From assembly GCA_903862715.1 (NCBI GenBank), contig CAIOYY010000057.1, positions 1 through 64,000 on the forward strand: a stretch of 64,000 nt of DNA, written 5' to 3'. The translations under genes and the position numbers were made by a program. Source of the stretch: an uncultured Alphaproteobacteria bacterium. Its GTDB lineage: Bacteria > Pseudomonadota > Alphaproteobacteria > Micropepsales > Micropepsaceae. The notes below the pieces were generated by a model. It was given only the letters and a program-made list of their open reading frames with translations, did not search any database and was not told the origin of the DNA. Shown here one piece after another: positions 1-64,000 of this stretch (within the stretch, counting starts at the first letter, position 1; every line of letters begins with the position of its first letter).

Positions 1-132
1 GATCAAACGACAGACCATCGAACATCGACGCTTGCAGCACCGCAAGCTCGCCGCCTAACATCAAACCCCAGACGAGGCCGACCCTCCGCTAATCTAAGCT
101 CGGGTCTGCGCCAAATGTTCTGACGACGGACA
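1..132. mobile_element. Possible insertion-sequence right end (IS3-like)
   Basis: No frame here continues the kinase gene that follows, and all three plus frames have stops. The stretch ends in TGACGACGGACA at 121-132, so the reverse strand would begin TGTCCGTCGTCA, which has the TG...CA form of IS3-family termini. Homology of the downstream protein to tyrosine kinases begins directly after base 132. A short frame ending in a TAA at 56-58 could be the tail of a transposase, but I do not recognise the family from so little. The body of the element, if real, lies outside the window. This is inference. Confidence 0.35.
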
Positions 133-513
133 ACCGATACCCGCTCCGGCGCGCTGGTTATTCCTATTATCAAGAAAGCGCCCAATCCGCCGGAGCTTCT
201 CGGTTCGGTGGCCATGGAACGGTTCATTGCCGCGCTCAGAGCCAGCCATGACCTCGTGATCATCGACTCTGCACCGCTTCTGCCAGTGAACGACACCAAG
301 ATTCTGGCGCGGCTCGTCGATAGCGTGGTGTTTGTGGTGCGCTGGGAGCGGACGCCGCGCGAGGCCGCGAAAACCGCCATCCGTGCACTGAAAGACGTCA
401 ATGCGCCGCTGACCGGATTTGTGCTGACGCGCGCCGATACCAAGCGTTTCCGCTATTACAGCTACGGCTATCAGAGCAATTACGGCGCCTATAACAAATA
501 TTACACCGACTGA
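133..513 (+). pseudogene. 5'-truncated polysaccharide tyrosine autokinase (Wzc/ExoP-like), C-terminal part
   Basis: The readable frame matches the last part of a BY-type tyrosine kinase that controls polysaccharide chain length at the inner membrane. It has the n-P-x-E-L-L-x-S element, the Walker B-like strand HDLVIIDSAPLL with the following D-T-K-I-L-A helix, and a tyrosine-rich tail (YYSYGYQSNYGAYNKYY) like the autophosphorylation clusters of this family. The Walker A motif, membrane segments and Wzz domain are missing, because an in-frame stop lies at 121-123 and the upstream DNA is unrelated. The first ATG is at 208. It is probably a remnant, unless the missing part is encoded elsewhere. 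The next two genes follow on the same strand and fit a polysaccharide locus. Confidence 0.6.
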
Positions 514-536
514 TATGTGACGGAGTAACCGCTCAG

Positions 537-1223
537 GTGGCGAATTCTCCAAGGCGCGCAACGGCAATCTTAATCGCGGTGTTACTGGTCCTTCCCGCGC
601 TTGCTGTGGGCGCGGCAGCAGTGCCCCGCTTCCTCTCCGGCCTTGCCGTGGATGCGTCTTTCCCGGCTGCGGGTTTCATTCCGCAAAACGCCGTCCTTCC
701 GGAAGATGTCACCTATGCCGACGCCGCCGACGCGCTCTCCGGCGCCGACACGCGCGACGGCGCCGCGCAGATTCTTCGCGCGGAGGCGATGCAGCGCGCG
801 GGCGAAAGGCCGGAAACCTATGTGCCGGTCCTCATCGAGGGACTGTCGCATCATCCGGCATCGCCGCGAGGCTGGACCCTGCTCGCCGAAGCGGAGGCTG
901 CGCACGAACCCGAGCGCGCGGCAAAGGCATTATCCCTCGCGCTTCGCCTCGCGCCGCTGGATTACAGAATTATTTTTCATCGCGCGCGCGCGGGCGCTCC
1001 GCTCTGGCGTCTTCTCGATCCCGAAGCGCAGGAGATTCTTTTCCGGCAAACGGCGCGGTTGTGGAGCGAGGAACCGTTGCGGCGGGAATTCCTGAACGAA
1101 GTCCTTCTTCTGGAAGGCGGCCCGGAACTGATCGCGCGCGCGCTTGCCGATCAGCCTGAGGAATTGCGCGCGCTGAACAGGCTGACCGCGCGCCGCCGCA
1201 TGTACAGCAATCCGGGCAGATAA
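537..1223 (+). CDS. Membrane-anchored or exported protein of unknown function in polysaccharide locus
   Basis: A 228-residue protein read from a GTG start, with a CGGAG ribosome site about 12 bases upstream. Residues 8-30 form a hydrophobic segment (ILIAVLLVLPALAVGAAA), either a signal peptide or a single anchor. Residues 70-165 are alanine-rich helices that look like degenerate TPR units (WTLLAEAEAAHEPERAAKALSLALRLAPLDY). I do not recognise a catalytic motif. It sits between the truncated kinase and the O-antigen ligase, with 23 and 26 bases of spacing, so a part in polysaccharide assembly is likely, though this rests on context only. Confidence 0.6.
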   Translation: MANSPRRATAILIAVLLVLPALAVGAAAVPRFLSGLAVDASFPAAGFIPQNAVLPEDVTYADAADALSGADTRDGAAQILRAEAMQRAGERPETYVPVLIEGLSHHPASPRGWTLLAEAEAAHEPERAAKALSLALRLAPLDYRIIFHRARAGAPLWRLLDPEAQEILFRQTARLWSEEPLRREFLNEVLLLEGGPELIARALADQPEELRALNRLTARRRMYSNPGR

Positions 1224-1249
1224 GCATATGCGGTTGAGCGGGGTTTGCC

Positions 1250-2707
1250 GTGGCGTTGGATAGGTCCGAGACTTTGGTTCGCGGCGGGCTGCAGAGCACA
1301 TCCGCACCGCCTGCAAGGACCGCAACAGACCGCATGGAAAGCGCGGCGTTCTGGCTGCTGGTCCTGACGCTTGCCTGGGCCCCGTTTCCTCTCGGCAGCA
1401 ACCGGCCCTGGTCGTGGAGTCTTTTGTCGCTGCTGGTCGCGCTCTCCTGGTGCCTGTGGCTTTTGTCGGACGGCGTTTCGCGCGTCAGCGGCCAGATGAT
1501 ACGCCGCCTCGCGCTGCCCATTCTATTCACGCTGGCGGCGCTGGCATGGGGATGCCTGCAAATGATGCCCGGACTTTCCAGCGGCGCGACATCGTTCCTC
1601 TGGATGCAGGCGGGCGACGCATTGGGCCGCGAGCTATCGCCTGCCCTCTCGCTCGATCCCTGGCGCACGGGAACCGAAGTGATGAAGCTCGCCACCTATG
1701 CGATGGCGGCCTGGCTCACCTTGGCGCTCTGCCGGCACCCTCAGCGCGCGAAGAGAATGCTCTCGCTTCTGATCACGATTGGCGCCCTCTATGCGGTTTA
1801 CGCCTTGACCCTCGATGTGCGCGGCGAGGTGCAATTCGAATTTTTCTACGCGGGCGTTCCGATCGGTAATGAAGGCGCAGGCCCTTTCGTCAACCGCAAT
1901 TCCTACGCAACATTTGCGGGACTTGTTCTCGTCTGTTCGATCGCGCGGCTTGTCGATGTGGCGAGCTGGAGCATTGTCGTTTCGCAGGGGATACGCCAAT
2001 TCCTGCTGACGCTGGCGCAATTTTTTGTGGGCGCCGGAATGGGCGCGGTACTGACCTTCTTCCTCGCGCTTTCCACCCTGATCGCCTGCGGCTCGCGCGC
2101 AGGTTTTGTGAGCGCCGCCGTAGGATTGTGTTTCCTGTTTCTGTTCGCGGCCTTCATCGCTGCGAAGCGTATCTCGCTGTTGCAGGGCGCGGCGGCATTA
2201 TCGGTGCTGTTGATCGCCATTTTCGGCGTGGTGCTGACGAGCGGCGATTCGCTGGTCGCCGGCCTCGAACGACTTGCGGAAACCGGCGGCGCATTGGAAT
2301 TACGCGGCGTGTTGTGGGACGCGAGCGCACGCATGATAGGGGATGCGCCGCTGACCGGCTTCGGCCTTGGCAGCTACGAGTATGTGTATCCGTTTTACGC
2401 GCAGGAGCATTTCCGCGTGACGATGGACAAAGCCCACAATGATTATCTCGAACTGGCCGCAGGCATCGGGCTGCCGGCGGCGCTGCTCTGGTGGGCCGCT
2501 ATGGCATGGGCGGTAGGACTTTGTGTGCAGGCTGTGTTCGTGCGCCGCCATGATCGGGTCTATCCGCTGATCGCGCTGGGTGCGACCGCGCTGGTGGGAT
2601 TCCATTCGATTTTCGACTTCAGCCTTCAAATTCCCGCCATCGCGCTTATGTATGCGGTCATTCTGGGGCTGGGGGTCGCGCAGTCCTTTTCCAGCCGCGC
2701 GGCCTGA
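1250..2707 (+). CDS. O-antigen ligase / polymerase family membrane protein
   Basis: A 485-residue protein with about ten or more hydrophobic segments. The central FVNRNSYATFAGLVL element followed by a large extracytoplasmic region and GFGLGSYEYVYPFY, then KAHNDYLELAAGIGLPAALLW, is typical of the Wzy_C/WaaL superfamily. These enzymes join or polymerise undecaprenol-linked glycans at the periplasmic face. The called start is GTG at 1250. The ATG at 1334 (MESAAFWLLVLTLAWAPFPL) would put the first membrane helix at the N-terminus and may be the true start. It follows the hypothetical gene by 26 bases. Ligase and polymerase cannot be separated from sequence. Confidence 0.85.
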   Translation: MALDRSETLVRGGLQSTSAPPARTATDRMESAAFWLLVLTLAWAPFPLGSNRPWSWSLLSLLVALSWCLWLLSDGVSRVSGQMIRRLALPILFTLAALAWGCLQMMPGLSSGATSFLWMQAGDALGRELSPALSLDPWRTGTEVMKLATYAMAAWLTLALCRHPQRAKRMLSLLITIGALYAVYALTLDVRGEVQFEFFYAGVPIGNEGAGPFVNRNSYATFAGLVLVCSIARLVDVASWSIVVSQGIRQFLLTLAQFFVGAGMGAVLTFFLALSTLIACGSRAGFVSAAVGLCFLFLFAAFIAAKRISLLQGAAALSVLLIAIFGVVLTSGDSLVAGLERLAETGGALELRGVLWDASARMIGDAPLTGFGLGSYEYVYPFYAQEHFRVTMDKAHNDYLELAAGIGLPAALLWWAAMAWAVGLCVQAVFVRRHDRVYPLIALGATALVGFHSIFDFSLQIPAIALMYAVILGLGVAQSFSSRAA

Positions 2708-2779
2708 CCCCTTCAAATTGTTACTAAATTGCCACTGTCATGAATATTGTTTCATGAAAACAGTTTCACAGCGAAAGAG

Positions 2780-2808
2780 TTGAAAGCTGTGTCATTCGTG
2801 CATATATT
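2780..2808 (+). promoter_or_regulatory. Near-consensus sigma70 promoter
   Basis: TTGAAA at 2780-2785 and TATATT at 2803-2808 are separated by 17 bases. No convincing coding region follows before the terminator at 2925-2961, so the promoter most simply drives a short non-coding transcript starting near 2815. Confidence 0.6.
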
Positions 2809-2814
2809 CATCTC

Positions 2815-2961
2815 GATGGGGCCAGGAAATGCCCGTTCGCAACGCCCCCCCCGCCAGCGAACAGCAAATGGTCTCATGGATATCGGTCATCCCCTCCCGA
2901 TATCTGCGCTTAAAGGCGCATTCGGCGGCCGGTCAGGAAACTGACCGGCCGCTTATTTTTT
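2815..2961 (+). ncRNA. Candidate small RNA with two C-rich hairpin loops and a Rho-independent terminator
   Basis: A transcript of about 145 nt is framed by the promoter just upstream and by the terminator. Three stem-loops are visible in order. The first is a 6-bp stem (2835-2840 with 2857-2862) whose loop holds eight consecutive C. The second is a perfect 8-bp stem (2879-2886 with 2897-2904) with loop TCATCCCCTC. The third is the 11-bp terminator stem. C-rich loops that can pair with Shine-Dalgarno sequences are known in small regulatory RNAs, including anti-SD hairpin families of Alphaproteobacteria. I do not recognise the sequence as a named family. A 3' UTR of the upstream ligase gene is the alternative. 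Confidence 0.5.
2925..2961 (+). terminator. Strong Rho-independent terminator
   Basis: A perfect 11-bp stem GCGGCCGGTCA / TGACCGGCCGC (2925-2935 and 2942-2952) with loop GGAAAC is followed by TTATTTTTT. It has no matching U-tract for the minus strand, so it acts on plus-strand transcripts: the candidate small RNA and probably read-through from the ligase gene. The 12-mer CGGTCAGGAAAC of its loop side recurs at 2973-2984. Confidence 0.85.
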
Positions 2962-2985
2962 GGGGTAACGGGCGGTCAGGAAACG

Positions 2986-3963
2986 TCAGGTCAGGCCGTG
3001 ATAGGCCTTGTACCATTCCACGAAACGCGGGATGCCCACTTCGATCCGTGTTTTCGGATGGAAGCCAAGGTCTTTCTCAATGCTGCTGATATCGGCCGCA
3101 GTCACGGGAACATCGCCCGGCTGCATCGGCAGCAAATCCAGTTCGGCCTTGCGGCCTAGAGCATTTTCGAGAACGGCAATCATTTCCATCAATCGTTCAG
3201 AACGATTGCCGCCGAGATTGTAGATGCGCTGCGGCGCGCTGCCGTCATCCCTTGGTGGTTTTGCGGCAGCCGCTACCACGGTCGGCGCGACATCATCGAT
3301 ATAGGTGAAGTCGCGCTGCATATCGCCGTGGTTGAACACCTTGATCGGACGGCCCGCGAGGATGGCGTCGGTGAACAGCCACATCGCCATATCGGGGCGG
3401 CCCCATGGACCATAGACGGTGAAAAAGCGCAGACCCGTTTGCGGCAAGCGATAGAGATGAGAGTAAGTGTGGCTCATCAGTTCGTCGCAGCGTTTCGTTG
3501 CGGCATAGAGCGAGACCGGTGCATCGACGCGATCGGATTCGGCAAACGGCACTTTCGTATTGCCGCCATAGACCGAGCTTGAGGAGGCGTAGACAAGATG
3601 CTCGAAAGCGTCTGAATGGCGGCAATATTCGAGAACATTGAAATGGCCGACCAAATTCGAGGCGATATAGGTTTCCGGATGGTCGATGGAGTAGCGCACG
3701 CCCGCCTGCGCCGCGAGATGAATGATTCGAGGAATTTTATAGGGCTTCACAGCATCGAGAAAAGCGGCACGGTCGGAAAGATCGATTTGATGAAAGTGAA
3801 ATCCTTTATGGACTTCAAGCGCGCGCAAACGGTCATGCTTCAGCTTCGGCGCGTAATAGTCATTGATATTATCGAGCCCGACGACCTCTTCGCCCTGCTG
3901 CAATAAAACGCGTGCGGTGTGAAAGCCGATAAAGCCCGCGGCGCCGGTAACGAGATAGGTCAT
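2986..3963 (-). CDS. NAD-dependent epimerase, UDP-glucuronate 4-epimerase-like
   Basis: A 325-residue extended short-chain dehydrogenase. The N-terminal Rossmann motif is GAAGFIGFHTA, followed by GLDNINDYYAPKLKHDRL, which is characteristic of the UDP-glucuronate/UDP-GlcNAc epimerase branch. The catalytic Ser lies in YASSSSVYGGN and the Tyr-Lys pair in SLYAATK. It would turn UDP-GlcA into UDP-GalA for polysaccharide or LPS. The ATG at 3963 is chosen over one nine codons earlier because GGAG lies nine bases before it. It lies 30 bases downstream of the phosphatase gene on the same strand, probably one transcript. Exact substrate is not provable here. Confidence 0.88.
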   Translation of the reverse strand: MTYLVTGAAGFIGFHTARVLLQQGEEVVGLDNINDYYAPKLKHDRLRALEVHKGFHFHQIDLSDRAAFLDAVKPYKIPRIIHLAAQAGVRYSIDHPETYIASNLVGHFNVLEYCRHSDAFEHLVYASSSSVYGGNTKVPFAESDRVDAPVSLYAATKRCDELMSHTYSHLYRLPQTGLRFFTVYGPWGRPDMAMWLFTDAILAGRPIKVFNHGDMQRDFTYIDDVAPTVVAAAAKPPRDDGSAPQRIYNLGGNRSERLMEMIAVLENALGRKAELDLLPMQPGDVPVTAADISSIEKDLGFHPKTRIEVGIPRFVEWYKAYHGLT

Positions 3964-3993
3964 GCATTTCAGCTCCGTCTCGCCATGCAACAG

Positions 3994-4587
3994 CTAAACC
4001 TTCTGCAACGCAATGAAACTTTTCCCCATGCCATTCAACTGGAGCCATTCGGCGAAGATCTCGGGCGCATAGATTTCTTTCAGCCATGTTGAGATGGACG
4101 TACCCTTGCTCGTCTCGCAGACGAATGCCGGAAAGTGCTGCATCCATTTCTGTTCGGCGCGCGGACGATGGAGAAAGGGCCAAAAGGAGAATTGTTCTTC
4201 GGCGGCCGCGCGCGCATTCACCCCACCCTGAAGAAGCAGATAGGTCGCGGCCGCGAAGCTTGAACGGTCCTGACCGCCGGAGCATTTCACGAGGAAAGGT
4301 TTCGGCGCCTGTTCCAGTGCCTCGGTCAATGCCACCAGCGAGGCGCGCGCCGGCAACATGCGCGAAGACAGGCGAACATCGAAATGGGTTATGCCGAGCG
4401 CGGCGGCGCTGCGCGTTTCCTGACGCCACCAGTACCGCGAAGCGTTTTCGCCGCGCAGATTGACGAGACCGCGAAACCCATGCGCTTTCAGAAATTGGGG
4501 GTAGAACCCGATATAGGGCTGCGCGGAACGGGCGACATCCGGCGTGACCCAGTGCAGATTATAAAGCCGGTCGAGAAGTGCCGCCAT
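3994..4587 (-). CDS. Dual-specificity / tyrosine phosphatase-like protein
   Basis: A 197-residue cytoplasmic protein with a Cys-x5-Arg phosphatase signature in KCSGGQDRSS (about residues 99-108), preceded by a beta strand (PFLVKC). The N-terminal VARSAQPYIGFYPQFLKAHGFRGLVNLRGE resembles the DSP/SiW14-type family. A general-acid Asp may lie in THFDVRLSS. It is co-directional with the sugar epimerase 30 bases downstream and close to the remnant of a tyrosine kinase, so a role in controlling polysaccharide synthesis is plausible. Whether it acts on phosphotyrosine or another phosphoester cannot be told. Confidence 0.75.
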   Translation of the reverse strand: MAALLDRLYNLHWVTPDVARSAQPYIGFYPQFLKAHGFRGLVNLRGENASRYWWRQETRSAAALGITHFDVRLSSRMLPARASLVALTEALEQAPKPFLVKCSGGQDRSSFAAATYLLLQGGVNARAAAEEQFSFWPFLHRPRAEQKWMQHFPAFVCETSKGTSISTWLKEIYAPEIFAEWLQLNGMGKSFIALQKV

Positions 4588-4698
4588 TTCCTGCCCGTCA
4601 GAGGATGAATCGGGGGGTGAACTCTACCCGGGTATAGGCCCAAACAGCGTCCTGACAAGGCCCCGGAAGGGAGTGTTATAAAGAGACGCGCGTCAGGG

Positions 4699-4726
4699 TT
4701 GACTGGAAAAGGCCGAAAGCTATATT
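4699..4726 (+). promoter_or_regulatory. Probable promoter of rplU-rpmA
   Basis: TTGACT (4699-4704) and TATATT (4721-4726) are 16 bases apart and lie 61 bases upstream of the rplU start. The implied leader is about 55 nt. Confidence 0.55.
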
Positions 4727-4787
4727 GCGCCCCTTCCGCGCGGGCTGTCCCGTTGGCGGTAAACTAGATTATCGTAAGGATATCAAT

Positions 4788-5099
4788 ATGTTCGCTGTCA
4801 TCCGCACCGGCGGCAAACAGTACAGAGTGGTCAAAGACGCGCTTCTCGACGTCGAACGCCTTGATGGCGAAGCCGGCGCCAGCGTGACCTTTGGCGAAGT
4901 GCTGCTCGTCGGCGGCGATAGCCCCAAGCATGGCGCCCCGCTGGTTTCGGGCGCGTCGGTTCTGGCGGAAATCGTGTCGCAGAAGCGCGCGCCGAAAGTC
5001 GTCGCCTTCAAGAAGAAGCGCCGCAAGAACACGCACCGCAAGCGCGGCCACCGTCAGCATCTGACGCGCGTCCGCATTACCGGCATTGAACTCGGCTAG
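4788..5099 (+). CDS. rplU: 50S ribosomal protein L21
   Basis: A 103-residue protein beginning MFAVIRTGGKQYRVVKDALL, the typical L21 N-terminus, with the basic RNA-binding block KKKRRKNTHRKRGHRQ near the end. L21 binds 23S rRNA in the large subunit. The ATG at 4788 follows GTAAGGA; an in-frame upstream ATG at 4725 overlaps the -10 box and is not used. rpmA follows 28 bases later, the usual L21-L27 pair. Confidence 0.97.
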   Translation: MFAVIRTGGKQYRVVKDALLDVERLDGEAGASVTFGEVLLVGGDSPKHGAPLVSGASVLAEIVSQKRAPKVVAFKKKRRKNTHRKRGHRQHLTRVRITGIELG

Positions 5100-5127
5100 T
5101 CCAAATTTTTGAATTCGGAGTAAGACA

Positions 5128-5397
5128 ATGGCGCATAAGAAAGCAGGCGGCTCTTCGCGTAACGGTCGCGATTCGCAAGCCCAGCGTCTCGGCGTGAAGT
5201 GTTTCGGCGGCGAGAACGTCAACCCCGGGAATATCATTCTGCGCCAGCGCGGAACCCAATGGCACCCCGGTACGGGCGTCGCCATGGGCAAGGACCATAC
5301 GATTTTCGCGGTCGTCGCCGGCAATGTGGAATTCCGCAAAGGCTTGAAGCGCCGCACGTATGTTTCCGTGATCCCGGGTTCGATCGCGGCGGAATAG
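5128..5397 (+). CDS. rpmA: 50S ribosomal protein L27
   Basis: An 89-residue protein starting [20 protein letters not shown], diagnostic of L27, followed by [17 protein letters not shown]. The flexible N-terminus reaches the peptidyl-transferase centre. There is no N-terminal prosequence of the kind cleaved in Firmicutes. GGAG lies 8 bases before the ATG. The gene is followed at once by a terminator, so rplU-rpmA is probably a separate unit from the acetyltransferase-obgE operon. Confidence 0.97.
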
Positions 5398-5413
5398 GCG
5401 GCAACAAATATCG

Positions 5414-5440
5414 GGCCGCCAGATGTGATGGCGGCCTTTA
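5414..5440 (+). terminator. Terminator after rpmA
   Basis: The 8-bp stem GGCCGCCA / TGGCGGCC (5414-5421, 5429-5436) with a 7-base loop is followed by TTTA. The short U-run makes it moderately strong; some read-through into obgE is possible. Confidence 0.6.
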
Positions 5441-5507
5441 AAGGCGAGGGGAGATGGTCCGCCATCTTCCCTTTTTTATTCCCCTCAACCGCGATGCGGA
5501 GGGGAAT

Positions 5508-6047
5508 ATGTTGTCGATCCTGCTGGAGACGGAGCGTCTGCTCTTACGCCCGCCGCTAGCCGCCGATATCGGGCGGCTGGTGGCGTTGTTGAACGATTTC
5601 GATGTGTCGAAGAATTTGGCGGTCGTCCCCTTTCCCTATACCGAGGATGATGGCTGCGCCTTTGTGGTGAAGGCGGCGCGCGAACGCCTGAGGGGCGAGG
5701 CCTTCGTCTTTGCGATGGTTGCCAAGGCGGATGCCGGGTTTCTCGGCATATGCAGCGTCCACCCCACGAAGGATTTCATGCTGGGATACTGGCTGGGGAA
5801 GCCCCATTGGGGGCGCGGCTACGCGACCGAAGCGGCCGCGCGGGTCGCCGGGTTCGCCTTTGCCGAGTTAAAAGCCGAAAGGCTGACGGCGACCTGGCAC
5901 CACGACAATCCGGCCTCGGGCCGGGTACTGGAAAAGCTCGGCTGCCGCCCCGACGGAGGAGAGAATAGCCCCTCCCTCTCGCGCGGGACCGAGGTGTTCT
6001 GCCATAAGGTCCTGCTGACACGCGCCGATTTCGAGCGCGGGGAATAA
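5508..6047 (+). CDS. GNAT-family N-acetyltransferase (RimJ/RimL type)
   Basis: A 179-residue protein starting MLSILLETERLLLRPPLAAD, the usual opening of RimJ/RimL-like acetyltransferases. The acetyl-CoA site appears as YWLGKPHWGRGYATEAAARV (about residues 93-112) with the Q/RxxGxG/A loop, then HHDNPASGRVLEKLGC. The ATG at 5508 is preferred over 5454 because GGAGGGG lies just upstream. The gene lies directly before obgE (3 bases between) as in many alphaproteobacteria. It may acetylate a protein N-terminus or a small molecule; the substrate is unknown. Confidence 0.88.
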   Translation: MLSILLETERLLLRPPLAADIGRLVALLNDFDVSKNLAVVPFPYTEDDGCAFVVKAARERLRGEAFVFAMVAKADAGFLGICSVHPTKDFMLGYWLGKPHWGRGYATEAAARVAGFAFAELKAERLTATWHHDNPASGRVLEKLGCRPDGGENSPSLSRGTEVFCHKVLLTRADFERGE

Positions 6048-8220
<2,173 letters not shown>

Positions 8221-8224
<4 letters not shown>

Positions 8225-9510
8225 GTACGGTAGCGATCAAGGACAGTCTTTCGGCGCTCGACACAACGATGCGCGCCATGGGCACGGCAGCACGCGATGC
8301 GGCAGCGGCATTACGCGTCGCTTCGACCGATGCGAAGAACACCGCATTGCTCCATGCGGCTGGCGCCATCCGCGCTCGTAGAGCGGAAATCCTTTCCGCA
8401 AACGTGCTCGACATGGAGGCTGCCACTGCGCGCGGAACATCCGGCGCGATGCTCGACCGGCTGAAGCTCGACGACAAGCGCGTCGAGGCGATGGCGCAAG
8501 GCCTGACCGATATCGCGGCGCTACCCGATCCGGTGGGCCGCGAGTTGGCGCGCTGGACGCGTCCCAACGGGCTCGACATCCAGCGCATCGCAACGCCGAT
8601 CGGCGTGATCGGAATCATCTATGAAAGCCGGCCCAATGTGACCGCGGATACGGGCGGGCTGTGCCTAAAATCCGGCAACGCCGTGATCTTGCGTGGTGGT
8701 TCGGAATCGGCGCGCTCGTCGGGGGCTATCCATGCGGCGCTTGTGGAAGGCTTGCGCAAAGCAGGGCTTCCCGAAGCGGCCATTCAGCTTGTGCCCACGA
8801 CGGACCGCGCCGCGGTCGGCATGATGCTGGAAGGGTTAGGCGGTACCGTCGACATGATCGTGCCGCGCGGCGGCAAGAGTCTCGTCGCGCGCGTGCAGAC
8901 CGAAGCGCGTGTACCTGTGCTCGCCCATCTCGAAGGGATTTGCCATACCTATGTTCACGCGAAGGCGGACCTCGCCAAAGCGCGCGCGCTGGTAATGAAC
9001 GCGAAGATGCGGCGCACCGGCATTTGCGGCGCGACGGAAACGCTATTGATCGATCACAGCGCGTTGCAGACGCATCTCGCGCCTATTCTCGACGATCTCG
9101 CCAAAGCGGGCTGCGAAATCCGCGGCGACAAGGAAATCGTCGCCGCCTGGCCGGCGGCAAAACCCGCAACCGAAGAAGACTGGCGCACGGAATATCTGGA
9201 AGCGATTATCGCCGTTCGGGTTGTCGATGGTGTTGCCGAAGCGACAGCCCATATCGCCAAATACGGGTCGCAGCACACGGAATGCATCGTGACCGAAGAC
9301 AATATGGCGGCAGAGGAATTTCTGAATACGCTCGATTCCGCCATTGTCATGCACAATGCCTCGACGCAATTCGCCGATGGCGGTGAGTTCGGCATGGGCG
9401 CAGAAATCGGAATTGGCACCGGCAAGCTGCATGCGCGCGGGCCAGTGGGCGTCGAGCAGTTGACGACGTTCAAATATGTCGTTCGTGGAACCGGACAGAC
9501 GAGGCCCTGA
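8221..9510 (+). CDS. proA: Gamma-glutamyl phosphate reductase
   Basis: 429 residues of the aldehyde-dehydrogenase superfamily. It has [20 protein letters not shown], the catalytic-cysteine region [16 protein letters not shown], and the C-terminal [24 protein letters not shown]. It reduces glutamyl-5-phosphate to the semialdehyde with NADPH, directly after ProB. The two enzymes channel a labile intermediate, which fits the overlapping genes. Its 3' end overlaps nadD by 35 bases if nadD starts at 9476. Confidence 0.97.
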
Positions 9511-10135
9511 GCTTTTGCAGCAGGCGAGCATCTGGACGCGTCCGCCGAGGGCCAGTGCAAATGGCCTTCGCATCGGGCTGCTCGGCGGCTCGTTCAATCC
9601 GGCGCATGACGGCCATCTCCATGTCAGCCTGAGCGCATTGAAGGCGCTTGAGTTAGACTATGTGTGGTGGCTCATCAGCCCGCAGAACCCGCTGAAACAC
9701 GCGAGAGACATGGCGGGCTTAAACACACGCCTTGCCGCAGCTCGCCTGAAAGCGCGCCATCCGCGCATTCTTGTCGCCGCCATCGAGGTGGAGCTCGGCA
9801 CCCGCTACACGGTCGATACGCTGAGGCGCCTGAAAGCGCGGTTTCCGACCCTTCGCTTTGTCTGGCTGATGGGAAGTGACAATCTTCTGCAGATTCCGCG
9901 CTGGCGGAACTGGCGTGAGATTTTCCACCTTGTGCCTGTTGCGACCGTCACGCGCCCTGGGACGGCGCTGCGCGCGCGCTTCGGCTCCGCCGTGCAGGTC
10001 TTTGCCAAAGCGCGGAAACCTCCGTCAAAGACCTTTCCCGCGCAGACCACGCCCGCATGGACGCTGATTGAGGCCCGCCACCATCCGCAAAGCGCAACGC
10101 TTTTGCGGGCACAGGGCTTCAAGCCGTCCTTGTGA
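9476..10135 (+). CDS. nadD: Nicotinate-nucleotide adenylyltransferase
   Basis: 219 residues of the nucleotidyltransferase superfamily, with [19 protein letters not shown] (the H-x-G-H motif) near residue 33, and [20 protein letters not shown] in the middle. The final SxTxxR signature is modified to [12 protein letters not shown]. It adenylates nicotinate mononucleotide in NAD synthesis. The ATG at 9476 gives a 30-residue N-terminal extension and a 35-base overlap with proA; a TTG at 9515 is an alternative. Confidence 0.95.
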
Positions 10136-10166
10136 TAGGCTCATTTTCAACCATCGGAGCGACCCC

Positions 10167-10352
10167 ATGACGCCAAGCGTAAAGCCGTTTTCCAAGAACG
10201 AATATGCACGCATGGCCGACGATCTGGAGACCATGGGGGAGGCCATCCGAAAGCATCCCGACATGAATCACCATTTCGCGGAGCGGCTGGCGCTACTGTC
10301 GAAACAAATGCGCGAAGACTGCATCCGCGTTTATCCGGCTGAATCACGGTAA
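10167..10352 (+). CDS. Small conserved-looking protein of unknown function (61 aa)
   Basis: An acidic/basic amphipathic protein beginning MTPSVKPFSKNEYARMADDL, with helices containing HPDMNHHFAERLALL and ending in IRVYPAESR. ATG at 10167 has CGGAG 7 bases upstream. It lies between nadD and rsfS on the same strand. No domain is recognised; it has no membrane segment or cysteine pair. The start, spacing and good ribosome site argue that it is translated. Confidence 0.55.
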   Translation: MTPSVKPFSKNEYARMADDLETMGEAIRKHPDMNHHFAERLALLSKQMREDCIRVYPAESR

Positions 10353-10461
10353 TCCGCTTATCCGAAGCGGAGCCGGCGCTTGGTGCCGGTATGGTCCCTT
10401 TGCGCCCGATATGATAAAAGACAGGGATTGACCAACCTCGCGGTAGGACGGCAGGAGAGGC

Positions 10462-10554
10462 ATGACGGCAACAGGAGTACGGTTTATCCGGTTCTCGCGC
10501 CCAGGCGTCTCCTCCCTCCGGCGCCGCGAAACCGACAAGGAAACCGGAAGCTGA
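10462..10554 (+). CDS. Possible short upstream ORF (30 aa) overlapping the rsfS start
   Basis: ATG at 10462 is preceded by GGAGAGG, the best ribosome site in this stretch. The frame encodes MTATGVRFIRFSRPGVSSLR and ends with a TGA at 10552-10554, inside the proposed CTG start of rsfS. It could be a leader peptide coupling translation to rsfS, or the true start of rsfS displaced by a frameshift. Evidence is positional only. Confidence 0.3.
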   Translation: MTATGVRFIRFSRPGVSSLRRRETDKETGS

Positions 10555-10961
10555 GTCCCTCGCGTACCAAGAGCGCCGCCAAGCCAAAAGACACGACCGA
10601 GCCGTCTCTGCTCTCGTTCATTCTGACTTCCCTCGACGACAATAAGGCACTGGATATCGTCACCATAGATTTCGCGGGGCGGTCTTCGCTATGCGATGCG
10701 ATCGTCGTGGCGACCGGCACGTCACAGCGCCATGTCGCGTCGACGGCGGAACATCTTGCGCGCAAATTGAAGGAAGAAGGCTTCGGCGCCGCGAAAATCG
10801 AAGGATTGCCACAGGGCGACTGGGTTCTGGTCGATGCCGGAGATGTTATTGTGCATCTGTTCCGGCCCGAAGTGCGGGCCTATTACGACCTTGAAGGCAT
10901 GTGGTCGGTTGACGAAACGGCGCCCGACAAGGGCGAAGCGGCCAGCGCGCCGGCTCATTAG
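10551..10961 (+). CDS. rsfS: Ribosomal silencing factor RsfS
   Basis: The core (SLLSFILTSLDDNKALDIVT; DAIVVATGTSQRHVASTAEH; GDWVLVDAGDVIVHLFRPEV; YYDLEGMWSVDE) is the Iojap/YbeB domain, which binds L14 and blocks subunit joining. The frame is open from a TTG at 10380, but the first 57 residues look non-coding and no ATG occurs in frame. A CTG at 10551, overlapping the TGA of the short ORF upstream and preceded by GGAAACCGGAAG, gives the usual length of about 136 residues. The start is uncertain; identity is not. rlmH follows after 3 bases. Confidence 0.9.
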   Translation: MSPSRTKSAAKPKDTTEPSLLSFILTSLDDNKALDIVTIDFAGRSSLCDAIVVATGTSQRHVASTAEHLARKLKEEGFGAAKIEGLPQGDWVLVDAGDVIVHLFRPEVRAYYDLEGMWSVDETAPDKGEAASAPAH

Positions 10962-10964
10962 CGC

Positions 10965-11450
10965 ATGCGCATTACGCTGGTCTGCGTCGGACGCGCGGCA
11001 AATGCTCCCGAACAGGAAATCTGCGACGCGCTGCTGAAGCGCGGCCGCGGCGCGGGAAAAAGCCTTGGATTCACCGACATCGCCTTCCTTGCCGTCGATA
11101 CGTCACGCGCGGCAACCCTGCTTGCGCGCAAGGCGGAAGAAGCCGAACGGTTGACGAAACACATCCCGCCCGCCGCACACCGGATTGCGCTGGATGAGAA
11201 GGGCAAGGCCTTCGGCAGCGAGGATTTCGCGAAACGCCTCGGTACGTTACGCGACAATGGTGTCCGCGACCTTGTGTTTCTGATCGGCGGCCCCGATGGA
11301 TTTTTGCCCGCTTTCCGTGACAATACCGAGGAGCGTCTTGCCTTCGGCCCGCAGACTTGGCCGCATCTTCTGGTGCGCGCGATGCTCGCCGAGCAGATTT
11401 TCCGCGGGATCGCCATATTGGCCGGGCACCCTTATCACCGCGGGGGATAA
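10965..11450 (+). CDS. rlmH: 23S rRNA (pseudouridine1915-N3)-methyltransferase RlmH
   Basis: 161 residues of the SPOUT fold: MRITLVCVGRAANAPEQEIC at the N-terminus, the SAM-binding knot FLIGGPDGF near residue 108, and the C-terminal MLAEQIFRGIAILAGHPYHR, the YbeA signature. It methylates pseudouridine 1915 of 23S rRNA in 70S ribosomes. rsfS-rlmH adjacency is widespread. A truncated-looking helical middle is normal for the alpha version. Confidence 0.95.
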   Translation: MRITLVCVGRAANAPEQEICDALLKRGRGAGKSLGFTDIAFLAVDTSRAATLLARKAEEAERLTKHIPPAAHRIALDEKGKAFGSEDFAKRLGTLRDNGVRDLVFLIGGPDGFLPAFRDNTEERLAFGPQTWPHLLVRAMLAEQIFRGIAILAGHPYHRGG

Positions 11451-11527
11451 GTCCGCGGCGCACCGACTGCCTAAATTAAGTGCTTGTTCCGACATTGTTT
11501 CTTCATGGGGTCCCTCGATATTCCTGA

Positions 11528-11556
11528 TTGCCGGGCGAGCGCGACGCAGCTATAAC
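11528..11556 (+). promoter_or_regulatory. Probable promoter of dksA
   Basis: TTGCCG (11528-11533), a 17-base spacer, and TATAAC (11551-11556) lie 41 bases upstream of the dksA ATG, in an intergenic stretch of 146 bases. Confidence 0.45.
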
Positions 11557-11596
11557 CCCGCCCGAATTGGACCCTCCTTGGTGAGAGTGAGCGTAT

Positions 11597-12013
11597 ATGG
11601 CGACCGATCTGCCGCACTCCTATAAGCCGACGGAAAAAGAGCCGTTCATGAATGAACGGCAGCGCGAATATTTCCGCCGCAAACTCGTAAGCTGGAAAGA
11701 AGAAATCTTACGCGAGTCGCGTGAGACGATTCAGAATCTGCAATCGGAGCCGACGCCGAACGCCGATCTTGCCGATCGCGCGACGACGGAATCCGAGCGC
11801 CAACTGGAACTGAGGACGCGTGACCGTCAGCGCAAACTGATCGCGAAGATCGACGCGGCGTTGCGCCGTCTCGAAGACGGCTCCTACGGATTTTGCGAAG
11901 AAACGGGCGAGCCGATCTCGCTGAAGCGCCTCGATGCGCGCCCGATTGCGACGTTGTCCATCGAAGCACAGGAACGCCACGAGCGGCGCGAAAAAGTGTA
12001 TCGCGACGATTAA
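11597..12013 (+). CDS. dksA: DksA-type RNA polymerase regulator with incomplete zinc finger
   Basis: 138 residues: a coiled coil (about 20-90, EREYFRRKL to RRLEDGSYGF) carrying the NADLADRATTESERQ tip that includes the conserved acidic DxxDxA motif, then the C-terminal module FCEETGEPISLKRLDARPIA. Only one of the four zinc cysteines remains, a state known for alphaproteobacterial DksA. It would enter the polymerase secondary channel and, with ppGpp, adjust rRNA and amino-acid promoters. Monocistronic: promoter before, terminator after. Confidence 0.93.
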   Translation: MATDLPHSYKPTEKEPFMNERQREYFRRKLVSWKEEILRESRETIQNLQSEPTPNADLADRATTESERQLELRTRDRQRKLIAKIDAALRRLEDGSYGFCEETGEPISLKRLDARPIATLSIEAQERHERREKVYRDD

Positions 12014-12032
12014 GCGTTGGCTGAAAGAAAAG

Positions 12033-12061
12033 AAAAAGGCCGGATCATCTCCGGCCTTTTT
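12033..12061. terminator. Bidirectional terminator between dksA and rppH
   Basis: AAAAAGGCCGG (12033-12043), loop ATCATCT and CCGGCCTTTTT (12051-12061) form an 11-bp stem with A/T tracts on both sides, serving the convergent dksA and rppH transcripts. Confidence 0.85.
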
Positions 12062-12075
12062 CTTTTGAGTTGCTC

Positions 12076-12549
12076 TCAACGTCCGATCAGCGGGCCGAAT
12101 TCCGCGAAGACCTTTTCGTAGATCGCACGCTTGAACGGCACGATGATGTTCAGAAGCGTGCCGGCATCGACCCATTTCCATTCCGAAAATTCTTCATGCG
12201 CGGTTTTCAGATTGATTTCGGAATCTGCGCCCAGAAAACGCAGCGCGAACCATTTCTGAATCTGGCCACGAAACTGCCCTTTGAGCGCGACGCCGATCAT
12301 GTGCGCGGGAAGGTCATAGGTGAGCCAGTCAGGATGCTCGGCCAGCACCTTCACATTGCGCGTGCCGATTTCTTCTTCCAGTTCGCGCAAGGCGGCATCG
12401 CGCGGGGCTTCGTGATCGTCGATGCCGCCCTGCGGCATCTGCCAGGCCTCGACGCTTTGATCGATGCGCTTGCCGACAAAGATGTGGCCTTCAGCATTCA
12501 GCAGCAGCATGCCTGCGCAGGGGCGATAGGGTAGATCGGGGACCGTCAC
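12076..12549 (-). CDS. rppH: RNA pyrophosphohydrolase RppH
   Basis: 157 residues with the Nudix box GGIDDHEAPRDAALRELEEE at about residues 41-60 and the RppH-type opening LPYRPCAGMLLLNAEGHIFV. WMQ-like substrate loops are present as VEAWQMPQGG. It removes pyrophosphate from the 5' end of RNA to start decay. Start overlaps the end of the deacetylase-like gene by 4 bases; it is the last gene of the gpmI operon. Confidence 0.95.
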   Translation of the reverse strand: MTVPDLPYRPCAGMLLLNAEGHIFVGKRIDQSVEAWQMPQGGIDDHEAPRDAALRELEEEIGTRNVKVLAEHPDWLTYDLPAHMIGVALKGQFRGQIQKWFALRFLGADSEINLKTAHEEFSEWKWVDAGTLLNIIVPFKRAIYEKVFAEFGPLIGR

Positions 12550-13589
12550 GGCGCGGCCTCGGCCACGGGCGCGGGGACACGCGCGACGGCGCTGATAGGA
12601 GCGAGCACCGCGCCACGTTCGCCGAGCCCCATTGCCCAGCGCGCAATGACATCGGCGGTCTCGATGAAGGGGGCGGCAACACCGACCGCATAGCCTTCCG
12701 TGCGCGCGGCTTCCTCAAGCTGCTGCAGGCGCAACTGAATGGAATCGGCCTGCTGCACCGTATCGAGCACCATCGTGGCACCCGCACTGGTGGTTTGTGT
12801 GCGCGCGGCGACATCCAGCGCAATCGAGCGTGGATAGCTGCCGCCATCGAGAAACAACAGGCCGCGATTCGTCAGCGTCGTCAGAAACGGAACCATGGAC
12901 GTTTCTTCTTCCAAAAATTGCCCGCCCAGCAGATTGGTGACGCCGACATAGCCGGTAAAACGCGATAGCGCCCAATTGAGCCGACGCGTGTTTTCTTCCT
13001 CATTCGCACCGAGAAGGAGAACGCCGAGGCCCGGCGCGGTATTCGCCTCCTCTTCGGTTTCCATCGGGACTTCGACCAGCACTTCGTGACCGGCCCTGCG
13101 GGCGGCGTCGACGATATCCTGACCATTGGGAACTAAAGGGGCGACAGCAATCGAAACCTGCGGCGGAAGGCGGGACAGCGCAAGCGCCGAGCTTACCGGA
13201 TCGATGCCGACGCCGAGCACCACAATGGCAATGCGCGGCCTCGTTTCGGCTGGATCGAATGGATTGCCATAAGCTTCGATCGCGGTGCGACCGTCGGCGG
13301 TGATGCGCGGAACAAGACCTTCTTCAGTGGCTTCGAGCAATGCGGGATCGGCCACCAGCGTTTCGCCGGCATAACGTCTTATGCGCGCATTTGCCGACAG
13401 CGACTGGCTTTCAGGAGAGGGTGCAAGCGCTACGATGTCGAGCGAAACCGAAGGTTGTCCATCGCCGGGCGATCCGAAAACCGCGATCACCGCGATCAGC
13501 GCCGTGATGCCGGCAAGGGTTGCGAGAAACGCAACACCGAGCGCGCCGCCGCCGGAGCTTTTCTCTCTGTCGCCGGACCGGGCGCTCAT
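12546..13589 (-). CDS. Divergent polysaccharide deacetylase family protein (YibQ-like)
   Basis: 347 residues with an N-terminal membrane anchor (about 15-40, GVAFLATLAGITALIAVIAV). The periplasmic domain shows IAIVVLGVGIDPVSSALALS, VSIAVAPLVPNGQDIVDAAR, HEVLVEVPMETEEEANTAPG and RGLLFLDGGSYPRSIA, the layout of the divergent polysaccharide deacetylase family next to ctpA and envC in many proteobacteria. In family members the strand after the first beta usually carries D-D-x-G; here it is VLGVG, so the metal site appears degenerate. Likely linked to the cell-wall function of its neighbours. Confidence 0.85.
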   Translation of the reverse strand: MSARSGDREKSSGGGALGVAFLATLAGITALIAVIAVFGSPGDGQPSVSLDIVALAPSPESQSLSANARIRRYAGETLVADPALLEATEEGLVPRITADGRTAIEAYGNPFDPAETRPRIAIVVLGVGIDPVSSALALSRLPPQVSIAVAPLVPNGQDIVDAARRAGHEVLVEVPMETEEEANTAPGLGVLLLGANEEENTRRLNWALSRFTGYVGVTNLLGGQFLEEETSMVPFLTTLTNRGLLFLDGGSYPRSIALDVAARTQTTSAGATMVLDTVQQADSIQLRLQQLEEAARTEGYAVGVAAPFIETADVIARWAMGLGERGAVLAPISAVARVPAPVAEAAP

Positions 13590-13700
13590 GCGCCGGTTCT
13601 CAGAGTCAGGACGATCGCAAGGAGGCGAAGAGATTTCCCGAACATTTTCCTGCCGCTGCCGCCGAATATCTGTGGCATCGATGGTTACAAGCCACGCGGG

Positions 13701-13730
13701 CGCTAGGCAAGCAATGCTGCTTGCCTAGCG
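13701..13730. repeat. Perfect 13-bp inverted repeat between ctpA and the YibQ-like gene
   Basis: CGCTAGGCAAGCA, loop ATGC, then TGCTTGCCTAGCG form a perfect hairpin in the 167-base gap, with a further partly paired ACGCG/CGCGT outside. There is no U-tract, so it is not an ordinary terminator. On the transcript it lies between ctpA and the downstream gene. Confidence 0.7.
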
Positions 13731-13756
13731 CGTCCACGAGGGAGGCGGATTCGAGG

Positions 13757-15091
13757 CTAGTTCGGTACCGCCGGCGGCGCGGATTGCGCAACCGGAGGAA
13801 CGACACCGCGCAGACGATCCATCGCATAAGCGAGCTGGAAATCGTCATAGGTGGTACCCGGTTCCGGACGGATGACCGGCATCGAGGTATCGCGCTGCGC
13901 ACCTTCGGCATCGAGATGCCCGGCAAGGCTCGCCTCGCTGCGGATCATGAACTGATCGCGCTGCGCCTGATCGGCGGCGGAGAGATTCGACACCGCAATA
14001 TCCGGTGCGATACCCGTGGCCTGAATGGACCGGCCCGACGGCGTGTAATAGCGCGCTGTGGTGAGACGGAGCGCCCCGCCTGCCTGACCGCCGAGCGGAA
14101 TGATCGTCTGCACGGAGCCTTTGCCGAAGGACGTGATGCCGACCACGGTGGCGCGGCGATGATCCTGCAATGCGCCTGCGACGATTTCGGACGCCGAGGC
14201 GGAGCCTTCGTCGATCAGAATGACAATCGGCTTTCCATCCGCGATATCACCCGCTTTGGCGTTATAGCGTTGCGTGTCCTGCGGACGGCGTCCGCGCGTG
14301 GAAACGACTTCGCCGGTTGTCAGGAAAGCATCCGACACGCCGATGGCCTGATCCAGCAGACCGCCGGGATTGGCGCGCAGATCGAGCACATAGCCCCTCA
14401 GCTGTCCGCCGATTTCTTCTTTCAGTTCCGCGATGCCCTGTTCGACACCTTCGACGGTGCGTTCGTTAAACGAGCTGATGCGGATGTAACCGATATCGTC
14501 CTTGGGCTCCCAGCGTACAGCCTGCACGCGAATGACGGCGCGCGTGATCGTAACCTGGAAGGGTGTCTTTTCGCCCTGGCGAAGGACCGTGAGGCCGATC
14601 TGCGAATCCGGCGGGCCGCGCATGCGGTCCACCGCTTCGTTCAGCGGCAGGCCCTGAATGGAAATGCCGTCGATGGCGGAGATGAAATCGCCGCTGAGGA
14701 TGCCGGCGCGTTGCGCGGGCGTATCGTCGATGGGCGCGACAACTTTCACAAGGCCGTCTTCGGAGGTGACTTCGATGCCGAGGCCGCCGAATTCACCGCG
14801 GGTCTGCACCTGCATGTCTTCGAAATCGCTCGGGTCCATATAACTGGAATGCGGATCGAGATGCGTGACCATGCCGTTGATCGCGGCATTGATCAGTTCT
14901 TCATCTTCCACTTCGCGGACGTAATTCGCGCGGACGCGTTCGAACGCGTCGCTGAAAAGATCGAGTTGACGATAGGCCGATAATACATTGGGCGCGCCCG
15001 CTCCCTGAGCGGTCGAAAACAATGCAAATGCACCGGCGAAACCGACTGCAACACTAATGCCGGCGATGGCGAAGCGATTCTTCATCCTCAT
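13757..15091 (-). CDS. ctpA: C-terminal processing peptidase, S41 family
   Basis: 444 residues. Signal or anchor at 4-30 (FAIAGISVAVGFAGAFALFS), a helical segment with LDPHSSYMDPSDFEDMQVQT, a PDZ domain (about 90-180), and the S41 core with the Ser in DEGSASASEIVAGALQDH (about residue 298) and the Lys in FGKGSVQTI (about 322). It trims or degrades periplasmic proteins, often cell-wall hydrolases. Start at 15091 overlaps the envC stop by 4 bases (ATGA) and has GAGAAAGG upstream; 10 extra upstream codons are not used. Confidence 0.94.
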   Translation of the reverse strand: MRMKNRFAIAGISVAVGFAGAFALFSTAQGAGAPNVLSAYRQLDLFSDAFERVRANYVREVEDEELINAAINGMVTHLDPHSSYMDPSDFEDMQVQTRGEFGGLGIEVTSEDGLVKVVAPIDDTPAQRAGILSGDFISAIDGISIQGLPLNEAVDRMRGPPDSQIGLTVLRQGEKTPFQVTITRAVIRVQAVRWEPKDDIGYIRISSFNERTVEGVEQGIAELKEEIGGQLRGYVLDLRANPGGLLDQAIGVSDAFLTTGEVVSTRGRRPQDTQRYNAKAGDIADGKPIVILIDEGSASASEIVAGALQDHRRATVVGITSFGKGSVQTIIPLGGQAGGALRLTTARYYTPSGRSIQATGIAPDIAVSNLSAADQAQRDQFMIRSEASLAGHLDAEGAQRDTSMPVIRPEPGTTYDDFQLAYAMDRLRGVVPPVAQSAPPAVPN

Positions 15092-16260
15092 GGTGCCTTT
15101 CTCAACTCGGCGCTCATCCACGGCGCGGCGTCGATCGTTCTATTGTTACGACGGAGCTCGAAATAGAGCTGCGGCGCCACTGCCTCGGGCAAAACCCCGA
15201 CCGGTTCACCGGCCAGGACCAGGTCCCCGATCCGAACGTCGATCCGGCCGAAACCCGCCAGAAGCAAATGGTAGCCGCCCGTCATTTCTAATATCAAGAC
15301 TTGGCCAAATTTTTGGTAGGCGCCAGCAAAAACGACTTCGCCATCGCCGGGCGCGACAGCCTGTGCGCCGCCCGCCGCTTCATACCAGAAACCCTGAGGT
15401 TCGTCGGTTCCGGGGGTGCGGCCTGGTCCCGCAGGGTCTCCCGCCACCATGGTTCCGACCACCGGCCGGAGCAGGGAACCCCGCTGAAGCTCTCCACCGC
15501 CGCCGGATTGCGGCGTAACCACGACCATTCCCGCGTCCGCGCCCCCTTGGGCGCGCAACACCGCGATACGGTCGAGCAGCGATTTGAGGTCGGTCGTCTC
15601 GCGTGTCGCCTCGTCGGTCAGAAAACGAATTTGCTCGAGCCGGGCCTCGGCCGCTTCCGCCTCCAGGCGGCGTTGGTCGAGAAGCGTTCCCAATTCACCG
15701 CGCGCCGCATTCAGCGCCATGGTTTCCGCCCGCGCCTCGGTGCTTTTGGTTTCCAGTGCCGCGCGTGTCGCCGAGAGCTCGCGCAATTGCAGCCCGAGTT
15801 CGGCCGCCTGGCTGTAAACGGGCGGCAACATGGTGCCGAGCATCATCGCGCCGCGCGCCGCCGCAAGGGAGTCGTCGGAGCGCACCACGAGGGCGGGCGG
15901 CTTATCGGCGTCGAGACGCTGGATCACGGCGAGAAGACGTCCGACGGCTTCCCGGTTTTCGGCAAAGGTCACGCTGATTTCGCGTTCACGCAGCGTAAGA
16001 ACACGAATGTCCTCTGTGGTTGCTGCGAGCGACGTTTCCAATTCCTGGACGCGCGCCGCATTGGCGACGAGGCGTTGCTGCAGCGTTTCGGCTTCGCCCG
16101 CGAGGCGGTCGCGCGCGGCTTGCACTTCCAATGCGTTGGCGCGTTCCGTTTCGAGCGTCAGGCGGGCGCGTTCATAGCGTTCGGCCAGCGTTCCGCCCTC
16201 ATCCGGCGCCGCGGCGGCGAGGAGGAGAAAACTGACCAGCGGAAACAGAACGCGTTTCAT
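15088..16260 (-). CDS. envC: EnvC-like murein hydrolase activator (M23/LytM domain)
   Basis: 390 residues: signal peptide (MKRVLFPLVSFLLLAAAAPD), long coiled coils (about 22-245), and a C-terminal LytM domain (about 290-385; GDGEVVFAGAYQKFGQVLIL). The zinc ligands of active M23 peptidases are missing: the H-x-H element reads QLYFELR. It thus fits EnvC-type activators that switch on amidases at the septum instead of cutting peptidoglycan. Overlaps gpmI and ctpA by 4 bases each. Confidence 0.9.
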   Translation of the reverse strand: MKRVLFPLVSFLLLAAAAPDEGGTLAERYERARLTLETERANALEVQAARDRLAGEAETLQQRLVANAARVQELETSLAATTEDIRVLTLREREISVTFAENREAVGRLLAVIQRLDADKPPALVVRSDDSLAAARGAMMLGTMLPPVYSQAAELGLQLRELSATRAALETKSTEARAETMALNAARGELGTLLDQRRLEAEAAEARLEQIRFLTDEATRETTDLKSLLDRIAVLRAQGGADAGMVVVTPQSGGGGELQRGSLLRPVVGTMVAGDPAGPGRTPGTDEPQGFWYEAAGGAQAVAPGDGEVVFAGAYQKFGQVLILEMTGGYHLLLAGFGRIDVRIGDLVLAGEPVGVLPEAVAPQLYFELRRNNRTIDAAPWMSAELRKAP

Positions 16261-17867
16261 GCGGCGGGACTTTCCGCCTCTCTCGTTTGTCGCGCGCCTG
16301 GCGCTACGAGAAGGAGCGAATGACCGGTCATCGCTGGGGGTTTCGCAATCCCTGCGAGATCTAGCAATGTCGGCGCCACATCGGCCAGACGCCCATTGCC
16401 GAGTTTCACCTGACGCCGCGTGACTTCAGGTCCCAGTACGATGATCGGCACGTCGAGCAGCGTATGCGCAGTGTGCGGTTCACCGGTTTCGGGATCTTTC
16501 ATCTGTTCGATATTGCCGTGATCGGCGGTAACGAGCAAAACGCCGCCCGCTCTCTCCACCGCTTCGCGCAAGCGCCCGAGGCAGACATCGATGAATTCGA
16601 CGGCCTGGATCGCCGCCGGCATCAGGCCGGTATGACCGACCATATCCGGATTGGCGTAATTACAGATGATGAGATCATATTTGCCCGAGCCCACAGCTTC
16701 GACCAGTTTGTCGGTGACTTCGGCCGCCGACATTTCGGGTTGCAGGTCATAGGTCGCGACATTCGGGCTGGGGACGAGAATGCGGTCCTCATGCGGGAAC
16801 TGCGTTTCACGCCCGCCATTCATGAAGAAGGTCACATGCGCGTATTTCTCGGTTTCGGCGATCCGAAGCTGCGAAAGGCCGTGGCCCGCGAACACTTCGC
16901 CAATGGTTTCGGTGATGTCCTGCGGCGGAAAAAGCGCGCCCATGAAGGCCCGCAAGGGTTCGGAATAAACCGTGAGACCGGCGGCCGCAGAAAAGCGCGG
17001 CAGGCGTTTGCGGGCAAAGCCGGAAAAGGCGGGATCGAGCAGCGCCAATGATATTTCGCGGGCGCGGTCGGGACGGAAATTGCCGAACAGAAGCGCGTCG
17101 CCGTCGGAGACCCCCTTATATCCTTCCATAACCGAGGGGAGCATGAACTCGTCGGTGACGCCGTTCGCATAGGACGCCTCGATAGCGGATCGGGCATTTG
17201 CGCCGGGAACACCTTCGCCATCGGTGATGGCGGAAAACGCCTTCGCCACGCGATCCCAGCGCTTGTCGCGGTCCATGCCGTAATAGCGGCCGGAGACAGT
17301 GGCGATCGTGATATTCGGAACGCCCGCAATATCGGCAAGAAAGGCCTCAAGATATTTCAGCGCGCTTTTCGGCGGCGTGTCGCGGCCATCGAGGAACGCA
17401 TGAACGCGCACCTTGAGGCCTGCCTCGGACAATGCGCGCGCCAGCGCCGCGATATGAACCTGATGGGAGTGGACGCCGCCCGGCGACAACAGCCCCATCA
17501 GATGCACGATCTTCGTGCCCGTCTTCGCGCCGGCGACGAAGCTTTCAAATTCGGGAATGGTTTTCAGTGTGTCCTGCGCGACGGCATCGTCGATGCGCGG
17601 AAGATCCTGCATCACAAGGCGGCCGGCGCCGATATTGGTATGGCCGACTTCGGAATTGCCCATCTGTCCATCAGGAAGACCAACCGCGCGACCCGACGTC
17701 GCGAGCAGCGCATTCGGACATTCGCGCAGCATGCGGTCAAAATTCGGGGTGTGCGCGAGGGCAATCGCATTATCGGTCAGTTCAGGGCGATAGCCCCAGC
17801 CGTCAAGGACGCAGAGAACCGCCGGGCGCGGGGCGTCTTTATGGGCGCGAGGGGGCGCAGCATTCAT
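16257..17867 (-). CDS. gpmI: 2,3-bisphosphoglycerate-independent phosphoglycerate mutase
   Basis: 536 residues of the alkaline-phosphatase superfamily. The N-terminal metal Asp lies in LCVLDGWGYRPE and the phosphorylated Ser in GQMGNSEVGHTNIGAGR (about residue 72). The C-terminal metal site is in VTADHGNIEQMKDPETGEPH, with further ligands in YANPDMVGHTG. It interconverts 3- and 2-phosphoglycerate in glycolysis and gluconeogenesis. First gene of a five-gene unit with 4-base overlaps to envC. Confidence 0.97.
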   Translation of the reverse strand: MNAAPPRAHKDAPRPAVLCVLDGWGYRPELTDNAIALAHTPNFDRMLRECPNALLATSGRAVGLPDGQMGNSEVGHTNIGAGRLVMQDLPRIDDAVAQDTLKTIPEFESFVAGAKTGTKIVHLMGLLSPGGVHSHQVHIAALARALSEAGLKVRVHAFLDGRDTPPKSALKYLEAFLADIAGVPNITIATVSGRYYGMDRDKRWDRVAKAFSAITDGEGVPGANARSAIEASYANGVTDEFMLPSVMEGYKGVSDGDALLFGNFRPDRAREISLALLDPAFSGFARKRLPRFSAAAGLTVYSEPLRAFMGALFPPQDITETIGEVFAGHGLSQLRIAETEKYAHVTFFMNGGRETQFPHEDRILVPSPNVATYDLQPEMSAAEVTDKLVEAVGSGKYDLIICNYANPDMVGHTGLMPAAIQAVEFIDVCLGRLREAVERAGGVLLVTADHGNIEQMKDPETGEPHTAHTLLDVPIIVLGPEVTRRQVKLGNGRLADVAPTLLDLAGIAKPPAMTGHSLLLVAPGARQTREAESPAA

Positions 17868-18198
17868 CTAAGGACACAAAGCTCCAGAATCGAAACCACA
17901 TGACGAAAATAGGGAGCGCGCCGACACCTGTCCACGCGCCGCGGCGCCGGGAGTAGGGTTCATGGGCACGGCATCCCTAAAGTTAACACAAGACCCTGAA
18001 AGACCTGGTTTAATTTTATTTCAGCCGCCGGGCGGTGCCGCGCAGCTGCAGCAGGTAATCCCACCGCAGGAAAAGCGCTCCCGAGCTAAGAAAAAATTAG
18101 GCGTGTCCGGGTCAGTATCGACGGCAAGAGGACGCGGGGGCGCCTCTTCTCCTCGCGCTCCCGGCCTTTATCCGCCGGTCTCTATCTCGAAAGCGCCC
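17868..18198. other. Intergenic region (331 bp) between divergent genes
   Basis: Separates gpmI from the methyltransferase. An in-frame extension of the latter to an ATG at 17962 is open, but its translation is low-complexity and unlike the domain that follows. A T-rich patch TTTAATTTTATTTC lies at about 18010-18023. I see no clear -35/-10 pair, RNA fold or repeat here. Confidence 0.5.
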
Positions 18199-19344
18199 AT
18201 GACCCTTTCCTGCGATCTCTGCCGCGCCGACGCCGCCGAGCCGATCTATCGGACGCGCGAAAAGTCGTTCACCGTCTTTGTCTGCGCCTGTTGCGGACTT
18301 CTGCAGAGCATTAACCTGGACACGGGTCTTTTTGCCGAACCCTCCCCGGTCCTTGCCTTTCCGCCGGAGAAAGACGCGCGCCCACCCGCGAGCCTTGCGC
18401 TGATCCGCGATCATGCCGATCTCAGTCAAAGACTGAACGTGCTGGATGCCGGGGCAGGACGCGGCGCTTTCGTGCGCGCCTTCCTTGGCGCGGCACCCAA
18501 AGCCGAATTGACCGCCGTGGAACCCGACCAGGGCAAAGCCTGGGCCTGCGCATTCAAGGAGCGCAGCACAGTGGTGACCGCGCGCCTCGAGGATACGAAA
18601 TTCGCCGATGCCAGCTTCGACATCGTGCACTCCCGTTACACGCTGGAATATCTGGCGTCGCCGATGGCGGTGCTTGCCGACCATTGGCGCGTGCTGAAGC
18701 CCGGCGGGCTTCTGGTGATCGAAACCCGCAATCTGCGCGCCATCCGCGAAGACGACATTCTCGAGGAATGGTTCACGCCGAAGCGGCGCTTTCATTTTTC
18801 CGCCGTCACACTGGCGAACATGCTGACCGCGACGGGCTTTATCCTGGCGGATGGTCCCGAGGAGAGCGACGCCGGTACGCTTCTCGTGGCGGCGGTCAAG
18901 CGCCGTGCGCCGAAGCGCATGGCATTGCCGGACCCGCTGGAAGCGCGTTCGGCGCGGGCGTTGGTCTCCGGCTACAAAGCCGTGCGTGAACGCAATCTGG
19001 CGGCGCTTGCCGCGGTCAGCGCAGAGCTGACGCGGCTCGCCCCGCGCGGCGTTGCGCTGTGGGGCGCGGGACGCCTTCTCGATATGCTGGTGCGTCATGG
19101 CGGTCTCGATCCGCAGATCTTCTCGGCGCTGATCGACAGGTCGCCCGTAGCGAAAACGAAACTTCCCTATGGCGAACTTCTATCGGGGCCGGAAATCCTG
19201 AACGAGGCAAGGCCCGGCGTGATCGTGGTGATGTCGGATGCGCAGGCCGGAGAAATTCAGCGCATTGCCGCTGAATGCGCACCCGGCGCGGAAATCATTC
19301 ACTATTCCGATCTCATCTTCCGCGCGCTGGACCGGGCGGCGTAG
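18199..19344 (+). CDS. SAM-dependent methyltransferase with N-terminal zinc-ribbon and C-terminal sugar C-methyltransferase-like domain
   Basis: 381 residues. An N-terminal four-Cys module (CDLCRADAAEPIY and CACCGLLQ) precedes a class I methyltransferase domain (NVLDAGAGRGAFVRAFLG; FDIVHSRYTLEYLA; LKPGGLLVIETRN). The C-terminal part (about 245-380, VALWGAGRLLDMLVRHGGLD, VIVVMSDAQAGEIQRIA) resembles the Rossmann-like tail of NDP-sugar C-methyltransferases. It may methylate a nucleotide-sugar for surface glycans, but no sugar genes flank it. ATG at 18199 chosen because the zinc module begins there. Confidence 0.8.
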   Translation: MTLSCDLCRADAAEPIYRTREKSFTVFVCACCGLLQSINLDTGLFAEPSPVLAFPPEKDARPPASLALIRDHADLSQRLNVLDAGAGRGAFVRAFLGAAPKAELTAVEPDQGKAWACAFKERSTVVTARLEDTKFADASFDIVHSRYTLEYLASPMAVLADHWRVLKPGGLLVIETRNLRAIREDDILEEWFTPKRRFHFSAVTLANMLTATGFILADGPEESDAGTLLVAAVKRRAPKRMALPDPLEARSARALVSGYKAVRERNLAALAAVSAELTRLAPRGVALWGAGRLLDMLVRHGGLDPQIFSALIDRSPVAKTKLPYGELLSGPEILNEARPGVIVVMSDAQAGEIQRIAAECAPGAEIIHYSDLIFRALDRAA

Positions 19345-19434
19345 CGCCATTCAAGGCGCCATATCAGGCTGTCTTGCCAAGGAACGCCTGTAGCGTCATG
19401 ACAGAGGGTACGCCGCAGGCGACGCGGCATATCC

Positions 19435-19851
19435 GTGGACGAGAAAGACGTGGACGACAGATACAAACGCGCGCTGGAGACGGTAGCGAAAATCAACGAA
19501 GCCGGTTCCGACCGCATCGCCGAAGCGATGGGCGAGATCGCACCCGATTTTCACCGGCTGATCATGTCTTTTGCCTATGGCGACATCAATTCGCGGCCGC
19601 AGCTCGATCTGAAATCACGTGAGATCGCAACCATCGCCGCACTGACCGCGATGGGAAATGCGCGCCCGCAACTGGAAGCGCATATCATCGGCGGATTGAA
19701 CACCGGCCTGACGCGTGAAGAGATTGTCGAGATCATCATGCAAATGGCGGTCTATGCGGGGGTTCCCGCCGCGCTGAACGGCTTGATGGCCGCGCGCAAA
19801 GCCTTCCAGGTTCACGACGATGAAAAGAAGACGTCTCAGCCGCGCGGATAG
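19435..19851 (+). CDS. Carboxymuconolactone decarboxylase (CMD) family protein
   Basis: 138 residues, all helical, with LDLKSREIATIAALTAMGNA, LEAHIIGGLNTGLTREEIVE and IIMQMAVYAGVPAALNGLMA, the CMD core. It lacks the CxxC pair of AhpD-type peroxidase partners, so it is more like gamma-carboxymuconolactone decarboxylase itself. No aromatic-degradation genes are nearby, so the substrate is unknown. GTG start at 19435 or 19450. It ends 16 bases inside the convergent esterase gene. Confidence 0.85.
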   Translation: MDEKDVDDRYKRALETVAKINEAGSDRIAEAMGEIAPDFHRLIMSFAYGDINSRPQLDLKSREIATIAALTAMGNARPQLEAHIIGGLNTGLTREEIVEIIMQMAVYAGVPAALNGLMAARKAFQVHDDEKKTSQPRG

Positions 19852-20534
19852 AGCGAGCTGACCGGCAGGCAGGGCGATTTCAATCGCCCGGCAAAAGCCG
19901 CCGCGATCAGAATGCCGCCGATGGCGAGCCCGTCGGGATCGATGCCATGGCCGAGACCGCTGGCCATGCGCCATTGCACCGGAATGCCCACCGCGCCCAA
20001 AGCCGTCGCTGACAGAAACAGCGCCTGCACGGGGATCACCTGATCTTCGTCGCCATGCTGCAGAAAGACGGCGGGGCCGCCTTGCGGAAATTGAGGCAGT
20101 CTCTCGGGCGCGACGACCATGCCGGAATAACCGACAATCGCGGCGGGCGAGATTTTGCGGCGCAAGCCGACATGCAGCGCCATCATCGTGCCCTGGCTGA
20201 AACCGACCAGCGCCAACCGATCATGGCCAAGGCCCAGACGCGCGAGTTCCGCATCGATAAAGGCATCCAGTGCAGGCCCTGCGGCTTCGGTGCCGCGCGT
20301 CGTTTCCTGCGGATCGATGCGGGTCAGCGCGAACCATTGATGGCGGCCGGGCGCCTGGGCGCAGGGCTCGGGCGCATTGGGCGCGACAAAAGCGGCATCG
20401 GGCAGCAGCGCCCGCCACTGTTTGCCGAGCGCGATCAGATCGTTCCCGTCGGCGCCATAGCCATGCAGCAACACCACCAGCTGACGCGCCGGACCATGAG
20501 CGGGATTGAGGCGCGGTCCGTCGATCGGGGGCAT
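19836..20534 (-). CDS. Carboxylesterase / phospholipase family alpha-beta hydrolase
   Basis: 232 residues of the acyl-protein-thioesterase-like family. The N-terminal strand is LVVLLHGYGADGNDLIALG, the nucleophile elbow GFSQGTMMALHVGL (Ser about residue 119), the acid in QHGDEDQVIPV and the His in GLGHGIDPDGLAIG. Cytosolic esterase acting on short acyl esters; substrate unknown. It is convergent with the CMD gene and divergent from gluQ. Confidence 0.9.
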   Translation of the reverse strand: MPPIDGPRLNPAHGPARQLVVLLHGYGADGNDLIALGKQWRALLPDAAFVAPNAPEPCAQAPGRHQWFALTRIDPQETTRGTEAAGPALDAFIDAELARLGLGHDRLALVGFSQGTMMALHVGLRRKISPAAIVGYSGMVVAPERLPQFPQGGPAVFLQHGDEDQVIPVQALFLSATALGAVGIPVQWRMASGLGHGIDPDGLAIGGILIAAAFAGRLKSPCLPVSSLYPRG

Positions 20535-20597
20535 GGAAGAAACCTCGGGTGGGAAACGAGACAGGACAGATTTCGGCCATCGTTATAGTTTCGCTTC

Positions 20598-21467
20598 ATG
20601 ATTGTCACCCGTTTCGCACCGAGCCCCACGGGGCTTCTCCATCTGGGCCATGCCTTTGCCGCGCTCACCGCCTTTCAGACGGCGCGCGAGAAGAGCGGGC
20701 GCTTTCTGTTGCGGATCGAAGATATCGACGTGACGCGTTGCCGCCGGGAATTCGAAACCGCGATCTATGAGGACCTTCGCTGGCTGGGCCTTGTCTGGGA
20801 AGAACCTGTGCGCCGTCAGTCGGCGCATTTCACCGACTACGAAAATGCGTTACGGAAACTTGACGCGATGGGCGTCCTCTATACGTGTTTCTGTACGCGC
20901 AAGGACATCGCCGACGAGATTGCCGGCGCGTCGGCGGCACCGCACCTGACATTACAGGGGCCGGAGGGGCCGCTTTATCCTGGCACCTGCCGGAATTTGA
21001 GCGCGGAGGAACGTAACATCCGTATGGCGCGTGGCGAGCGCTATGCGCTGCGGCTCGATGTGGGACGCGCACATGAAAGCACCGGCATTCTAACCTTCGT
21101 CGAGGAAGGACGCGGCCCCGAGGGCGAGCACGGCTTGCAGACGGTCGAGGCCACGTGTCTCGGCGATGTGGTGCTGGCGCGCAAGGAAATGCCGGCGAGC
21201 TATCATCTCGCGGTCGTGAATGACGACGCCCTTCAGGGCGTTACATGTATCACGCGCGGGGAGGACCTTTTTCACGCCACCCATGTGCAACGCCTGTTGC
21301 AGGCGCTGCTGGGTTTTCCTCAACCTGTCTACGCTCATCACCGGCTGCTCACCGATGAAACGGGCAAGAAATTTTCCAAGCGCGATAAAGCCGTGACGTT
21401 AGCGAAATTGCGCGCGAACGGCGCGACGCCGAACGATATCAAGCGCAGAATAGGATTGGCCGCATGA
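20598..21467 (+). CDS. gluQ: Glutamyl-Q tRNA(Asp) synthetase
   Basis: 289 residues: a GluRS catalytic core without the anticodon-binding domain. The HIGH region is RFAPSPTGLLHLGHAF, zinc-site residues CFCTRKDI and YPGTCR, and the KMSKS-like loop KKFSKRDKAVTLAKL. It attaches glutamate to queuosine in tRNA(Asp). The stop overlaps the next start by 4 bases (ATGA), coupling it to a secreted peptidase with no obvious link. Confidence 0.94.
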   Translation: MIVTRFAPSPTGLLHLGHAFAALTAFQTAREKSGRFLLRIEDIDVTRCRREFETAIYEDLRWLGLVWEEPVRRQSAHFTDYENALRKLDAMGVLYTCFCTRKDIADEIAGASAAPHLTLQGPEGPLYPGTCRNLSAEERNIRMARGERYALRLDVGRAHESTGILTFVEEGRGPEGEHGLQTVEATCLGDVVLARKEMPASYHLAVVNDDALQGVTCITRGEDLFHATHVQRLLQALLGFPQPVYAHHRLLTDETGKKFSKRDKAVTLAKLRANGATPNDIKRRIGLAA

Positions 21468-23251
21468 AGCGATGCGCGATCCTTTGCCTGGCCGCGCTGG
21501 CGCACTTTTTCGCGGCGACCGGTCCCGTCTTTGCTGCCGCTTCGGATGATCTGACGGCGCTGACAATGGCGCGCGACGAAGACATGTTGCGGATTTATCC
21601 GTCTGCTGCGATCTCGCGCGGCGACCGGCGCTATCTCGACCGCTATGAAGAAGACCTGAAGGCTGCGCATCTCGCCAACGGACGCGATCTCAACGAAGCC
21701 TATCGCGCGCGCATTGCCGCCATTCCCCGCGACGGCCTTTCGGAATCAGAACAGATTTCCTACGATATTCTTTCCTGGGAACTGGAGCGCGAACGCATAG
21801 CGTTCGATGAGGGTTTTGCGGGGATCGAACAGATGCTGCCGCTCGATCACATTTACGGGCGGCATCTGGCTTTTGCCCGCGACATGCAATGGGCCAGCGC
21901 CTACCCCTTCAATACGGTCGAAGATTATGAGCGCGCCATCGCCAGGATGGGCGGCTTCGCGCGCTGGATCGATCGGGCCATCGCGAACATGCGCGAAGGC
22001 GCGGCACGAGGCATCACACTGCCGCGCCTTGTGACGGCCCATCTTGTGGAGCAGCTGCGCCCGCTGGCCGAAAGAAGCGCGGTGGATAGCGGGTTTCTGG
22101 GCCCCGTTACGAACATGCCCTCGGAAATCCCCGAGTCCGAGCGCGCGCGGGTCGGTGAAAACTATGCGCGCGCCGTTTCGGAGGTGGTGCTGCCCGCCTA
22201 TCGGCGGCTCGGCGACTTTCTTGCGGGTGACTATTCGGCGGCTTCACGCGAGAGCATCGGATTATGGGCGCTGCCGGGCGGACGGGCTTTCTATCTGTAC
22301 AAGATAAAAGAAGAGACGACTCTTTCGCTGTCGCCGGAGGAAATCCACGCCATTGGACTTGGCGAGATTGCCCGGATCGAAAGGGAAAAGGCACGGCTTG
22401 TCGCCAGCCTTGGATTTACCGGCACGGTGGACGAGTTCCAGACGGCGTTACGGAACGACCCGCGGTTTCGTTTTGCGAGCGCGGACGCGATGAAGGCCGA
22501 GTTCGAACGTGTGCGAAGCGTGGTGGAAGATCGCCTTCCGGATTTATTCGGACGGCTGCCGAGAACGGACCTGGAATTTCGTTTCGTTGAGGACTTCGCC
22601 GCCCCTTTCGGCGCGGCGGCGTATTACACCATGCCGTCATTTGATGGCGCGCGTCCCGGAATTGTTTATCTGAATACCTATGACTTGCCCTCGCGTCCCG
22701 GTTACGCGACCGATGCACTGGAGCTGCATGAGGGCGTTCCAGGCCATCATCTGGCGCTGTCGCTGCAGATCGAGAACAATACCCTTCCTGGTTTTCGCCG
22801 CTTCCGTGATGAAACCGCGTTTCACGAAGGCTGGGCGCTCTATGCCGAAACGCTGGGAGACGATCTCGGGCTTTACACCGATCCCTATCGCGCCTTCGGA
22901 CGGCTTTCCTTCGATGCCTGGCGCGCGAGCCGCCTTGTGATCGATACCGGAATTCACTGGTATGGCTGGTCGCGCGACGACGCCCTTACCTATCTTCGTG
23001 CGCACACCGCGCTGACCGAGACCGACGCCGTTGCGGAGGTCGAGCGGTACATCGCGCTGCCCGCACAGGCCCTGAGTTATAAACTGGGCCAGAGGGTCTT
23101 TCTGGATATACGGGCGCGTGCGGAGAACGCATTGCAGGAACGCTTCGATATCGGGCGCTTTCACGACGCGTTGCTCATGGAGGGGGCGATGCCACTTCCC
23201 CTGCTGGACGCCAGAATGACGCGCTGGATCGCGCGCGAACAGGCTCCATAG
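21464..23251 (+). CDS. Secreted DUF885-family metallopeptidase-like protein
   Basis: 595 residues with a signal peptide (MKRCAILCLAALAHFFAATG). The DUF885 signatures are the zinc-type helix ALELHEGVPGHHLALSL (about residues 420-436), RDETAFHEGWALYAETLGD about 25 residues later, and the ending YIALPAQALSYKLGQRVF. Family members are thought to be zinc peptidases acting in the periplasm. The HEx3GHH layout with a downstream Glu (FHEGWA) is intact. Confidence 0.9.
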   Translation: MKRCAILCLAALAHFFAATGPVFAAASDDLTALTMARDEDMLRIYPSAAISRGDRRYLDRYEEDLKAAHLANGRDLNEAYRARIAAIPRDGLSESEQISYDILSWELERERIAFDEGFAGIEQMLPLDHIYGRHLAFARDMQWASAYPFNTVEDYERAIARMGGFARWIDRAIANMREGAARGITLPRLVTAHLVEQLRPLAERSAVDSGFLGPVTNMPSEIPESERARVGENYARAVSEVVLPAYRRLGDFLAGDYSAASRESIGLWALPGGRAFYLYKIKEETTLSLSPEEIHAIGLGEIARIEREKARLVASLGFTGTVDEFQTALRNDPRFRFASADAMKAEFERVRSVVEDRLPDLFGRLPRTDLEFRFVEDFAAPFGAAAYYTMPSFDGARPGIVYLNTYDLPSRPGYATDALELHEGVPGHHLALSLQIENNTLPGFRRFRDETAFHEGWALYAETLGDDLGLYTDPYRAFGRLSFDAWRASRLVIDTGIHWYGWSRDDALTYLRAHTALTETDAVAEVERYIALPAQALSYKLGQRVFLDIRARAENALQERFDIGRFHDALLMEGAMPLPLLDARMTRWIAREQAP

Positions 23252-23296
23252 GCCAGCCGATTGCCAACATGCCGCAGGGCGGTTCAAAATACGAAA

Positions 23297-23617
23297 ATGA
23301 CGACTCATCCACTCGACCGGCTGTTTGCCACCATCGCCTCCCGCAAGGGCGCCGATCCCTCGTCCTCCTATACGGCGAAGCTGCTTGCCAAGGGCGAACT
23401 TCATTGCGCCAAGAAGATGGGCGAGGAAGCGGTGGAGACAGCGCTGGCGGCCGTTGGACAGGATAAGACCGCGCTGACCGCCGAGTCCGCCGATCTGCTT
23501 TATCATCTGATGGTGTTGTGGACAGCCTGCGACGTCACGCCCGAGGATGTGTATGCGGTGCTTACTTCACGCGAGAGCCGTTCGGGTCTTGAGGAAAAAG
23601 CCTCCCGTAAAGGCTGA
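23297..23617 (+). CDS. hisE: Phosphoribosyl-ATP pyrophosphatase
   Basis: 106 residues of the MazG-like all-alpha fold: PLDRLFATIASRKGADPSSS, KKMGEEAVETALAA with metal-binding acidic residues, and ESADLLYHLMVLW. Second step of histidine synthesis. It stands apart from other his genes; nothing in the window belongs to that pathway. Start ATG at 23297; an earlier in-frame start at 23261 lacks a ribosome site. Confidence 0.95.
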   Translation: MTTHPLDRLFATIASRKGADPSSSYTAKLLAKGELHCAKKMGEEAVETALAAVGQDKTALTAESADLLYHLMVLWTACDVTPEDVYAVLTSRESRSGLEEKASRKG

Positions 23618-23746
23618 GCCTTAAACAGGCATCCCCTCTTCGGTATCGTGATGACGCCGAATGCGCGCCGAGGCGCGTTGATCCACGCATAAATCCCGCA
23701 TAACGGAATTTACGTTGCGCGCGCCGCTGCAGCAGCGATCGCGGCC

Positions 23747-24160
23747 TTAAGGGACGATGTCGTCCCCTTCAGCCAGCGAGCGCACGAGATCGAGAATCTT
23801 GCGACGGACCTTCACGTCCTTCACACGCATAAAGGCCAAGCTTAGCTGGATGCCTTCGCCGGAGGACATGAATTCCATAACCGGGGGAGGTTCCTTTGCT
23901 TCCGCAAAGCCAGACGCTGCATCACTCGTCGTGGTGAGGTCTTCATAGAAGAAGCTCACCGGCACGCCGAGAATGCCGCCGATCTCGAAGAGACGGCCGG
24001 CACCGATGCGATTAACGCCTTTCTCGTATTTCTGCACTTGCTGAAATGTCAGACCCAGTAGCTCCCCCAAGCGCTCCTGGCTCATCCCAATCAGCATACG
24101 GAGCAAACGAACGCGATGTCCGACATGCGCATCTATTGGGTTTGCCTGCTTCTTCGGCAC
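23747..24160 (-). CDS. XRE-family transcription regulator (PraR/SinR-like)
   Basis: 137 residues from a GTG at 24160. The helix-turn-helix at about 14-70 reads VGHRVRLLRMLIGMSQERLG, then LTFQQVQKYEKGVNRIGAGR, the signature of the rhizobial PraR-type regulators. The C-terminal part (about 95-137) has VKVRRKILDLVRSLAEGDD. It ends the lnt cluster, the position where such a regulator sits in many alphaproteobacteria. An ATG at 24193 is possible but adds residues not usual in the family. Targets unknown. Confidence 0.88.
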   Translation of the reverse strand: MPKKQANPIDAHVGHRVRLLRMLIGMSQERLGELLGLTFQQVQKYEKGVNRIGAGRLFEIGGILGVPVSFFYEDLTTTSDAASGFAEAKEPPPVMEFMSSGEGIQLSLAFMRVKDVKVRRKILDLVRSLAEGDDIVP

Positions 24161-24235
24161 GGCCCCATATTTCCTTTCTTCCACGCAACACAATTTCGAT
24201 GAATAACGGATAGAAAGCCGCCGCGAACGCTGAGG

Positions 24236-25816
24236 TCAAGCCCGATTCACCCGATGCGGAAGGAATGCCGCACCAAGCGTGAGGAACACAAGCACAAAGA
24301 ATATGATCTCTCCGAAGCGTGCATAGAGCGTGGGCGGCAATGCAACGGGAAGCGGACCATCGAGCATGCCGCGTTCACCGAGTTCCAAACGATTGCGAAT
24401 GCGTCCATAGCTATCGACAATGACGGAAATTCCGGCATTCGCTGCCCGCGCAATGGGCAAACCTTCCTCGATAGCACGTACACGCACGATCAAAAGATGT
24501 TGAAGCGGCCCTGCATTGGGACCGAACCATGTATCGTCTGTAAGGTTGATTAACCAACCAGGCCGCGGTGTTCCGGTCACCGCATGCGGGAAGACGACCT
24601 CATAACAAATCAGCGGCGTGACAGGCGGGGCACCGGGCACGGCAAACGTCTGCGGCCCCGGACCTTCGCTGAAACCCGATACGCCACCGGCGATTTGCGT
24701 TAGACCCCATGACTGTAAGGTACGTTCGAGCGGCAGATATTCACCGAACGGAACCAAATGAAATTTGTCCGAGCCCGCGAGCAGCGTGCCATCGCGGAAC
24801 ATATAGAACGAATTGAAATAGGCGCGGGCCGTCGCGTCCTGGGTGATTTTGACCGCACCCGTGAGCAATACGCGCCCCTGCGCCGAAACCCCTGAAATAA
24901 TTTCCTGGCCTTCGAGGTCTATCCGCTGCTGGCCATCGCTCTCGCCGATAAGACCGAAAACGGGAACCGCCGCTTCCGGCCAGATGATATGCGTCGGCGC
25001 CACATCGGCGGGCGCGGTGCTGAGATCGACAAGGCGTTGCCAGTTCTGCGCGCGCAATGCCGGGTCGTATTTTTCACGCTGCGATGTTGCGGGCTGCACG
25101 ATGCGCAATTGCACGTTCGGAACGGTTGCGTCATCGGCACCGGAAAGACGCGCTGCGCCGCTGCTCCAGAAAATGAGGAACAGGACGACCATGGCGAGCG
25201 GCAGTGTACGCACGCGTTCGCGTGGCAGCAGAAGAACGAGCGAAGCCCCGAGAAGAAGCGTCAGCAGTGAGAGACCGTAAACGCCGATCAAGGATGTGGT
25301 TTGCAGCAGCGCCGAGGAGATGCCCCAGCCATAACCAGGTATATTCCAGGGAAAACCGGTGAGGATATTTCCGCGCAGCCATTCGGTCAGTGCAAATGAA
25401 AACGTAAACCAGTACACGCGCTGTGGACCGGCGCGCCGAAGCGCCACATAGAGCATCGCCGCGAAGGCAAAGAAGAAAGCGAGACCTGCAGGGAAGAGCA
25501 CGATGGCGAACGGCATCTGCCAGGCATGCGCTTCGGCATTCACGAGAAAGGCATAACCGATCCAGTGCAGACCGACGAAGAAGAGACCGAATCCATATCC
25601 CCATCCGATGGCGGCGGCATGGCGTAAGGGACGCGGTTCTTCCGCCGCGCCGTCGAGCAGCAGCAGCAGAACGGGGTACCCGGCAACAAGCAGCGGAAAA
25701 AGATAGAACGGCGGAAAGCCAAGCGCGCCCAGCGCGCCGACAAGGATGGAGAGCCCAAGCCGCCGCCAGCCGCGCAACGCCCGTAACCGATCGGCAAACC
25801 GTTGCAGGGGAGCCAA
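24236..25816 (-). CDS. lnt: Apolipoprotein N-acyltransferase
   Basis: 526 residues: six or more membrane helices in the first 200 residues, then a nitrilase domain with the catalytic Glu in IWPEAAVPVFG (about 278), Lys in GSDKFHLVPFGEYLP (about 349) and Cys in PLICYEVVFP (about 402), and a final membrane helix. It adds the third acyl chain to lipoproteins in the inner membrane. Follows corC on the same strand, the ybeY-corC-lnt order also seen in E. coli. Confidence 0.96.
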   Translation of the reverse strand: MAPLQRFADRLRALRGWRRLGLSILVGALGALGFPPFYLFPLLVAGYPVLLLLLDGAAEEPRPLRHAAAIGWGYGFGLFFVGLHWIGYAFLVNAEAHAWQMPFAIVLFPAGLAFFFAFAAMLYVALRRAGPQRVYWFTFSFALTEWLRGNILTGFPWNIPGYGWGISSALLQTTSLIGVYGLSLLTLLLGASLVLLLPRERVRTLPLAMVVLFLIFWSSGAARLSGADDATVPNVQLRIVQPATSQREKYDPALRAQNWQRLVDLSTAPADVAPTHIIWPEAAVPVFGLIGESDGQQRIDLEGQEIISGVSAQGRVLLTGAVKITQDATARAYFNSFYMFRDGTLLAGSDKFHLVPFGEYLPLERTLQSWGLTQIAGGVSGFSEGPGPQTFAVPGAPPVTPLICYEVVFPHAVTGTPRPGWLINLTDDTWFGPNAGPLQHLLIVRVRAIEEGLPIARAANAGISVIVDSYGRIRNRLELGERGMLDGPLPVALPPTLYARFGEIIFFVLVFLTLGAAFLPHRVNRA

Positions 25817-25833
25817 GATGCTTTTTTCCGAAT

Positions 25834-26811
25834 TTAGCTCGCGGCGGAAACGCGCGCGGCTTGTGTGGGACGAATACGAAGCCGTTTTACGCGCCGGGCG
25901 TCGGCTTCCAGCACTTCAAATTCATAGCCTTGCGGATGGACGATGATTTCGCCACGCGCAGGAACGCGGCCCAGCTCGGCGAAGACGAGTCCGCCGAGCG
26001 TATCGACATCCTCGTCGGTTTCTTCGTCGGACAGATCGATGCCGGTTTTTTCCTTGAAGTCGTCGAGATCGGCCCGCGCATCGGCATCAAAACTGCCATC
26101 GCCCTTGTCGATGATCTGCGGTTCTTCATCGACGTCATGTTCGTCGTCGATATCGCCGACGATTTCCTCGACCAGATCCTCGATCGAAGCGAGCCCATCG
26201 GTGCCGCCATATTCGTCGATGACGAGGGCGAGATGGATATGGCTGGCCTGCATCTTGAGAAGAAGGTCGAGCACCGGCATAGCGGCGGGAACATAGAGAA
26301 CATCGCGTTTGATCTTGGTCAGTGGCGCCTGCTGCCAGCGCATGCCGCCTTGGCCATCCACCTCCAGAAGCGCGAGCACATCCTTGATATGGACCATGCC
26401 GAGTGGATCATCGAGCGTTTCGCGATAAATCGGAAGACGCGAATGCTGCGCTTCGCGGAAGAGATCGAGCACGTCGTGCAATGAGGTGTTTTCCTCGACC
26501 GCGATGATGTCGGCGCGCGGTACCATGACATCCTCGACGCGCAATTCGCCGAATTTCAGGAGATTGGCCAGCATCATCCGCTCCTGCGAGCTGATGTCCT
26601 GGGTCTGACGCGCGCTTTCCTCGATCACTTCTTCGAGGCTTTCGCGGATGGGAGACGAACCGCGCAGCTGGCGCAGCGCCTGAGCGAGGCGCGAGCCGAT
26701 TTCGCTCAGAAGCGGACGCGGAGCGGATACGCCCTGCGCGCGCGACGAGGCGGCTTGTTCGGAAGCTTCTGGCGCGGAGGAGGGAACGGCGGGGGAGTCG
26801 GAGGCGGCCAT
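25834..26811 (-). CDS. corC: CorC/TlyC-type CBS-domain protein
   Basis: 325 residues without membrane segments. ANLLKFGELRVEDVMVPRAD opens the first CBS domain, FREAQHSRLPIYRETLDDPL and GMVHIKDVL follow, and the second CBS domain contains HLALVIDEYGGTDGLASIED and LVEEIVGDIDDEHD. The C-terminal CorC_HlyC domain includes TLGGLVFAELGRVPARGE. Members are linked to Mg/Co efflux or lipoprotein processing. There is no DUF21 membrane domain, as in E. coli YbeX. Confidence 0.92.
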   Translation of the reverse strand: MAASDSPAVPSSAPEASEQAASSRAQGVSAPRPLLSEIGSRLAQALRQLRGSSPIRESLEEVIEESARQTQDISSQERMMLANLLKFGELRVEDVMVPRADIIAVEENTSLHDVLDLFREAQHSRLPIYRETLDDPLGMVHIKDVLALLEVDGQGGMRWQQAPLTKIKRDVLYVPAAMPVLDLLLKMQASHIHLALVIDEYGGTDGLASIEDLVEEIVGDIDDEHDVDEEPQIIDKGDGSFDADARADLDDFKEKTGIDLSDEETDEDVDTLGGLVFAELGRVPARGEIIVHPQGYEFEVLEADARRVKRLRIRPTQAARVSAAS

Positions 26812-26819
26812 GGCGGATA

Positions 26820-27368
26820 TTAGGCTGCTTTGCCCGGCAGCGCATAGAGCGTTGCGCGATAGGGATCTTTGAGACCGAGAAGACCCAGTATCTGGGTTTC
26901 CAGCCCTTCCATTACCAGAGCATCGGCCTCGATTTCATGGTCATACCCCAGAAGGTGCAGGACGCCGTGCGCGGCCAGGTGGGCGGCATGGGCCTTGATC
27001 CGCTTCTTCTGGGCCCGCGCCTCACGGGCGACGACGCCATAGGCTATGGCGATATCGCCGAGATAGGTGGGGTCGGGCGACGGAAACGACAGGACGTTGG
27101 TTACTTTCGGTTTACCGCGAAACCGTGTGTTGAGCGCCTTCAGCCTCGCGTCACCGGTAAGAAGAATCGTGAGACCCGCTTTGGGGGCATTGGTGCGTTT
27201 CAACGCCATGCGGGCGGCACGACGCACGAGCTGCAGCGTTTCGGGATTGCGGCGCCATTGCGGATCGTCGACGGTGATGACGATAGGCGGCGCTTTTCTG
27301 CGGGCCGGGTCTTTCGCTGGCGGCGCAGCTTTGGCTTTATTTGCCACGGCCGCGCTTCGCTTTTTCAT
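26820..27368 (-). CDS. ybeY: Endoribonuclease YbeY
   Basis: 182 residues. The zinc motif HxxxHxxxxxH is present as HGVLHLLGYDH (about residues 133-143), with TNVLSFPSP and LGDIAIAYGVV before it. A lysine/alanine-rich N-terminal tail precedes the domain. It processes 16S rRNA 3' ends and aids ribosome quality control. The proposed ATG at 27368 overlaps phoH by 32 bases; a GTG at 27347 would reduce this to 11. phoH-ybeY pairing is near universal. Confidence 0.95.
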   Translation of the reverse strand: MKKRSAAVANKAKAAPPAKDPARRKAPPIVITVDDPQWRRNPETLQLVRRAARMALKRTNAPKAGLTILLTGDARLKALNTRFRGKPKVTNVLSFPSPDPTYLGDIAIAYGVVAREARAQKKRIKAHAAHLAAHGVLHLLGYDHEIEADALVMEGLETQILGLLGLKDPYRATLYALPGKAA

Positions 27369-28332
27369 TCGTGTCATAGGCGTCAACGATGCGCGTGACC
27401 AAAGGATGACGCACGACATCTTCCTTGGCGAAGCGGGCAAAGCCGATGCCTTCGACGCCATGAAGATAGCGCAGGGCTTCGTCGAGACCTTCCGGCCCAT
27501 TCGGCAGATCACTTTGCGATGGATCGCCCGTGACCACCATGCGCGAATCCTCACCAAGGCGGGTCAGCACCATCTTCATCTGCGCGTGGCTGCAATTCTG
27601 CGCTTCGTCGAGAATGACGAAGGAACGCGACAATGTGCGTCCGCGCATGAAGGCGAGCGGCGCGACTTCGATGATTCCGCTTTCCATCATCTTGGTCGCC
27701 TGTTCGCCGATCACTTCGAACAGTGCGTCGTATAGCGGCCTTAAATAAGGATCGATTTTCTCGCGCAGATCGCCGGGAAGAAACCCTAGACGTTCGCCCG
27801 CTTCCAGCGCGGGCCGCGAAAGAATGAGACGTTCGACGCGGCGTTCAAAAAGAAGATGCGCGCCATAGGCGGCGGCGAGATAGGTTTTGCCGGTTCCCGC
27901 AGGACCGATGCCGAACACAAGCTCGTGCTGACGCATCATATCGAGATAAGCGAGCTGCGCCTTCGAGCGCACTTTCGTGATCTTACCCGAGGCAGTGCGG
28001 ATCGCGCTGGCGCCCTGTTCCTTCAACGCGATGCTGTGAGGTGCGTCTTCGGCAAAACGGATCTCGGCATCGACTTCCGCCGTACCGATTTCATCCCCCG
28101 CTTCCAGCCGCGCATAGAGCGCCTTCAGCGCGGTGGACGCAGCGGTGCGTCCGCGAGGCCCGCCTTCGATGGAGACGAGATTGCCGCGCATCGCCAGCTT
28201 CACGCCGAGCTTCTGTTCGATGCGGACGAAATGACGGTTGTGTCCACCCGCCAGCGCGGGCAGAAGCCCGTTGCGTTTGAATTCGAGCATGGTCTGCTCG
28301 CGTGCGGGCGGTGCTTTCTTACGTTCGGTCAA
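27337..28332 (-). CDS. PhoH-like ATPase
   Basis: 331 residues. Walker A is [16 protein letters not shown] (about 145-160) and Walker [17 protein letters not shown], with [15 protein letters not shown] and [13 protein letters not shown] at the end. A KH-like N-terminal region (about 40-100) precedes it. PhoH-like proteins are ATPases tied to RNA metabolism; the activity of this version is not established. Start overlaps the miaB stop by 4 bases. Confidence 0.94.
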
Positions 28333-29690
28333 TGCGCCATTTCCCTGATGCGCACATCGTTCTCGGCCTGAAGAACGCCGGTGAGGCTACCCTGGGAGGC
28401 CGCCGCGATCCGAACCGGACGCAATGCGCCGATCAACGATAAGGCATTCTCGACATGAACCGGCTGCAGATAGGGACTGCGCCCAATAGCCTGACCTTCC
28501 TTGCGGCCCGGCTTTTCGAACAATACCGGAAAGACCTTGCCTTCACAGCTTTGGTTGAAGGCTTTCTGCTGCGAAAACAAAAGTGCCTGCAGGCCTTGCA
28601 GCCGCGCATCCTTCACGTCTTCCGGAATCTGCTTTTCGACCGCCGCCGGCGTACCGGGACGGGGGCTGTATTTGAACGAGAAGGCGCTTGCGAAACCGAC
28701 GCTGCGCACCAGATCCATCGTGTCGTCGAAATCCTTGTCGCTTTCGCCAGGAAATCCGACGATGAAATCGGAGGAGAGCGCGATATCCTTGCGGACGGCG
28801 CGAATGCGGGCGACGACGTTGAAGTAAGCATCTCGTCCGTGTTGCCGATTCATTGCTTTGAGGATTCGGTCCGAACCCGACTGCACCGGCAGATGCAGAT
28901 AGGGCATTAGTTGTTCCACTTCGGCATGTACGTCTATCAAGGCATCGTCCATGTCGCGCGGATGGCTGGTGGTATAACGAAGACGTTCGACGCCGCCGAT
29001 CTGCGCCAGCCGGCGGATAAGCTGAGCGAGACCCCACCTCGTTCCGTCCGGGCCTTCGCCGCTAAACGCGTTGACGTTCTGGCCAAGAAGCGTGATCTCG
29101 CACACGCCCGATGCCGCAAGCCGTTCGGCCTCGCGCACCACGTCACGCACGGGACGGGAATATTCCGCGCCGCGCGTATAGGGGACGACGCAGAAGGTGC
29201 AGAATTTGTCGCAGCCTTCCTGCACGGTGAGAAAAGCTGTCGCGCCGCGACCGCTGCGTTCTTCGGGCAGCGCATCGAATTTTTCTTCCGTAGGAAATTC
29301 GGTCTCCAGCACCGCGCCCGCACCGCGCGTCACGCGCGCGATCATCTCGGGCAGGCGATGATAGGATTGCGGGCCTACCACCATGTCGACCGCCGATTGG
29401 CGTTTGACGATTTCGGCCCCTTCGGCCTGCGCGGTGCAGCCCGCCACCGCGATCAGCATGCGTCCGCCGTTTTCGGCTTTGGCTTCCTTTAACTCACGCA
29501 GGCGGCCCAACTCGGAATAGACCTTGTCGGTCGCCTTTTCGCGTATATGGCAGGTATTGAGAATGACCATGTCGGCGTCTTCCGGCCCATCGGTCATGCC
29601 ATAGCCATGCGGCGCCAGGAGATCCGCCATGCGCGCGGAGTCATAGACGTTCATCTGGCAACCATAGGTCTTGATGAAGAGCTTTTTCAT
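28329..29690 (-). CDS. miaB: tRNA-2-methylthio-N6-dimethylallyladenosine synthase
   Basis: 453 residues. The UPF0004 domain holds [12 protein letters not shown] and NTCHIREKA with a third Cys in AGCTAQAEG; the radical-SAM cluster is [15 protein letters not shown]; a TRAM domain ends the protein. It adds a methylthio group to i6A37 of tRNAs reading UNN codons using two iron-sulfur clusters. ATG at 29690 has AAGGAA upstream and matches the family start; a 39-codon upstream extension is rejected. Confidence 0.97.
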
Positions 29691-29949
29691 CGTTCCTTCG
29701 CGGGGGCCGGCCGGAGCCTTTTTCGCGCGTAACTTGGTCCCATACCAGCGTCTATCGAGACGGGGCTCAAGGGGCGCGTTTATCGTCGAAGCCCCTGCCG
29801 AATTCAAGCAAAGGGGCTATTTGGGTGGCCGCCCTCCGTGCCCCATCCCGGTGGACGACCCTGCCCGTACATTCTACAAGGCCCACCAGCTAAATAGCGT
29901 CAGGTCCATCGACCCTCAACTATCGCCCTTTTATTCGGAGGATACCCCC

Positions 29950-30513
29950 ATGCGTGCCGCTTACCTGCTTTCCGCCGCCCTGTTGACCTGTGCCGCCTTC
30001 GCCGCCGCGCCTGCCAAGGCCCAGATCGAGCAATTCGTCGTTACAGGCGATGCCGCCCTCCGGACCCAGGAAAAGAACGAGATTTCGCTCGATACCGCCC
30101 GGCGCATCGCCCAGCATTGCGAAGCTGCGGCCCGCGAGGCCGGCGAAGCCGCCTCGATTGCCATCCTGAACCAGTTCGGCGAGCAGGTGTATTATCTGCG
30201 CATGGACGGCCTCCGCGGCCCACGCCAGCTGGAGGCGCCGGTTTTAAAGGCGCGCGCAGCGATCATCACGCATGAACCTTCGAGCGTGACCAATTACCGG
30301 ATCAACAATGGCGATACCGACAAATTCCATCAGGGCTTCTTCTGGAACATTTTCCCGACCGGCGGCGGACTTCCTATTGTGGTCGATGATCAGTTTATCG
30401 GCGCCATTGGCGTCGGTGGATCGAGCTTCAATGAACGCTGCGGCTATGACGCGCTGACGGCCGTGCTTGGCCCGCAGCCGCCGCTCGACCCTACCGTCCG
30501 CACCGGCGACTAA
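29950..30513 (+). CDS. Exported GlcG/HbpS-like heme-binding family protein, copy 1
   Basis: 187 residues with a signal peptide cleaved near AKAQ (about residue 23). The rest is a single GlcG/HbpS domain: ISLDTARRIAQHCEAAAREA, SIAILNQFGEQVYYLRMDG, APVLKARAAIITHEP and GGLPIVVDDQFIGAIGVGGS. Family members bind heme or cobalamin or act as sensory partners, but most known ones lack this exact context. It sits on the opposite strand between plsC and miaB. A 260-base leader with no clear promoter lies upstream. Tandem with a paralogue. Confidence 0.8.
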   Translation: MRAAYLLSAALLTCAAFAAAPAKAQIEQFVVTGDAALRTQEKNEISLDTARRIAQHCEAAAREAGEAASIAILNQFGEQVYYLRMDGLRGPRQLEAPVLKARAAIITHEPSSVTNYRINNGDTDKFHQGFFWNIFPTGGGLPIVVDDQFIGAIGVGGSSFNERCGYDALTAVLGPQPPLDPTVRTGD

Positions 30514-30531
30514 ACCCCAAATGCACAGACC

Positions 30532-30566
30532 AAGACCCGCTCGGGCGCTCCCCAGCGGGTCTTTTC
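30532..30566 (+). terminator. Terminator between the two GlcG-like genes
   Basis: AAGACCCGCT (30532-30541) and AGCGGGTCTT (30554-30563) form a 10-bp stem with a 12-base loop, followed by TTC and ATTT. It would lower expression of the second copy relative to the first, or separate them. Confidence 0.7.
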
Positions 30567-30610
30567 ATTTCGCAGGTCCACGTCACTTTTTTGAAATCAG
30601 GGAGAGCCAC

Positions 30611-31174
30611 ATGCTTCGTAACGCCAGACATCTTCTGGGATCGCTCGCGCTTCTTGCCGGCGCGACCCTTTCCGCAGGCAGCGCAACGGCGCAGCTCGAC
30701 GAGTTCATCATTCAGGGCGAGAACGCGGAACGCATACTGGAACGCAGCGCGATTTCGCTCGATACCGCGAAACGCATTGCCACCGCCTGCGCCGATCTCG
30801 CACGCGCAGAGGGCTCGCAAGCGTCCATCGCCATTCTCGATCAGTTCGGGCTTCTGGTTTATTTCGAACGCATGGACGGCATTCGCGGCGTGACGCAGGT
30901 GGAGGCCGCTATCCGCAAGGCGAAGACCAGCATCGTCACGCGCGAGCCGAGCCGGGCCGTGTTCAATCGCGTCGAATCCGGCCAGTTCACCGATTTCCAC
31001 TGGGGCTATTGGTATGACGCGTTCAAAACGCCGGGCGGATTGCCGATTATCGTCGATCATCAATTGCTGGGCGCCATCGGGGTCGGCGGTTCGGGCTTCG
31101 ACGAGCGCTGCGCGCATGAAGCGCTGACCCAGGTGCTGGGACCGCAACCGCCGCTGCTGGAATCGCCGCAATAA
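30611..31174 (+). CDS. Exported GlcG/HbpS-like heme-binding family protein, copy 2
   Basis: 187 residues, same length and plan as the upstream copy: signal peptide ending near ATAQ (about residue 28), then ISLDTAKRIATACADLARAE, SIAILDQFGLLVYFERMDGI and GGLPIIVDHQLLGAIGVGGS. GGAGAG lies 6 bases before the ATG. The two copies share about half their residues by eye, so the duplication is old. Where copy 1 has a His-Phe-Asn-containing loop (KFHQGFFWNIF), copy 2 has TDFHWGYWYDAF, suggesting different ligands. Confidence 0.8.
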   Translation: MLRNARHLLGSLALLAGATLSAGSATAQLDEFIIQGENAERILERSAISLDTAKRIATACADLARAEGSQASIAILDQFGLLVYFERMDGIRGVTQVEAAIRKAKTSIVTREPSRAVFNRVESGQFTDFHWGYWYDAFKTPGGLPIIVDHQLLGAIGVGGSGFDERCAHEALTQVLGPQPPLLESPQ

Positions 31175-31186
31175 GAAGGAACGAGC

Positions 31187-31213
31187 GAGGCGGCTTCACG
31201 CCGCCTCTTCTTC
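31187..31213 (+). terminator. Terminator after second GlcG-like gene
   Basis: GAGGCGGC (31187-31194), loop TTCAC and GCCGCCTC (31200-31207), then TTCTTC. It overlaps the 3' end of the convergent plsC gene. Confidence 0.55.
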
Positions 31214-32044
31214 GTCCTCGTCCTCGGGATGCGCCTCGGCCAGAAGCGTCGAGGGCATCAAGGCGCCATGCAGCGCATGCATGAGCCCGGCGCGAACCCT
31301 CAGTTCGGCATGTTTCGCCAGTTGTTTGCGTCCGCCGACATCGTCGACCGTCACGGGCGGATGAAATTCGATCACGACATCAAGCGGCCCGGTGGCGAAC
31401 ACACCCCAGAGATGGGGAAGCAGGTCCATGTCGCCATACCAGGCATAAAAGGGGCGCGTTTCACGCCCCATCGGAATGCCATAGGACGCGACATAGGCGA
31501 TGCTGACCGGCTGCACCGGCGGGTGCCGCGTGGGACCGGAGTTTTCGAGCGGGAGTTCCGCCGCGCCGACCAGGGCGCTTTTGAACGGCAGTACACGATT
31601 GCCATCGCTCGACGTGCCTTCGGCAAAGATCACCAGAATCTCGCCCGCCTTGAGTCGGTCGCGAATGATGTCACGGTCGGAGACGGTCCGGCGCTTCTCA
31701 CCCCGGCGAACGAAAATCGTCCGCTGCAGCCGCGAAAGAAGACCGAAAAGCGGCCACTCATTCACTTCGCTTTTTGCCACAAAGGAGAGGGGGCTGAGGC
31801 TGGAAAGCAGGATGATATCGACCCAGCCATTGTGATTGGCGAGCATCAGGCCGCCTTCCTTGATCGGCGTGCCGACCACGCGGATGCGAATGCCGATGAT
31901 ACGGCACAGCATGCGGTGATAGAAAACCGGAATGCGCGCCCGTGCGGGCAGCGCCAATTTCAATGCCACCCATTGCGCCGGCAGGCAGACAAGCGTCAGC
32001 AGAAGAAATCCGATGAAGATGGCTGGCGCGCGCAAGGCGTCCAC
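31196..32044 (-). CDS. plsC: 1-acyl-sn-glycerol-3-phosphate acyltransferase
   Basis: 282 residues with an N-terminal membrane helix (IFIGFLLLTLVCLPAQWVAL). Acyltransferase motifs are NHNGWVDIILL (the H-x4-D block), FVRRGEKRRTVSD, and FAEGTSSDGNRVLPFKSA. It makes phosphatidic acid at the inner membrane. The acidic C-terminus (HPEDEDEEEAA) is unusual but of no clear meaning. It lies 9 bases after fur and probably shares its transcript. Confidence 0.93.
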   Translation of the reverse strand: MDALRAPAIFIGFLLLTLVCLPAQWVALKLALPARARIPVFYHRMLCRIIGIRIRVVGTPIKEGGLMLANHNGWVDIILLSSLSPLSFVAKSEVNEWPLFGLLSRLQRTIFVRRGEKRRTVSDRDIIRDRLKAGEILVIFAEGTSSDGNRVLPFKSALVGAAELPLENSGPTRHPPVQPVSIAYVASYGIPMGRETRPFYAWYGDMDLLPHLWGVFATGPLDVVIEFHPPVTVDDVGGRKQLAKHAELRVRAGLMHALHGALMPSTLLAEAHPEDEDEEEAA

Positions 32045-32053
32045 TTGGGGAGC

Positions 32054-32473
32054 CTATGCGCCGGGTTTCTTGTTCGTGATAGGGCGCCCGTATAATTCCA
32101 GACGGTGATCGACAAGTTCGAAGCCGAGTTCCAGCGCCACGCGCCGCTGCAGCTTTTCGATTTCCTCATTGATGAATTCGATCACCTTGCCGGATGAAAC
32201 ATCGATGAGGTGATCGTGATGTTCGCTGATTTCCTCATAGCGCGAACGGCCGTCGCGGAAATCGTGGCGTTCCAGAATGCCCGCATCCTCGAAAAGCTTC
32301 ACCGTGCGATAGACGGTGGCGATGGAGATATTGGGATCGGCCGCAACCGAGCGGCGATACAATTCTTCGGCGTCAGGGTGGTCATAGGCCTCGGACATCA
32401 CGCGCGCGATGACGCGGCGCTGATCCGTCATGCGGAGGCCTTTGTCGACACAGGCTTTCTCGATGCGATTCAC
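32054..32473 (-). CDS. fur: Fur/Mur family metal-responsive repressor
   Basis: 139 residues: winged helix about 1-83 (MTDQRRVIARVMSEAYDHPD, SIATVYRTVKLFEDAGILER) and a metal-binding dimer domain with EHHDHLIDVSSGKVIEF. There is no C-terminal CxxC site, as in alphaproteobacterial Fur/Mur. In rhizobia this locus encodes the manganese regulator Mur; iron and manganese specificity cannot be told from sequence. It follows rimI after 188 bases, so it may have its own promoter. Confidence 0.92.
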   Translation of the reverse strand: MNRIEKACVDKGLRMTDQRRVIARVMSEAYDHPDAEELYRRSVAADPNISIATVYRTVKLFEDAGILERHDFRDGRSRYEEISEHHDHLIDVSSGKVIEFINEEIEKLQRRVALELGFELVDHRLELYGRPITNKKPGA

Positions 32474-32548
32474 GATGCAACTGCCCCTTCAACAGGCTGG
32501 GAGCCGGACCCGAGCCTTGCTTGCGGGCATTTTCATACCCGGCGGCAT

Positions 32549-32604
32549 CCGGCATAGGAAGCAAGTCTAGCGGAGTAAGCGCGCTTGCCCAAGCCTTATG
32601 CCGG
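32549..32604 (-). repeat. Inverted repeat in the fur leader
   Basis: CCGGCATA (32549-32556) and TATGCCGG (32597-32604) enclose an inner GCAAG/CTTGC pair, forming a possible long stem-loop 76-131 bases upstream of the fur start. No terminator tract is present. Confidence 0.4.
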
Positions 32605-32660
32605 GATTTCCATCCCTGTGAAAAGACGGCTCTTGGCTATGCCTCGCATTCTCAAGCCGA

Positions 32661-33140
32661 TCATCGCTGCGTTGCGGGCAGCGGCAGCCGGGCGCTGAGG
32701 ACCAGCGCATCCACCGGCCCAGCCGCCGAGCGATAATAACCGCGCCGTCGTCCAGCCTCGGTAAACCCAAGCCCGCTATAAAGCGCGAACGCGGCATTGT
32801 TGCCGACCGCGACTTCGAGAAACATCTCCTCTGCTCCCATCGCCTCGGCCTCGCGGGCGCCCGCACGGACCAGCGCACGCGCGCAGCCCGAACGCCGCGC
32901 CCCAGGCACGGTGCCGATGGTCAGAATTTCCGATTCCGAAGCGGCGGTTTGTATCGCCACAAAACCATCGACCTCGGAGGAGCCGGGTGCCGAGGCGAGC
33001 AGCGCAAAGGCCTTCGGATGGGCGAGAATGTCCCGGAAGCTTTCCGCGTTCCAGGCGTCATCAAAACAGGTGCGATGGAGGCCCGCGAGCAACATCGCGT
33101 CTTCCGGGGTCGCGCGCGCGATATGAAGGCCCGTGCTCAT
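32661..33140 (-). CDS. rimI: Ribosomal-protein-S18-alanine N-acetyltransferase
   Basis: 159 residues of the GNAT fold: ARATPEDAMLLAGLHRTCFD, EILTIGTVPGARRSGCARAL with the acetyl-CoA loop, and FLEVAVGNNAAFALYSGLGF. It acetylates the S18 N-terminus and, in this position beside tsaB, is the usual partner gene. ATG at 33140 is preferred over the TTG directly before it. It is 12 bases after tsaB. Confidence 0.92.
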   Translation of the reverse strand: MSTGLHIARATPEDAMLLAGLHRTCFDDAWNAESFRDILAHPKAFALLASAPGSSEVDGFVAIQTAASESEILTIGTVPGARRSGCARALVRAGAREAEAMGAEEMFLEVAVGNNAAFALYSGLGFTEAGRRRGYYRSAAGPVDALVLSARLPLPATQR

Positions 33141-33152
33141 CAAGATTCCCGC

Positions 33153-33824
33153 TTACCGGATTGGGAGTTTGGCATCGGGGGCCCGAAGATAAAGCGGCGC
33201 GGGCGGATGGTCTTCCGGACAGAGCGCAAGCCCAAGGCGCGCGACGAACACCGCATCCGGTTGCAACACGGTGGTGGTGACGGCTGACAGGCCGCGTGCG
33301 GAAAGAAGCGGCGCGAGCAATGCTGCGCCCGTTCCCGCAAGAAGGGGTGCAGCAAACCCGCGCGCATTTTCGACAATGCGCTCAACCGCATCCTCCAGCG
33401 GCAGGACCATCGGCGCGAGGCACGTCTCGCCCTTGCGGGTGCGGGCGCCGAGATAGAATTCGCCGCGTTTCGCGTCGCAGAGCGTGACCGCCCAGCCGGC
33501 ATCGCCCAGCGTCAGCGCTTCCTCCGCCATTGCATCCAGCGTGGTGACGCCAACAGCTGGAATACCGAGGCCGAGCGCCAGGGCGCGGGCGAAAGCGAGG
33601 CCGACCCTTTGTCCGGTGAAGGTGCCGGGCCCCGTCGTCACCGCGATGCGATCGAGAGACGCGAACGCCGCCCCCGCTTCTCGCATCACCGCTTCGGCCA
33701 TCGGCGCGAGGGCTTCGGCATGGCCGCGCGGCATGTCCGCATGCGCCTGGGCGAGGACAATACCCTTATCGAGCAGCGCCACCGAACACGCGCCGAGCGC
33801 GGTATCTATTCCCAGAATTCTCAA
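33153..33824 (-). CDS. tsaB: tRNA threonylcarbamoyladenosine biosynthesis protein TsaB
   Basis: 223 residues of the actin-like ASKHA fold: MRILGIDTALGACSVALLDK, GHAEALAPMAEAVMREAG, and VTTGPGTFTGQRVGLAFARA. TsaB is the scaffold partner of TsaD in t6A37 modification of tRNAs that read ANN codons. The gene cluster tsaB-rimI-fur is a common alphaproteobacterial arrangement. Confidence 0.95.
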   Translation of the reverse strand: MRILGIDTALGACSVALLDKGIVLAQAHADMPRGHAEALAPMAEAVMREAGAAFASLDRIAVTTGPGTFTGQRVGLAFARALALGLGIPAVGVTTLDAMAEEALTLGDAGWAVTLCDAKRGEFYLGARTRKGETCLAPMVLPLEDAVERIVENARGFAAPLLAGTGAALLAPLLSARGLSAVTTTVLQPDAVFVARLGLALCPEDHPPAPLYLRAPDAKLPIR

Positions 33825-33858
33825 AGGAGCGGTCTCAAAACCTCCTCAAAGGAGGCGA

Positions 33859-34455
33859 TCAAATTATCTTACACGCTTCGTCGAATGAAAGGCGTGGCGC
33901 GCGCGGACGCATCTCGGGATCCTCGCCATAGCCGAGATTGCACAGGAAGTTCGACTTCCAGGACGTTCCCGCAAAAAATTCGCCATCGACACCGTTATTG
34001 TCGAAGCCCGACATCGGCCCGCAATCGAGGCCGATGGCGCGGGCGGCGAGCATCAGATAGGCGCCTTGCAGGGTTCCATTGCGAAAAGCGACTTCGTGCA
34101 GGGCCGTCGCACTTTGCGCCATCATGTTCTCGCGCGCATGCGGCCGTGTGGGGCGTAGTTTCGGCAGCTGATCGTAGAAGGCGAGGTCATGGGCGATGAT
34201 CGCCGTGGCGGGCGCGTTCATGGTCTGCTCGACATTGCCCTTGTCGAGATGCGGTCTCAGGCGTTCCTTCGCTTCCAGCGACGCGACGAACATGATCCGC
34301 GCCGGGCAGCAATTGCCCGAAGTGGGACCGAGACGCAGCAGGTCATAGACCGCCATCAGCATTTGCGGCGTCACCGGATCGGGACGGAATTTGCGGAAGG
34401 TGCGGGCGCGCCGGAACACAAGATCGAGCGCTTCGTCATTGATCGCGTGATTCAA
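33859..34455 (-). CDS. Nitroreductase-family protein, RutE/HadB-like
   Basis: 198 residues from a TTG at 34455 that has AGGAAAGGAG 6 bases upstream; the open frame continues to 34488. It matches the malonic-semialdehyde-reductase branch: ALDLVFRRARTFRKFRPDPV, LLRLGPTSGNCCPARIMFV and GLDCGPMSGFDNNGVDGEFF. It binds FMN and reduces small carbonyls or nitro compounds. No other rut genes are near, so pyrimidine breakdown is not supported. It is inserted between nfuA and tsaB. Confidence 0.87.
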   Translation of the reverse strand: MNHAINDEALDLVFRRARTFRKFRPDPVTPQMLMAVYDLLRLGPTSGNCCPARIMFVASLEAKERLRPHLDKGNVEQTMNAPATAIIAHDLAFYDQLPKLRPTRPHARENMMAQSATALHEVAFRNGTLQGAYLMLAARAIGLDCGPMSGFDNNGVDGEFFAGTSWKSNFLCNLGYGEDPEMRPRAPRLSFDEACKII

Positions 34456-34548
34456 GCGGCGCTCCTTTCCTATGCGGACGGACCGCATCCGGCGCTTCTA
34501 GTGCGCTTCGGGGAGGGCCGCAATCGGCCAAGCCCCTATGGCCCGCCG

Positions 34549-35121
34549 TTAAACGGCTTCGACGCCGGAGACTTCGGGGACGTAATGGCGCAGCATATTC
34601 TCGATGCCGTTCTTCAACGTGATGGTCGAGGACGGGCAGCCGGCACAGCTTCCCTGAAGATGCAGAAAGACCGTACCTGACCCGGAATCGAAGCCCTTGA
34701 AGATGATATCGCCGCCATCATTGGCGACGGCCGGGCGTACACGCGTGTCCAGAAGCTCTTTGATCTGGGCAACGATCTCGCCGTCTTCGCCTTCGTAAAC
34801 CGTTTCCGCCTCGGCGGTGACTTCGGCTCCGGCGTCAAAAAGCGGCAAGGCCTTGGTGAAATGCTCCATGATCGCGCCGAGGATCACCGGCTTGAGGTGA
34901 CGCCAATCATTGTTCTCGCCGTCGCGCTTGGTCACGGTGACGAAATCGCCGCCGAAGAACACGCGCTCGACTTCCGGGATGGCGAAGAGGCGCCGGGCCA
35001 GCGGTGAATGCGCGCCCGCTTCGGCGTCGGGAAAATCGGCGGTGCCGTCGCCCATGACGGCGCTGCCCGGAATGAATTTCAGCGTCGCCGGATTCGGCGT
35101 GGTCTCAGTCTGGATGAACAT
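34549..35121 (-). CDS. NifU-like Fe-S cluster scaffold/carrier (NfuA/NFU1 type)
   Basis: 190 residues: an N-terminal Nfu_N domain ([40 protein letters not shown]) and a C-terminal NifU domain with the cluster-binding CxxC in [20 protein letters not shown]. It delivers [4Fe-4S] clusters to late acceptors; MiaB in the same cluster is a plausible client, but this is inference. Located upstream of tsaB as in many alphaproteobacteria. Confidence 0.94.
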
Positions 35122-35176
35122 GCCCCATAGATGGCGCGGCGCGCCTTAAGGATCAAGCCCGTTGCACGGGGCGCCG

Positions 35177-36154
35177 CTAATCGAGCGTTTCGCCCCATTT
35201 TTTGCGCGAAACGGCGCGGTAAGCGGGTTTGTCGCGTTTGGGAACCAACACATCTTCAAGGCCATCCGTAGTGCAGAGCTTGAAGCGAAGACCCGCCTTT
35301 TCGGCTTTCGGACGATCCAGAATGCGCGCCGAGGGCAGGGGTAACGGCAGATCGCGCATTACCGCGAGATAGGAAAATTTCTCGTCCTCGAAGGGGACGG
35401 CGCCGCCCTTGGCGCGCATATGATCGCGCGAGCGCGGAAGGCGCTGGGCAAAATGACACCAATCCGGTGCAGTAAGGGGACAGGCGGCATCATGCGGGCA
35501 GGGTGCGGCGACACGGGCCCCGAGCCCTAAAAGAAACCCGCGCGCCGCCAGAATGCGGCGATAGCCTTCGGGCGTGCCGGGCTCGACGATCAGCAGCACA
35601 GACGCGGCGCCGCGCCATAATGCGGACAGCGCCCCGGCCCATCGGGCCTCGGGAAGTTCGGCCAGCGCATAGGCGAGAACGACGAGATCATGCGGTTGGG
35701 CAGGCAGATGGTCGGGAACGCCACCCTTTATAATAGGTGCACCGCGCAGGGCCTCAGCACCGGAGAAGGTCAGAAGTTTGCGCGCTGCGCCGAGCATCGC
35801 GTCGTTTTCGTCCAGGAGTGTCATCTGTTTAATGCCGTCCCAGCATTCGAGCGCCGCCCAGCTTGCGGTCCCCGGCCCGCACCCGGCATCGAGCACGGAG
35901 CGTGGCGCAAAATCCGGCATGCGGGCCTTTACTGCCTCCATTGCGGCGAGTGTTGACGCATAGGTCGCCGGCAGCCGCGTGACGAGATAGGCCGCGACGT
36001 CGGCCTCGGTTGTAACCGCAATGCGCGAGGACGCGCGGGCGCGGTAGAGACCGGAAAGCGCCGCCGTGCGCGCGGCAATATCGCGGTCGGAAATCTCGCT
36101 TATGCTTTCTTCTATGCCGCGCTGAAGCGCGTCGGGCAGCGCGAAATCGCTCAC
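35177..36154 (-). CDS. Rsm22-family methyltransferase-like protein
   Basis: 325 residues. A SAM-type Rossmann domain holds RSVLDAGCGPGTASWAALEC (about 85-104) and HDLVVLAYALAELPEARW. The C-terminal Fe-S module of Rsm22 is present as CPHDAACPLTAPDWCHFAQR, then DEKFSYLAVMR. The mitochondrial relative assists small-subunit assembly with this four-Cys cluster. The bacterial substrate is unknown. Same strand as usp (11 bases upstream), with nfuA 55 bases downstream. Confidence 0.88.
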   Translation of the reverse strand: MSDFALPDALQRGIEESISEISDRDIAARTAALSGLYRARASSRIAVTTEADVAAYLVTRLPATYASTLAAMEAVKARMPDFAPRSVLDAGCGPGTASWAALECWDGIKQMTLLDENDAMLGAARKLLTFSGAEALRGAPIIKGGVPDHLPAQPHDLVVLAYALAELPEARWAGALSALWRGAASVLLIVEPGTPEGYRRILAARGFLLGLGARVAAPCPHDAACPLTAPDWCHFAQRLPRSRDHMRAKGGAVPFEDEKFSYLAVMRDLPLPLPSARILDRPKAEKAGLRFKLCTTDGLEDVLVPKRDKPAYRAVSRKKWGETLD

Positions 36155-36165
36155 GCCGACGCCAT

Positions 36166-36663
36166 TTAAGCGAGCGCGTCGATGGTTTCGTCGGCGAGGT
36201 CGCCGGGAACGACCGTCACCGGAATGGCATAACCGCCATTGCCCGGCCCGGCGATGGCCGACACGAGGGGGCCGGGGCCGTCTTTCGACGTGCCCGCCGC
36301 GAGAACCAGAATCGAGATCGCACCGTCTTCCTTGATAAGCGCACGTATTTCGTCGGCGGTGCGGCCCTCGCGCACGATCAGTTCGGGCGTATTGCCGGTG
36401 ATGTCGTTGACGGCCTTGGCCGCTTCATGAAGAAGGCGTTCCGCTTCCTGATGGGCTTCCTCGCGCATCATGCGCTCAACGCCCGCCCATTGCTGAAAAT
36501 CGGAAGGGCCGACCACGCAGAGAAGGGTGACGATGCCGCCGGTGTGCTGGGCACGGCGCGCGGCGAAGCGCAGCGCCACCCGGCCTTCGGGCGAAGTGTC
36601 TACAACGACAAGGAATTTTCGTCGGGGGGTGGTCGAGGAGGCGGTTGCAACAGGATCGGTCAT
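36166..36663 (-). CDS. Universal stress protein family
   Basis: 165 residues of the UspA fold: KFLVVVDTSPEGRVALRFAA, GIVTLLCVVGP, and a glycine-rich end (VSAIAGPGNGGYAIPVTVVP). The ATP-binding G-x2-G-x9-G-[ST] motif of nucleotide-binding Usp proteins is altered, so binding is doubtful. Start is ATG at 36663; an in-frame ATG at 36681 is about equally likely, as neither has a good ribosome site. Confidence 0.85.
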   Translation of the reverse strand: MTDPVATASSTTPRRKFLVVVDTSPEGRVALRFAARRAQHTGGIVTLLCVVGPSDFQQWAGVERMMREEAHQEAERLLHEAAKAVNDITGNTPELIVREGRTADEIRALIKEDGAISILVLAAGTSKDGPGPLVSAIAGPGNGGYAIPVTVVPGDLADETIDALA

Positions 36664-36802
36664 GGCCGACAATGGTGACATTGGACGCATATCCCGGCAA
36701 GCCGAACGGCCAAGCTTAAATTTGCTCTGACCTCGGGGAACCATGGAACCCGAACGGAACTTTGTCGTTCACTATGCGAGGACTTAACAACGGAACCTTA
36801 TC

Positions 36803-36946
36803 ATGACGATGAACAAACTCGCCCCCATGCTTGCCGTTCTCTTTGCGCTTGGCGTGACCGCCTGCAACACCGTGGAAGGTGTCGGCGAAGACGTTGAAGC
36901 TGCCGGTGGCGCGATCGACGAAGCCGCAGAAGATGCGGCGCAATAA
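36803..36946 (+). CDS. Entericidin-like small lipoprotein (47 aa)
   Basis: MTMNKLAPMLAVLFALGVTA is a lipoprotein signal with a lipobox ending in Cys at residue 21 (GVTAC). The mature peptide, NTVEGVGEDVEAAGGAIDEA, carries the N-T-x-x-G-x-G-x-D motif of the entericidin EcnA/EcnB family. Such lipoproteins sit at the outer membrane and have been tied to bacteriolysis in E. coli; alphaproteobacterial copies are common and of unknown role. GGAAC lies upstream. The gene stands alone, between usp and mutS; no second entericidin gene is seen. Confidence 0.85.
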   Translation: MTMNKLAPMLAVLFALGVTACNTVEGVGEDVEAAGGAIDEAAEDAAQ

Positions 36947-36966
36947 TCTAGTTGCTTAGGGTCTAA

Positions 36967-39687
36967 TCAGTCCGGCAGCATATTTCGCAGCCGGTAGACC
37001 AGTTCCAAAGCCGCTTTCGGTGTCAACCCGTCCGGATCGCTTGACCGCAAGGCATCGATCACCGGGTTGGAGGCCGGGAGCGGTTTTGCATTTTGCGAGA
37101 ACAGCGGCAGATCATCGATCTTGGCGAGCGGCTTATGCCCCTCGCGTCCCTCTTCCAGCGCACGCAACACTTCCTGCGCCCGGCCGATAACAGCGCCGGG
37201 CAGCCCCGCGAGTTTCGCCACCTGGATGCCGTAAGAGCGGTCGGCCGCGCCGGGCGCGACTTCGTGCAGGAAGACAATATTGTCCTTCCATTCCTTCACC
37301 CGCATGGTGGCGCAGGCGACATCATTGAGACGCGCGGCGAGCATCGTCAGTTCGTGGTAATGCGTTGCGAACAGCGCCCGCGCTTTATTGACATGATTGA
37401 GATGTTCGACCGCCGCCCAGGCGATGGCGAGGCCGTCGAAGGTCGCGGTGCCGCGCCCGATTTCGTCGAGAATGACCAGCGAATGCTCGTTCGCCTGATT
37501 AAGGATGGCGGCGGTTTCGACCATTTCGACCATGAAGGTCGAGCGTCCGCGCGCCAGATCGTCGGCCGCGCCGACGCGGCTGAAAAGCCTGTCGACAATG
37601 CCGATATGCGCGTCTTCGGCAGGGACGAAGGAGCCCATCTGCGCGAGAATGGCGATCAGCGCGTTCTGCCGCAGAAAGGTCGATTTACCGGCCATGTTGG
37701 GGCCCGTGACCATCCATAAGCGCCCGGGTCCCGTGGCCATCGCGACGGGCGACAGATCACAGCCATTGGCCGTGAAAGGTCCGCCATTCGAAGCGAGGAG
37801 CGCGGCTTCCACCACAGGATGACGCCCGCGCACAATTCGGAAGGTGAGCGAGGCATCGACCTTCGGTCGCGCATAAGAACGCTGGCTGGCGAGTTCGCCA
37901 AGGGATGAGGCCACATCCAGCAGCGACAGCGCGTCGGCGATGGCCGAGATCGCACCCGACGAGGCGAGCACTTCAGCGACCATCGTGGCAAAGAGTTCGA
38001 GTTCGAAGGCCAGCGCTTTGTCCGCCGCCTGCGCGATGCGCATATCGAGATCAGCAAGTTCGTCGGTGGAAAAACGCATCGCGCCCGCCATAGTCTGGCG
38101 ATGACGATAGGCGCGGTCCGCCGTCATTTTGTCGGCGTGATTGGCCGACACTTCGATGAAATAGCCGAGCACGGCATTGTGCCGGATCTTGAGCGAGGAG
38201 ATACCGGTCGCGCCGCGATAGCGCGCTTCCAGCGCGGCGATGACGCGGCGGCTTTCGTCGCGCAAGGAACGCGCTTCGTCGAGCGGCAGGTGCGCGCCGG
38301 ATTTGATGAAGCCGCCATCGCGCGCGAAGAAGGGCGGCTCGTCGGAGAGAAACCCTTCCAGCCGGGTTTTGAGACCATCCGTGGCCTTCAGACCGGCGAG
38401 CAATTGCGCTTCTGCCTGATCCCATTCCCCGCGCGCTGCGCCCAGGGGCGAAACGCCCCGGCCAAGCGCGTGATGCAAGGCGGAGGCGGCATGGAGACCC
38501 GCGCGAATGGCGGCAAGATCGCGCGGTCCGCCACGGCCCAAAGACAGGCGGCCCAGCGCGCGGGCGATATCAGGGGCCTGGCGGAGCGCCGCGCGGATAT
38601 CCTCGCGCAGATCGGTTTCGCCTTTGAAATAGCCGACGGCATCGAGCCTTTGGGCAATCGCTTCGGGATCCGTGAGCGGCGCGGCGAGGCGCGCGGTGAG
38701 GAGACGCGCGCCGCCCGGCGTCTGGGTCAGATCGATCACCGAAAGAAGGCTTCCGCGACGCTCGCCCGACAGCGTTTCGACGAGTTCGAGATTGCGTCGT
38801 GTCGCGGCGTCGATACTCATATGGGCTCTGGCGGCTTCGCGACGGAGCGGTTTCAGCGCGGGGCGCTTGCCCTTCTGCGTCAGATCGAGATAGGCGATCA
38901 GCGCACCCGCCGCCGACAGATCGGCACGGGAGAAACTGCCGAACCCGTCGAGCGCGGACACGCCATAGGCGGCTTTCAGCAACCGTTCGCCGCTATCGGA
39001 TTCGAAGCTCGACGACGGGCGCAGGGTCAGGCGGGGGCCAAGTTCGTTCAGGATGGGCGCGAAGGCCGGATCGGCGAGAAGGGTATCGGGGGCGAGCACC
39101 TCACGCGGGGCAAGGCGCGCCAGGATTTGCGCGACATCGTCGGCATGAACTTCCTCGACCGCGACATCGCCGGTGCTCATATCAGCATAGGCGAGCGCGA
39201 AGGCCCCGCCGGAACGCCCGAGCGCCGCGAGGATATTGGCCGAGCGGGCGTCGAGAAGGGATTCTTCCGTCAGCGTACCGGGTGTCACCAGGCGAACGAC
39301 GTCGCGCCGAACGGGCGACTTCCCGCCGCGTTTCCTGGCTTCCGCCGGGTCTTCCATCTGTTCGCAGACCGCGACCCGAAAGCCCTTGCGGATGAGCTTT
39401 TCCAAATAGGCCTCGGCGGCATGGACCGGCACGCCGCACATCGGAATGTCGTCGCCGCCATGTTTGCCCCTTTTGGTCAGGGCGATGTCGAGCGCGGCGG
39501 AAGCCTTCACCGCATCGTCGAAGAACAGCTCGTAGAAATCCCCCATCCGGTAAAACAGAAGGTAGCCCTCATGGGCGGCCTTGGTCTCCAGGAACTGGAC
39601 CATCATGGGAGTCGCGCCGGTGGTATCCAGATGGACAGGCACCGTGCCGTCGGGCGGCTGGGTTTGAGTGGAATCGAGCTTTCCCAT
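36967..39687 (-). CDS. mutS: DNA mismatch repair ATPase MutS
   Basis: 906 residues. The mismatch-wedge F-x-E motif is in [13 protein letters not shown] near residue 48. The core, clamp and ATPase follow, with Walker [19 protein letters not shown] (about residue 665) and [17 protein letters not shown], then [20 protein letters not shown]. It detects base mismatches and small loops and recruits MutL. No mutL in the window. The plus-strand reading frame is open across much of this gene, but it looks like a GC3 shadow. Confidence 0.98.
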
Positions 39688-39810
39688 GGACCGAGGCTAA
39701 CAGATCGGTCGGGGCATGGGATGCAACGCCAAAGGTTTGTCCCCAAGGCACATTTGATCTATCTACTTTCCCCCAATTCACCCGCCCCTTTCCGGAGCTC
39801 TCCCGCCCAA

Positions 39811-42099
<2,289 letters not shown>

Positions 42100-42126
42100 C
42101 GCACGGCGGAAACGGGGAGCATAACG

Positions 42127-42978
42127 ATGGCCGAAAACGGCACGAAGGAAATTGTCGGCATTGTGGGCGTCGGGCGCATGGGGCTTTCCATGCTGAAGCA
42201 CATGATCCGCCACGGTTATGAGACCATCGCCTGCGATATCAGCGACGACCAATTGCAGAAGGCGCGCGAGGCCGGCGCGAAGACCGTCGCGAGCCCCGCC
42301 GAAATGGCGAAGACCGCGAGTTTCATCATTCTCGGCGTCGGCTATGACGACGAGGTGAATGAAGTTGTCCTCGGCGAGAACGGCCTTCTGAGCGCGTTAA
42401 AACCCGGATCGCTGATTGCGATTTCCTCGACCGTCGCGCCCGACACCGTGAAGAACATCGAAGCGAAAGCGCGCGCGAAGAATATCGACATCATGGATGC
42501 GCCGATCTGCCGGGGCCGCTGGGCCGCCGATAATGGCACGCTTCTGGCGCTGGTCGGCGGACGGCCTGAAGTGATCGAACGCGGACGCAAAGTCTATTCG
42601 ACCTTTTCCTCCGATATCGCCCATCTGGGCGACGTCGGACATGGCCAGGTCGGCAAGGCGATGAACAATCTCCTTCTGTGGATCAACAGCATCGGATTGA
42701 TCGAAGCGGGCCGCATTGCCGAGAGTACCGGCATCGATCTGCAAAAACTGCGCGATGCTTTGCAAATGAGTTCGGGCAAGAGCCAGGCGCTGGAAGACTG
42801 GGACATGACCAGTTTTACCTGGGCGCTGAAGGACATGCAGATCGTGTCGCAGATGACCGACAAGGCGAATCTGTCGCTGCCCGTCACCGGCATGGTGAAG
42901 GAGCTGGTAAAGGAAGCGAAACGCGTGAAGCGCGAAAACCCGCCGCTCTGGACCGGACCGTTAAAGCCGTCGCATTAA
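42127..42978 (+). CDS. Beta-hydroxyacid dehydrogenase (3-hydroxyisobutyrate dehydrogenase family)
   Basis: 283 residues. Rossmann motif VGIVGVGRMGLSMLKHMIRH at the N-terminus, substrate-loop DAPICRGRWAADNGTLLALV, and catalytic Lys in GQVGKAMNNLLLW (G-x3-K-x3-N). It would oxidise a small 3-hydroxy acid with NAD(P). DAP-I-CRG differs from the usual S-G-G, so the substrate may differ from hydroxyisobutyrate. It lies 27 bases after maeB on the same strand. Confidence 0.88.
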   Translation: MAENGTKEIVGIVGVGRMGLSMLKHMIRHGYETIACDISDDQLQKAREAGAKTVASPAEMAKTASFIILGVGYDDEVNEVVLGENGLLSALKPGSLIAISSTVAPDTVKNIEAKARAKNIDIMDAPICRGRWAADNGTLLALVGGRPEVIERGRKVYSTFSSDIAHLGDVGHGQVGKAMNNLLLWINSIGLIEAGRIAESTGIDLQKLRDALQMSSGKSQALEDWDMTSFTWALKDMQIVSQMTDKANLSLPVTGMVKELVKEAKRVKRENPPLWTGPLKPSH

Positions 42979-43037
42979 ATTTTCCGCGGCTCCCAATTTC
43001 ATGGCCCCCAAAAGCGGGCCATGAGGGCGAGGGCAAG

Positions 43038-43595
43038 CTACTTCGCATTCTTCTCGATCCATGCCGCAAAGGCGTCGAGGAATTTCTTCATGGACGCGCG
43101 CGTCGATTCATCCGTGAGTTTGCCTTCTGCGTCGAATTTCTGCGCGGCGCCGCCGACATAGGCTTCCGGCTGCGCCATCATCGGAACATTCAGAAACACC
43201 ATCATCTGGCGTAGATGATGATTGGCGCCGAAGCCGCCTATGGCGCCGGGCGACACCGTCACAACCGCGCCGGGTTTTCCGTCCCAGGCGCTTTTGCCAT
43301 AGGGCCTTGAGGCGGCGTCGATCGCGTTTTTCAAGGCCCCCGGAACCGAGCGATTATATTCCGGCGTGACGAACAGCACCGCGTCCGCCGCCAATATGGT
43401 TTCCTTCAGCCGTACCCATTCGGCGGGTGGGCTCGCCTCGACATCCGGATCGAAAAGCGGGAGATCTCCGATTTCGACAAGGTCGAGCTTCAGATCCGGA
43501 GCGGCCATTTCGGCGAGGGCCAGCGCCATTTTGCGGTTCAACGAGTCTTTACGAAGACTACCGACGAGTACGGCAACGCTCCGACTTTGGGTCAA
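43038..43595 (-). CDS. NADPH-dependent FMN reductase family protein
   Basis: 185 residues of flavodoxin-like fold: SVAVLVGSLRKDSLNRKMAL with the FMN phosphate loop, LFVTPEYNRSVPGALKNAID, and SPGAIGGFGANHHLRQMMVF. It resembles ChrR/azoreductase-type enzymes that reduce quinones, chromate or azo dyes. The open frame extends to 43877, but a TTG at 43595 has AAGGAG 6 bases before it and directly opens the domain, so it is taken as start. Convergent to the dehydrogenase gene. Confidence 0.88.
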   Translation of the reverse strand: MTQSRSVAVLVGSLRKDSLNRKMALALAEMAAPDLKLDLVEIGDLPLFDPDVEASPPAEWVRLKETILAADAVLFVTPEYNRSVPGALKNAIDAASRPYGKSAWDGKPGAVVTVSPGAIGGFGANHHLRQMMVFLNVPMMAQPEAYVGGAAQKFDAEGKLTDESTRASMKKFLDAFAAWIEKNAK

Positions 43596-43933
43596 GGAAG
43601 GCTCCTTCAAGGTGGGTTCAGGTGAGGTGGGGCGTTCTTCAAGGGAACGCATGGGCCGATGGTTCGGTCCCCCGCCCCTGTAGATGATGCCTTTTGGTTT
43701 GACCCTATAGGTAGAGACTAAGGCCCCTTGCGCCATAGAGAGGGGGAAATGCCGCACTTCTCGCGAATTTAGACCATGAAGGCCCGCGTCTCGCCGCTTG
43801 CGGCCCCTAGAAGGCCTACCTATATACCCCCCGGACAGCATTGGATTGTTCGGCAAAAGCCGATGGAAACGGGCCAAGCGGCCGCTGCATTTAGGGCCGC
43901 GAAAAGGACCGTTTGCCGTAAGGAGGAATGAAT
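43596..43933. other. Intergenic region (338 bp) between the FMN reductase gene and dnaK
   Basis: Divergent control region. It holds the sigma32-type promoter described separately and the dnaK leader (about 100 bases). I see no CIRCE element (TTAGCACTC-N9-GAGTGCTAA), so HrcA control is not supported here. The leftmost 280 bases are open on the minus strand but lack coding character. Confidence 0.6.
43797..43825 (+). promoter_or_regulatory. Sigma32-type heat-shock promoter of dnaK
   Basis: CTTG (43797-43800), an 18-base spacer, and CCTATAT (43819-43825) match the alphaproteobacterial sigma32 consensus CTTG-N17/18-CYTATNT. It is 109 bases upstream of the dnaK ATG. Confidence 0.7.
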
Positions 43934-45847
43934 ATGGCGAAAGTCATTGGTATCGACCTTGGAACCACGAATTCCTGCGTCGCGGTCATGGAAGGGCCAG
44001 CCCCGAAAGTGATCGAGAACGCGGAAGGCGCGCGCACCACCCCTTCCATCGTCACCTTTACCGGCGACGGCGAACGGCTGGTAGGACAGCCGGCGAAGCG
44101 CCAGGCGGTTACCAACCCGGAATATACGTTCTTCGCGATTAAGCGCCTGATCGGCCGCCGATTCGAAGACCCGATGACCCAGAAGGACATCGGCATGGTC
44201 CCCTACAAGATCGTTAAAGCCGACAATGGCGATGCCTGGGTGCAGGGGCGCGATTCCAAGCGTTACGCCCCGTCGGAAATTTCCGCCTTTATCCTGCAGA
44301 AGATGAAGGAAACCGCCGAGGCCTATCTCGGTGAGAGCGTCTCGCAGGCCGTCATCACCGTTCCCGCTTATTTTAACGACGCCCAGCGGCAGGCGACGAA
44401 AGACGCCGGCAAGATCGCGGGCCTCGAAGTGCTGCGCATCATCAACGAGCCGACCGCGGCCGCCCTCGCCTATGGCATGGACAAGAAGCAGGCGGGCACG
44501 ATCGCGGTGTACGACCTTGGCGGCGGCACCTTCGATATTTCGATTCTCGAGATCGGCGACGGCGTGTTCGAGGTGAAGTCGACCAATGGCGACACCTTCC
44601 TCGGCGGCGAAGACTTCGACATGCGCCTCGTCAATTATCTTGCCGACGAGTTCAAGAAGGAATCGGGCATTGATCTGCGCGGTGACCGGTTGGCGCTGCA
44701 ACGCCTGAAAGAGGCCGCCGAAAAAGCGAAGATCGAGCTTTCCTCGGCGATGCAGACGGAAGTGAACCTTCCCTTCATCACCGCCGATGCTTCGGGCCCC
44801 AAGCATCTGACCATCAAGATCACGCGCGCCAAACTGGAAGCCCTGGTCGAAGAACTGATCCAGCGGACCGTGAAGCCCGTGAAGGATGCCCTGAAGGATG
44901 CCGGCATTTCCGCCAGCCAGATCGACGAAGTCATTCTCGTCGGCGGCATGACGCGCATGCCGAAGGTGCAGGAAATCGTGAAGCAGCTGTTCGGCCGCGA
45001 ACCCCATAAGGGCGTGAATCCGGACGAAGTCGTCGCCATTGGCGCCGCCATCCAGGCGGGCGTGTTGAAGGGCGAAGTGAAGGACGTGCTTCTGCTCGAC
45101 GTCACTCCGCTTTCTCTCGGCATCGAAACCTTAGGCGGCGTGTTCACACGACTGATCGACCGCAACACGACCATCCCGACCAAGAAGAGCCAGATCTTCT
45201 CGACCGCCGACGACAATCAGACGGCGGTGACGATCAGGGTCTTCCAGGGCGAACGCGAAATGGCGGCGCACAACAAACTGCTCGGCCAGTTCGATCTGGT
45301 GGGCATTCCGCCCTCGCCCCGCGGCATGCCGCAGATCGAGGTCACCTTCGATATCGACGCCAATGGCATTGTTAATGTCGGCGCGAAGGACAAGGCCACC
45401 GCCAAGGAACAGACGATTCGCATCCAGGCCTCAGGCGGCCTATCCGACGCCGACATCGACCGCATGGTCAAGGAAGCGGAAGCGCATGCCGATGAAGACA
45501 AGAAGGCGCGTGAAGCCGCCGAGGCGAAAAACCAGGGCGACTCGCTGATCCATTCGACGGAGAAGGCGCTTTCGGAACATGGCGACAAGGTCGGCGCCGA
45601 GGAAAAGACCGCTATCGAAACCGCCATTGCGGCGCTGAAAGAAGCGATCAAGACGGGCGATGCCGAAGACATCAAGGCCAAGACCACCACGCTGGGCCAA
45701 GCGTCGATGAAGCTCGGCGAGGCGATGTACAAGGCGCAGTCCGGCGCTGCGGAGGGCGGCGACGGCGGCGACGCACCCAAGCAGGACGACAATGTCGTCG
45801 ATGCGGAATTCTCGGAAGTCGACGACGAGAAAAAGGGCGCGGCGTAA
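43934..45847 (+). CDS. dnaK: Chaperone DnaK (Hsp70)
   Basis: 637 residues. The ATPase domain has [40 protein letters not shown] and [12 protein letters not shown]; the substrate domain begins near residue 395 with [20 protein letters not shown]. The acidic C-terminus ([15 protein letters not shown]) recruits co-chaperones. The start at 43934 has AAGGAGG 7 bases upstream; the ATG at 43928 lies too close. grpE and hrcA are not in the window. Confidence 0.98.
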
Positions 45848-45861
45848 TTATTTAAGGAACG

Positions 45862-45908
45862 GCCGAAGAGCGGGGCGGAATGAAATGTTGCTGGCTTCGC
45901 TTTTCGGC
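45862..45908 (+). repeat. Stem-loop between dnaK and dnaJ
   Basis: GCCGAAGAGCG (45862-45872) and CGCTTTTCGGC (45898-45908) pair over 11 positions with one G-U, around a 25-base loop. A short pyrimidine run (TTTCCTCC) follows. It may act as a weak terminator or processing site that lowers dnaJ relative to dnaK. Confidence 0.5.
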
Positions 45909-45955
45909 TTTCCTCCGGTACGACTTATGTCTGGTCCTTCGCATGAGCCTGCCGC

Positions 45956-47083
45956 ATGAGTAAGCGTTGTTATTACGAAATCCTCGGCGTCGAACGCACC
46001 TCCTCGGACGGCCAGCTGAAAAGCGCCTATCGCAAGCTTGCGATGGAGTGTCATCCCGACCGCAATCAGGGCGATGCCGGTGCGGAAGCCAAATTCAAGG
46101 AATTAAGCGAAGCCTATGACGTCCTGAAGGACGGCGAGAAACGCGCCGCCTATGACCGTTACGGCCACGCCGCCTTCGAAGGTGGACGCGGCGGACGCGG
46201 GGCGCAGGGATTCGATTTCGCCTCGTCCTTCACCGATGTGTTCGACGATCTGTTCGGCGATCTGATGGGCGGCGGACGGCGAGGCAAACGCGCGGCGCGC
46301 GGTGCGGACTTACGCTATGACATGCAGATATCGCTGGAAGACGCCTTCAAGGGTCGTTCGACCGAGCTTCGCGTCCCCAGCCAGGTCGTGTGCGAATCCT
46401 GCGGTGGCACGGGCACGGAAGAAGGCTCGAAGCCCGAGACCTGCGGCGGCTGTTCCGGCCACGGCAAGGTGCGGGCACAGAACGGCTTCTTCACCATCGA
46501 ACGCACCTGCCCGAAGTGCCGAGGCACCGGGCGCATCATCAGCCATCCCTGCCGCGCCTGCCGCGGCGCGGGCCATGTGAAGAAGGAGCGGACGCTTCAG
46601 GTCGATATTCCGCCGGGCGTCGAGGAGGGCACCCGCATCCGCCTCGCAGGCGAGGGCAATGCCGGACAGAACGGCGCGCCCCCGGGCGATCTCTATATTT
46701 TCCTGTCCGTCGCCCAGCACCAGATTTTCCAGCGTGACGGCAATGATCTTTACTGCCGAATCCCGATCTCGTTCGCGACCGCCGCACTGGGCGGCAGCAT
46801 CGAGGTTCCGGTTCTGGGCGGCGGATCGGCAAAAATCGACGTGCCGGAAGGCACGCAGACCGATCATCGCGTCCGCGTTCGGGGCAAGGGCATGCCGGCG
46901 TTGCGCGGCGGCGGGCATGGCGATCTCTATGTCGAGGTGCGTGTCGAGACGCCCACCAAACTTTCCAAGAAGCAGAAGGAATTGCTCCGCAGCTTTGCCG
47001 AGAACGACAAGGGCGCGCAGCCGGAAGCGGAAAGCTTTTTCGCTAAGATGAAGGACTTCCTCGCCGGCAGCGGCTCGGCCTGA
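45956..47083 (+). CDS. dnaJ: Co-chaperone DnaJ (Hsp40)
   Basis: 375 residues: J domain with MECHPDRNQGD (HPD at about residues 33-35), a Gly/Phe-rich linker (EGGRGGRGAQGFDFASSF), four CxxCxGxG zinc repeats (CESCGGTG, CGGCSGHG, CPKCRGTG, CRACRGAG; about 144-217), and the C-terminal substrate domains. It stimulates DnaK ATPase. No good ribosome site precedes the ATG at 45956, which may limit its level. Confidence 0.97.
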   Translation: MSKRCYYEILGVERTSSDGQLKSAYRKLAMECHPDRNQGDAGAEAKFKELSEAYDVLKDGEKRAAYDRYGHAAFEGGRGGRGAQGFDFASSFTDVFDDLFGDLMGGGRRGKRAARGADLRYDMQISLEDAFKGRSTELRVPSQVVCESCGGTGTEEGSKPETCGGCSGHGKVRAQNGFFTIERTCPKCRGTGRIISHPCRACRGAGHVKKERTLQVDIPPGVEEGTRIRLAGEGNAGQNGAPPGDLYIFLSVAQHQIFQRDGNDLYCRIPISFATAALGGSIEVPVLGGGSAKIDVPEGTQTDHRVRVRGKGMPALRGGGHGDLYVEVRVETPTKLSKKQKELLRSFAENDKGAQPEAESFFAKMKDFLAGSGSA

Positions 47084-47115
47084 CGGCCAGCCGCCCTTTA
47101 TGAACCTGCCGCGCT

Positions 47116-47275
47116 ATGCTGCGCGGTAAGATATTGATTTCAAAAATATAATGACCTCTCGCACGGAGCGCGTCTCAACGCTCAGACGTGACCGCGACGC
47201 CGCATGCTGCGCTCCATATTGCGCAACATAAAGCAGGCGTTGTTGCGCAGCATAAATTTCATGCTGCGCGGTAAG
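47116..47275. repeat. Cluster of ATGCTGCGC-type repeats after dnaJ
   Basis: The 15-mer ATGCTGCGCGGTAAG occurs at 47116-47130 and 47261-47275. ATGCTGCGC alone occurs at 47204-47212; its complement GCGCAGCAT at 47245-47253 and the near-copy GCGCAACAT at 47221-47229. TTGCGC(A/A->G)CATAAA-type 14-mers start at 47219 and 47243, 24 bases apart. GCGCAGCAT-AAATTTC-ATGCTGCGC is a perfect 9-bp hairpin. The 239-base region lies between convergent dnaJ and a glycosyltransferase gene and is more AT-rich than its surroundings. Confidence 0.7.
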
Positions 47276-47322
47276 CGCCTGTAAAATATGTCTTTTTTCG
47301 CCCCCGGCCGCATTTTAATTCG

Positions 47323-48159
47323 TCAGTCGGTTTTTCGCTGTTTCCGCCGGATAAAGAGGTATCGGGAAGACCATCGGCGCAAAACGAAGGGCCGGATTTC
47401 CCGCGAGATATAGTGCCCAAATCCGTCATAGCGGTCGTAATTGATGGCATAGCGCAGGAAGAGGACGGTGATCGGAAGATCGAAATATTTCACCACAAAA
47501 CGAGGGAGGCGGCCCTGTTTCGGATATTGACGCAGGAGCTGGTTGCGACCGCTCTGAAGCGTCGATTTTTCGTGATGATGATCCACGATGAAGGGCTGGG
47601 CGACGTAGAAGACCAGCCTCGAAACCCGCAAGGGCCAGTCCGCCACCGATTGAATGGGTTTCCCGGCTGCCGCGAGCTTCCTGGCCCCGTCCAGGGAGAT
47701 CAGGTAGGCGACGCTGCACGTGGAGCGCCATTCGGCGCGATGAAACCCGACTCCCGCCAGTTCGGCGGAGGGCGCGCGCCGGACAATCGCGTGGTCGGTA
47801 AAAAAGCTGATGAGGTCGAAGGGCCAGGAGATATCGCCGAACGGAAAGTCGAAAAAGGCCGAACTGAGGACCGCGTCGTCCTCGAGAATGAGGGCGCGAG
47901 GAATACCCTCCTCCTCCATGCGCCGGTAGATGGAGGCATGAGAGAGCGCCGTGCCGATTTCACCCTTCGACATAGGGCGCCCGATTCGGCGCAAGGTACG
48001 CTTTTCGTCGTAGACGCGGTTCAATTCTTCGGCGCTTAGCGTTCTCCCATCCACCGCATCGACGAATGACCAGCGGCCGCCCCAGCGCGCCATTTGGCGC
48101 GTCATGGTCTCGCGCCGGGGGGAGCCCGGAAGCGAAATCACAAAGATCGGAACGTTCAT
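47323..48159 (-). CDS. Family 25 glycosyltransferase (LPS-type), copy 1
   Basis: 278 residues from ATG 48159; the open frame reaches 48204. It starts MNVPIFVISLPGSPRRETMT and has the GT25 core GEIGTALSHASIYRRMEEEG and ALILEDDAVLS, the latter carrying the acidic metal-binding triad. Family members add hexoses to lipooligosaccharide in the cytoplasm. It shares length and motif order with the gene just upstream, 54 bases away. The donor and acceptor are unknown. No signal or membrane segment is seen. Confidence 0.88.
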   Translation of the reverse strand: MNVPIFVISLPGSPRRETMTRQMARWGGRWSFVDAVDGRTLSAEELNRVYDEKRTLRRIGRPMSKGEIGTALSHASIYRRMEEEGIPRALILEDDAVLSSAFFDFPFGDISWPFDLISFFTDHAIVRRAPSAELAGVGFHRAEWRSTCSVAYLISLDGARKLAAAGKPIQSVADWPLRVSRLVFYVAQPFIVDHHHEKSTLQSGRNQLLRQYPKQGRLPRFVVKYFDLPITVLFLRYAINYDRYDGFGHYISREIRPFVLRRWSSRYLFIRRKQRKTD

Positions 48160-48213
48160 ATCCACGGATAATGCTTTCTGCCCCGCACCGCGCGCGAGGC
48201 GCATAGAGGCCTG

Positions 48214-49074
48214 TCACGCGTTCGGCGGCGCCGCCTTCTCTGCCCCGGCGCTACCCCTCAGGAAAAGATAGCGCGACGGAAAGCGGCGCAGAAAAGAGGG
48301 TCGGATCTCACGGTAAATGTAGTGGCCGATGCCGTCATAGCGGTCGTGATTATAGGCGTAGCGAATGAAGAGCGCCGTGGCGAGGCCATTGAAATGGCGA
48401 TGTAGAAAGCGCGGCATCCGCCCGTGCCTGGGATATTGCGCGCGGAGCAGGCCGCGGTCGCGCTCGATGGTCGAGCCTTCGCGTGCGTGTTTCACCAGAA
48501 AGGGCTGCGCAACGAAGAAGTCCATCTTCACGGGGGACACGGGCCAATCGGCAACGGTCTGAATGCGCACCGTCGCGGCCGCCATTTTCCGCGCGCCTGC
48601 CAGCGACACCATGTAGGCCGCCGCGCAGGACGCCCGCCATACGGGACGGTGAAAACGGACGCCCGAGACTTCCGCGAAAGGTTTGCGTTCCGCGATCGAG
48701 TGGTCGGTGAAAAAGCTCACCACATCGAACGGCCAGTCCACCGCATCGAACGGAAAGGCGAAGAAGGTGTCGTTCAGCACCGCATCATCCTCGAGGATGA
48801 TGGCGCGATCGATGTTCTCGTCGATCATCCGCCGGTAAATCGAGGCGTGCGATAGCGCCGTGCCGATTTCCGAAGGGGACAATGGCCGCCCCACACGCCT
48901 CGTCGCCCGGTCCTGGTTGCACTGTTTATCGATGTCGGCAGGCGTCATCGTCCGCCCATCGACCGCATCAACAAAGGACCAGGTTCCGTCCCAGCGCGCG
49001 AGCTGACGCGTCATCGCGTCGCGGCGCGCCGCGCCCACAAGCGAGATCACGAAGACAGGGATGTCCGCACTCAC
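48214..49074 (-). CDS. Family 25 glycosyltransferase (LPS-type), copy 2
   Basis: 286 residues from a GTG at 49074 (GGGAGA about 10 bases upstream); the open frame extends to 49179 without coding look. It has DIPVFVISLVGAARRDAMTR, SEIGTALSHASIYRRMIDE and RAIILEDDAVLNDTFFAFPF. About half the residues match the downstream copy, so this is a tandem duplication. It lies downstream of pckG and its terminator on the same strand, not in an obvious LPS cluster. Confidence 0.88.
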   Translation of the reverse strand: MSADIPVFVISLVGAARRDAMTRQLARWDGTWSFVDAVDGRTMTPADIDKQCNQDRATRRVGRPLSPSEIGTALSHASIYRRMIDENIDRAIILEDDAVLNDTFFAFPFDAVDWPFDVVSFFTDHSIAERKPFAEVSGVRFHRPVWRASCAAAYMVSLAGARKMAAATVRIQTVADWPVSPVKMDFFVAQPFLVKHAREGSTIERDRGLLRAQYPRHGRMPRFLHRHFNGLATALFIRYAYNHDRYDGIGHYIYREIRPSFLRRFPSRYLFLRGSAGAEKAAPPNA

Positions 49075-49193
49075 TTTGAATTGGTCTCCCTGCCTTTGCG
49101 GACTTCTCCCATCCGGTCTGGAACCAAAGAGCCCGACCTTAAACATGCGCGCAGGCGCGCCGCAATTTCCGTGGCGCATCGACGGCGGTAAAA

Positions 49194-49224
49194 GAAAAGG
49201 CCCGGAAAGTTCCCGGACCTTTTC
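49194..49224 (-). terminator. Terminator of pckG
   Basis: On the minus strand GAAAAGGTCCGG and CCGGGCCTTTTC form an 11-of-12-bp stem (one C-A mismatch) followed by TTTTAC. It separates pckG from the glycosyltransferase pair. Confidence 0.65.
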
Positions 49225-49247
49225 GCATTTCGAGTTTCAGGCTTGGC

Positions 49248-51089
49248 TTAGCCCGCGGTCCAGACCTCAGGGGCATCGCGCAGGCGGCGGATGAGATCCT
49301 GGCGCTCCTCCTCCATCTCTGCGGGGAGACGCGAACCGAAGCTCTGGAACAGGTGCTTCTGGTCTTCCGCTTCCGCGAGACCTTCCGCACGATCGACGTC
49401 GGCGATGGTGCGATACTGGTCTTTGGAGAATGCGAGACCATTCCAGTTCAGGTCTTCGTAACGCGGCATCGGACCGAACGGGCTTTCGGCCCCTTCCGGG
49501 GCGCGGCCATGTACGCGATCGACGATCCATTTCAGCACGCGCATGTTTTCGCCGAAACCCGGCCAGATGAACTTGCCGTTCTTGTCCTTGCGGAACCAGT
49601 TGACGCGATAGATGCGCGGCGGCTTCGCCACCTTGTTCTTGATACCCAGCCAATGACGCCAGTAATCGCCCATATTGTAACCGCAGAAGGGCAGCATCGC
49701 GAACGGATCGCGACGGATCGCGGCCTGGCCGACGGCAGCGGCCGTCGCTTCCGAGCCCATCGTCGCAGCCCAATAGACGCCGCTCTGCCAATCGCGTGCT
49801 TCGAACACCAGCGGGAACGTCTTCGACAGACGGCCACCGAAAATGAAGGCGGAAATCGGCACGCCTTTCGGGTCGTCGCCCGCCTTGTCGAAGCTCGGGC
49901 ATTGACGCGCCGAAACGGTGAAGCGCGCATTGGGATGCGCCGCCTTCTGGCCTGTGCCCGGCGTCCAGTCGTTTCCCTGCCAGTCGATCAGATGCGCGGG
50001 CGGCGTGTCCGTCATGCCTTCCCACCACACATCACCATCGTCGGTCATCGCGACATTGGTGAAGATGACATCATGCGTCAGCGTGTTGATGGCGTTGGGA
50101 TTGGATTTCAGGCTCGTGCCCGGCGCGACGCCGAAAAAGCCCGCTTCCGGATTGATGGCGCGGAACGTGCCATCGGGGCTCGGTTTGATCCAGGCGATAT
50201 CGTCGCCGACCGTGGAAATTTTCCAGCCGTTAAATTCTTCCGGCGGAACGAGCATCGAGAAATTCGTTTTGCCGCAAGCCGAAGGAAACGCCGCCGCGAC
50301 ATAGGTTTTTTCGCCTTGCGGATTTTCGACGCCGAGAATCAGCATGTGTTCGGCGAGCCAGCCCTGATCGCGGCCCATCAAGGACGCGATGCGCAGCGAG
50401 AAACATTTCTTGCCGAGCAGCGCGTTTCCGCCATAGCCCGAGCCGAAAGAGACAATCGAATAATCGTCGGGGTAGTGGACGATGTATTTGTGTTCGGCAT
50501 TGCACGGCCAGGGGACGTCTTTCTGTCCCGGAGCCAGCGGCGCACCGACCGAATGCAGGCAGTGAATGAAATCGCCATCGCCGAGATGATCGAGCACGTC
50601 CTGGCCCATGCGCGTCATGATGCGCATGTTCACCGCGACATAGGGCGAATCGGAAAGCTGCACGCCGATATGCGAGATGGGCGAACCGATGGGGCCCATG
50701 CTGAAGGGGACAACATACATGGTGCGTCCGCGCATGCAGCCGGCGAACAATCCGTCCAGCGTCGCGCGCATTTCATTCGGGTCGGTCCAGTTATTGGTCG
50801 GACCGGCGTCCTCCTTATTGGCGGAGCAGATGTAGGTGCGGTCTTCGACACGCGCGACATCGGCGGGGTCGGAACGGCAGAGATAGGAATTGGGGCGCTT
50901 CTTCTCGTTCAGCCTGATGAAGGTACCCTTCTTCACCATCTCGGCGCAGAGGCGGTCATATTCTTCGCGCGAGCCATCGCACCAATAGACGCGGTCGGGC
51001 TGACACTTCGCCGCGACTTCCTCCACCCAGGCAAGAAGCTTCCTGTTATGCGTCGGGCTCGTGAGCATCTGGCTCGCAGTGACGTTCAT
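49248..51089 (-). CDS. pckG: Phosphoenolpyruvate carboxykinase (GTP type)
   Basis: 613 residues. The nucleotide loop is [13 protein letters not shown], the GTP-PEPCK form with its mobile Cys, not the ATP-enzyme form. Other family blocks are [30 protein letters not shown], and [20 protein letters not shown]. It makes PEP from oxaloacetate in gluconeogenesis. ATG at 51089 matches the family start; a 28-codon extension upstream is rejected. Most alphaproteobacteria use the unrelated ATP enzyme, so this is notable. Confidence 0.95.
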
Positions 51090-51498
51090 TCCTAAACCTC
51101 TTTCCATCCCGCCTGTCGCACACCTTTTGCGTGTCCAAGATGTGTGCGAGTCATTCGCATGCATCGACGACATAGCCCGGTGGCATCCAAACCTTGCGGC
51201 CTTTCACCTTGCAGAAACGGCAAGTGCCGCCAGTACACGATTCCGGCGGAAGGCGCGCGTGACTTCCTGGTGGCTTTCTTTGTCTCGGCCGCGAAAATCA
51301 AGCTTGCGCGGAGCGGCCAGGAAACGCAACCAATCAAAAAGCAGCCAATTGGGCCGCTTTATGGGGTTTCCGCCCCTTGTCCGCAAGGACAAATAGGCCG
51401 ATTTATGAACCTGCTAGCCACCGCTGGGCGCGGTTAAAAACCGCAGCGCCGCGGGAAACCTCGTCACCCAGGCGAATGGGCAGCAAAAGAGACAGATA
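51090..51498. other. Intergenic region (409 bp) between divergent pckG and moeB
   Basis: Divergent promoter space. Small open frames on both strands lack ribosome sites and domain features. GCGGTTAAAAACCGC at about 51430-51444 is a short perfect palindrome upstream of moeB. I see no clear -35/-10 pair or riboswitch fold. Confidence 0.5.
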
Positions 51499-52290
51499 AT
51501 GCAGCTTGAAGACGAACAGCTGGAACGTTACGCCCGCCACATCATCCTGCGCGAAGTCGGCGGCGCCGGGCAGGCGAAGCTTCTTTCGTCTCGCGTTCTG
51601 GTTGTGGGGGCCGGCGGCCTAGGGAGTCCTGTTATCCTCTATCTGGCCGCCGCCGGGGTCGGAACCTTGGGCGTGGTCGATTTTGACACCGTCAGCCTGT
51701 CGAACCTTCAGCGCCAGATTGCCCATGGGACCAGCGATGTCGGACGGCTGAAGACCGACTCTGCCGCCGATGCCGTGCGGCATATCAACCCCGACACGAA
51801 GCTCATCGCCCATCCGGCACGGATCGATGCCGCAAACGCGATGGAGCTGATCTCCTCCTATGACGTCATAGCCGACGGGTCGGATAATTTCGCCACCCGG
51901 TTCCTGATTGCCGATGCCTGCTTCTTCGCAAAGCGGCCTCTGGTCTCGGCTGCGGTCACCCAGTTTGACGGGCAGCTTGCCACCTATAAGGGCTATGAGG
52001 GGGTCTCCCCCTGTTACCGCTGCCTGTTCCCCGCGCCGCCACCGCCCGACGCGGTGCCGAATTGCAGCGAGGCCGGGATATTGGGCGCGGCAGCGGGCGT
52101 GATGGGCACGCTGCAGGCCCTCGAAGTGATGAAGGAGATTATCGGCATCGGCGACAGCCTTGCCGGAAGGCTCGTGATTTACGATGCGCTCGCTACCCAG
52201 TTCCGTACCGTCAAGGTGCCGAAGGATCCGGGATGCGCGCTGTGCGGCGACAACCCGTCGATCACCGATCTCGGGCCGCACAGGATTTAG
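51499..52290 (+). CDS. moeB: Molybdopterin-synthase / ThiS adenylyltransferase (MoeB/ThiF family)
   Basis: 263 residues of the E1-like fold: LVVGAGGLGSPVILYLAAA for ATP, SLSNLQRQIAHG with the Arg finger, ADGSDNFATRFLIAD for Mg, and two zinc CxxC pairs (CYRCLFP, CALCGD). It activates the C-terminus of MoaD or ThiS as acyl-adenylate. No rhodanese domain follows. No other molybdopterin or thiamin gene is near, so the partner is not fixed. The stop overlaps the polA end by 4 bases (convergent). Confidence 0.93.
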   Translation: MQLEDEQLERYARHIILREVGGAGQAKLLSSRVLVVGAGGLGSPVILYLAAAGVGTLGVVDFDTVSLSNLQRQIAHGTSDVGRLKTDSAADAVRHINPDTKLIAHPARIDAANAMELISSYDVIADGSDNFATRFLIADACFFAKRPLVSAAVTQFDGQLATYKGYEGVSPCYRCLFPAPPPPDAVPNCSEAGILGAAAGVMGTLQALEVMKEIIGIGDSLAGRLVIYDALATQFRTVKVPKDPGCALCGDNPSITDLGPHRI

Positions 52291-55202
52291 TGCGCTTCGT
52301 CCCAGTTTTTTCCCGCGCGGGCATCAACCACCAATGGGACTTTCAGCGCGGCGGCGGGGAGCGGCGCGCGCTCCATCACCTCGCGGGCGATCTGGCAAAC
52401 CTTATCGCCATCATTCTCGGACGCTTCGATCACCAATTCGTCGTGTACCTGTAACAGGAGACGCGCATCGAGACCGGCATCCTCAAGCGCACGCGGAAGA
52501 CGGATCATCGCGCGGCGGATGATATCGGCGGCAGAGCCCTGTATGGGCGCGTTGATCGCCTGTCGTTCGCCGAAGGCGCGTTGGGCGGCGGCCTTGGACT
52601 GAACATCGCGGATATGGATGCGGCGACCGAAAATGGTTTCGACAAACCCGTGTTCGCGCACGAACACGCGCGTGGCGTCCATATAATCGCGGATGCCGGG
52701 GAAGCGCTCGAAATATTTCTTGATATAGGCGTCGGCTTCGCCGCGTCCAATGCTCAGCTGGTTGGCAAGGCCAAACGCGGAAATGCCGTAGATGATTCCG
52801 AAATTGATCGCCTTGGCGCGCCGGCGGATTTCAGGCGCCATGCCTACGACCGGTACGCCGAACATTTCGGACGCCGTCATCGCGTGAATATCGATGCTTT
52901 CGGCAAAGGCTTTGGTAAGCGCAGGCACATCGGCGATGTGGGCAAGGAGGCGCAACTCGATCTGGCTGTAGTCGGCCGAGATCAGGCACCGGCCCTTTGG
53001 CGCGATAAAGGCGCGGCGGATGCGGCGGCCCTCCTCGGTGCGGATCGGGATGTTCTGCAAGTTGGGGTCGATGGAGGAAAGCCGCCCCGTCGTCGTCGCG
53101 GCCAGCGCAAAGGAGGTGTGGACGCGTCCCGAGCGGGAATCGATGTGAAGGGGCAACGAGTCCGTATAGGTGGATTTCAGTTTGGCAAGCTGACGCCATT
53201 GCAGAATGCGCGCCGGAATGTCGTGCCCCTGCGCCGCCAGTTCTTCCAATATGTCGGCATCGGTTGACCACGCGCCGGTTTTGGTACGCCGCCCGCCGGG
53301 AAGCGAGAGCTTGTCGAACAGAATTTCGCCGAGCTGCTTGGGCGAACCGAGATTGAATTTTTCGCCGGCCAGCGTGTGCAGCTCGCCCTCCAGACGCTCC
53401 ATATCGCGCGCGAAATCATTCGACAGTTTCGCCAGAAAGCCGGGATCGACCATGATCCCTTTCAACTCCATTGCGGCAAGAATGGAGATGAGCGGGCGCT
53501 CCAGCGTTTCGTATACGGCGACACGCTTCGCCTCGATCAGCTGAGGCTTCAGCAGCGCATAAAGGCGAAGGGCGATATCGGCCCGTTCGGCGGCATGATT
53601 TTTCGCGGCCTCGACGGCGACACCGGAGAACTCCATCTTCTCGCGGCCCCTTCCCAGAAGGTCCTGCAATTCCTGCGGTTTATGGCCAAGATGGATCTGT
53701 GAAAGTTCTTCCAGCCCATGACCGTTCAAACCGGCGTCCTTCACGTAGGACATCAGCATGGGATCGTCGGACGAACGAAGGATGATGCCGCGCGCAAGCA
53801 AAAGCAGCGCGACGTATTTGATGTTGTGCCCGATTTTCAGAATGGAATCATCTTCGAGAAGCGGGCGCAGGCGATCGAGCGCATCGTTCTCGGACAATTG
53901 CTTCGCGCGCTCCGCAAGTTCGAGACCGCCGCCTGCGCTTGAATGGCCGAGCGGAATATAGGACGCCTTTCCCGGCGCGATGGAGGCAGCGATGCCGACA
54001 AGCGTTGTGCGCGCGCCTTCGGATGAGCTTGCTTCAAAATGAAGCGAGACAAACCCCGCCTCGCGCGCGCCTGCGATCAGCGCGTCCAGCGGTGCCACCT
54101 CGGCAATGGTTTCGTAGCGCGCATAGTCGATGGCCGCGCGATAACGCTCGGCGTCACTGACCGTACCCGGCGAGCCGCCCGTGTTTTTGGCATCCGCCAG
54201 CGCTTGCGCCGTTACAAGCGGAGCTATGTCGGACACAGGCTTTGCAACGGCAACAATTGCGGATCCGCCGTCGAACGCGTCGTAATCGGCAATGCCCAAC
54301 GCCGCGGCGGCACGTTTGCCGAGAGCGGTGAATTCCATTGTTTTCAAGAAGGGCAGGAGCTTATCAGATTCTGGCTCGCAGACACCGAAGGCCGACAGCG
54401 GCACTTCGACCGGCACGTCCTTGTCGAGTTGGACAAGACGTTTGGAGATGCGCGCCTTTTCGGCGTGTTCGATCAGGGATTCGCGGCGTTTCGGCTGTTT
54501 GATCTCCGCCGCGCGGGCGAGCAGCGTTTCGACATCGCCGTAAATTCCGATCAGTTCGGCCGCCGTCTTCACGCCTATGCCGGGGACGCCGGGTACATTG
54601 TCGCTGGAATCGCCCGCCAAGGCCTGTACATCGACCACCTTGTCGGGCAGTACGCCGAACCGTTCGACGACTTCGGCCGGGCCGATGCGCTTGCCTTTCA
54701 TCGTGTCGAGCATCTCGACCTTGCCTTCAATGACAAGCTGCATCAGGTCCTTGTCGGACGACACGATGGTGACACGCACGCCCGCCTCGACGGCGAGGCG
54801 CGCATAGGTTGCAATCAGATCGTCGGCTTCGAAACCTTTTTTCTCGATGGCCGGAACACCGAAGGCGCGCGTCGCGTCGCGCACCAGCGAGAATTGCGGA
54901 ACGAGGTCTTCGGGCGGATCGTCGCGGTTTGCCTTATAGTCGGAATAAAGTTCATTGCGGAAGCTGATGCGCCCGGCATCGAAGATCACCGCGAGGTGGC
55001 TTGGCTTATCGCCGGCCTTGGTGTCCTCGAGCAGTTTCCACAACATGTTCGAGAAGCCCGCGACCGCGCCGGTCGGCAGACCATCGGATTTGCGCGTAAG
55101 GGGCGGAAGCGCGTGATAGGCACGGAAAATATATCCCGAGCCGTCAATCAAATAGAGATGATCGCCGGATTGCAGCGGGCGTGTGCAGCCCCCCTCGATC
55201 AA
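52287..55202 (-). CDS. polA: DNA polymerase I with degenerate proofreading domain
   Basis: 971 residues from a TTG at 55202: 5' nuclease (about 15-280; YLIDGSGYIFRAYHALPPLT, GDSSDNVPGVPGIGVKTAAE), 3'-5' exonuclease-like (about 370-570) and polymerase (about 580-971; ADYSQIELRLLAHIADVPAL, RAKAINFGIIYGISAFGLA, LQVHDELVIE). In the exonuclease part, the D-x-E of motif I reads H-F-E (SLHFEAS) and the Asp of motif II is Val (HNIKYVALLL); proofreading is predicted lost. TTG overlaps the TGA of the zf-CHCC gene (TTGA), so translation may be coupled. Confidence 0.95.
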   Translation of the reverse strand: MIEGGCTRPLQSGDHLYLIDGSGYIFRAYHALPPLTRKSDGLPTGAVAGFSNMLWKLLEDTKAGDKPSHLAVIFDAGRISFRNELYSDYKANRDDPPEDLVPQFSLVRDATRAFGVPAIEKKGFEADDLIATYARLAVEAGVRVTIVSSDKDLMQLVIEGKVEMLDTMKGKRIGPAEVVERFGVLPDKVVDVQALAGDSSDNVPGVPGIGVKTAAELIGIYGDVETLLARAAEIKQPKRRESLIEHAEKARISKRLVQLDKDVPVEVPLSAFGVCEPESDKLLPFLKTMEFTALGKRAAAALGIADYDAFDGGSAIVAVAKPVSDIAPLVTAQALADAKNTGGSPGTVSDAERYRAAIDYARYETIAEVAPLDALIAGAREAGFVSLHFEASSSEGARTTLVGIAASIAPGKASYIPLGHSSAGGGLELAERAKQLSENDALDRLRPLLEDDSILKIGHNIKYVALLLLARGIILRSSDDPMLMSYVKDAGLNGHGLEELSQIHLGHKPQELQDLLGRGREKMEFSGVAVEAAKNHAAERADIALRLYALLKPQLIEAKRVAVYETLERPLISILAAMELKGIMVDPGFLAKLSNDFARDMERLEGELHTLAGEKFNLGSPKQLGEILFDKLSLPGGRRTKTGAWSTDADILEELAAQGHDIPARILQWRQLAKLKSTYTDSLPLHIDSRSGRVHTSFALAATTTGRLSSIDPNLQNIPIRTEEGRRIRRAFIAPKGRCLISADYSQIELRLLAHIADVPALTKAFAESIDIHAMTASEMFGVPVVGMAPEIRRRAKAINFGIIYGISAFGLANQLSIGRGEADAYIKKYFERFPGIRDYMDATRVFVREHGFVETIFGRRIHIRDVQSKAAAQRAFGERQAINAPIQGSAADIIRRAMIRLPRALEDAGLDARLLLQVHDELVIEASENDGDKVCQIAREVMERAPLPAAALKVPLVVDARAGKNWDEAH

Positions 55203-55384
55203 TGGCCGTGGCCCCCGGCGCTGCCTGCGGGAAGAAGGAAACGGCGGTCGCAATAGGGGCACTCAACGAAGCCTTCATCGCCGATCTGCAGATAGACTTT
55301 CGGATGACCGAGCGCGCCGCCACCGCCATCGCAGGCGACGCGGGCTTCGCTGACGGTGATCGTTTCGGGGGCTTCGTTGCTCAT
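55199..55384 (-). CDS. Zinc-finger zf-CHCC domain protein (61 aa)
   Basis: MSNEAPETITVSEARVACDG opens a short protein with Cys at VACDGGGGALGHPKVYL, then GFVECPYCDRRFLL, the C-G-H-P ... C-x2-C layout of the zf-CHCC family related to the NDUFS6 subunit of complex I. In alphaproteobacteria it can be a complex I accessory. Ends in GGHGH. ATG at 55384 chosen; the open frame continues upstream. The stop overlaps the polA start by 3-4 bases. Confidence 0.88.
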   Translation of the reverse strand: MSNEAPETITVSEARVACDGGGGALGHPKVYLQIGDEGFVECPYCDRRFLLPAGSAGGHGH

Positions 55385-55481
55385 CGGCTTTTCCGTCTGG
55401 ATTTGGCGCGGGATCATAGCGGGCCAAGGCCCTGCCGCAACATGTAAGTGACGGATTTCATGCGTTCCGCTAGGCTTACGC

Positions 55482-56045
55482 ATGGTCAAATTGAATCGCA
55501 TCTACACCAAAACCGGCGATACCGGCGAAACGACACTGGGCGACGGCAAGCGCGTGCCCAAACAGGCCTTGCGGATTGCCGCCATGGGCGCGATCGACGA
55601 GGCGAATGCCGCCATCGGGGTCGCGCGGCTGCACGCGGACGTGGAAATGGACCTCATGCTCGCGCGCATTCAGAACGATCTGTTCGATCTCGGCGCCGAT
55701 CTCTGCGTACCGGAAGATGGTTCGCTGTCGGAAAGCGCATTGCGCATCCTGCATACGCAGACGCAGCGTCTGGAAAAGGAGATCGACGCGATGAATGCGG
55801 ATCTTGCGCCCCTGAATTCCTTCGTCCTGCCCGGCGGCACACCGGTTTCGGCCTATCTGCATCTCGCCCGCACCATTGTAAGACGCGCCGAAACGGTGAT
55901 TGTCGCCCTTGCGGCGTCGGAGAAGATCAGCGTGGAACTGATCCGCTATGTGAACCGGCTGTCGGATCATCTTTTTGTCGCCGCGCGTCATGCCAATGCC
56001 CAAGGCAGCGGCGACGTGCTGTGGACGCCCGGTAAAAACCGCTGA
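55482..56045 (+). CDS. ATP:cob(I)alamin adenosyltransferase (PduO type)
   Basis: 187 residues: MVKLNRIYTKTGDTGETTLG with the TKTGDxGxTxL ATP loop, AAMGAIDEANAAIGVARLHA, RTIVRRAETVIVALA and VELIRYVNRLSDHLFVAARH (helix signature). It makes adenosylcobalamin from cob(I)alamin. No cobalamin-dependent enzyme or B12 riboswitch is seen next to it. It faces away from the polA/zf-CHCC genes. Confidence 0.93.
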   Translation: MVKLNRIYTKTGDTGETTLGDGKRVPKQALRIAAMGAIDEANAAIGVARLHADVEMDLMLARIQNDLFDLGADLCVPEDGSLSESALRILHTQTQRLEKEIDAMNADLAPLNSFVLPGGTPVSAYLHLARTIVRRAETVIVALAASEKISVELIRYVNRLSDHLFVAARHANAQGSGDVLWTPGKNR

Positions 56046-56057
56046 TCTTTAGAGCCG

Positions 56058-56348
56058 CTATTGCGGCTTCCGCCGTCCGGCGGAAAGAAAGGCGAGCAAT
56101 ACGCCCAAAACACCGGTCGATAACCAGCCTGGAAGATGACAGATCGCTATCAGGATGGACGCCATCGCGGCCGGGAAAGTGGCTTCGATCCACTCACTGA
56201 GGTTAACGCCCGACAGCAGAACGACAATCGTTTCCAGGCTGCGGGTCACGAACTGCCCGCCAAGTTCGAAGGTCGAAACAACATCCGCGCCCAGCAGAAT
56301 CAGCGCGACGACCAGCAGAATCAGTGCGAACAGGCGAAGGACGACCAA
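56058..56348 (-). CDS. Small inner-membrane protein of unknown function (96 aa)
   Basis: Two hydrophobic segments, LRLFALILLVVALILLGADV (about 4-23) and AAMASILIAICHLPGW plus VLGVLLAFLSAG (about 60-90), flank a loop that contains SLETIVVLLSGVNLSEWIEA. The C-terminus is basic (GRRKPQ). Hypothetical proteins of this form beside pduO-type genes are common in alphaproteobacteria as I recall, but no function is known. Convergent with the adenosyltransferase. Confidence 0.65.
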   Translation of the reverse strand: MVVLRLFALILLVVALILLGADVVSTFELGGQFVTRSLETIVVLLSGVNLSEWIEATFPAAMASILIAICHLPGWLSTGVLGVLLAFLSAGRRKPQ

Positions 56349-56464
56349 AGGCTTTCTCCCGGACGAGCCCGCAAGAGGAAAACGAGGTATTTCGCGCCGA
56401 TCCTACAACAAGTCCGGACGACAAGCACCGTTCTGCAAAACCGGGTCATCCGGCGACATCGCTC

Positions 56465-56503
56465 AAAGAAAAAGGCCGCCCGCGCCTGACGCGCGGACGG
56501 CCT
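56465..56503 (-). terminator. Terminator of pnp
   Basis: On the minus strand AGGCCGTCCGCGC, loop GTCA, and GGCGCGGGCGGCCT form a strong hairpin (with two imperfect positions) followed by TTTTTC at 56468-56473. It lies 21-59 bases after the pnp stop. Confidence 0.8.
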
Positions 56504-56523
56504 CTATTTGCAATAATCCCGCT

Positions 56524-58671
56524 TTAGTTCGCGGGCTGGGCGTCATTCGCGCCCTCATTCTTTTCCGGAACGATTTCTTTTCCGGTTTCCTGGTCGACGA
56601 CCTTCATCGACAACCGCACTTTGCCGCGGTCGTCGAGGCCGACGAGTTTCACCTTCACGATGTCGCCTTCTTTCACCACATCGGTGACTTTGGCGACGCG
56701 ACGCGGGGCAAGTTCGGAAATGTGCACGAGACCATCACGCGGGCCGAAGAAGTTTACGAAGGCGCCGAAGTCCATGACCTTGACGACCTTGCCTTCATAG
56801 ATTTCGCCCACTTCGGGTTCGGCCACGATCGACTTGATCCATTTCAGCGCGGCGTCGATGGCCTTGCCGTCGGCGCTGGCCACTTTCACGGTACCGTCAT
56901 CGGAGATGTCGATCTTCGCACCCGTCTTTTCGACGATTTCACGGATGACCTTGCCGCCCGAACCGATCACTTCGCGGATCTTGTCGGTGGGAATGCGGAT
57001 CTGCTCGATGCGCGGCGCATGTTCGCCAAGTTCGCTGCGGGCAGAGGTCAGGGCCTTCGACATTTCGCCGAGGATATGCAGACGGCCGTCTTTCGCCTGA
57101 TCGAGCGCGACCTTCATGATTTCTTCGGTGATGCCGGTGATCTTGATGTCCATCTGCAGCGACGTGACGCCGACTTCGGTGCCCGCCACTTTGAAGTCCA
57201 TGTCGCCGAGATGGTCTTCATCGCCGAGAATGTCGGAGAGGACGGCAAAATTGCTGTCTTCCTTGATGAGGCCCATTGCAATGCCCGCGATCGGACGGGT
57301 GATGGGAACGCCCGCATCCATTAGCGCAAGAGAGCCGCCGCACACCGTCGCCATCGACGAAGAGCCGTTGGATTCGGTGATCTCGGACACGATGCGGATG
57401 GTGTAGGGGAAATCCGCTTTGGCGGGGAGCATCGGATTGATGGCGCGCCAGCCGAGCTTGCCATGTCCGATTTCGCGCCGTCCGGCGCCCATCATGCGGC
57501 CCACTTCGCCTACCGAGTACGGCGGGAAGTTATAGTGCAGCATGAAGTGTTCTTTGTAATTGCCCTCAAGCGAGTCGATCATCTGCTCGTCTTCGCCCGT
57601 ACCCAGCGTGGTCACGACCAGCGCCTGGGTTTCGCCGCGGGTAAAGAGCGCGCTGCCATGTGCACGCGGCAATACGCCGACTTCGCAGGTGATGGGACGA
57701 ACCTTTTCCAGCGTTCTGCCATCAATGCGCTTGCGGGTTTCGAGAACCGAAGACCGCATGACGCGGCTTTCCAGGCCCTTGAACAATTTACCGAACTTCG
57801 CGGTTGCGATCTGACCTTCGTCTTCGCCGACCAGTTTCTCGACGGCCGCATTCTTGATCGCAACGATGCGATCATGCCGGGCGCCCTTTTCGGCAACCTG
57901 ATAGGCGGTTTTGAGATCGGATTCGCAAACCGAGGCGAGCAGTTTTTCTTCCGAAGAATAGTCTTCTGTCTTCACTTCGCGCGGTTCTTTCGCGGCCTTT
58001 TCGGCGAGGCGAATGATGGCGTCGATGACCGTCTGCATTTCACGGTGGCCGAACATCACGGCGCCGAGCATGATCTCTTCGTTCAATTCCTTGGCTTCGG
58101 ATTCGACCATGAGAACGGCGTCCGTGGTACCTGCAACCAGGAGTTCGAGCGCGGAATTTTCCATGTCGTCGACCAGCGGATTGAGCCGGTATTCGCCATC
58201 GAAATAACCGACGCGCGCCGCGCCGATGGGACCCATGAACGGAATGCCCGACAGCGTCAGCGCCGCGGAGGAGGCAACCATCGCGACGACATCGGGATCA
58301 TTTTCCATGTCATGCGACAGAACGGTGATGATGACCTGCGTTTCATTGCGATAGCCCGGAACGAAAAGCGGGCGGATCGGGCGGTCGATCAGGCGCGAGA
58401 TCAGCGTCTCGCGTTCAGTCGGACGGCCTTCACGGCGGAAATATCCGCCCGGGATTTTGCCGGCCGCGTAGAATTTTTCCTGGTAATTCACGGTGAGCGG
58501 GAAGAAATCGATTCCGGGCTTCGGCTCTCTCGCTCCTACCGCGGTGGCGAGAACAACAGTTTCGCCGTAAGTGGCGAGAACCGCGCCGTCGGCCTGACGC
58601 GCAATGCGCCCTGTTTCGAGGATGAGCGGACGACCGCCCCATTCAATTTCTTCACGATGGATCGTAAACAT
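56524..58671 (-). CDS. pnp: Polyribonucleotide nucleotidyltransferase (PNPase)
   Basis: 715 residues: two RNase PH domains ([60 protein letters not shown] with catalytic acidic residues), a KH domain ([20 protein letters not shown], about 555-620) and an S1 domain ([20 protein letters not shown]). It degrades RNA 3'-5' with phosphate. GGAAGGA lies before ATG. rpsO lies upstream, as in most bacteria. Confidence 0.98.
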
Positions 58672-58789
58672 TTTTTGTCCTTCCTGATCCCGCCGCCGGA
58701 TTGCGCGCGGGCCTCAAACTTTGTGTCGGGGTTTAAGAAATGCCCGATGGGCATGCCGCGCAGCAACGATTTGCGCGCGTACATGCATG

Positions 58790-58838
58790 CGCCGGACGGA
58801 AAGCCCGGCGTGACGGGCGGCATTCGGAAATGCCGCCC
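58790..58838 (-). repeat. Tandem stem-loops in the rpsO-pnp spacer
   Basis: GGGCGGCATT / AATGCCGCCC (58815-58824, 58829-58838) with loop CGGA is a perfect 10-bp hairpin. CGCCGG / CCGGCG (58790-58795, 58805-58810) forms the next one. Neither has a U-tract, so read-through into pnp is likely. In E. coli the same spacer carries an RNase III site by which PNPase controls itself; a similar role is inferred. Confidence 0.6.
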
Positions 58839-58854
58839 CGATGGCTGAGAGAAA

Positions 58855-59124
58855 TCAGCGGCGCAAGCCCAAACGCTGAATCAGCGCTTCATAGCGCGGA
58901 TGATCCGTCGACTTGACGTAATCGAGAATGCGCCGGCGTTGCGAAACAAGCTTGATCAAACCACGGCGCGAGTGATTGTCCTTCGCGTGCGTCTTGAAAT
59001 GCTCGGTCAAATTGGTGATGCGCTCGGACAGCACCGCCACCTGTACTTCGGGCGAACCTGTGTCGCCCTCTTTCAGCGCATATTCCGAGATAAGCGCTTT
59101 CTTACGTTCTGCCGTTACCGACAT
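58855..59124 (-). CDS. rpsO: 30S ribosomal protein S15
   Basis: 89 residues beginning [20 protein letters not shown] and containing [34 protein letters not shown] and [19 protein letters not shown], all diagnostic. It binds 16S rRNA helix 22 early in assembly. It lies 23 bases after truB. Confidence 0.98.
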
Positions 59125-59147
59125 CGGCTTTATTCCTTTTCAGCGGA

Positions 59148-60125
59148 TCAGGCGTTACCCGATCCTAAGTTGAAAACGCGAAACGGCCTTAGCTCTCCCT
59201 GCGCCACTTCGGCGAGCGCGACCGGCTCGCCTTTGGTCGTGGAAAGAAAGACCGTGAGGCCTTGTATGTCCGTCCCGTCACCGGCAGTCCCGGATATGTC
59301 TCTCGCTTCCGTGAGCCGGGCAAATTGCGCGGCGCGGATGAGAATAGGATTGCCGCTACGGAGACGCACCGAGTCCGGGTCGCTTACGGCCAGAGCCGGG
59401 ATGTCGTCCAGCGCGGTCGCAATTGGCCTTAGGTGCTCCAAAGCGGCGGCACTATGGCCCAAGGCCTCCAGTGTTTCCAGCGAAATTGCCGTTTCCGCTG
59501 AGAAAGAACCGACCTTAAGGCGCCTTAACGATGTGACATGGGCGACGGTCCCGAGGGCGAGGGCGATGTCGCGGACCCAGGCCCGGACATAGGAACCCTT
59601 GCCGCAATCCATCTCGAAGACGGCGTGGTCGGTGTCCGGCATCTCGGTCAGGGCCGCCTGCCGGACCGAGATCGTCCGCGGCTCCAGGGCGAATTCTTCA
59701 CCCTCGCGGGCAAGATCATAGGCCCTGGCGCCATCGACCTTGATGGCCGAAAAACGGGGGGGAACCTGTGTTATTTCGCCAATAAAGTCAGGAAGAACGG
59801 CCAGAATCGCCTCTCGCGTAGGGCGATGGTCGGAGGAAGCCACCGGCGTTCCTTCGGTATCGTCCGTGGTGGTCGCGGTCCCCCAGCAGGCGGTGAAGCG
59901 GTAGCGTTTTTCGCCGTCCATCACATAGGGGACGGTCTTGGTAGCTTCGCCCAGCGCGACGGCCAGGACCCCGGTCGCCAGCGGGTCGAGTGTTCCGGCG
60001 TGTCCGGCCTTCTGGGCATCGAACACCCGGCGGACCCGGCTGACCGCCTGCGTGGAGGTTACACCTTCAGGCTTGTCGAGTACGACCCAGCCGTGAACCG
60101 GCGTGCCCTTTTTCCTACGTCCCAT
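59148..60125 (-). CDS. truB: tRNA pseudouridine(55) synthase
   Basis: 325 residues: MGRRKKGTPVHGWVVLDKPE, GVTSTQAVSRVRRVFDA and GHAGTLDPLATGVLAVALGE with the catalytic Asp (about residue 47). The C-terminal domain follows. It converts U55 in the T-loop of tRNAs. ATG at 60125 overlaps rbfA by 11 bases; upstream in-frame extension to 60251 overlaps rbfA too far to be used. Confidence 0.97.
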   Translation of the reverse strand: MGRRKKGTPVHGWVVLDKPEGVTSTQAVSRVRRVFDAQKAGHAGTLDPLATGVLAVALGEATKTVPYVMDGEKRYRFTACWGTATTTDDTEGTPVASSDHRPTREAILAVLPDFIGEITQVPPRFSAIKVDGARAYDLAREGEEFALEPRTISVRQAALTEMPDTDHAVFEMDCGKGSYVRAWVRDIALALGTVAHVTSLRRLKVGSFSAETAISLETLEALGHSAAALEHLRPIATALDDIPALAVSDPDSVRLRSGNPILIRAAQFARLTEARDISGTAGDGTDIQGLTVFLSTTKGEPVALAEVAQGELRPFRVFNLGSGNA

Positions 60126-60579
60126 CGCCGCCGCTTTCATCGTCTGAAGCGGCATCGGTATCGTCATGTCTCTGCAGGTCGCGGGCGACTTTTTCGGAGC
60201 GCAGAATACCCGCAATGCGCTCGGCCTCGGCGAAGGTCTTGTCTTCGACAAATCTAAGATCGGGCGTGAATTTCATTTCGATGCGGCGGCCCAGCTGACC
60301 GCGCAGAAAACTGTGGTGGCGATTGAGCGCCTTTACGATGGCGTCGGCATTCTTGCCGCCCAGGGGTTCCACGAAGGCCGTCGCGTGGCGCATGTCGGGC
60401 GACGGCCTGACTTCGGTGACGGTGACGGAGACGCCGTCGAGATCGGGGTCGCGGATTTCATCTGCCCGCAGAATTTCCGAAAGCGCATGGCGCAGCATTT
60501 CGCCAACGCGCAATTGGCGTTGCGAGGGGCCTTTGCTGTTCGGCCCCCTGTTGCTGGAAGGGCGTTTACCCGTTGCCAT
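60115..60579 (-). CDS. rbfA: Ribosome-binding factor A
   Basis: 154 residues of KH-like fold: QRQLRVGEMLRHALSEILR, DPDLDGVSVTVTEVRPSPDM, and LNRHHSFLRGQLGRRIEMKF, TPDLRFVEDKT. It binds immature 30S subunits under cold conditions. The lysine/arginine/serine-rich N-terminus (ATGKRPSSNRGPNSKGPS) and acidic tail are typical alpha features. It follows the YcxB-like genes instead of infB directly. Confidence 0.95.
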   Translation of the reverse strand: MATGKRPSSNRGPNSKGPSQRQLRVGEMLRHALSEILRADEIRDPDLDGVSVTVTEVRPSPDMRHATAFVEPLGGKNADAIVKALNRHHSFLRGQLGRRIEMKFTPDLRFVEDKTFAEAERIAGILRSEKVARDLQRHDDTDAASDDESGGDGT

Positions 60580-60588
60580 ACCCGCTCC

Positions 60589-61119
60589 TTACGCGCCGCC
60601 GAGACGCGAACGCACAATGATCGCAAACCGCGATGCTTCCTCTTTCGACGAGAAACACCGCTTGGGAACGATAATGGCCTGCGCCGCGTCAGTATGAAGA
60701 ATCAGATGCGTGTCGGTTTCATTGAGCGACAGAAACGCGGCCCAGCGAAAATGCGACGTGGAATTCTGGCTGGCGATATGAAGACCATCCGGCGCGGCGG
60801 TAACCGTATAACTGCCGAGAAGAAGGCCCCGCGAATCGGCGCGCGGCCGGACGCGCCGGCGCCCGAATACGTTGAGAACCAGAAGGAAGAACAAAAGCCC
60901 CGCAATAGAGGCCATGGTTGCCGCGACGGCAAAGGGCACTTCGAAAGAATTATATAGAAAATCTCGGCCGAAGGTGACAGTGAGCCCAAACAGTACCGTC
61001 GCTAGAACCAGCGGAATGCGCGCGGACAGCGCATTCTTATTGACCGGCGCCGGTGACAGCGCGCGCCGGTCTTCCGGAGCGCCTTTCACCTGGACGGAAA
61101 CGCTTTCGCCCTCGAACAT
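60589..61119 (-). CDS. YcxB-like membrane protein, copy 1
   Basis: 176 residues with two membrane helices (about 34-53, IPLVLATVLFGLTVTF, and 62-84, FAVAATMASIAGLLFFLLVL), then a YcxB-like C-terminal domain: LHIASQNSTSHFRWAAFLSL, HLILHTDAAQAIIVPKRCF and SSKEEASRFAIIVRSRLG. The PKR/F + (T)xEE end is the family hallmark. Function unknown. It shares its plan with the gene 4 bases upstream, and both lie inside the infB-rbfA operon. Confidence 0.75.
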   Translation of the reverse strand: MFEGESVSVQVKGAPEDRRALSPAPVNKNALSARIPLVLATVLFGLTVTFGRDFLYNSFEVPFAVAATMASIAGLLFFLLVLNVFGRRRVRPRADSRGLLLGSYTVTAAPDGLHIASQNSTSHFRWAAFLSLNETDTHLILHTDAAQAIIVPKRCFSSKEEASRFAIIVRSRLGGA

Positions 61120-61123
61120 GATG

Positions 61124-61669
61124 TTACCTCTCTCCCGCAGATATGAGCTTCACATGCTGACGAAGGAGCCCGGAAAATGCGGCGGCTTCCGCAGCGGAGC
61201 TAAAGGCGCGCTTCGGCACCAGATAGGCGAGGCCGGGATCCATAAAGAGAAGATAATGGCTGGCGGTTTCCTTCGCCTTCTGAAAAGCCCGCCAGGACAA
61301 ATCGGACTTGGCGTGTGTACTTTGTACCGTCATGCCTTTGGACGAGAAGGTGAAATCCTGCGGTGTAAAAATCGGCGCATCAGGCGCTGCGGAAGGCTGC
61401 CGGACATAGGCATTGATCTTCAACGTCGCCGCCAGCGCCATGGCGAGGACGAAAACACTGATGATGACGCCGAGCAGATAAGGGCCCGTAAATTGCGCGA
61501 ACCAGTAGGGCCCCAGAACAAACGCGACAAAGACCGAGAGGAGAACCGGAATGGCGACAATCGCCATCCCCCGGCGATCCGAAGCGGCATCGCCGATATT
61601 CTGCTGAAAATGCGCCAGATCTTCCGGTGTGTATTGGACACGGATGACGAGCGTATGGTCTTCCGGCAT
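61124..61669 (-). CDS. YcxB-like membrane protein, copy 2
   Basis: 181 residues from ATG 61669 (MPEDHTLVIRVQYTPEDLAH). Membrane helices at about 34-54 and 64-85, then a YcxB-like domain: MTVQSTHAKSDLSWRAFQKA, HYLLFMDPGLAYLVPKRAF and SSAAEAAAFSGLLRQHVK. The N-terminal 30 residues, with YTPEDLAHFQQ, are a full YcxB-type N-terminus that copy 1 lacks. Pairs of such proteins may form a heteromer; that is speculation. Starts 22 bases after infB. Confidence 0.75.
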   Translation of the reverse strand: MPEDHTLVIRVQYTPEDLAHFQQNIGDAASDRRGMAIVAIPVLLSVFVAFVLGPYWFAQFTGPYLLGVIISVFVLAMALAATLKINAYVRQPSAAPDAPIFTPQDFTFSSKGMTVQSTHAKSDLSWRAFQKAKETASHYLLFMDPGLAYLVPKRAFSSAAEAAAFSGLLRQHVKLISAGER

Positions 61670-61691
61670 GGCGCGATCCAGCAGAAATCGA

Positions 61692-64000
61692 CTACAGCGA
61701 ACGCTGAATGGTCTCGACTTCGAAGCACTCGATGACATCGCCCTTCTGGATGTCCTGGTGATTCGTGAAAGCCATGCCGCATTCCTGACCGGTCTGCACT
61801 TCCTTCACTTCATCCTTGAAGCGCTTCAATGTCGAAAGTTCGCCTTCGTGCACGACGACATTGTCGCGGATCAGGCGCACTTTTGCGCCGCGCCGGACAA
61901 GGCCTTCTGTGACGCGGCAACCCGCGACCTTGCCGATTTTCGAAATGTTGAACACTTCGAGAATTTCGGCGTTGCCGAGGAATTTTTCGCGCGTTTCGGG
62001 CGCGAGCATTCCGCTGAGGACCGCTTTGATGTCGTCGACGATATTATAAATGATGTTGTAATAGCGAATTTCCACGCCGTCGCGGCGGGCGCGATCACGC
62101 GCCTGCGCATTGGCGCGAACATTGAACCCAAGAATCGCAGCGCCCGACGCCTGGGCGAGGATAACATCGGATTCGGTGATGCCGCCGGCACCCGCATGCA
62201 ACACCTGCGCCGCCACTTCGCCGGTGCCGAGCTTATCGAGCGCACCCGCAATGGCTTCCACGGAGCCCTGCACGTCGCCTTTGATGACGAGCGGCAGAAG
62301 GCGGCGTTCGCCGTCCTTCCTGTTCTGCAGCAGCTGATCGAGCGTGACGCGGGAAATATTTGTATGACGCGATTCACGGCGCTTGCGGGCGCGATATTCG
62401 GTGACTTCGCGGGCGCGCGCTTCGGAATCGACGACGACAAAATCGTCGCCTGCTTCCGGCGCACCGGAGAGGCCCAGCACTTCCACCGGCTCTGCCGGAC
62501 CTGCAATGCTGACCTGTTCGCCGCGTTCGTTCATCAGCGCGCGGACACGGCCCCATTCGGAGCCCGCAACGATGATGTCGCCCGCTTTCAAAGACCCGCG
62601 CTGCACGAGAACCGTAGCGACGGGACCACGACCCTTGTCCAGCTTCGCTTCGACGACCGCGCCTTCGGCGGAACGGTTCGGATTGGCTTTGAGATCAAGA
62701 AGCTCGGCCTGAAGGAGAATAAGATCTTCGAGCTTGTCGAGGCCCGTGCCTTTGATCGCCGAAACTTCGACCGTCAGCACATCACCGCCCAGATCTTCGA
62801 CCTGGATCTCATGCTGCAGCAATTCGGTTTTCACGCGGTTCGGATTGGCCGACGGCTTATCCATCTTGTTGATCGCAATGATCATCGGAACGCCTGCCGC
62901 TTTGGCATGCATGATCGCTTCGACGGTTTGAGGCATGACGCCGTCATCGGCCGCGACCACGAGAATGACGATATCGGTCACTTTCGCGCCGCGCGCGCGC
63001 ATGGCCGTAAAGGCGGCATGGCCCGGCGTGTCGAGGAAGGTAATCTTGGCGCCGGAGCGCAAATGCACCTGATAGGCGCCGATATGCTGCGTAATGCCGC
63101 CCGCTTCGCCCGACGTAACGTCGGTCTTGCGCAAGGCGTCGAGCAGCGAGGTTTTGCCATGGTCGACATGGCCCATCACGGTCACGATGGGCGCGCGGGA
63201 TTCGAGATGCTCGCTCTCGTCCACATCGCCGCGCAAGCCTTCCAGCACGTCGGATTCGGCAACGCGCTTCACGGAATGACCGAGTTCGGTCGCGACCAAT
63301 TCGGCGGTGTCGGCATCGATGATGTCGTTCACGGTGACCATCATGCCGCTTTTCATCAGCACTTTGATGACTTCTACGCCGCGCTTGGCCATGCGGTTGG
63401 CGAGTTCGGCAACCGTGATCGTTTCCGGGACAATGATTTCGCGGGGACCTGCGGGCAATGCCGCCGGCTGCTGGCGATGGGCCCGATTGAGCTGACGGCG
63501 GAACGAGGCGACCGAACGCATACGGTCTTCATCGCCCGACAGCGCGCGCGTAATGGTGAGCTTGCCGGAGCGGCGTCCGCCCGGTGTGACTTTGCGGGCC
63601 GGCGGCGGCGCCTTTGCGGGGCCTTTGCCTTTTTTCGCAACAGCCTCGTCGTCTTCCTCGGCGACGATCTTGCGCTTGATGCCCGGCGTTGCTTCTACAG
63701 GAGCAGCCTCGACAATTTCTTTCGGTTTTTCGAGCCGGCGCGCAGCTTCCAGTTCCGCTCTGCGGCGGGTTTCGTCTTCGGCCGCCTTGCGGCGGGCGGC
63801 GGCTTCACGCTCAACCTTCAACCGCTCATCTTCGATGGCGCGACGCGCCGCATCGATTTCGGCCTGCTTGCGCGCTTCGACTTCGGCATATTTCGCATCG
63901 GTCAGCGCGCGGGTACGGGATTCCTTTTCCTCGGCCGTCAATTCGCGCAGCACCACGCCGCCACGCGCCTGATTGCGGGATGGGACTTCGGGAGCGCGAC
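61692..64000 (-). CDS. infB: Translation initiation factor IF-2 (N-terminus beyond window)
   Basis: At least 769 residues are read; the frame is open to the window edge ([20 protein letters not shown]), so the first codon is outside. A K/E/R/A-rich charged region is followed by an IF2_N module ([20 protein letters not shown]) and the G domain: [41 protein letters not shown]. Domains II-IV end in [20 protein letters not shown]. It places fMet-tRNA on the 30S subunit with GTP. Followed by two YcxB-like genes, then rbfA and truB. Confidence 0.98.

Follow-up and report, generated by a model that had tools for sequence, protein, structure and literature searches.

A probable RusT-type small RNA with C-rich loops in a Micropepsaceae genome, and its relatives between lolA and xth in Alphaproteobacteria

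What kind of element lies between the genes for an O-antigen ligase (wzy ligase; positions 1250-2707, + strand) and an NAD epimerase (2986-3990, - strand) in the window, the whole 64,000-nt stretch of DNA analysed here, and on what would it act? An initial annotation had proposed a stand-alone small RNA (sRNA) with C-rich loops resembling anti-Shine-Dalgarno (anti-SD) sequences. The RNA begins ca. 110 bases past the stop codon of the ligase gene, on the same strand (Table 1). Beside the epimerase gene, positions 3994-4587 (- strand) encode a small protein with weak similarity, below the Pfam cut-off, to DSP-type protein tyrosine phosphatases.

Table 1. Coordinates of the sRNA gene and its parts in the window
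Feature	Position	Strand	Basis
Promoter, TTGAAA (2780-2785)-17-TATATT (2803-2808)	2780-2808	+	read from sequence; kept in 45 relatives
Probable RusT-type sRNA, ca. 147 nt, predicted start near 2815	2815-2961	+	fold, covariance model, alignments
Stem-loop 1 (SL1), C8 loop (C at 2845-2852)	2816-2877	+	fold
Stem-loop 2 (SL2), stem GAUAUCGG/CCGAUAUC	2878-2905	+	fold
Stem-loop 3 (SL3), small GCGC/GCGC hairpin	about 2905-2920	+	near invariant in 46 members
Stem-loop 4, intrinsic terminator	2924-2961	+	sequence, fold, covariation

All the parts that had been listed in the annotation were found, namely the near-consensus promoter, the two hairpins with a loop of eight C and a TCATCCCCTC loop, and the terminator, although the stem of the latter has 12 bp instead of the perfect 11 bp described, and the small hairpin SL3 had been missed. 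Folding of positions 2815-2975 rendered -77.5 kcal/mol (z = -4.69), which was equalled by none of 200 shuffled sequences. The lower stem of SL1 is formed by ATGGGGCCA/TGGTCTCAT and its upper stem by GTTCGC/GCGAAC; the SL2 loop at 2887-2896 (UCAUCCCCUC as RNA) is the presumed seed, and the terminator stem (GCGGCCGGTCAG/CTGACCGGCCGC, 2925-2952) is followed by a T-rich tract (2953-2961). The terminator loop of the window copy is GAAA (2937-2940), while it is C-rich in most relatives, so that a third C-rich loop appears to have been lost in this genome.

By blastn the RNA was detected in 11 of 60 other sampled genomes, at least 10 of these being true by inspection, and a search of a collection of named genomes with the two-loop pattern rendered 69 loci (ca. 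45 true by inspection), with homologues in Rhizomicrobium electricum (L054) and in two MAGs of the genus Rhizomicrobium; going by these names, the host would belong to the Rhizomicrobium (Micropepsaceae) group. An alignment of 46 sequences (A2) was used to build a covariance model (R1) of the host's family alone, containing, as far as known, no sequence from beyond it. R1 matched the window at 2805-2961 with E=1.4e-29, and matches were found in 92 of the 96 genomes of the order, normally as a single copy, and in 59 of 60 high-quality genomes. Pairing holds in 96.4% of the cells of A2, compared with ca. 33-40% in slid controls, and 21 of the 33 pairs show changes on both sides, with 165 doubly changed cells versus 42.9 in shuffles (0/500). 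Such double changes affect seven out of seven pairs of the main helix of the SL1 upper stem, and 9 out of 12 pairs of the terminator stem. The SL2 loop motif GGTCATCCCCTCCC is present in 45 of the 46 members, and the outer SL2 stem covaries; the C-run of SL1 is present in all 46, with a length of 5-8 and variable stems. Inside the host's family the C5-C8 loop of SL1 is conserved about as well as SL2. The promoter consensus of 45 relatives is A-rich/TTG[AC]AA-N2-TGTGGC-N5-TGCATAG-N-TT; the window spacer carries TGTGTC as opposed to their nearly invariant TGTGGC, with TGCATA at -10. Positions 2780-2961 thus hold a genuine stand-alone sRNA gene, far beyond chance. The original proposal is borne out by structure, covariation, distribution in the order and promoter conservation, and the covariance search in related genomes that had been suggested with it revealed abundant compensatory changes.

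R1 also gave strong matches in other families of the class, where the gene order is fixed as ftsK-lolA-RNA-(protein of ca. 210 aa)-xth. In Caulobacter crescentus the place between lolA and xth is that of the gene of RusT (CCNA_R0199), an RNA of 118 nt with four stem-loops that is bound by Hfq at SL3; its seed is the SL2 loop (nt 45-57), in which C53 was tested by point mutation and compensation (PMC11005374). RusT is induced by iron starvation, is controlled by NtrX and represses TonB-dependent receptors and OmpW, and its homologues have been reported in Caulobacteraceae only (PMC11005374). Our Caulobacteraceae genomes (family f63) were picked by CtrA identity, with a CtrA query that served for genome ranking only. 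Their best R1 matches are the RNA between lolA and xth, at 22-34 bits; since these scores are modest and background matches of similar E-value occur in these GC-rich genomes, the argument for RusT is carried by position and not by score, and the comparison rests on Caulobacteraceae family members at the RusT locus rather than on the C. crescentus sequence itself. The SL2-type loop of these RNAs is AUCCCCUCCCGG, within UAUCCCCUCCCGG, and AUCCCCUCCCG is common to it and to the SL2 loop of the window, so that the seed is conserved; the window RNA also has four stem-loops, the last of which is the terminator. What the window copy has in common with the Caulobacteraceae RNAs at the sequence level is the SL2 loop and the terminator, with no more than weak traces in other parts, and the Caulobacteraceae copies are shorter and have no C-run in SL1.

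With a second model (R2), built from 42 sequences of ca. 10 families, we searched 385 genomes of the class and obtained matches in 76 of them at E<=1e-5, under strict filters with few candidates scored, so that the lack of a match in the remaining genomes does not mean absence; R1 and R2 matches at E of about 1e-5 to 1e-8 are of mixed quality. As many as 52 of the 76 matches, in 25 families, are flanked in the same orientation by lolA on the upstream side, by xth on the downstream side, or by both (31 matches). These include several loci with lolA or xth 1.5-2.8 kb away and one (L145) whose lolA match, as far off as -5.2 kb, was counted as upstream, but which is also syntenic via xth. Sixteen of these families had provided no sequence to R2 (f2, f16, f37, f51, f53, f60, f64, f70, f80, f87, f95, f114, f128, f146, f156 and f167). 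The other 24 matches adjoin neither gene, two of them being f126 copies next to an aminotransferase gene and the rest unproven; synteny puts L131 and L140 in the lolA-xth slot and L137 outside. In nearly all the displayed syntenic members the SL2 loop is built around a C4 core, for the most part CCCCU. The terminator loop is C-rich in most of them, and in members from families other than Caulobacteraceae SL1 frequently bears an additional C5-C8 loop. The shared core of the class-wide RNA consists of the SL2 loop (usually with a CCCCU core), the small SL3 and the terminator. Between the sRNA and xth, an uncharacterised protein of ca. 210 aa is encoded at L143:6255-6902 (+ strand), with equivalents at L142, L144, L145, L147-L154 and L159; it is present in many of 20 loci compared, and the one protein tested had no Pfam match.

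Because the best matches in Caulobacteraceae of a model trained on the host's family alone fall at the published position of RusT, and because the R2 matches are syntenic in so many families, most of them unseen by the model, we consider it probable (roughly 0.8) that the window holds the gene of a stand-alone, trans-acting sRNA of ca. 147 nt, orthologous to RusT, that silences G-rich ribosome sites by means of C-rich loops.

The window copy itself has neither lolA nor xth as a neighbour. In the host's family (f1) several copies (L154-L157) lie downstream of a gene for a class-III aminotransferase, the order being aminotransferase-RNA-unknown protein in one genus (L154) and aminotransferase-RNA in another, and in f9 and one f126 genome it is aminotransferase-RNA-unknown protein-xth; these intermediate orders in f9, f126 and L154 chain the lolA-xth slot to the host's family. 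The window copy is thus a relocated one, the polysaccharide neighbours of which are not conserved. The RNA is retained in relatives while its neighbours change: in the host's family the neighbour is the aminotransferase gene, in the majority of the others lolA and xth. Since it relocates together with its promoter, the neighbours are uninformative about its targets, and the earlier suggestion of a local target among the polysaccharide genes is not supported.

As for its mode of action, the sRNA would be transcribed from its own sigma-70-type promoter and end at its own terminator, and its exposed C-rich loops would pair with G-rich (GAGGGG-type) ribosome-binding sites, reducing the translation of a set of mRNAs. 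SL2 would provide the chief pairing loop and SL1 of the host lineage the extra C5-C8 loop, while Hfq would assist, probably held at the 3' part of the molecule. By analogy with RusT (PMC11005374), we infer SL2-loop pairing, a need for Hfq, induction when iron is scarce, and envelope and TonB-receptor targets. Pairing through SL2 is suggested for the window RNA because the loop is invariant and the host genome has an hfq gene (E=9.2e-32). The natural reading of the SL1 loop is that it likely serves as a second seed. The TGTGGC of the promoter spacer (2786-2802 in the window, and 45 relatives) could be an operator, perhaps for NtrX. Sites similar to GTGGCA-N4-TGACAC precede the Caulobacteraceae copies.

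The search for targets rendered leads but no established target. The starts of 14 TonB-receptor genes of the host showed no excess pairing compared with 51 genes of the window (p=0.30 for loop 2 and p=0.13 for loop 1). The host genome contains four copies of the 10-nt loop complement GAGGGGATGA, one of them being the RNA gene itself. An 11-nt match to the SL2 loop (L230, G000:C87:156436-156449) covers the ribosome site of a small His-rich gene that begins MAHHTHDGDHHDHSAH and is followed by a pntA-like frame, a candidate target. From its order before pntA, we take this gene to encode, probably, subunit IV of an aa3-type cytochrome oxidase; as the three remaining GAGGGGATGA sites do not exceed chance expectation, the start of this subunit IV-like gene is only a lead. 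A search of 96 genomes for GAGGGGATGA-N0-10-ATG rendered ca. 90 sites and no recurrent gene start, and those sites that do recur appear to be intragenic, i.e., inside coding sequence. By eye, many of the gene starts that match the 10-nt seed perfectly (L239, L246-L248, L253, L255, L264, L271, L285 and L298) look signal-peptide-like, as those of exported or envelope proteins would. The GAGGGGA that had been pointed out at the ribosome site of an acetyltransferase gene does exist (5499-5505), but the 64 kb contain six such motifs in all, the antisense of the sRNA being another of them; this 7-nt match would make the gene a putative target at most.

Two alternatives would deny the RNA a gene of its own. 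It could be the 3' untranslated part, or an attenuator, of the ligase mRNA, as its distance from the ligase gene and their common strand would allow; this is very improbable, given that its own promoter is kept in 45 relatives and that the upstream gene varies among relatives and families. Open frames do cross the region (2747-2944 and 2829-3089), but that it should be a small protein-coding gene is hardly credible: the hairpins are conserved with covariation, and in 46 relatives the C-run varies between 5 and 8 and gaps ignore codon phase, in keeping with the earlier judgement that no believable ORF is present.

Other alternatives accept the sRNA and concern its ancestry or its action. The RNA might be a genuine conserved sRNA of the host's order that is not orthologous to RusT, C-loop RNAs having arisen independently and both slot and loop being convergent. 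Little sequence is indeed common outside SL2 and the terminator, and a short C-rich loop is easily evolved, alpha-r14/NfeR1 and CcnA being examples; nevertheless, a model trained on the host's family finds its best matches in one gene slot, family after family, intermediate gene orders connect that family to the slot, and the order of the four stem-loops is retained, so that an independent origin is quite unlikely. It can also be the case that the chief role of the C-rich loops is to bind a protein, or to titrate ribosomes or other RNAs in a sponge-like manner, and not to silence chosen mRNAs. No single target site is as well conserved as the loops, the 10-nt seed matches in 96 genomes gave no target that recurs, and most relatives have several C-rich loops per molecule. 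This possibility deserves a small place, although RusT has been shown experimentally to be a base-pairing repressor that acts through its SL2 loop (PMC11005374).

If the RusT reading holds, an sRNA described from Caulobacter and close kin has related RNAs, in the same slot, in 25 sampled families in addition to the host's. The seed core is kept almost throughout these families, and an Rfam model for the lolA-xth RNA is lacking (0 matches). As a class-wide sRNA, it would make the conserved seed, the link to NtrYX and iron, and the target set testable in many species, with R2 serving for annotation. The host lineage moreover reveals a second invariant C-rich loop, absent from the Caulobacter RNA. 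With somewhat less than even odds, the lolA-xth sRNA might be counted among the oldest trans-acting regulators of Alphaproteobacteria, descending from a multi-seed ancestor (SL1 C7, SL2 UCCCCUC, terminator C6) with two or three loops masking ribosome sites, from which RusT would have been reduced through loss of the SL1 seed.

The window and 48 related loci rendered no match above the Rfam gathering cut-off, and relaxed E-values gave chance-level matches alone. The initial annotation, which did not recognise the RNA by sequence, missed the RusT-type lolA-xth identity. In the open literature we found no other report of a lolA-xth sRNA. GsrN, CcnA, ChvR and alpha-r8 were excluded as identities by promoter, locus or loop type. 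Caulobacter GsrN likewise uses a C-rich 5' loop, of six C, to pair with G-rich sites on mRNAs, but has a sigma-EcfG promoter and is usually located near ecfG, nepR or phyR (PMC5869019), a slot different from that of the window RNA; no EcfG-type promoter was seen in 19 homologues scanned, the promoter of the RNA is sigma-70-type, and its neighbours are not those of the GSR locus. Caulobacter CcnA also has a CCCC loop, which binds GGGG in 5' UTRs, but it has 182 nt and lies at the replication origin beside hemE (PMC8959179). Sinorhizobium alpha-r14/NfeR1 resembles the window RNA in having several hairpins of variable stem, with an anti-SD motif exposed in each, yet it repeats one identical motif, CCUCCUCCC, three times and is Hfq-independent (PMC10746234), whereas the loops of the window RNA differ from each other and match no Rfam family. 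The alpha-r8/SisA-D RNAs have an anti-SD-like pyrimidine core, UUUCCUCCCU, but this is single-stranded and borne by multicopy siblings (PMC12559287), with no match to the window RNA. RusT is like it in the lolA-RNA-xth slot of most families, the four stem-loops ending in a terminator, the seed in the second loop, the own promoter and the trans-acting type, and differs in its length (118 versus ca. 147 nt), in lacking the C8 loop of SL1, in its host family and in not being sited between polysaccharide genes. On the strength of slot and description, the window RNA is therefore set beside RusT and filed as a longer, new RusT-type variant with an extra loop.
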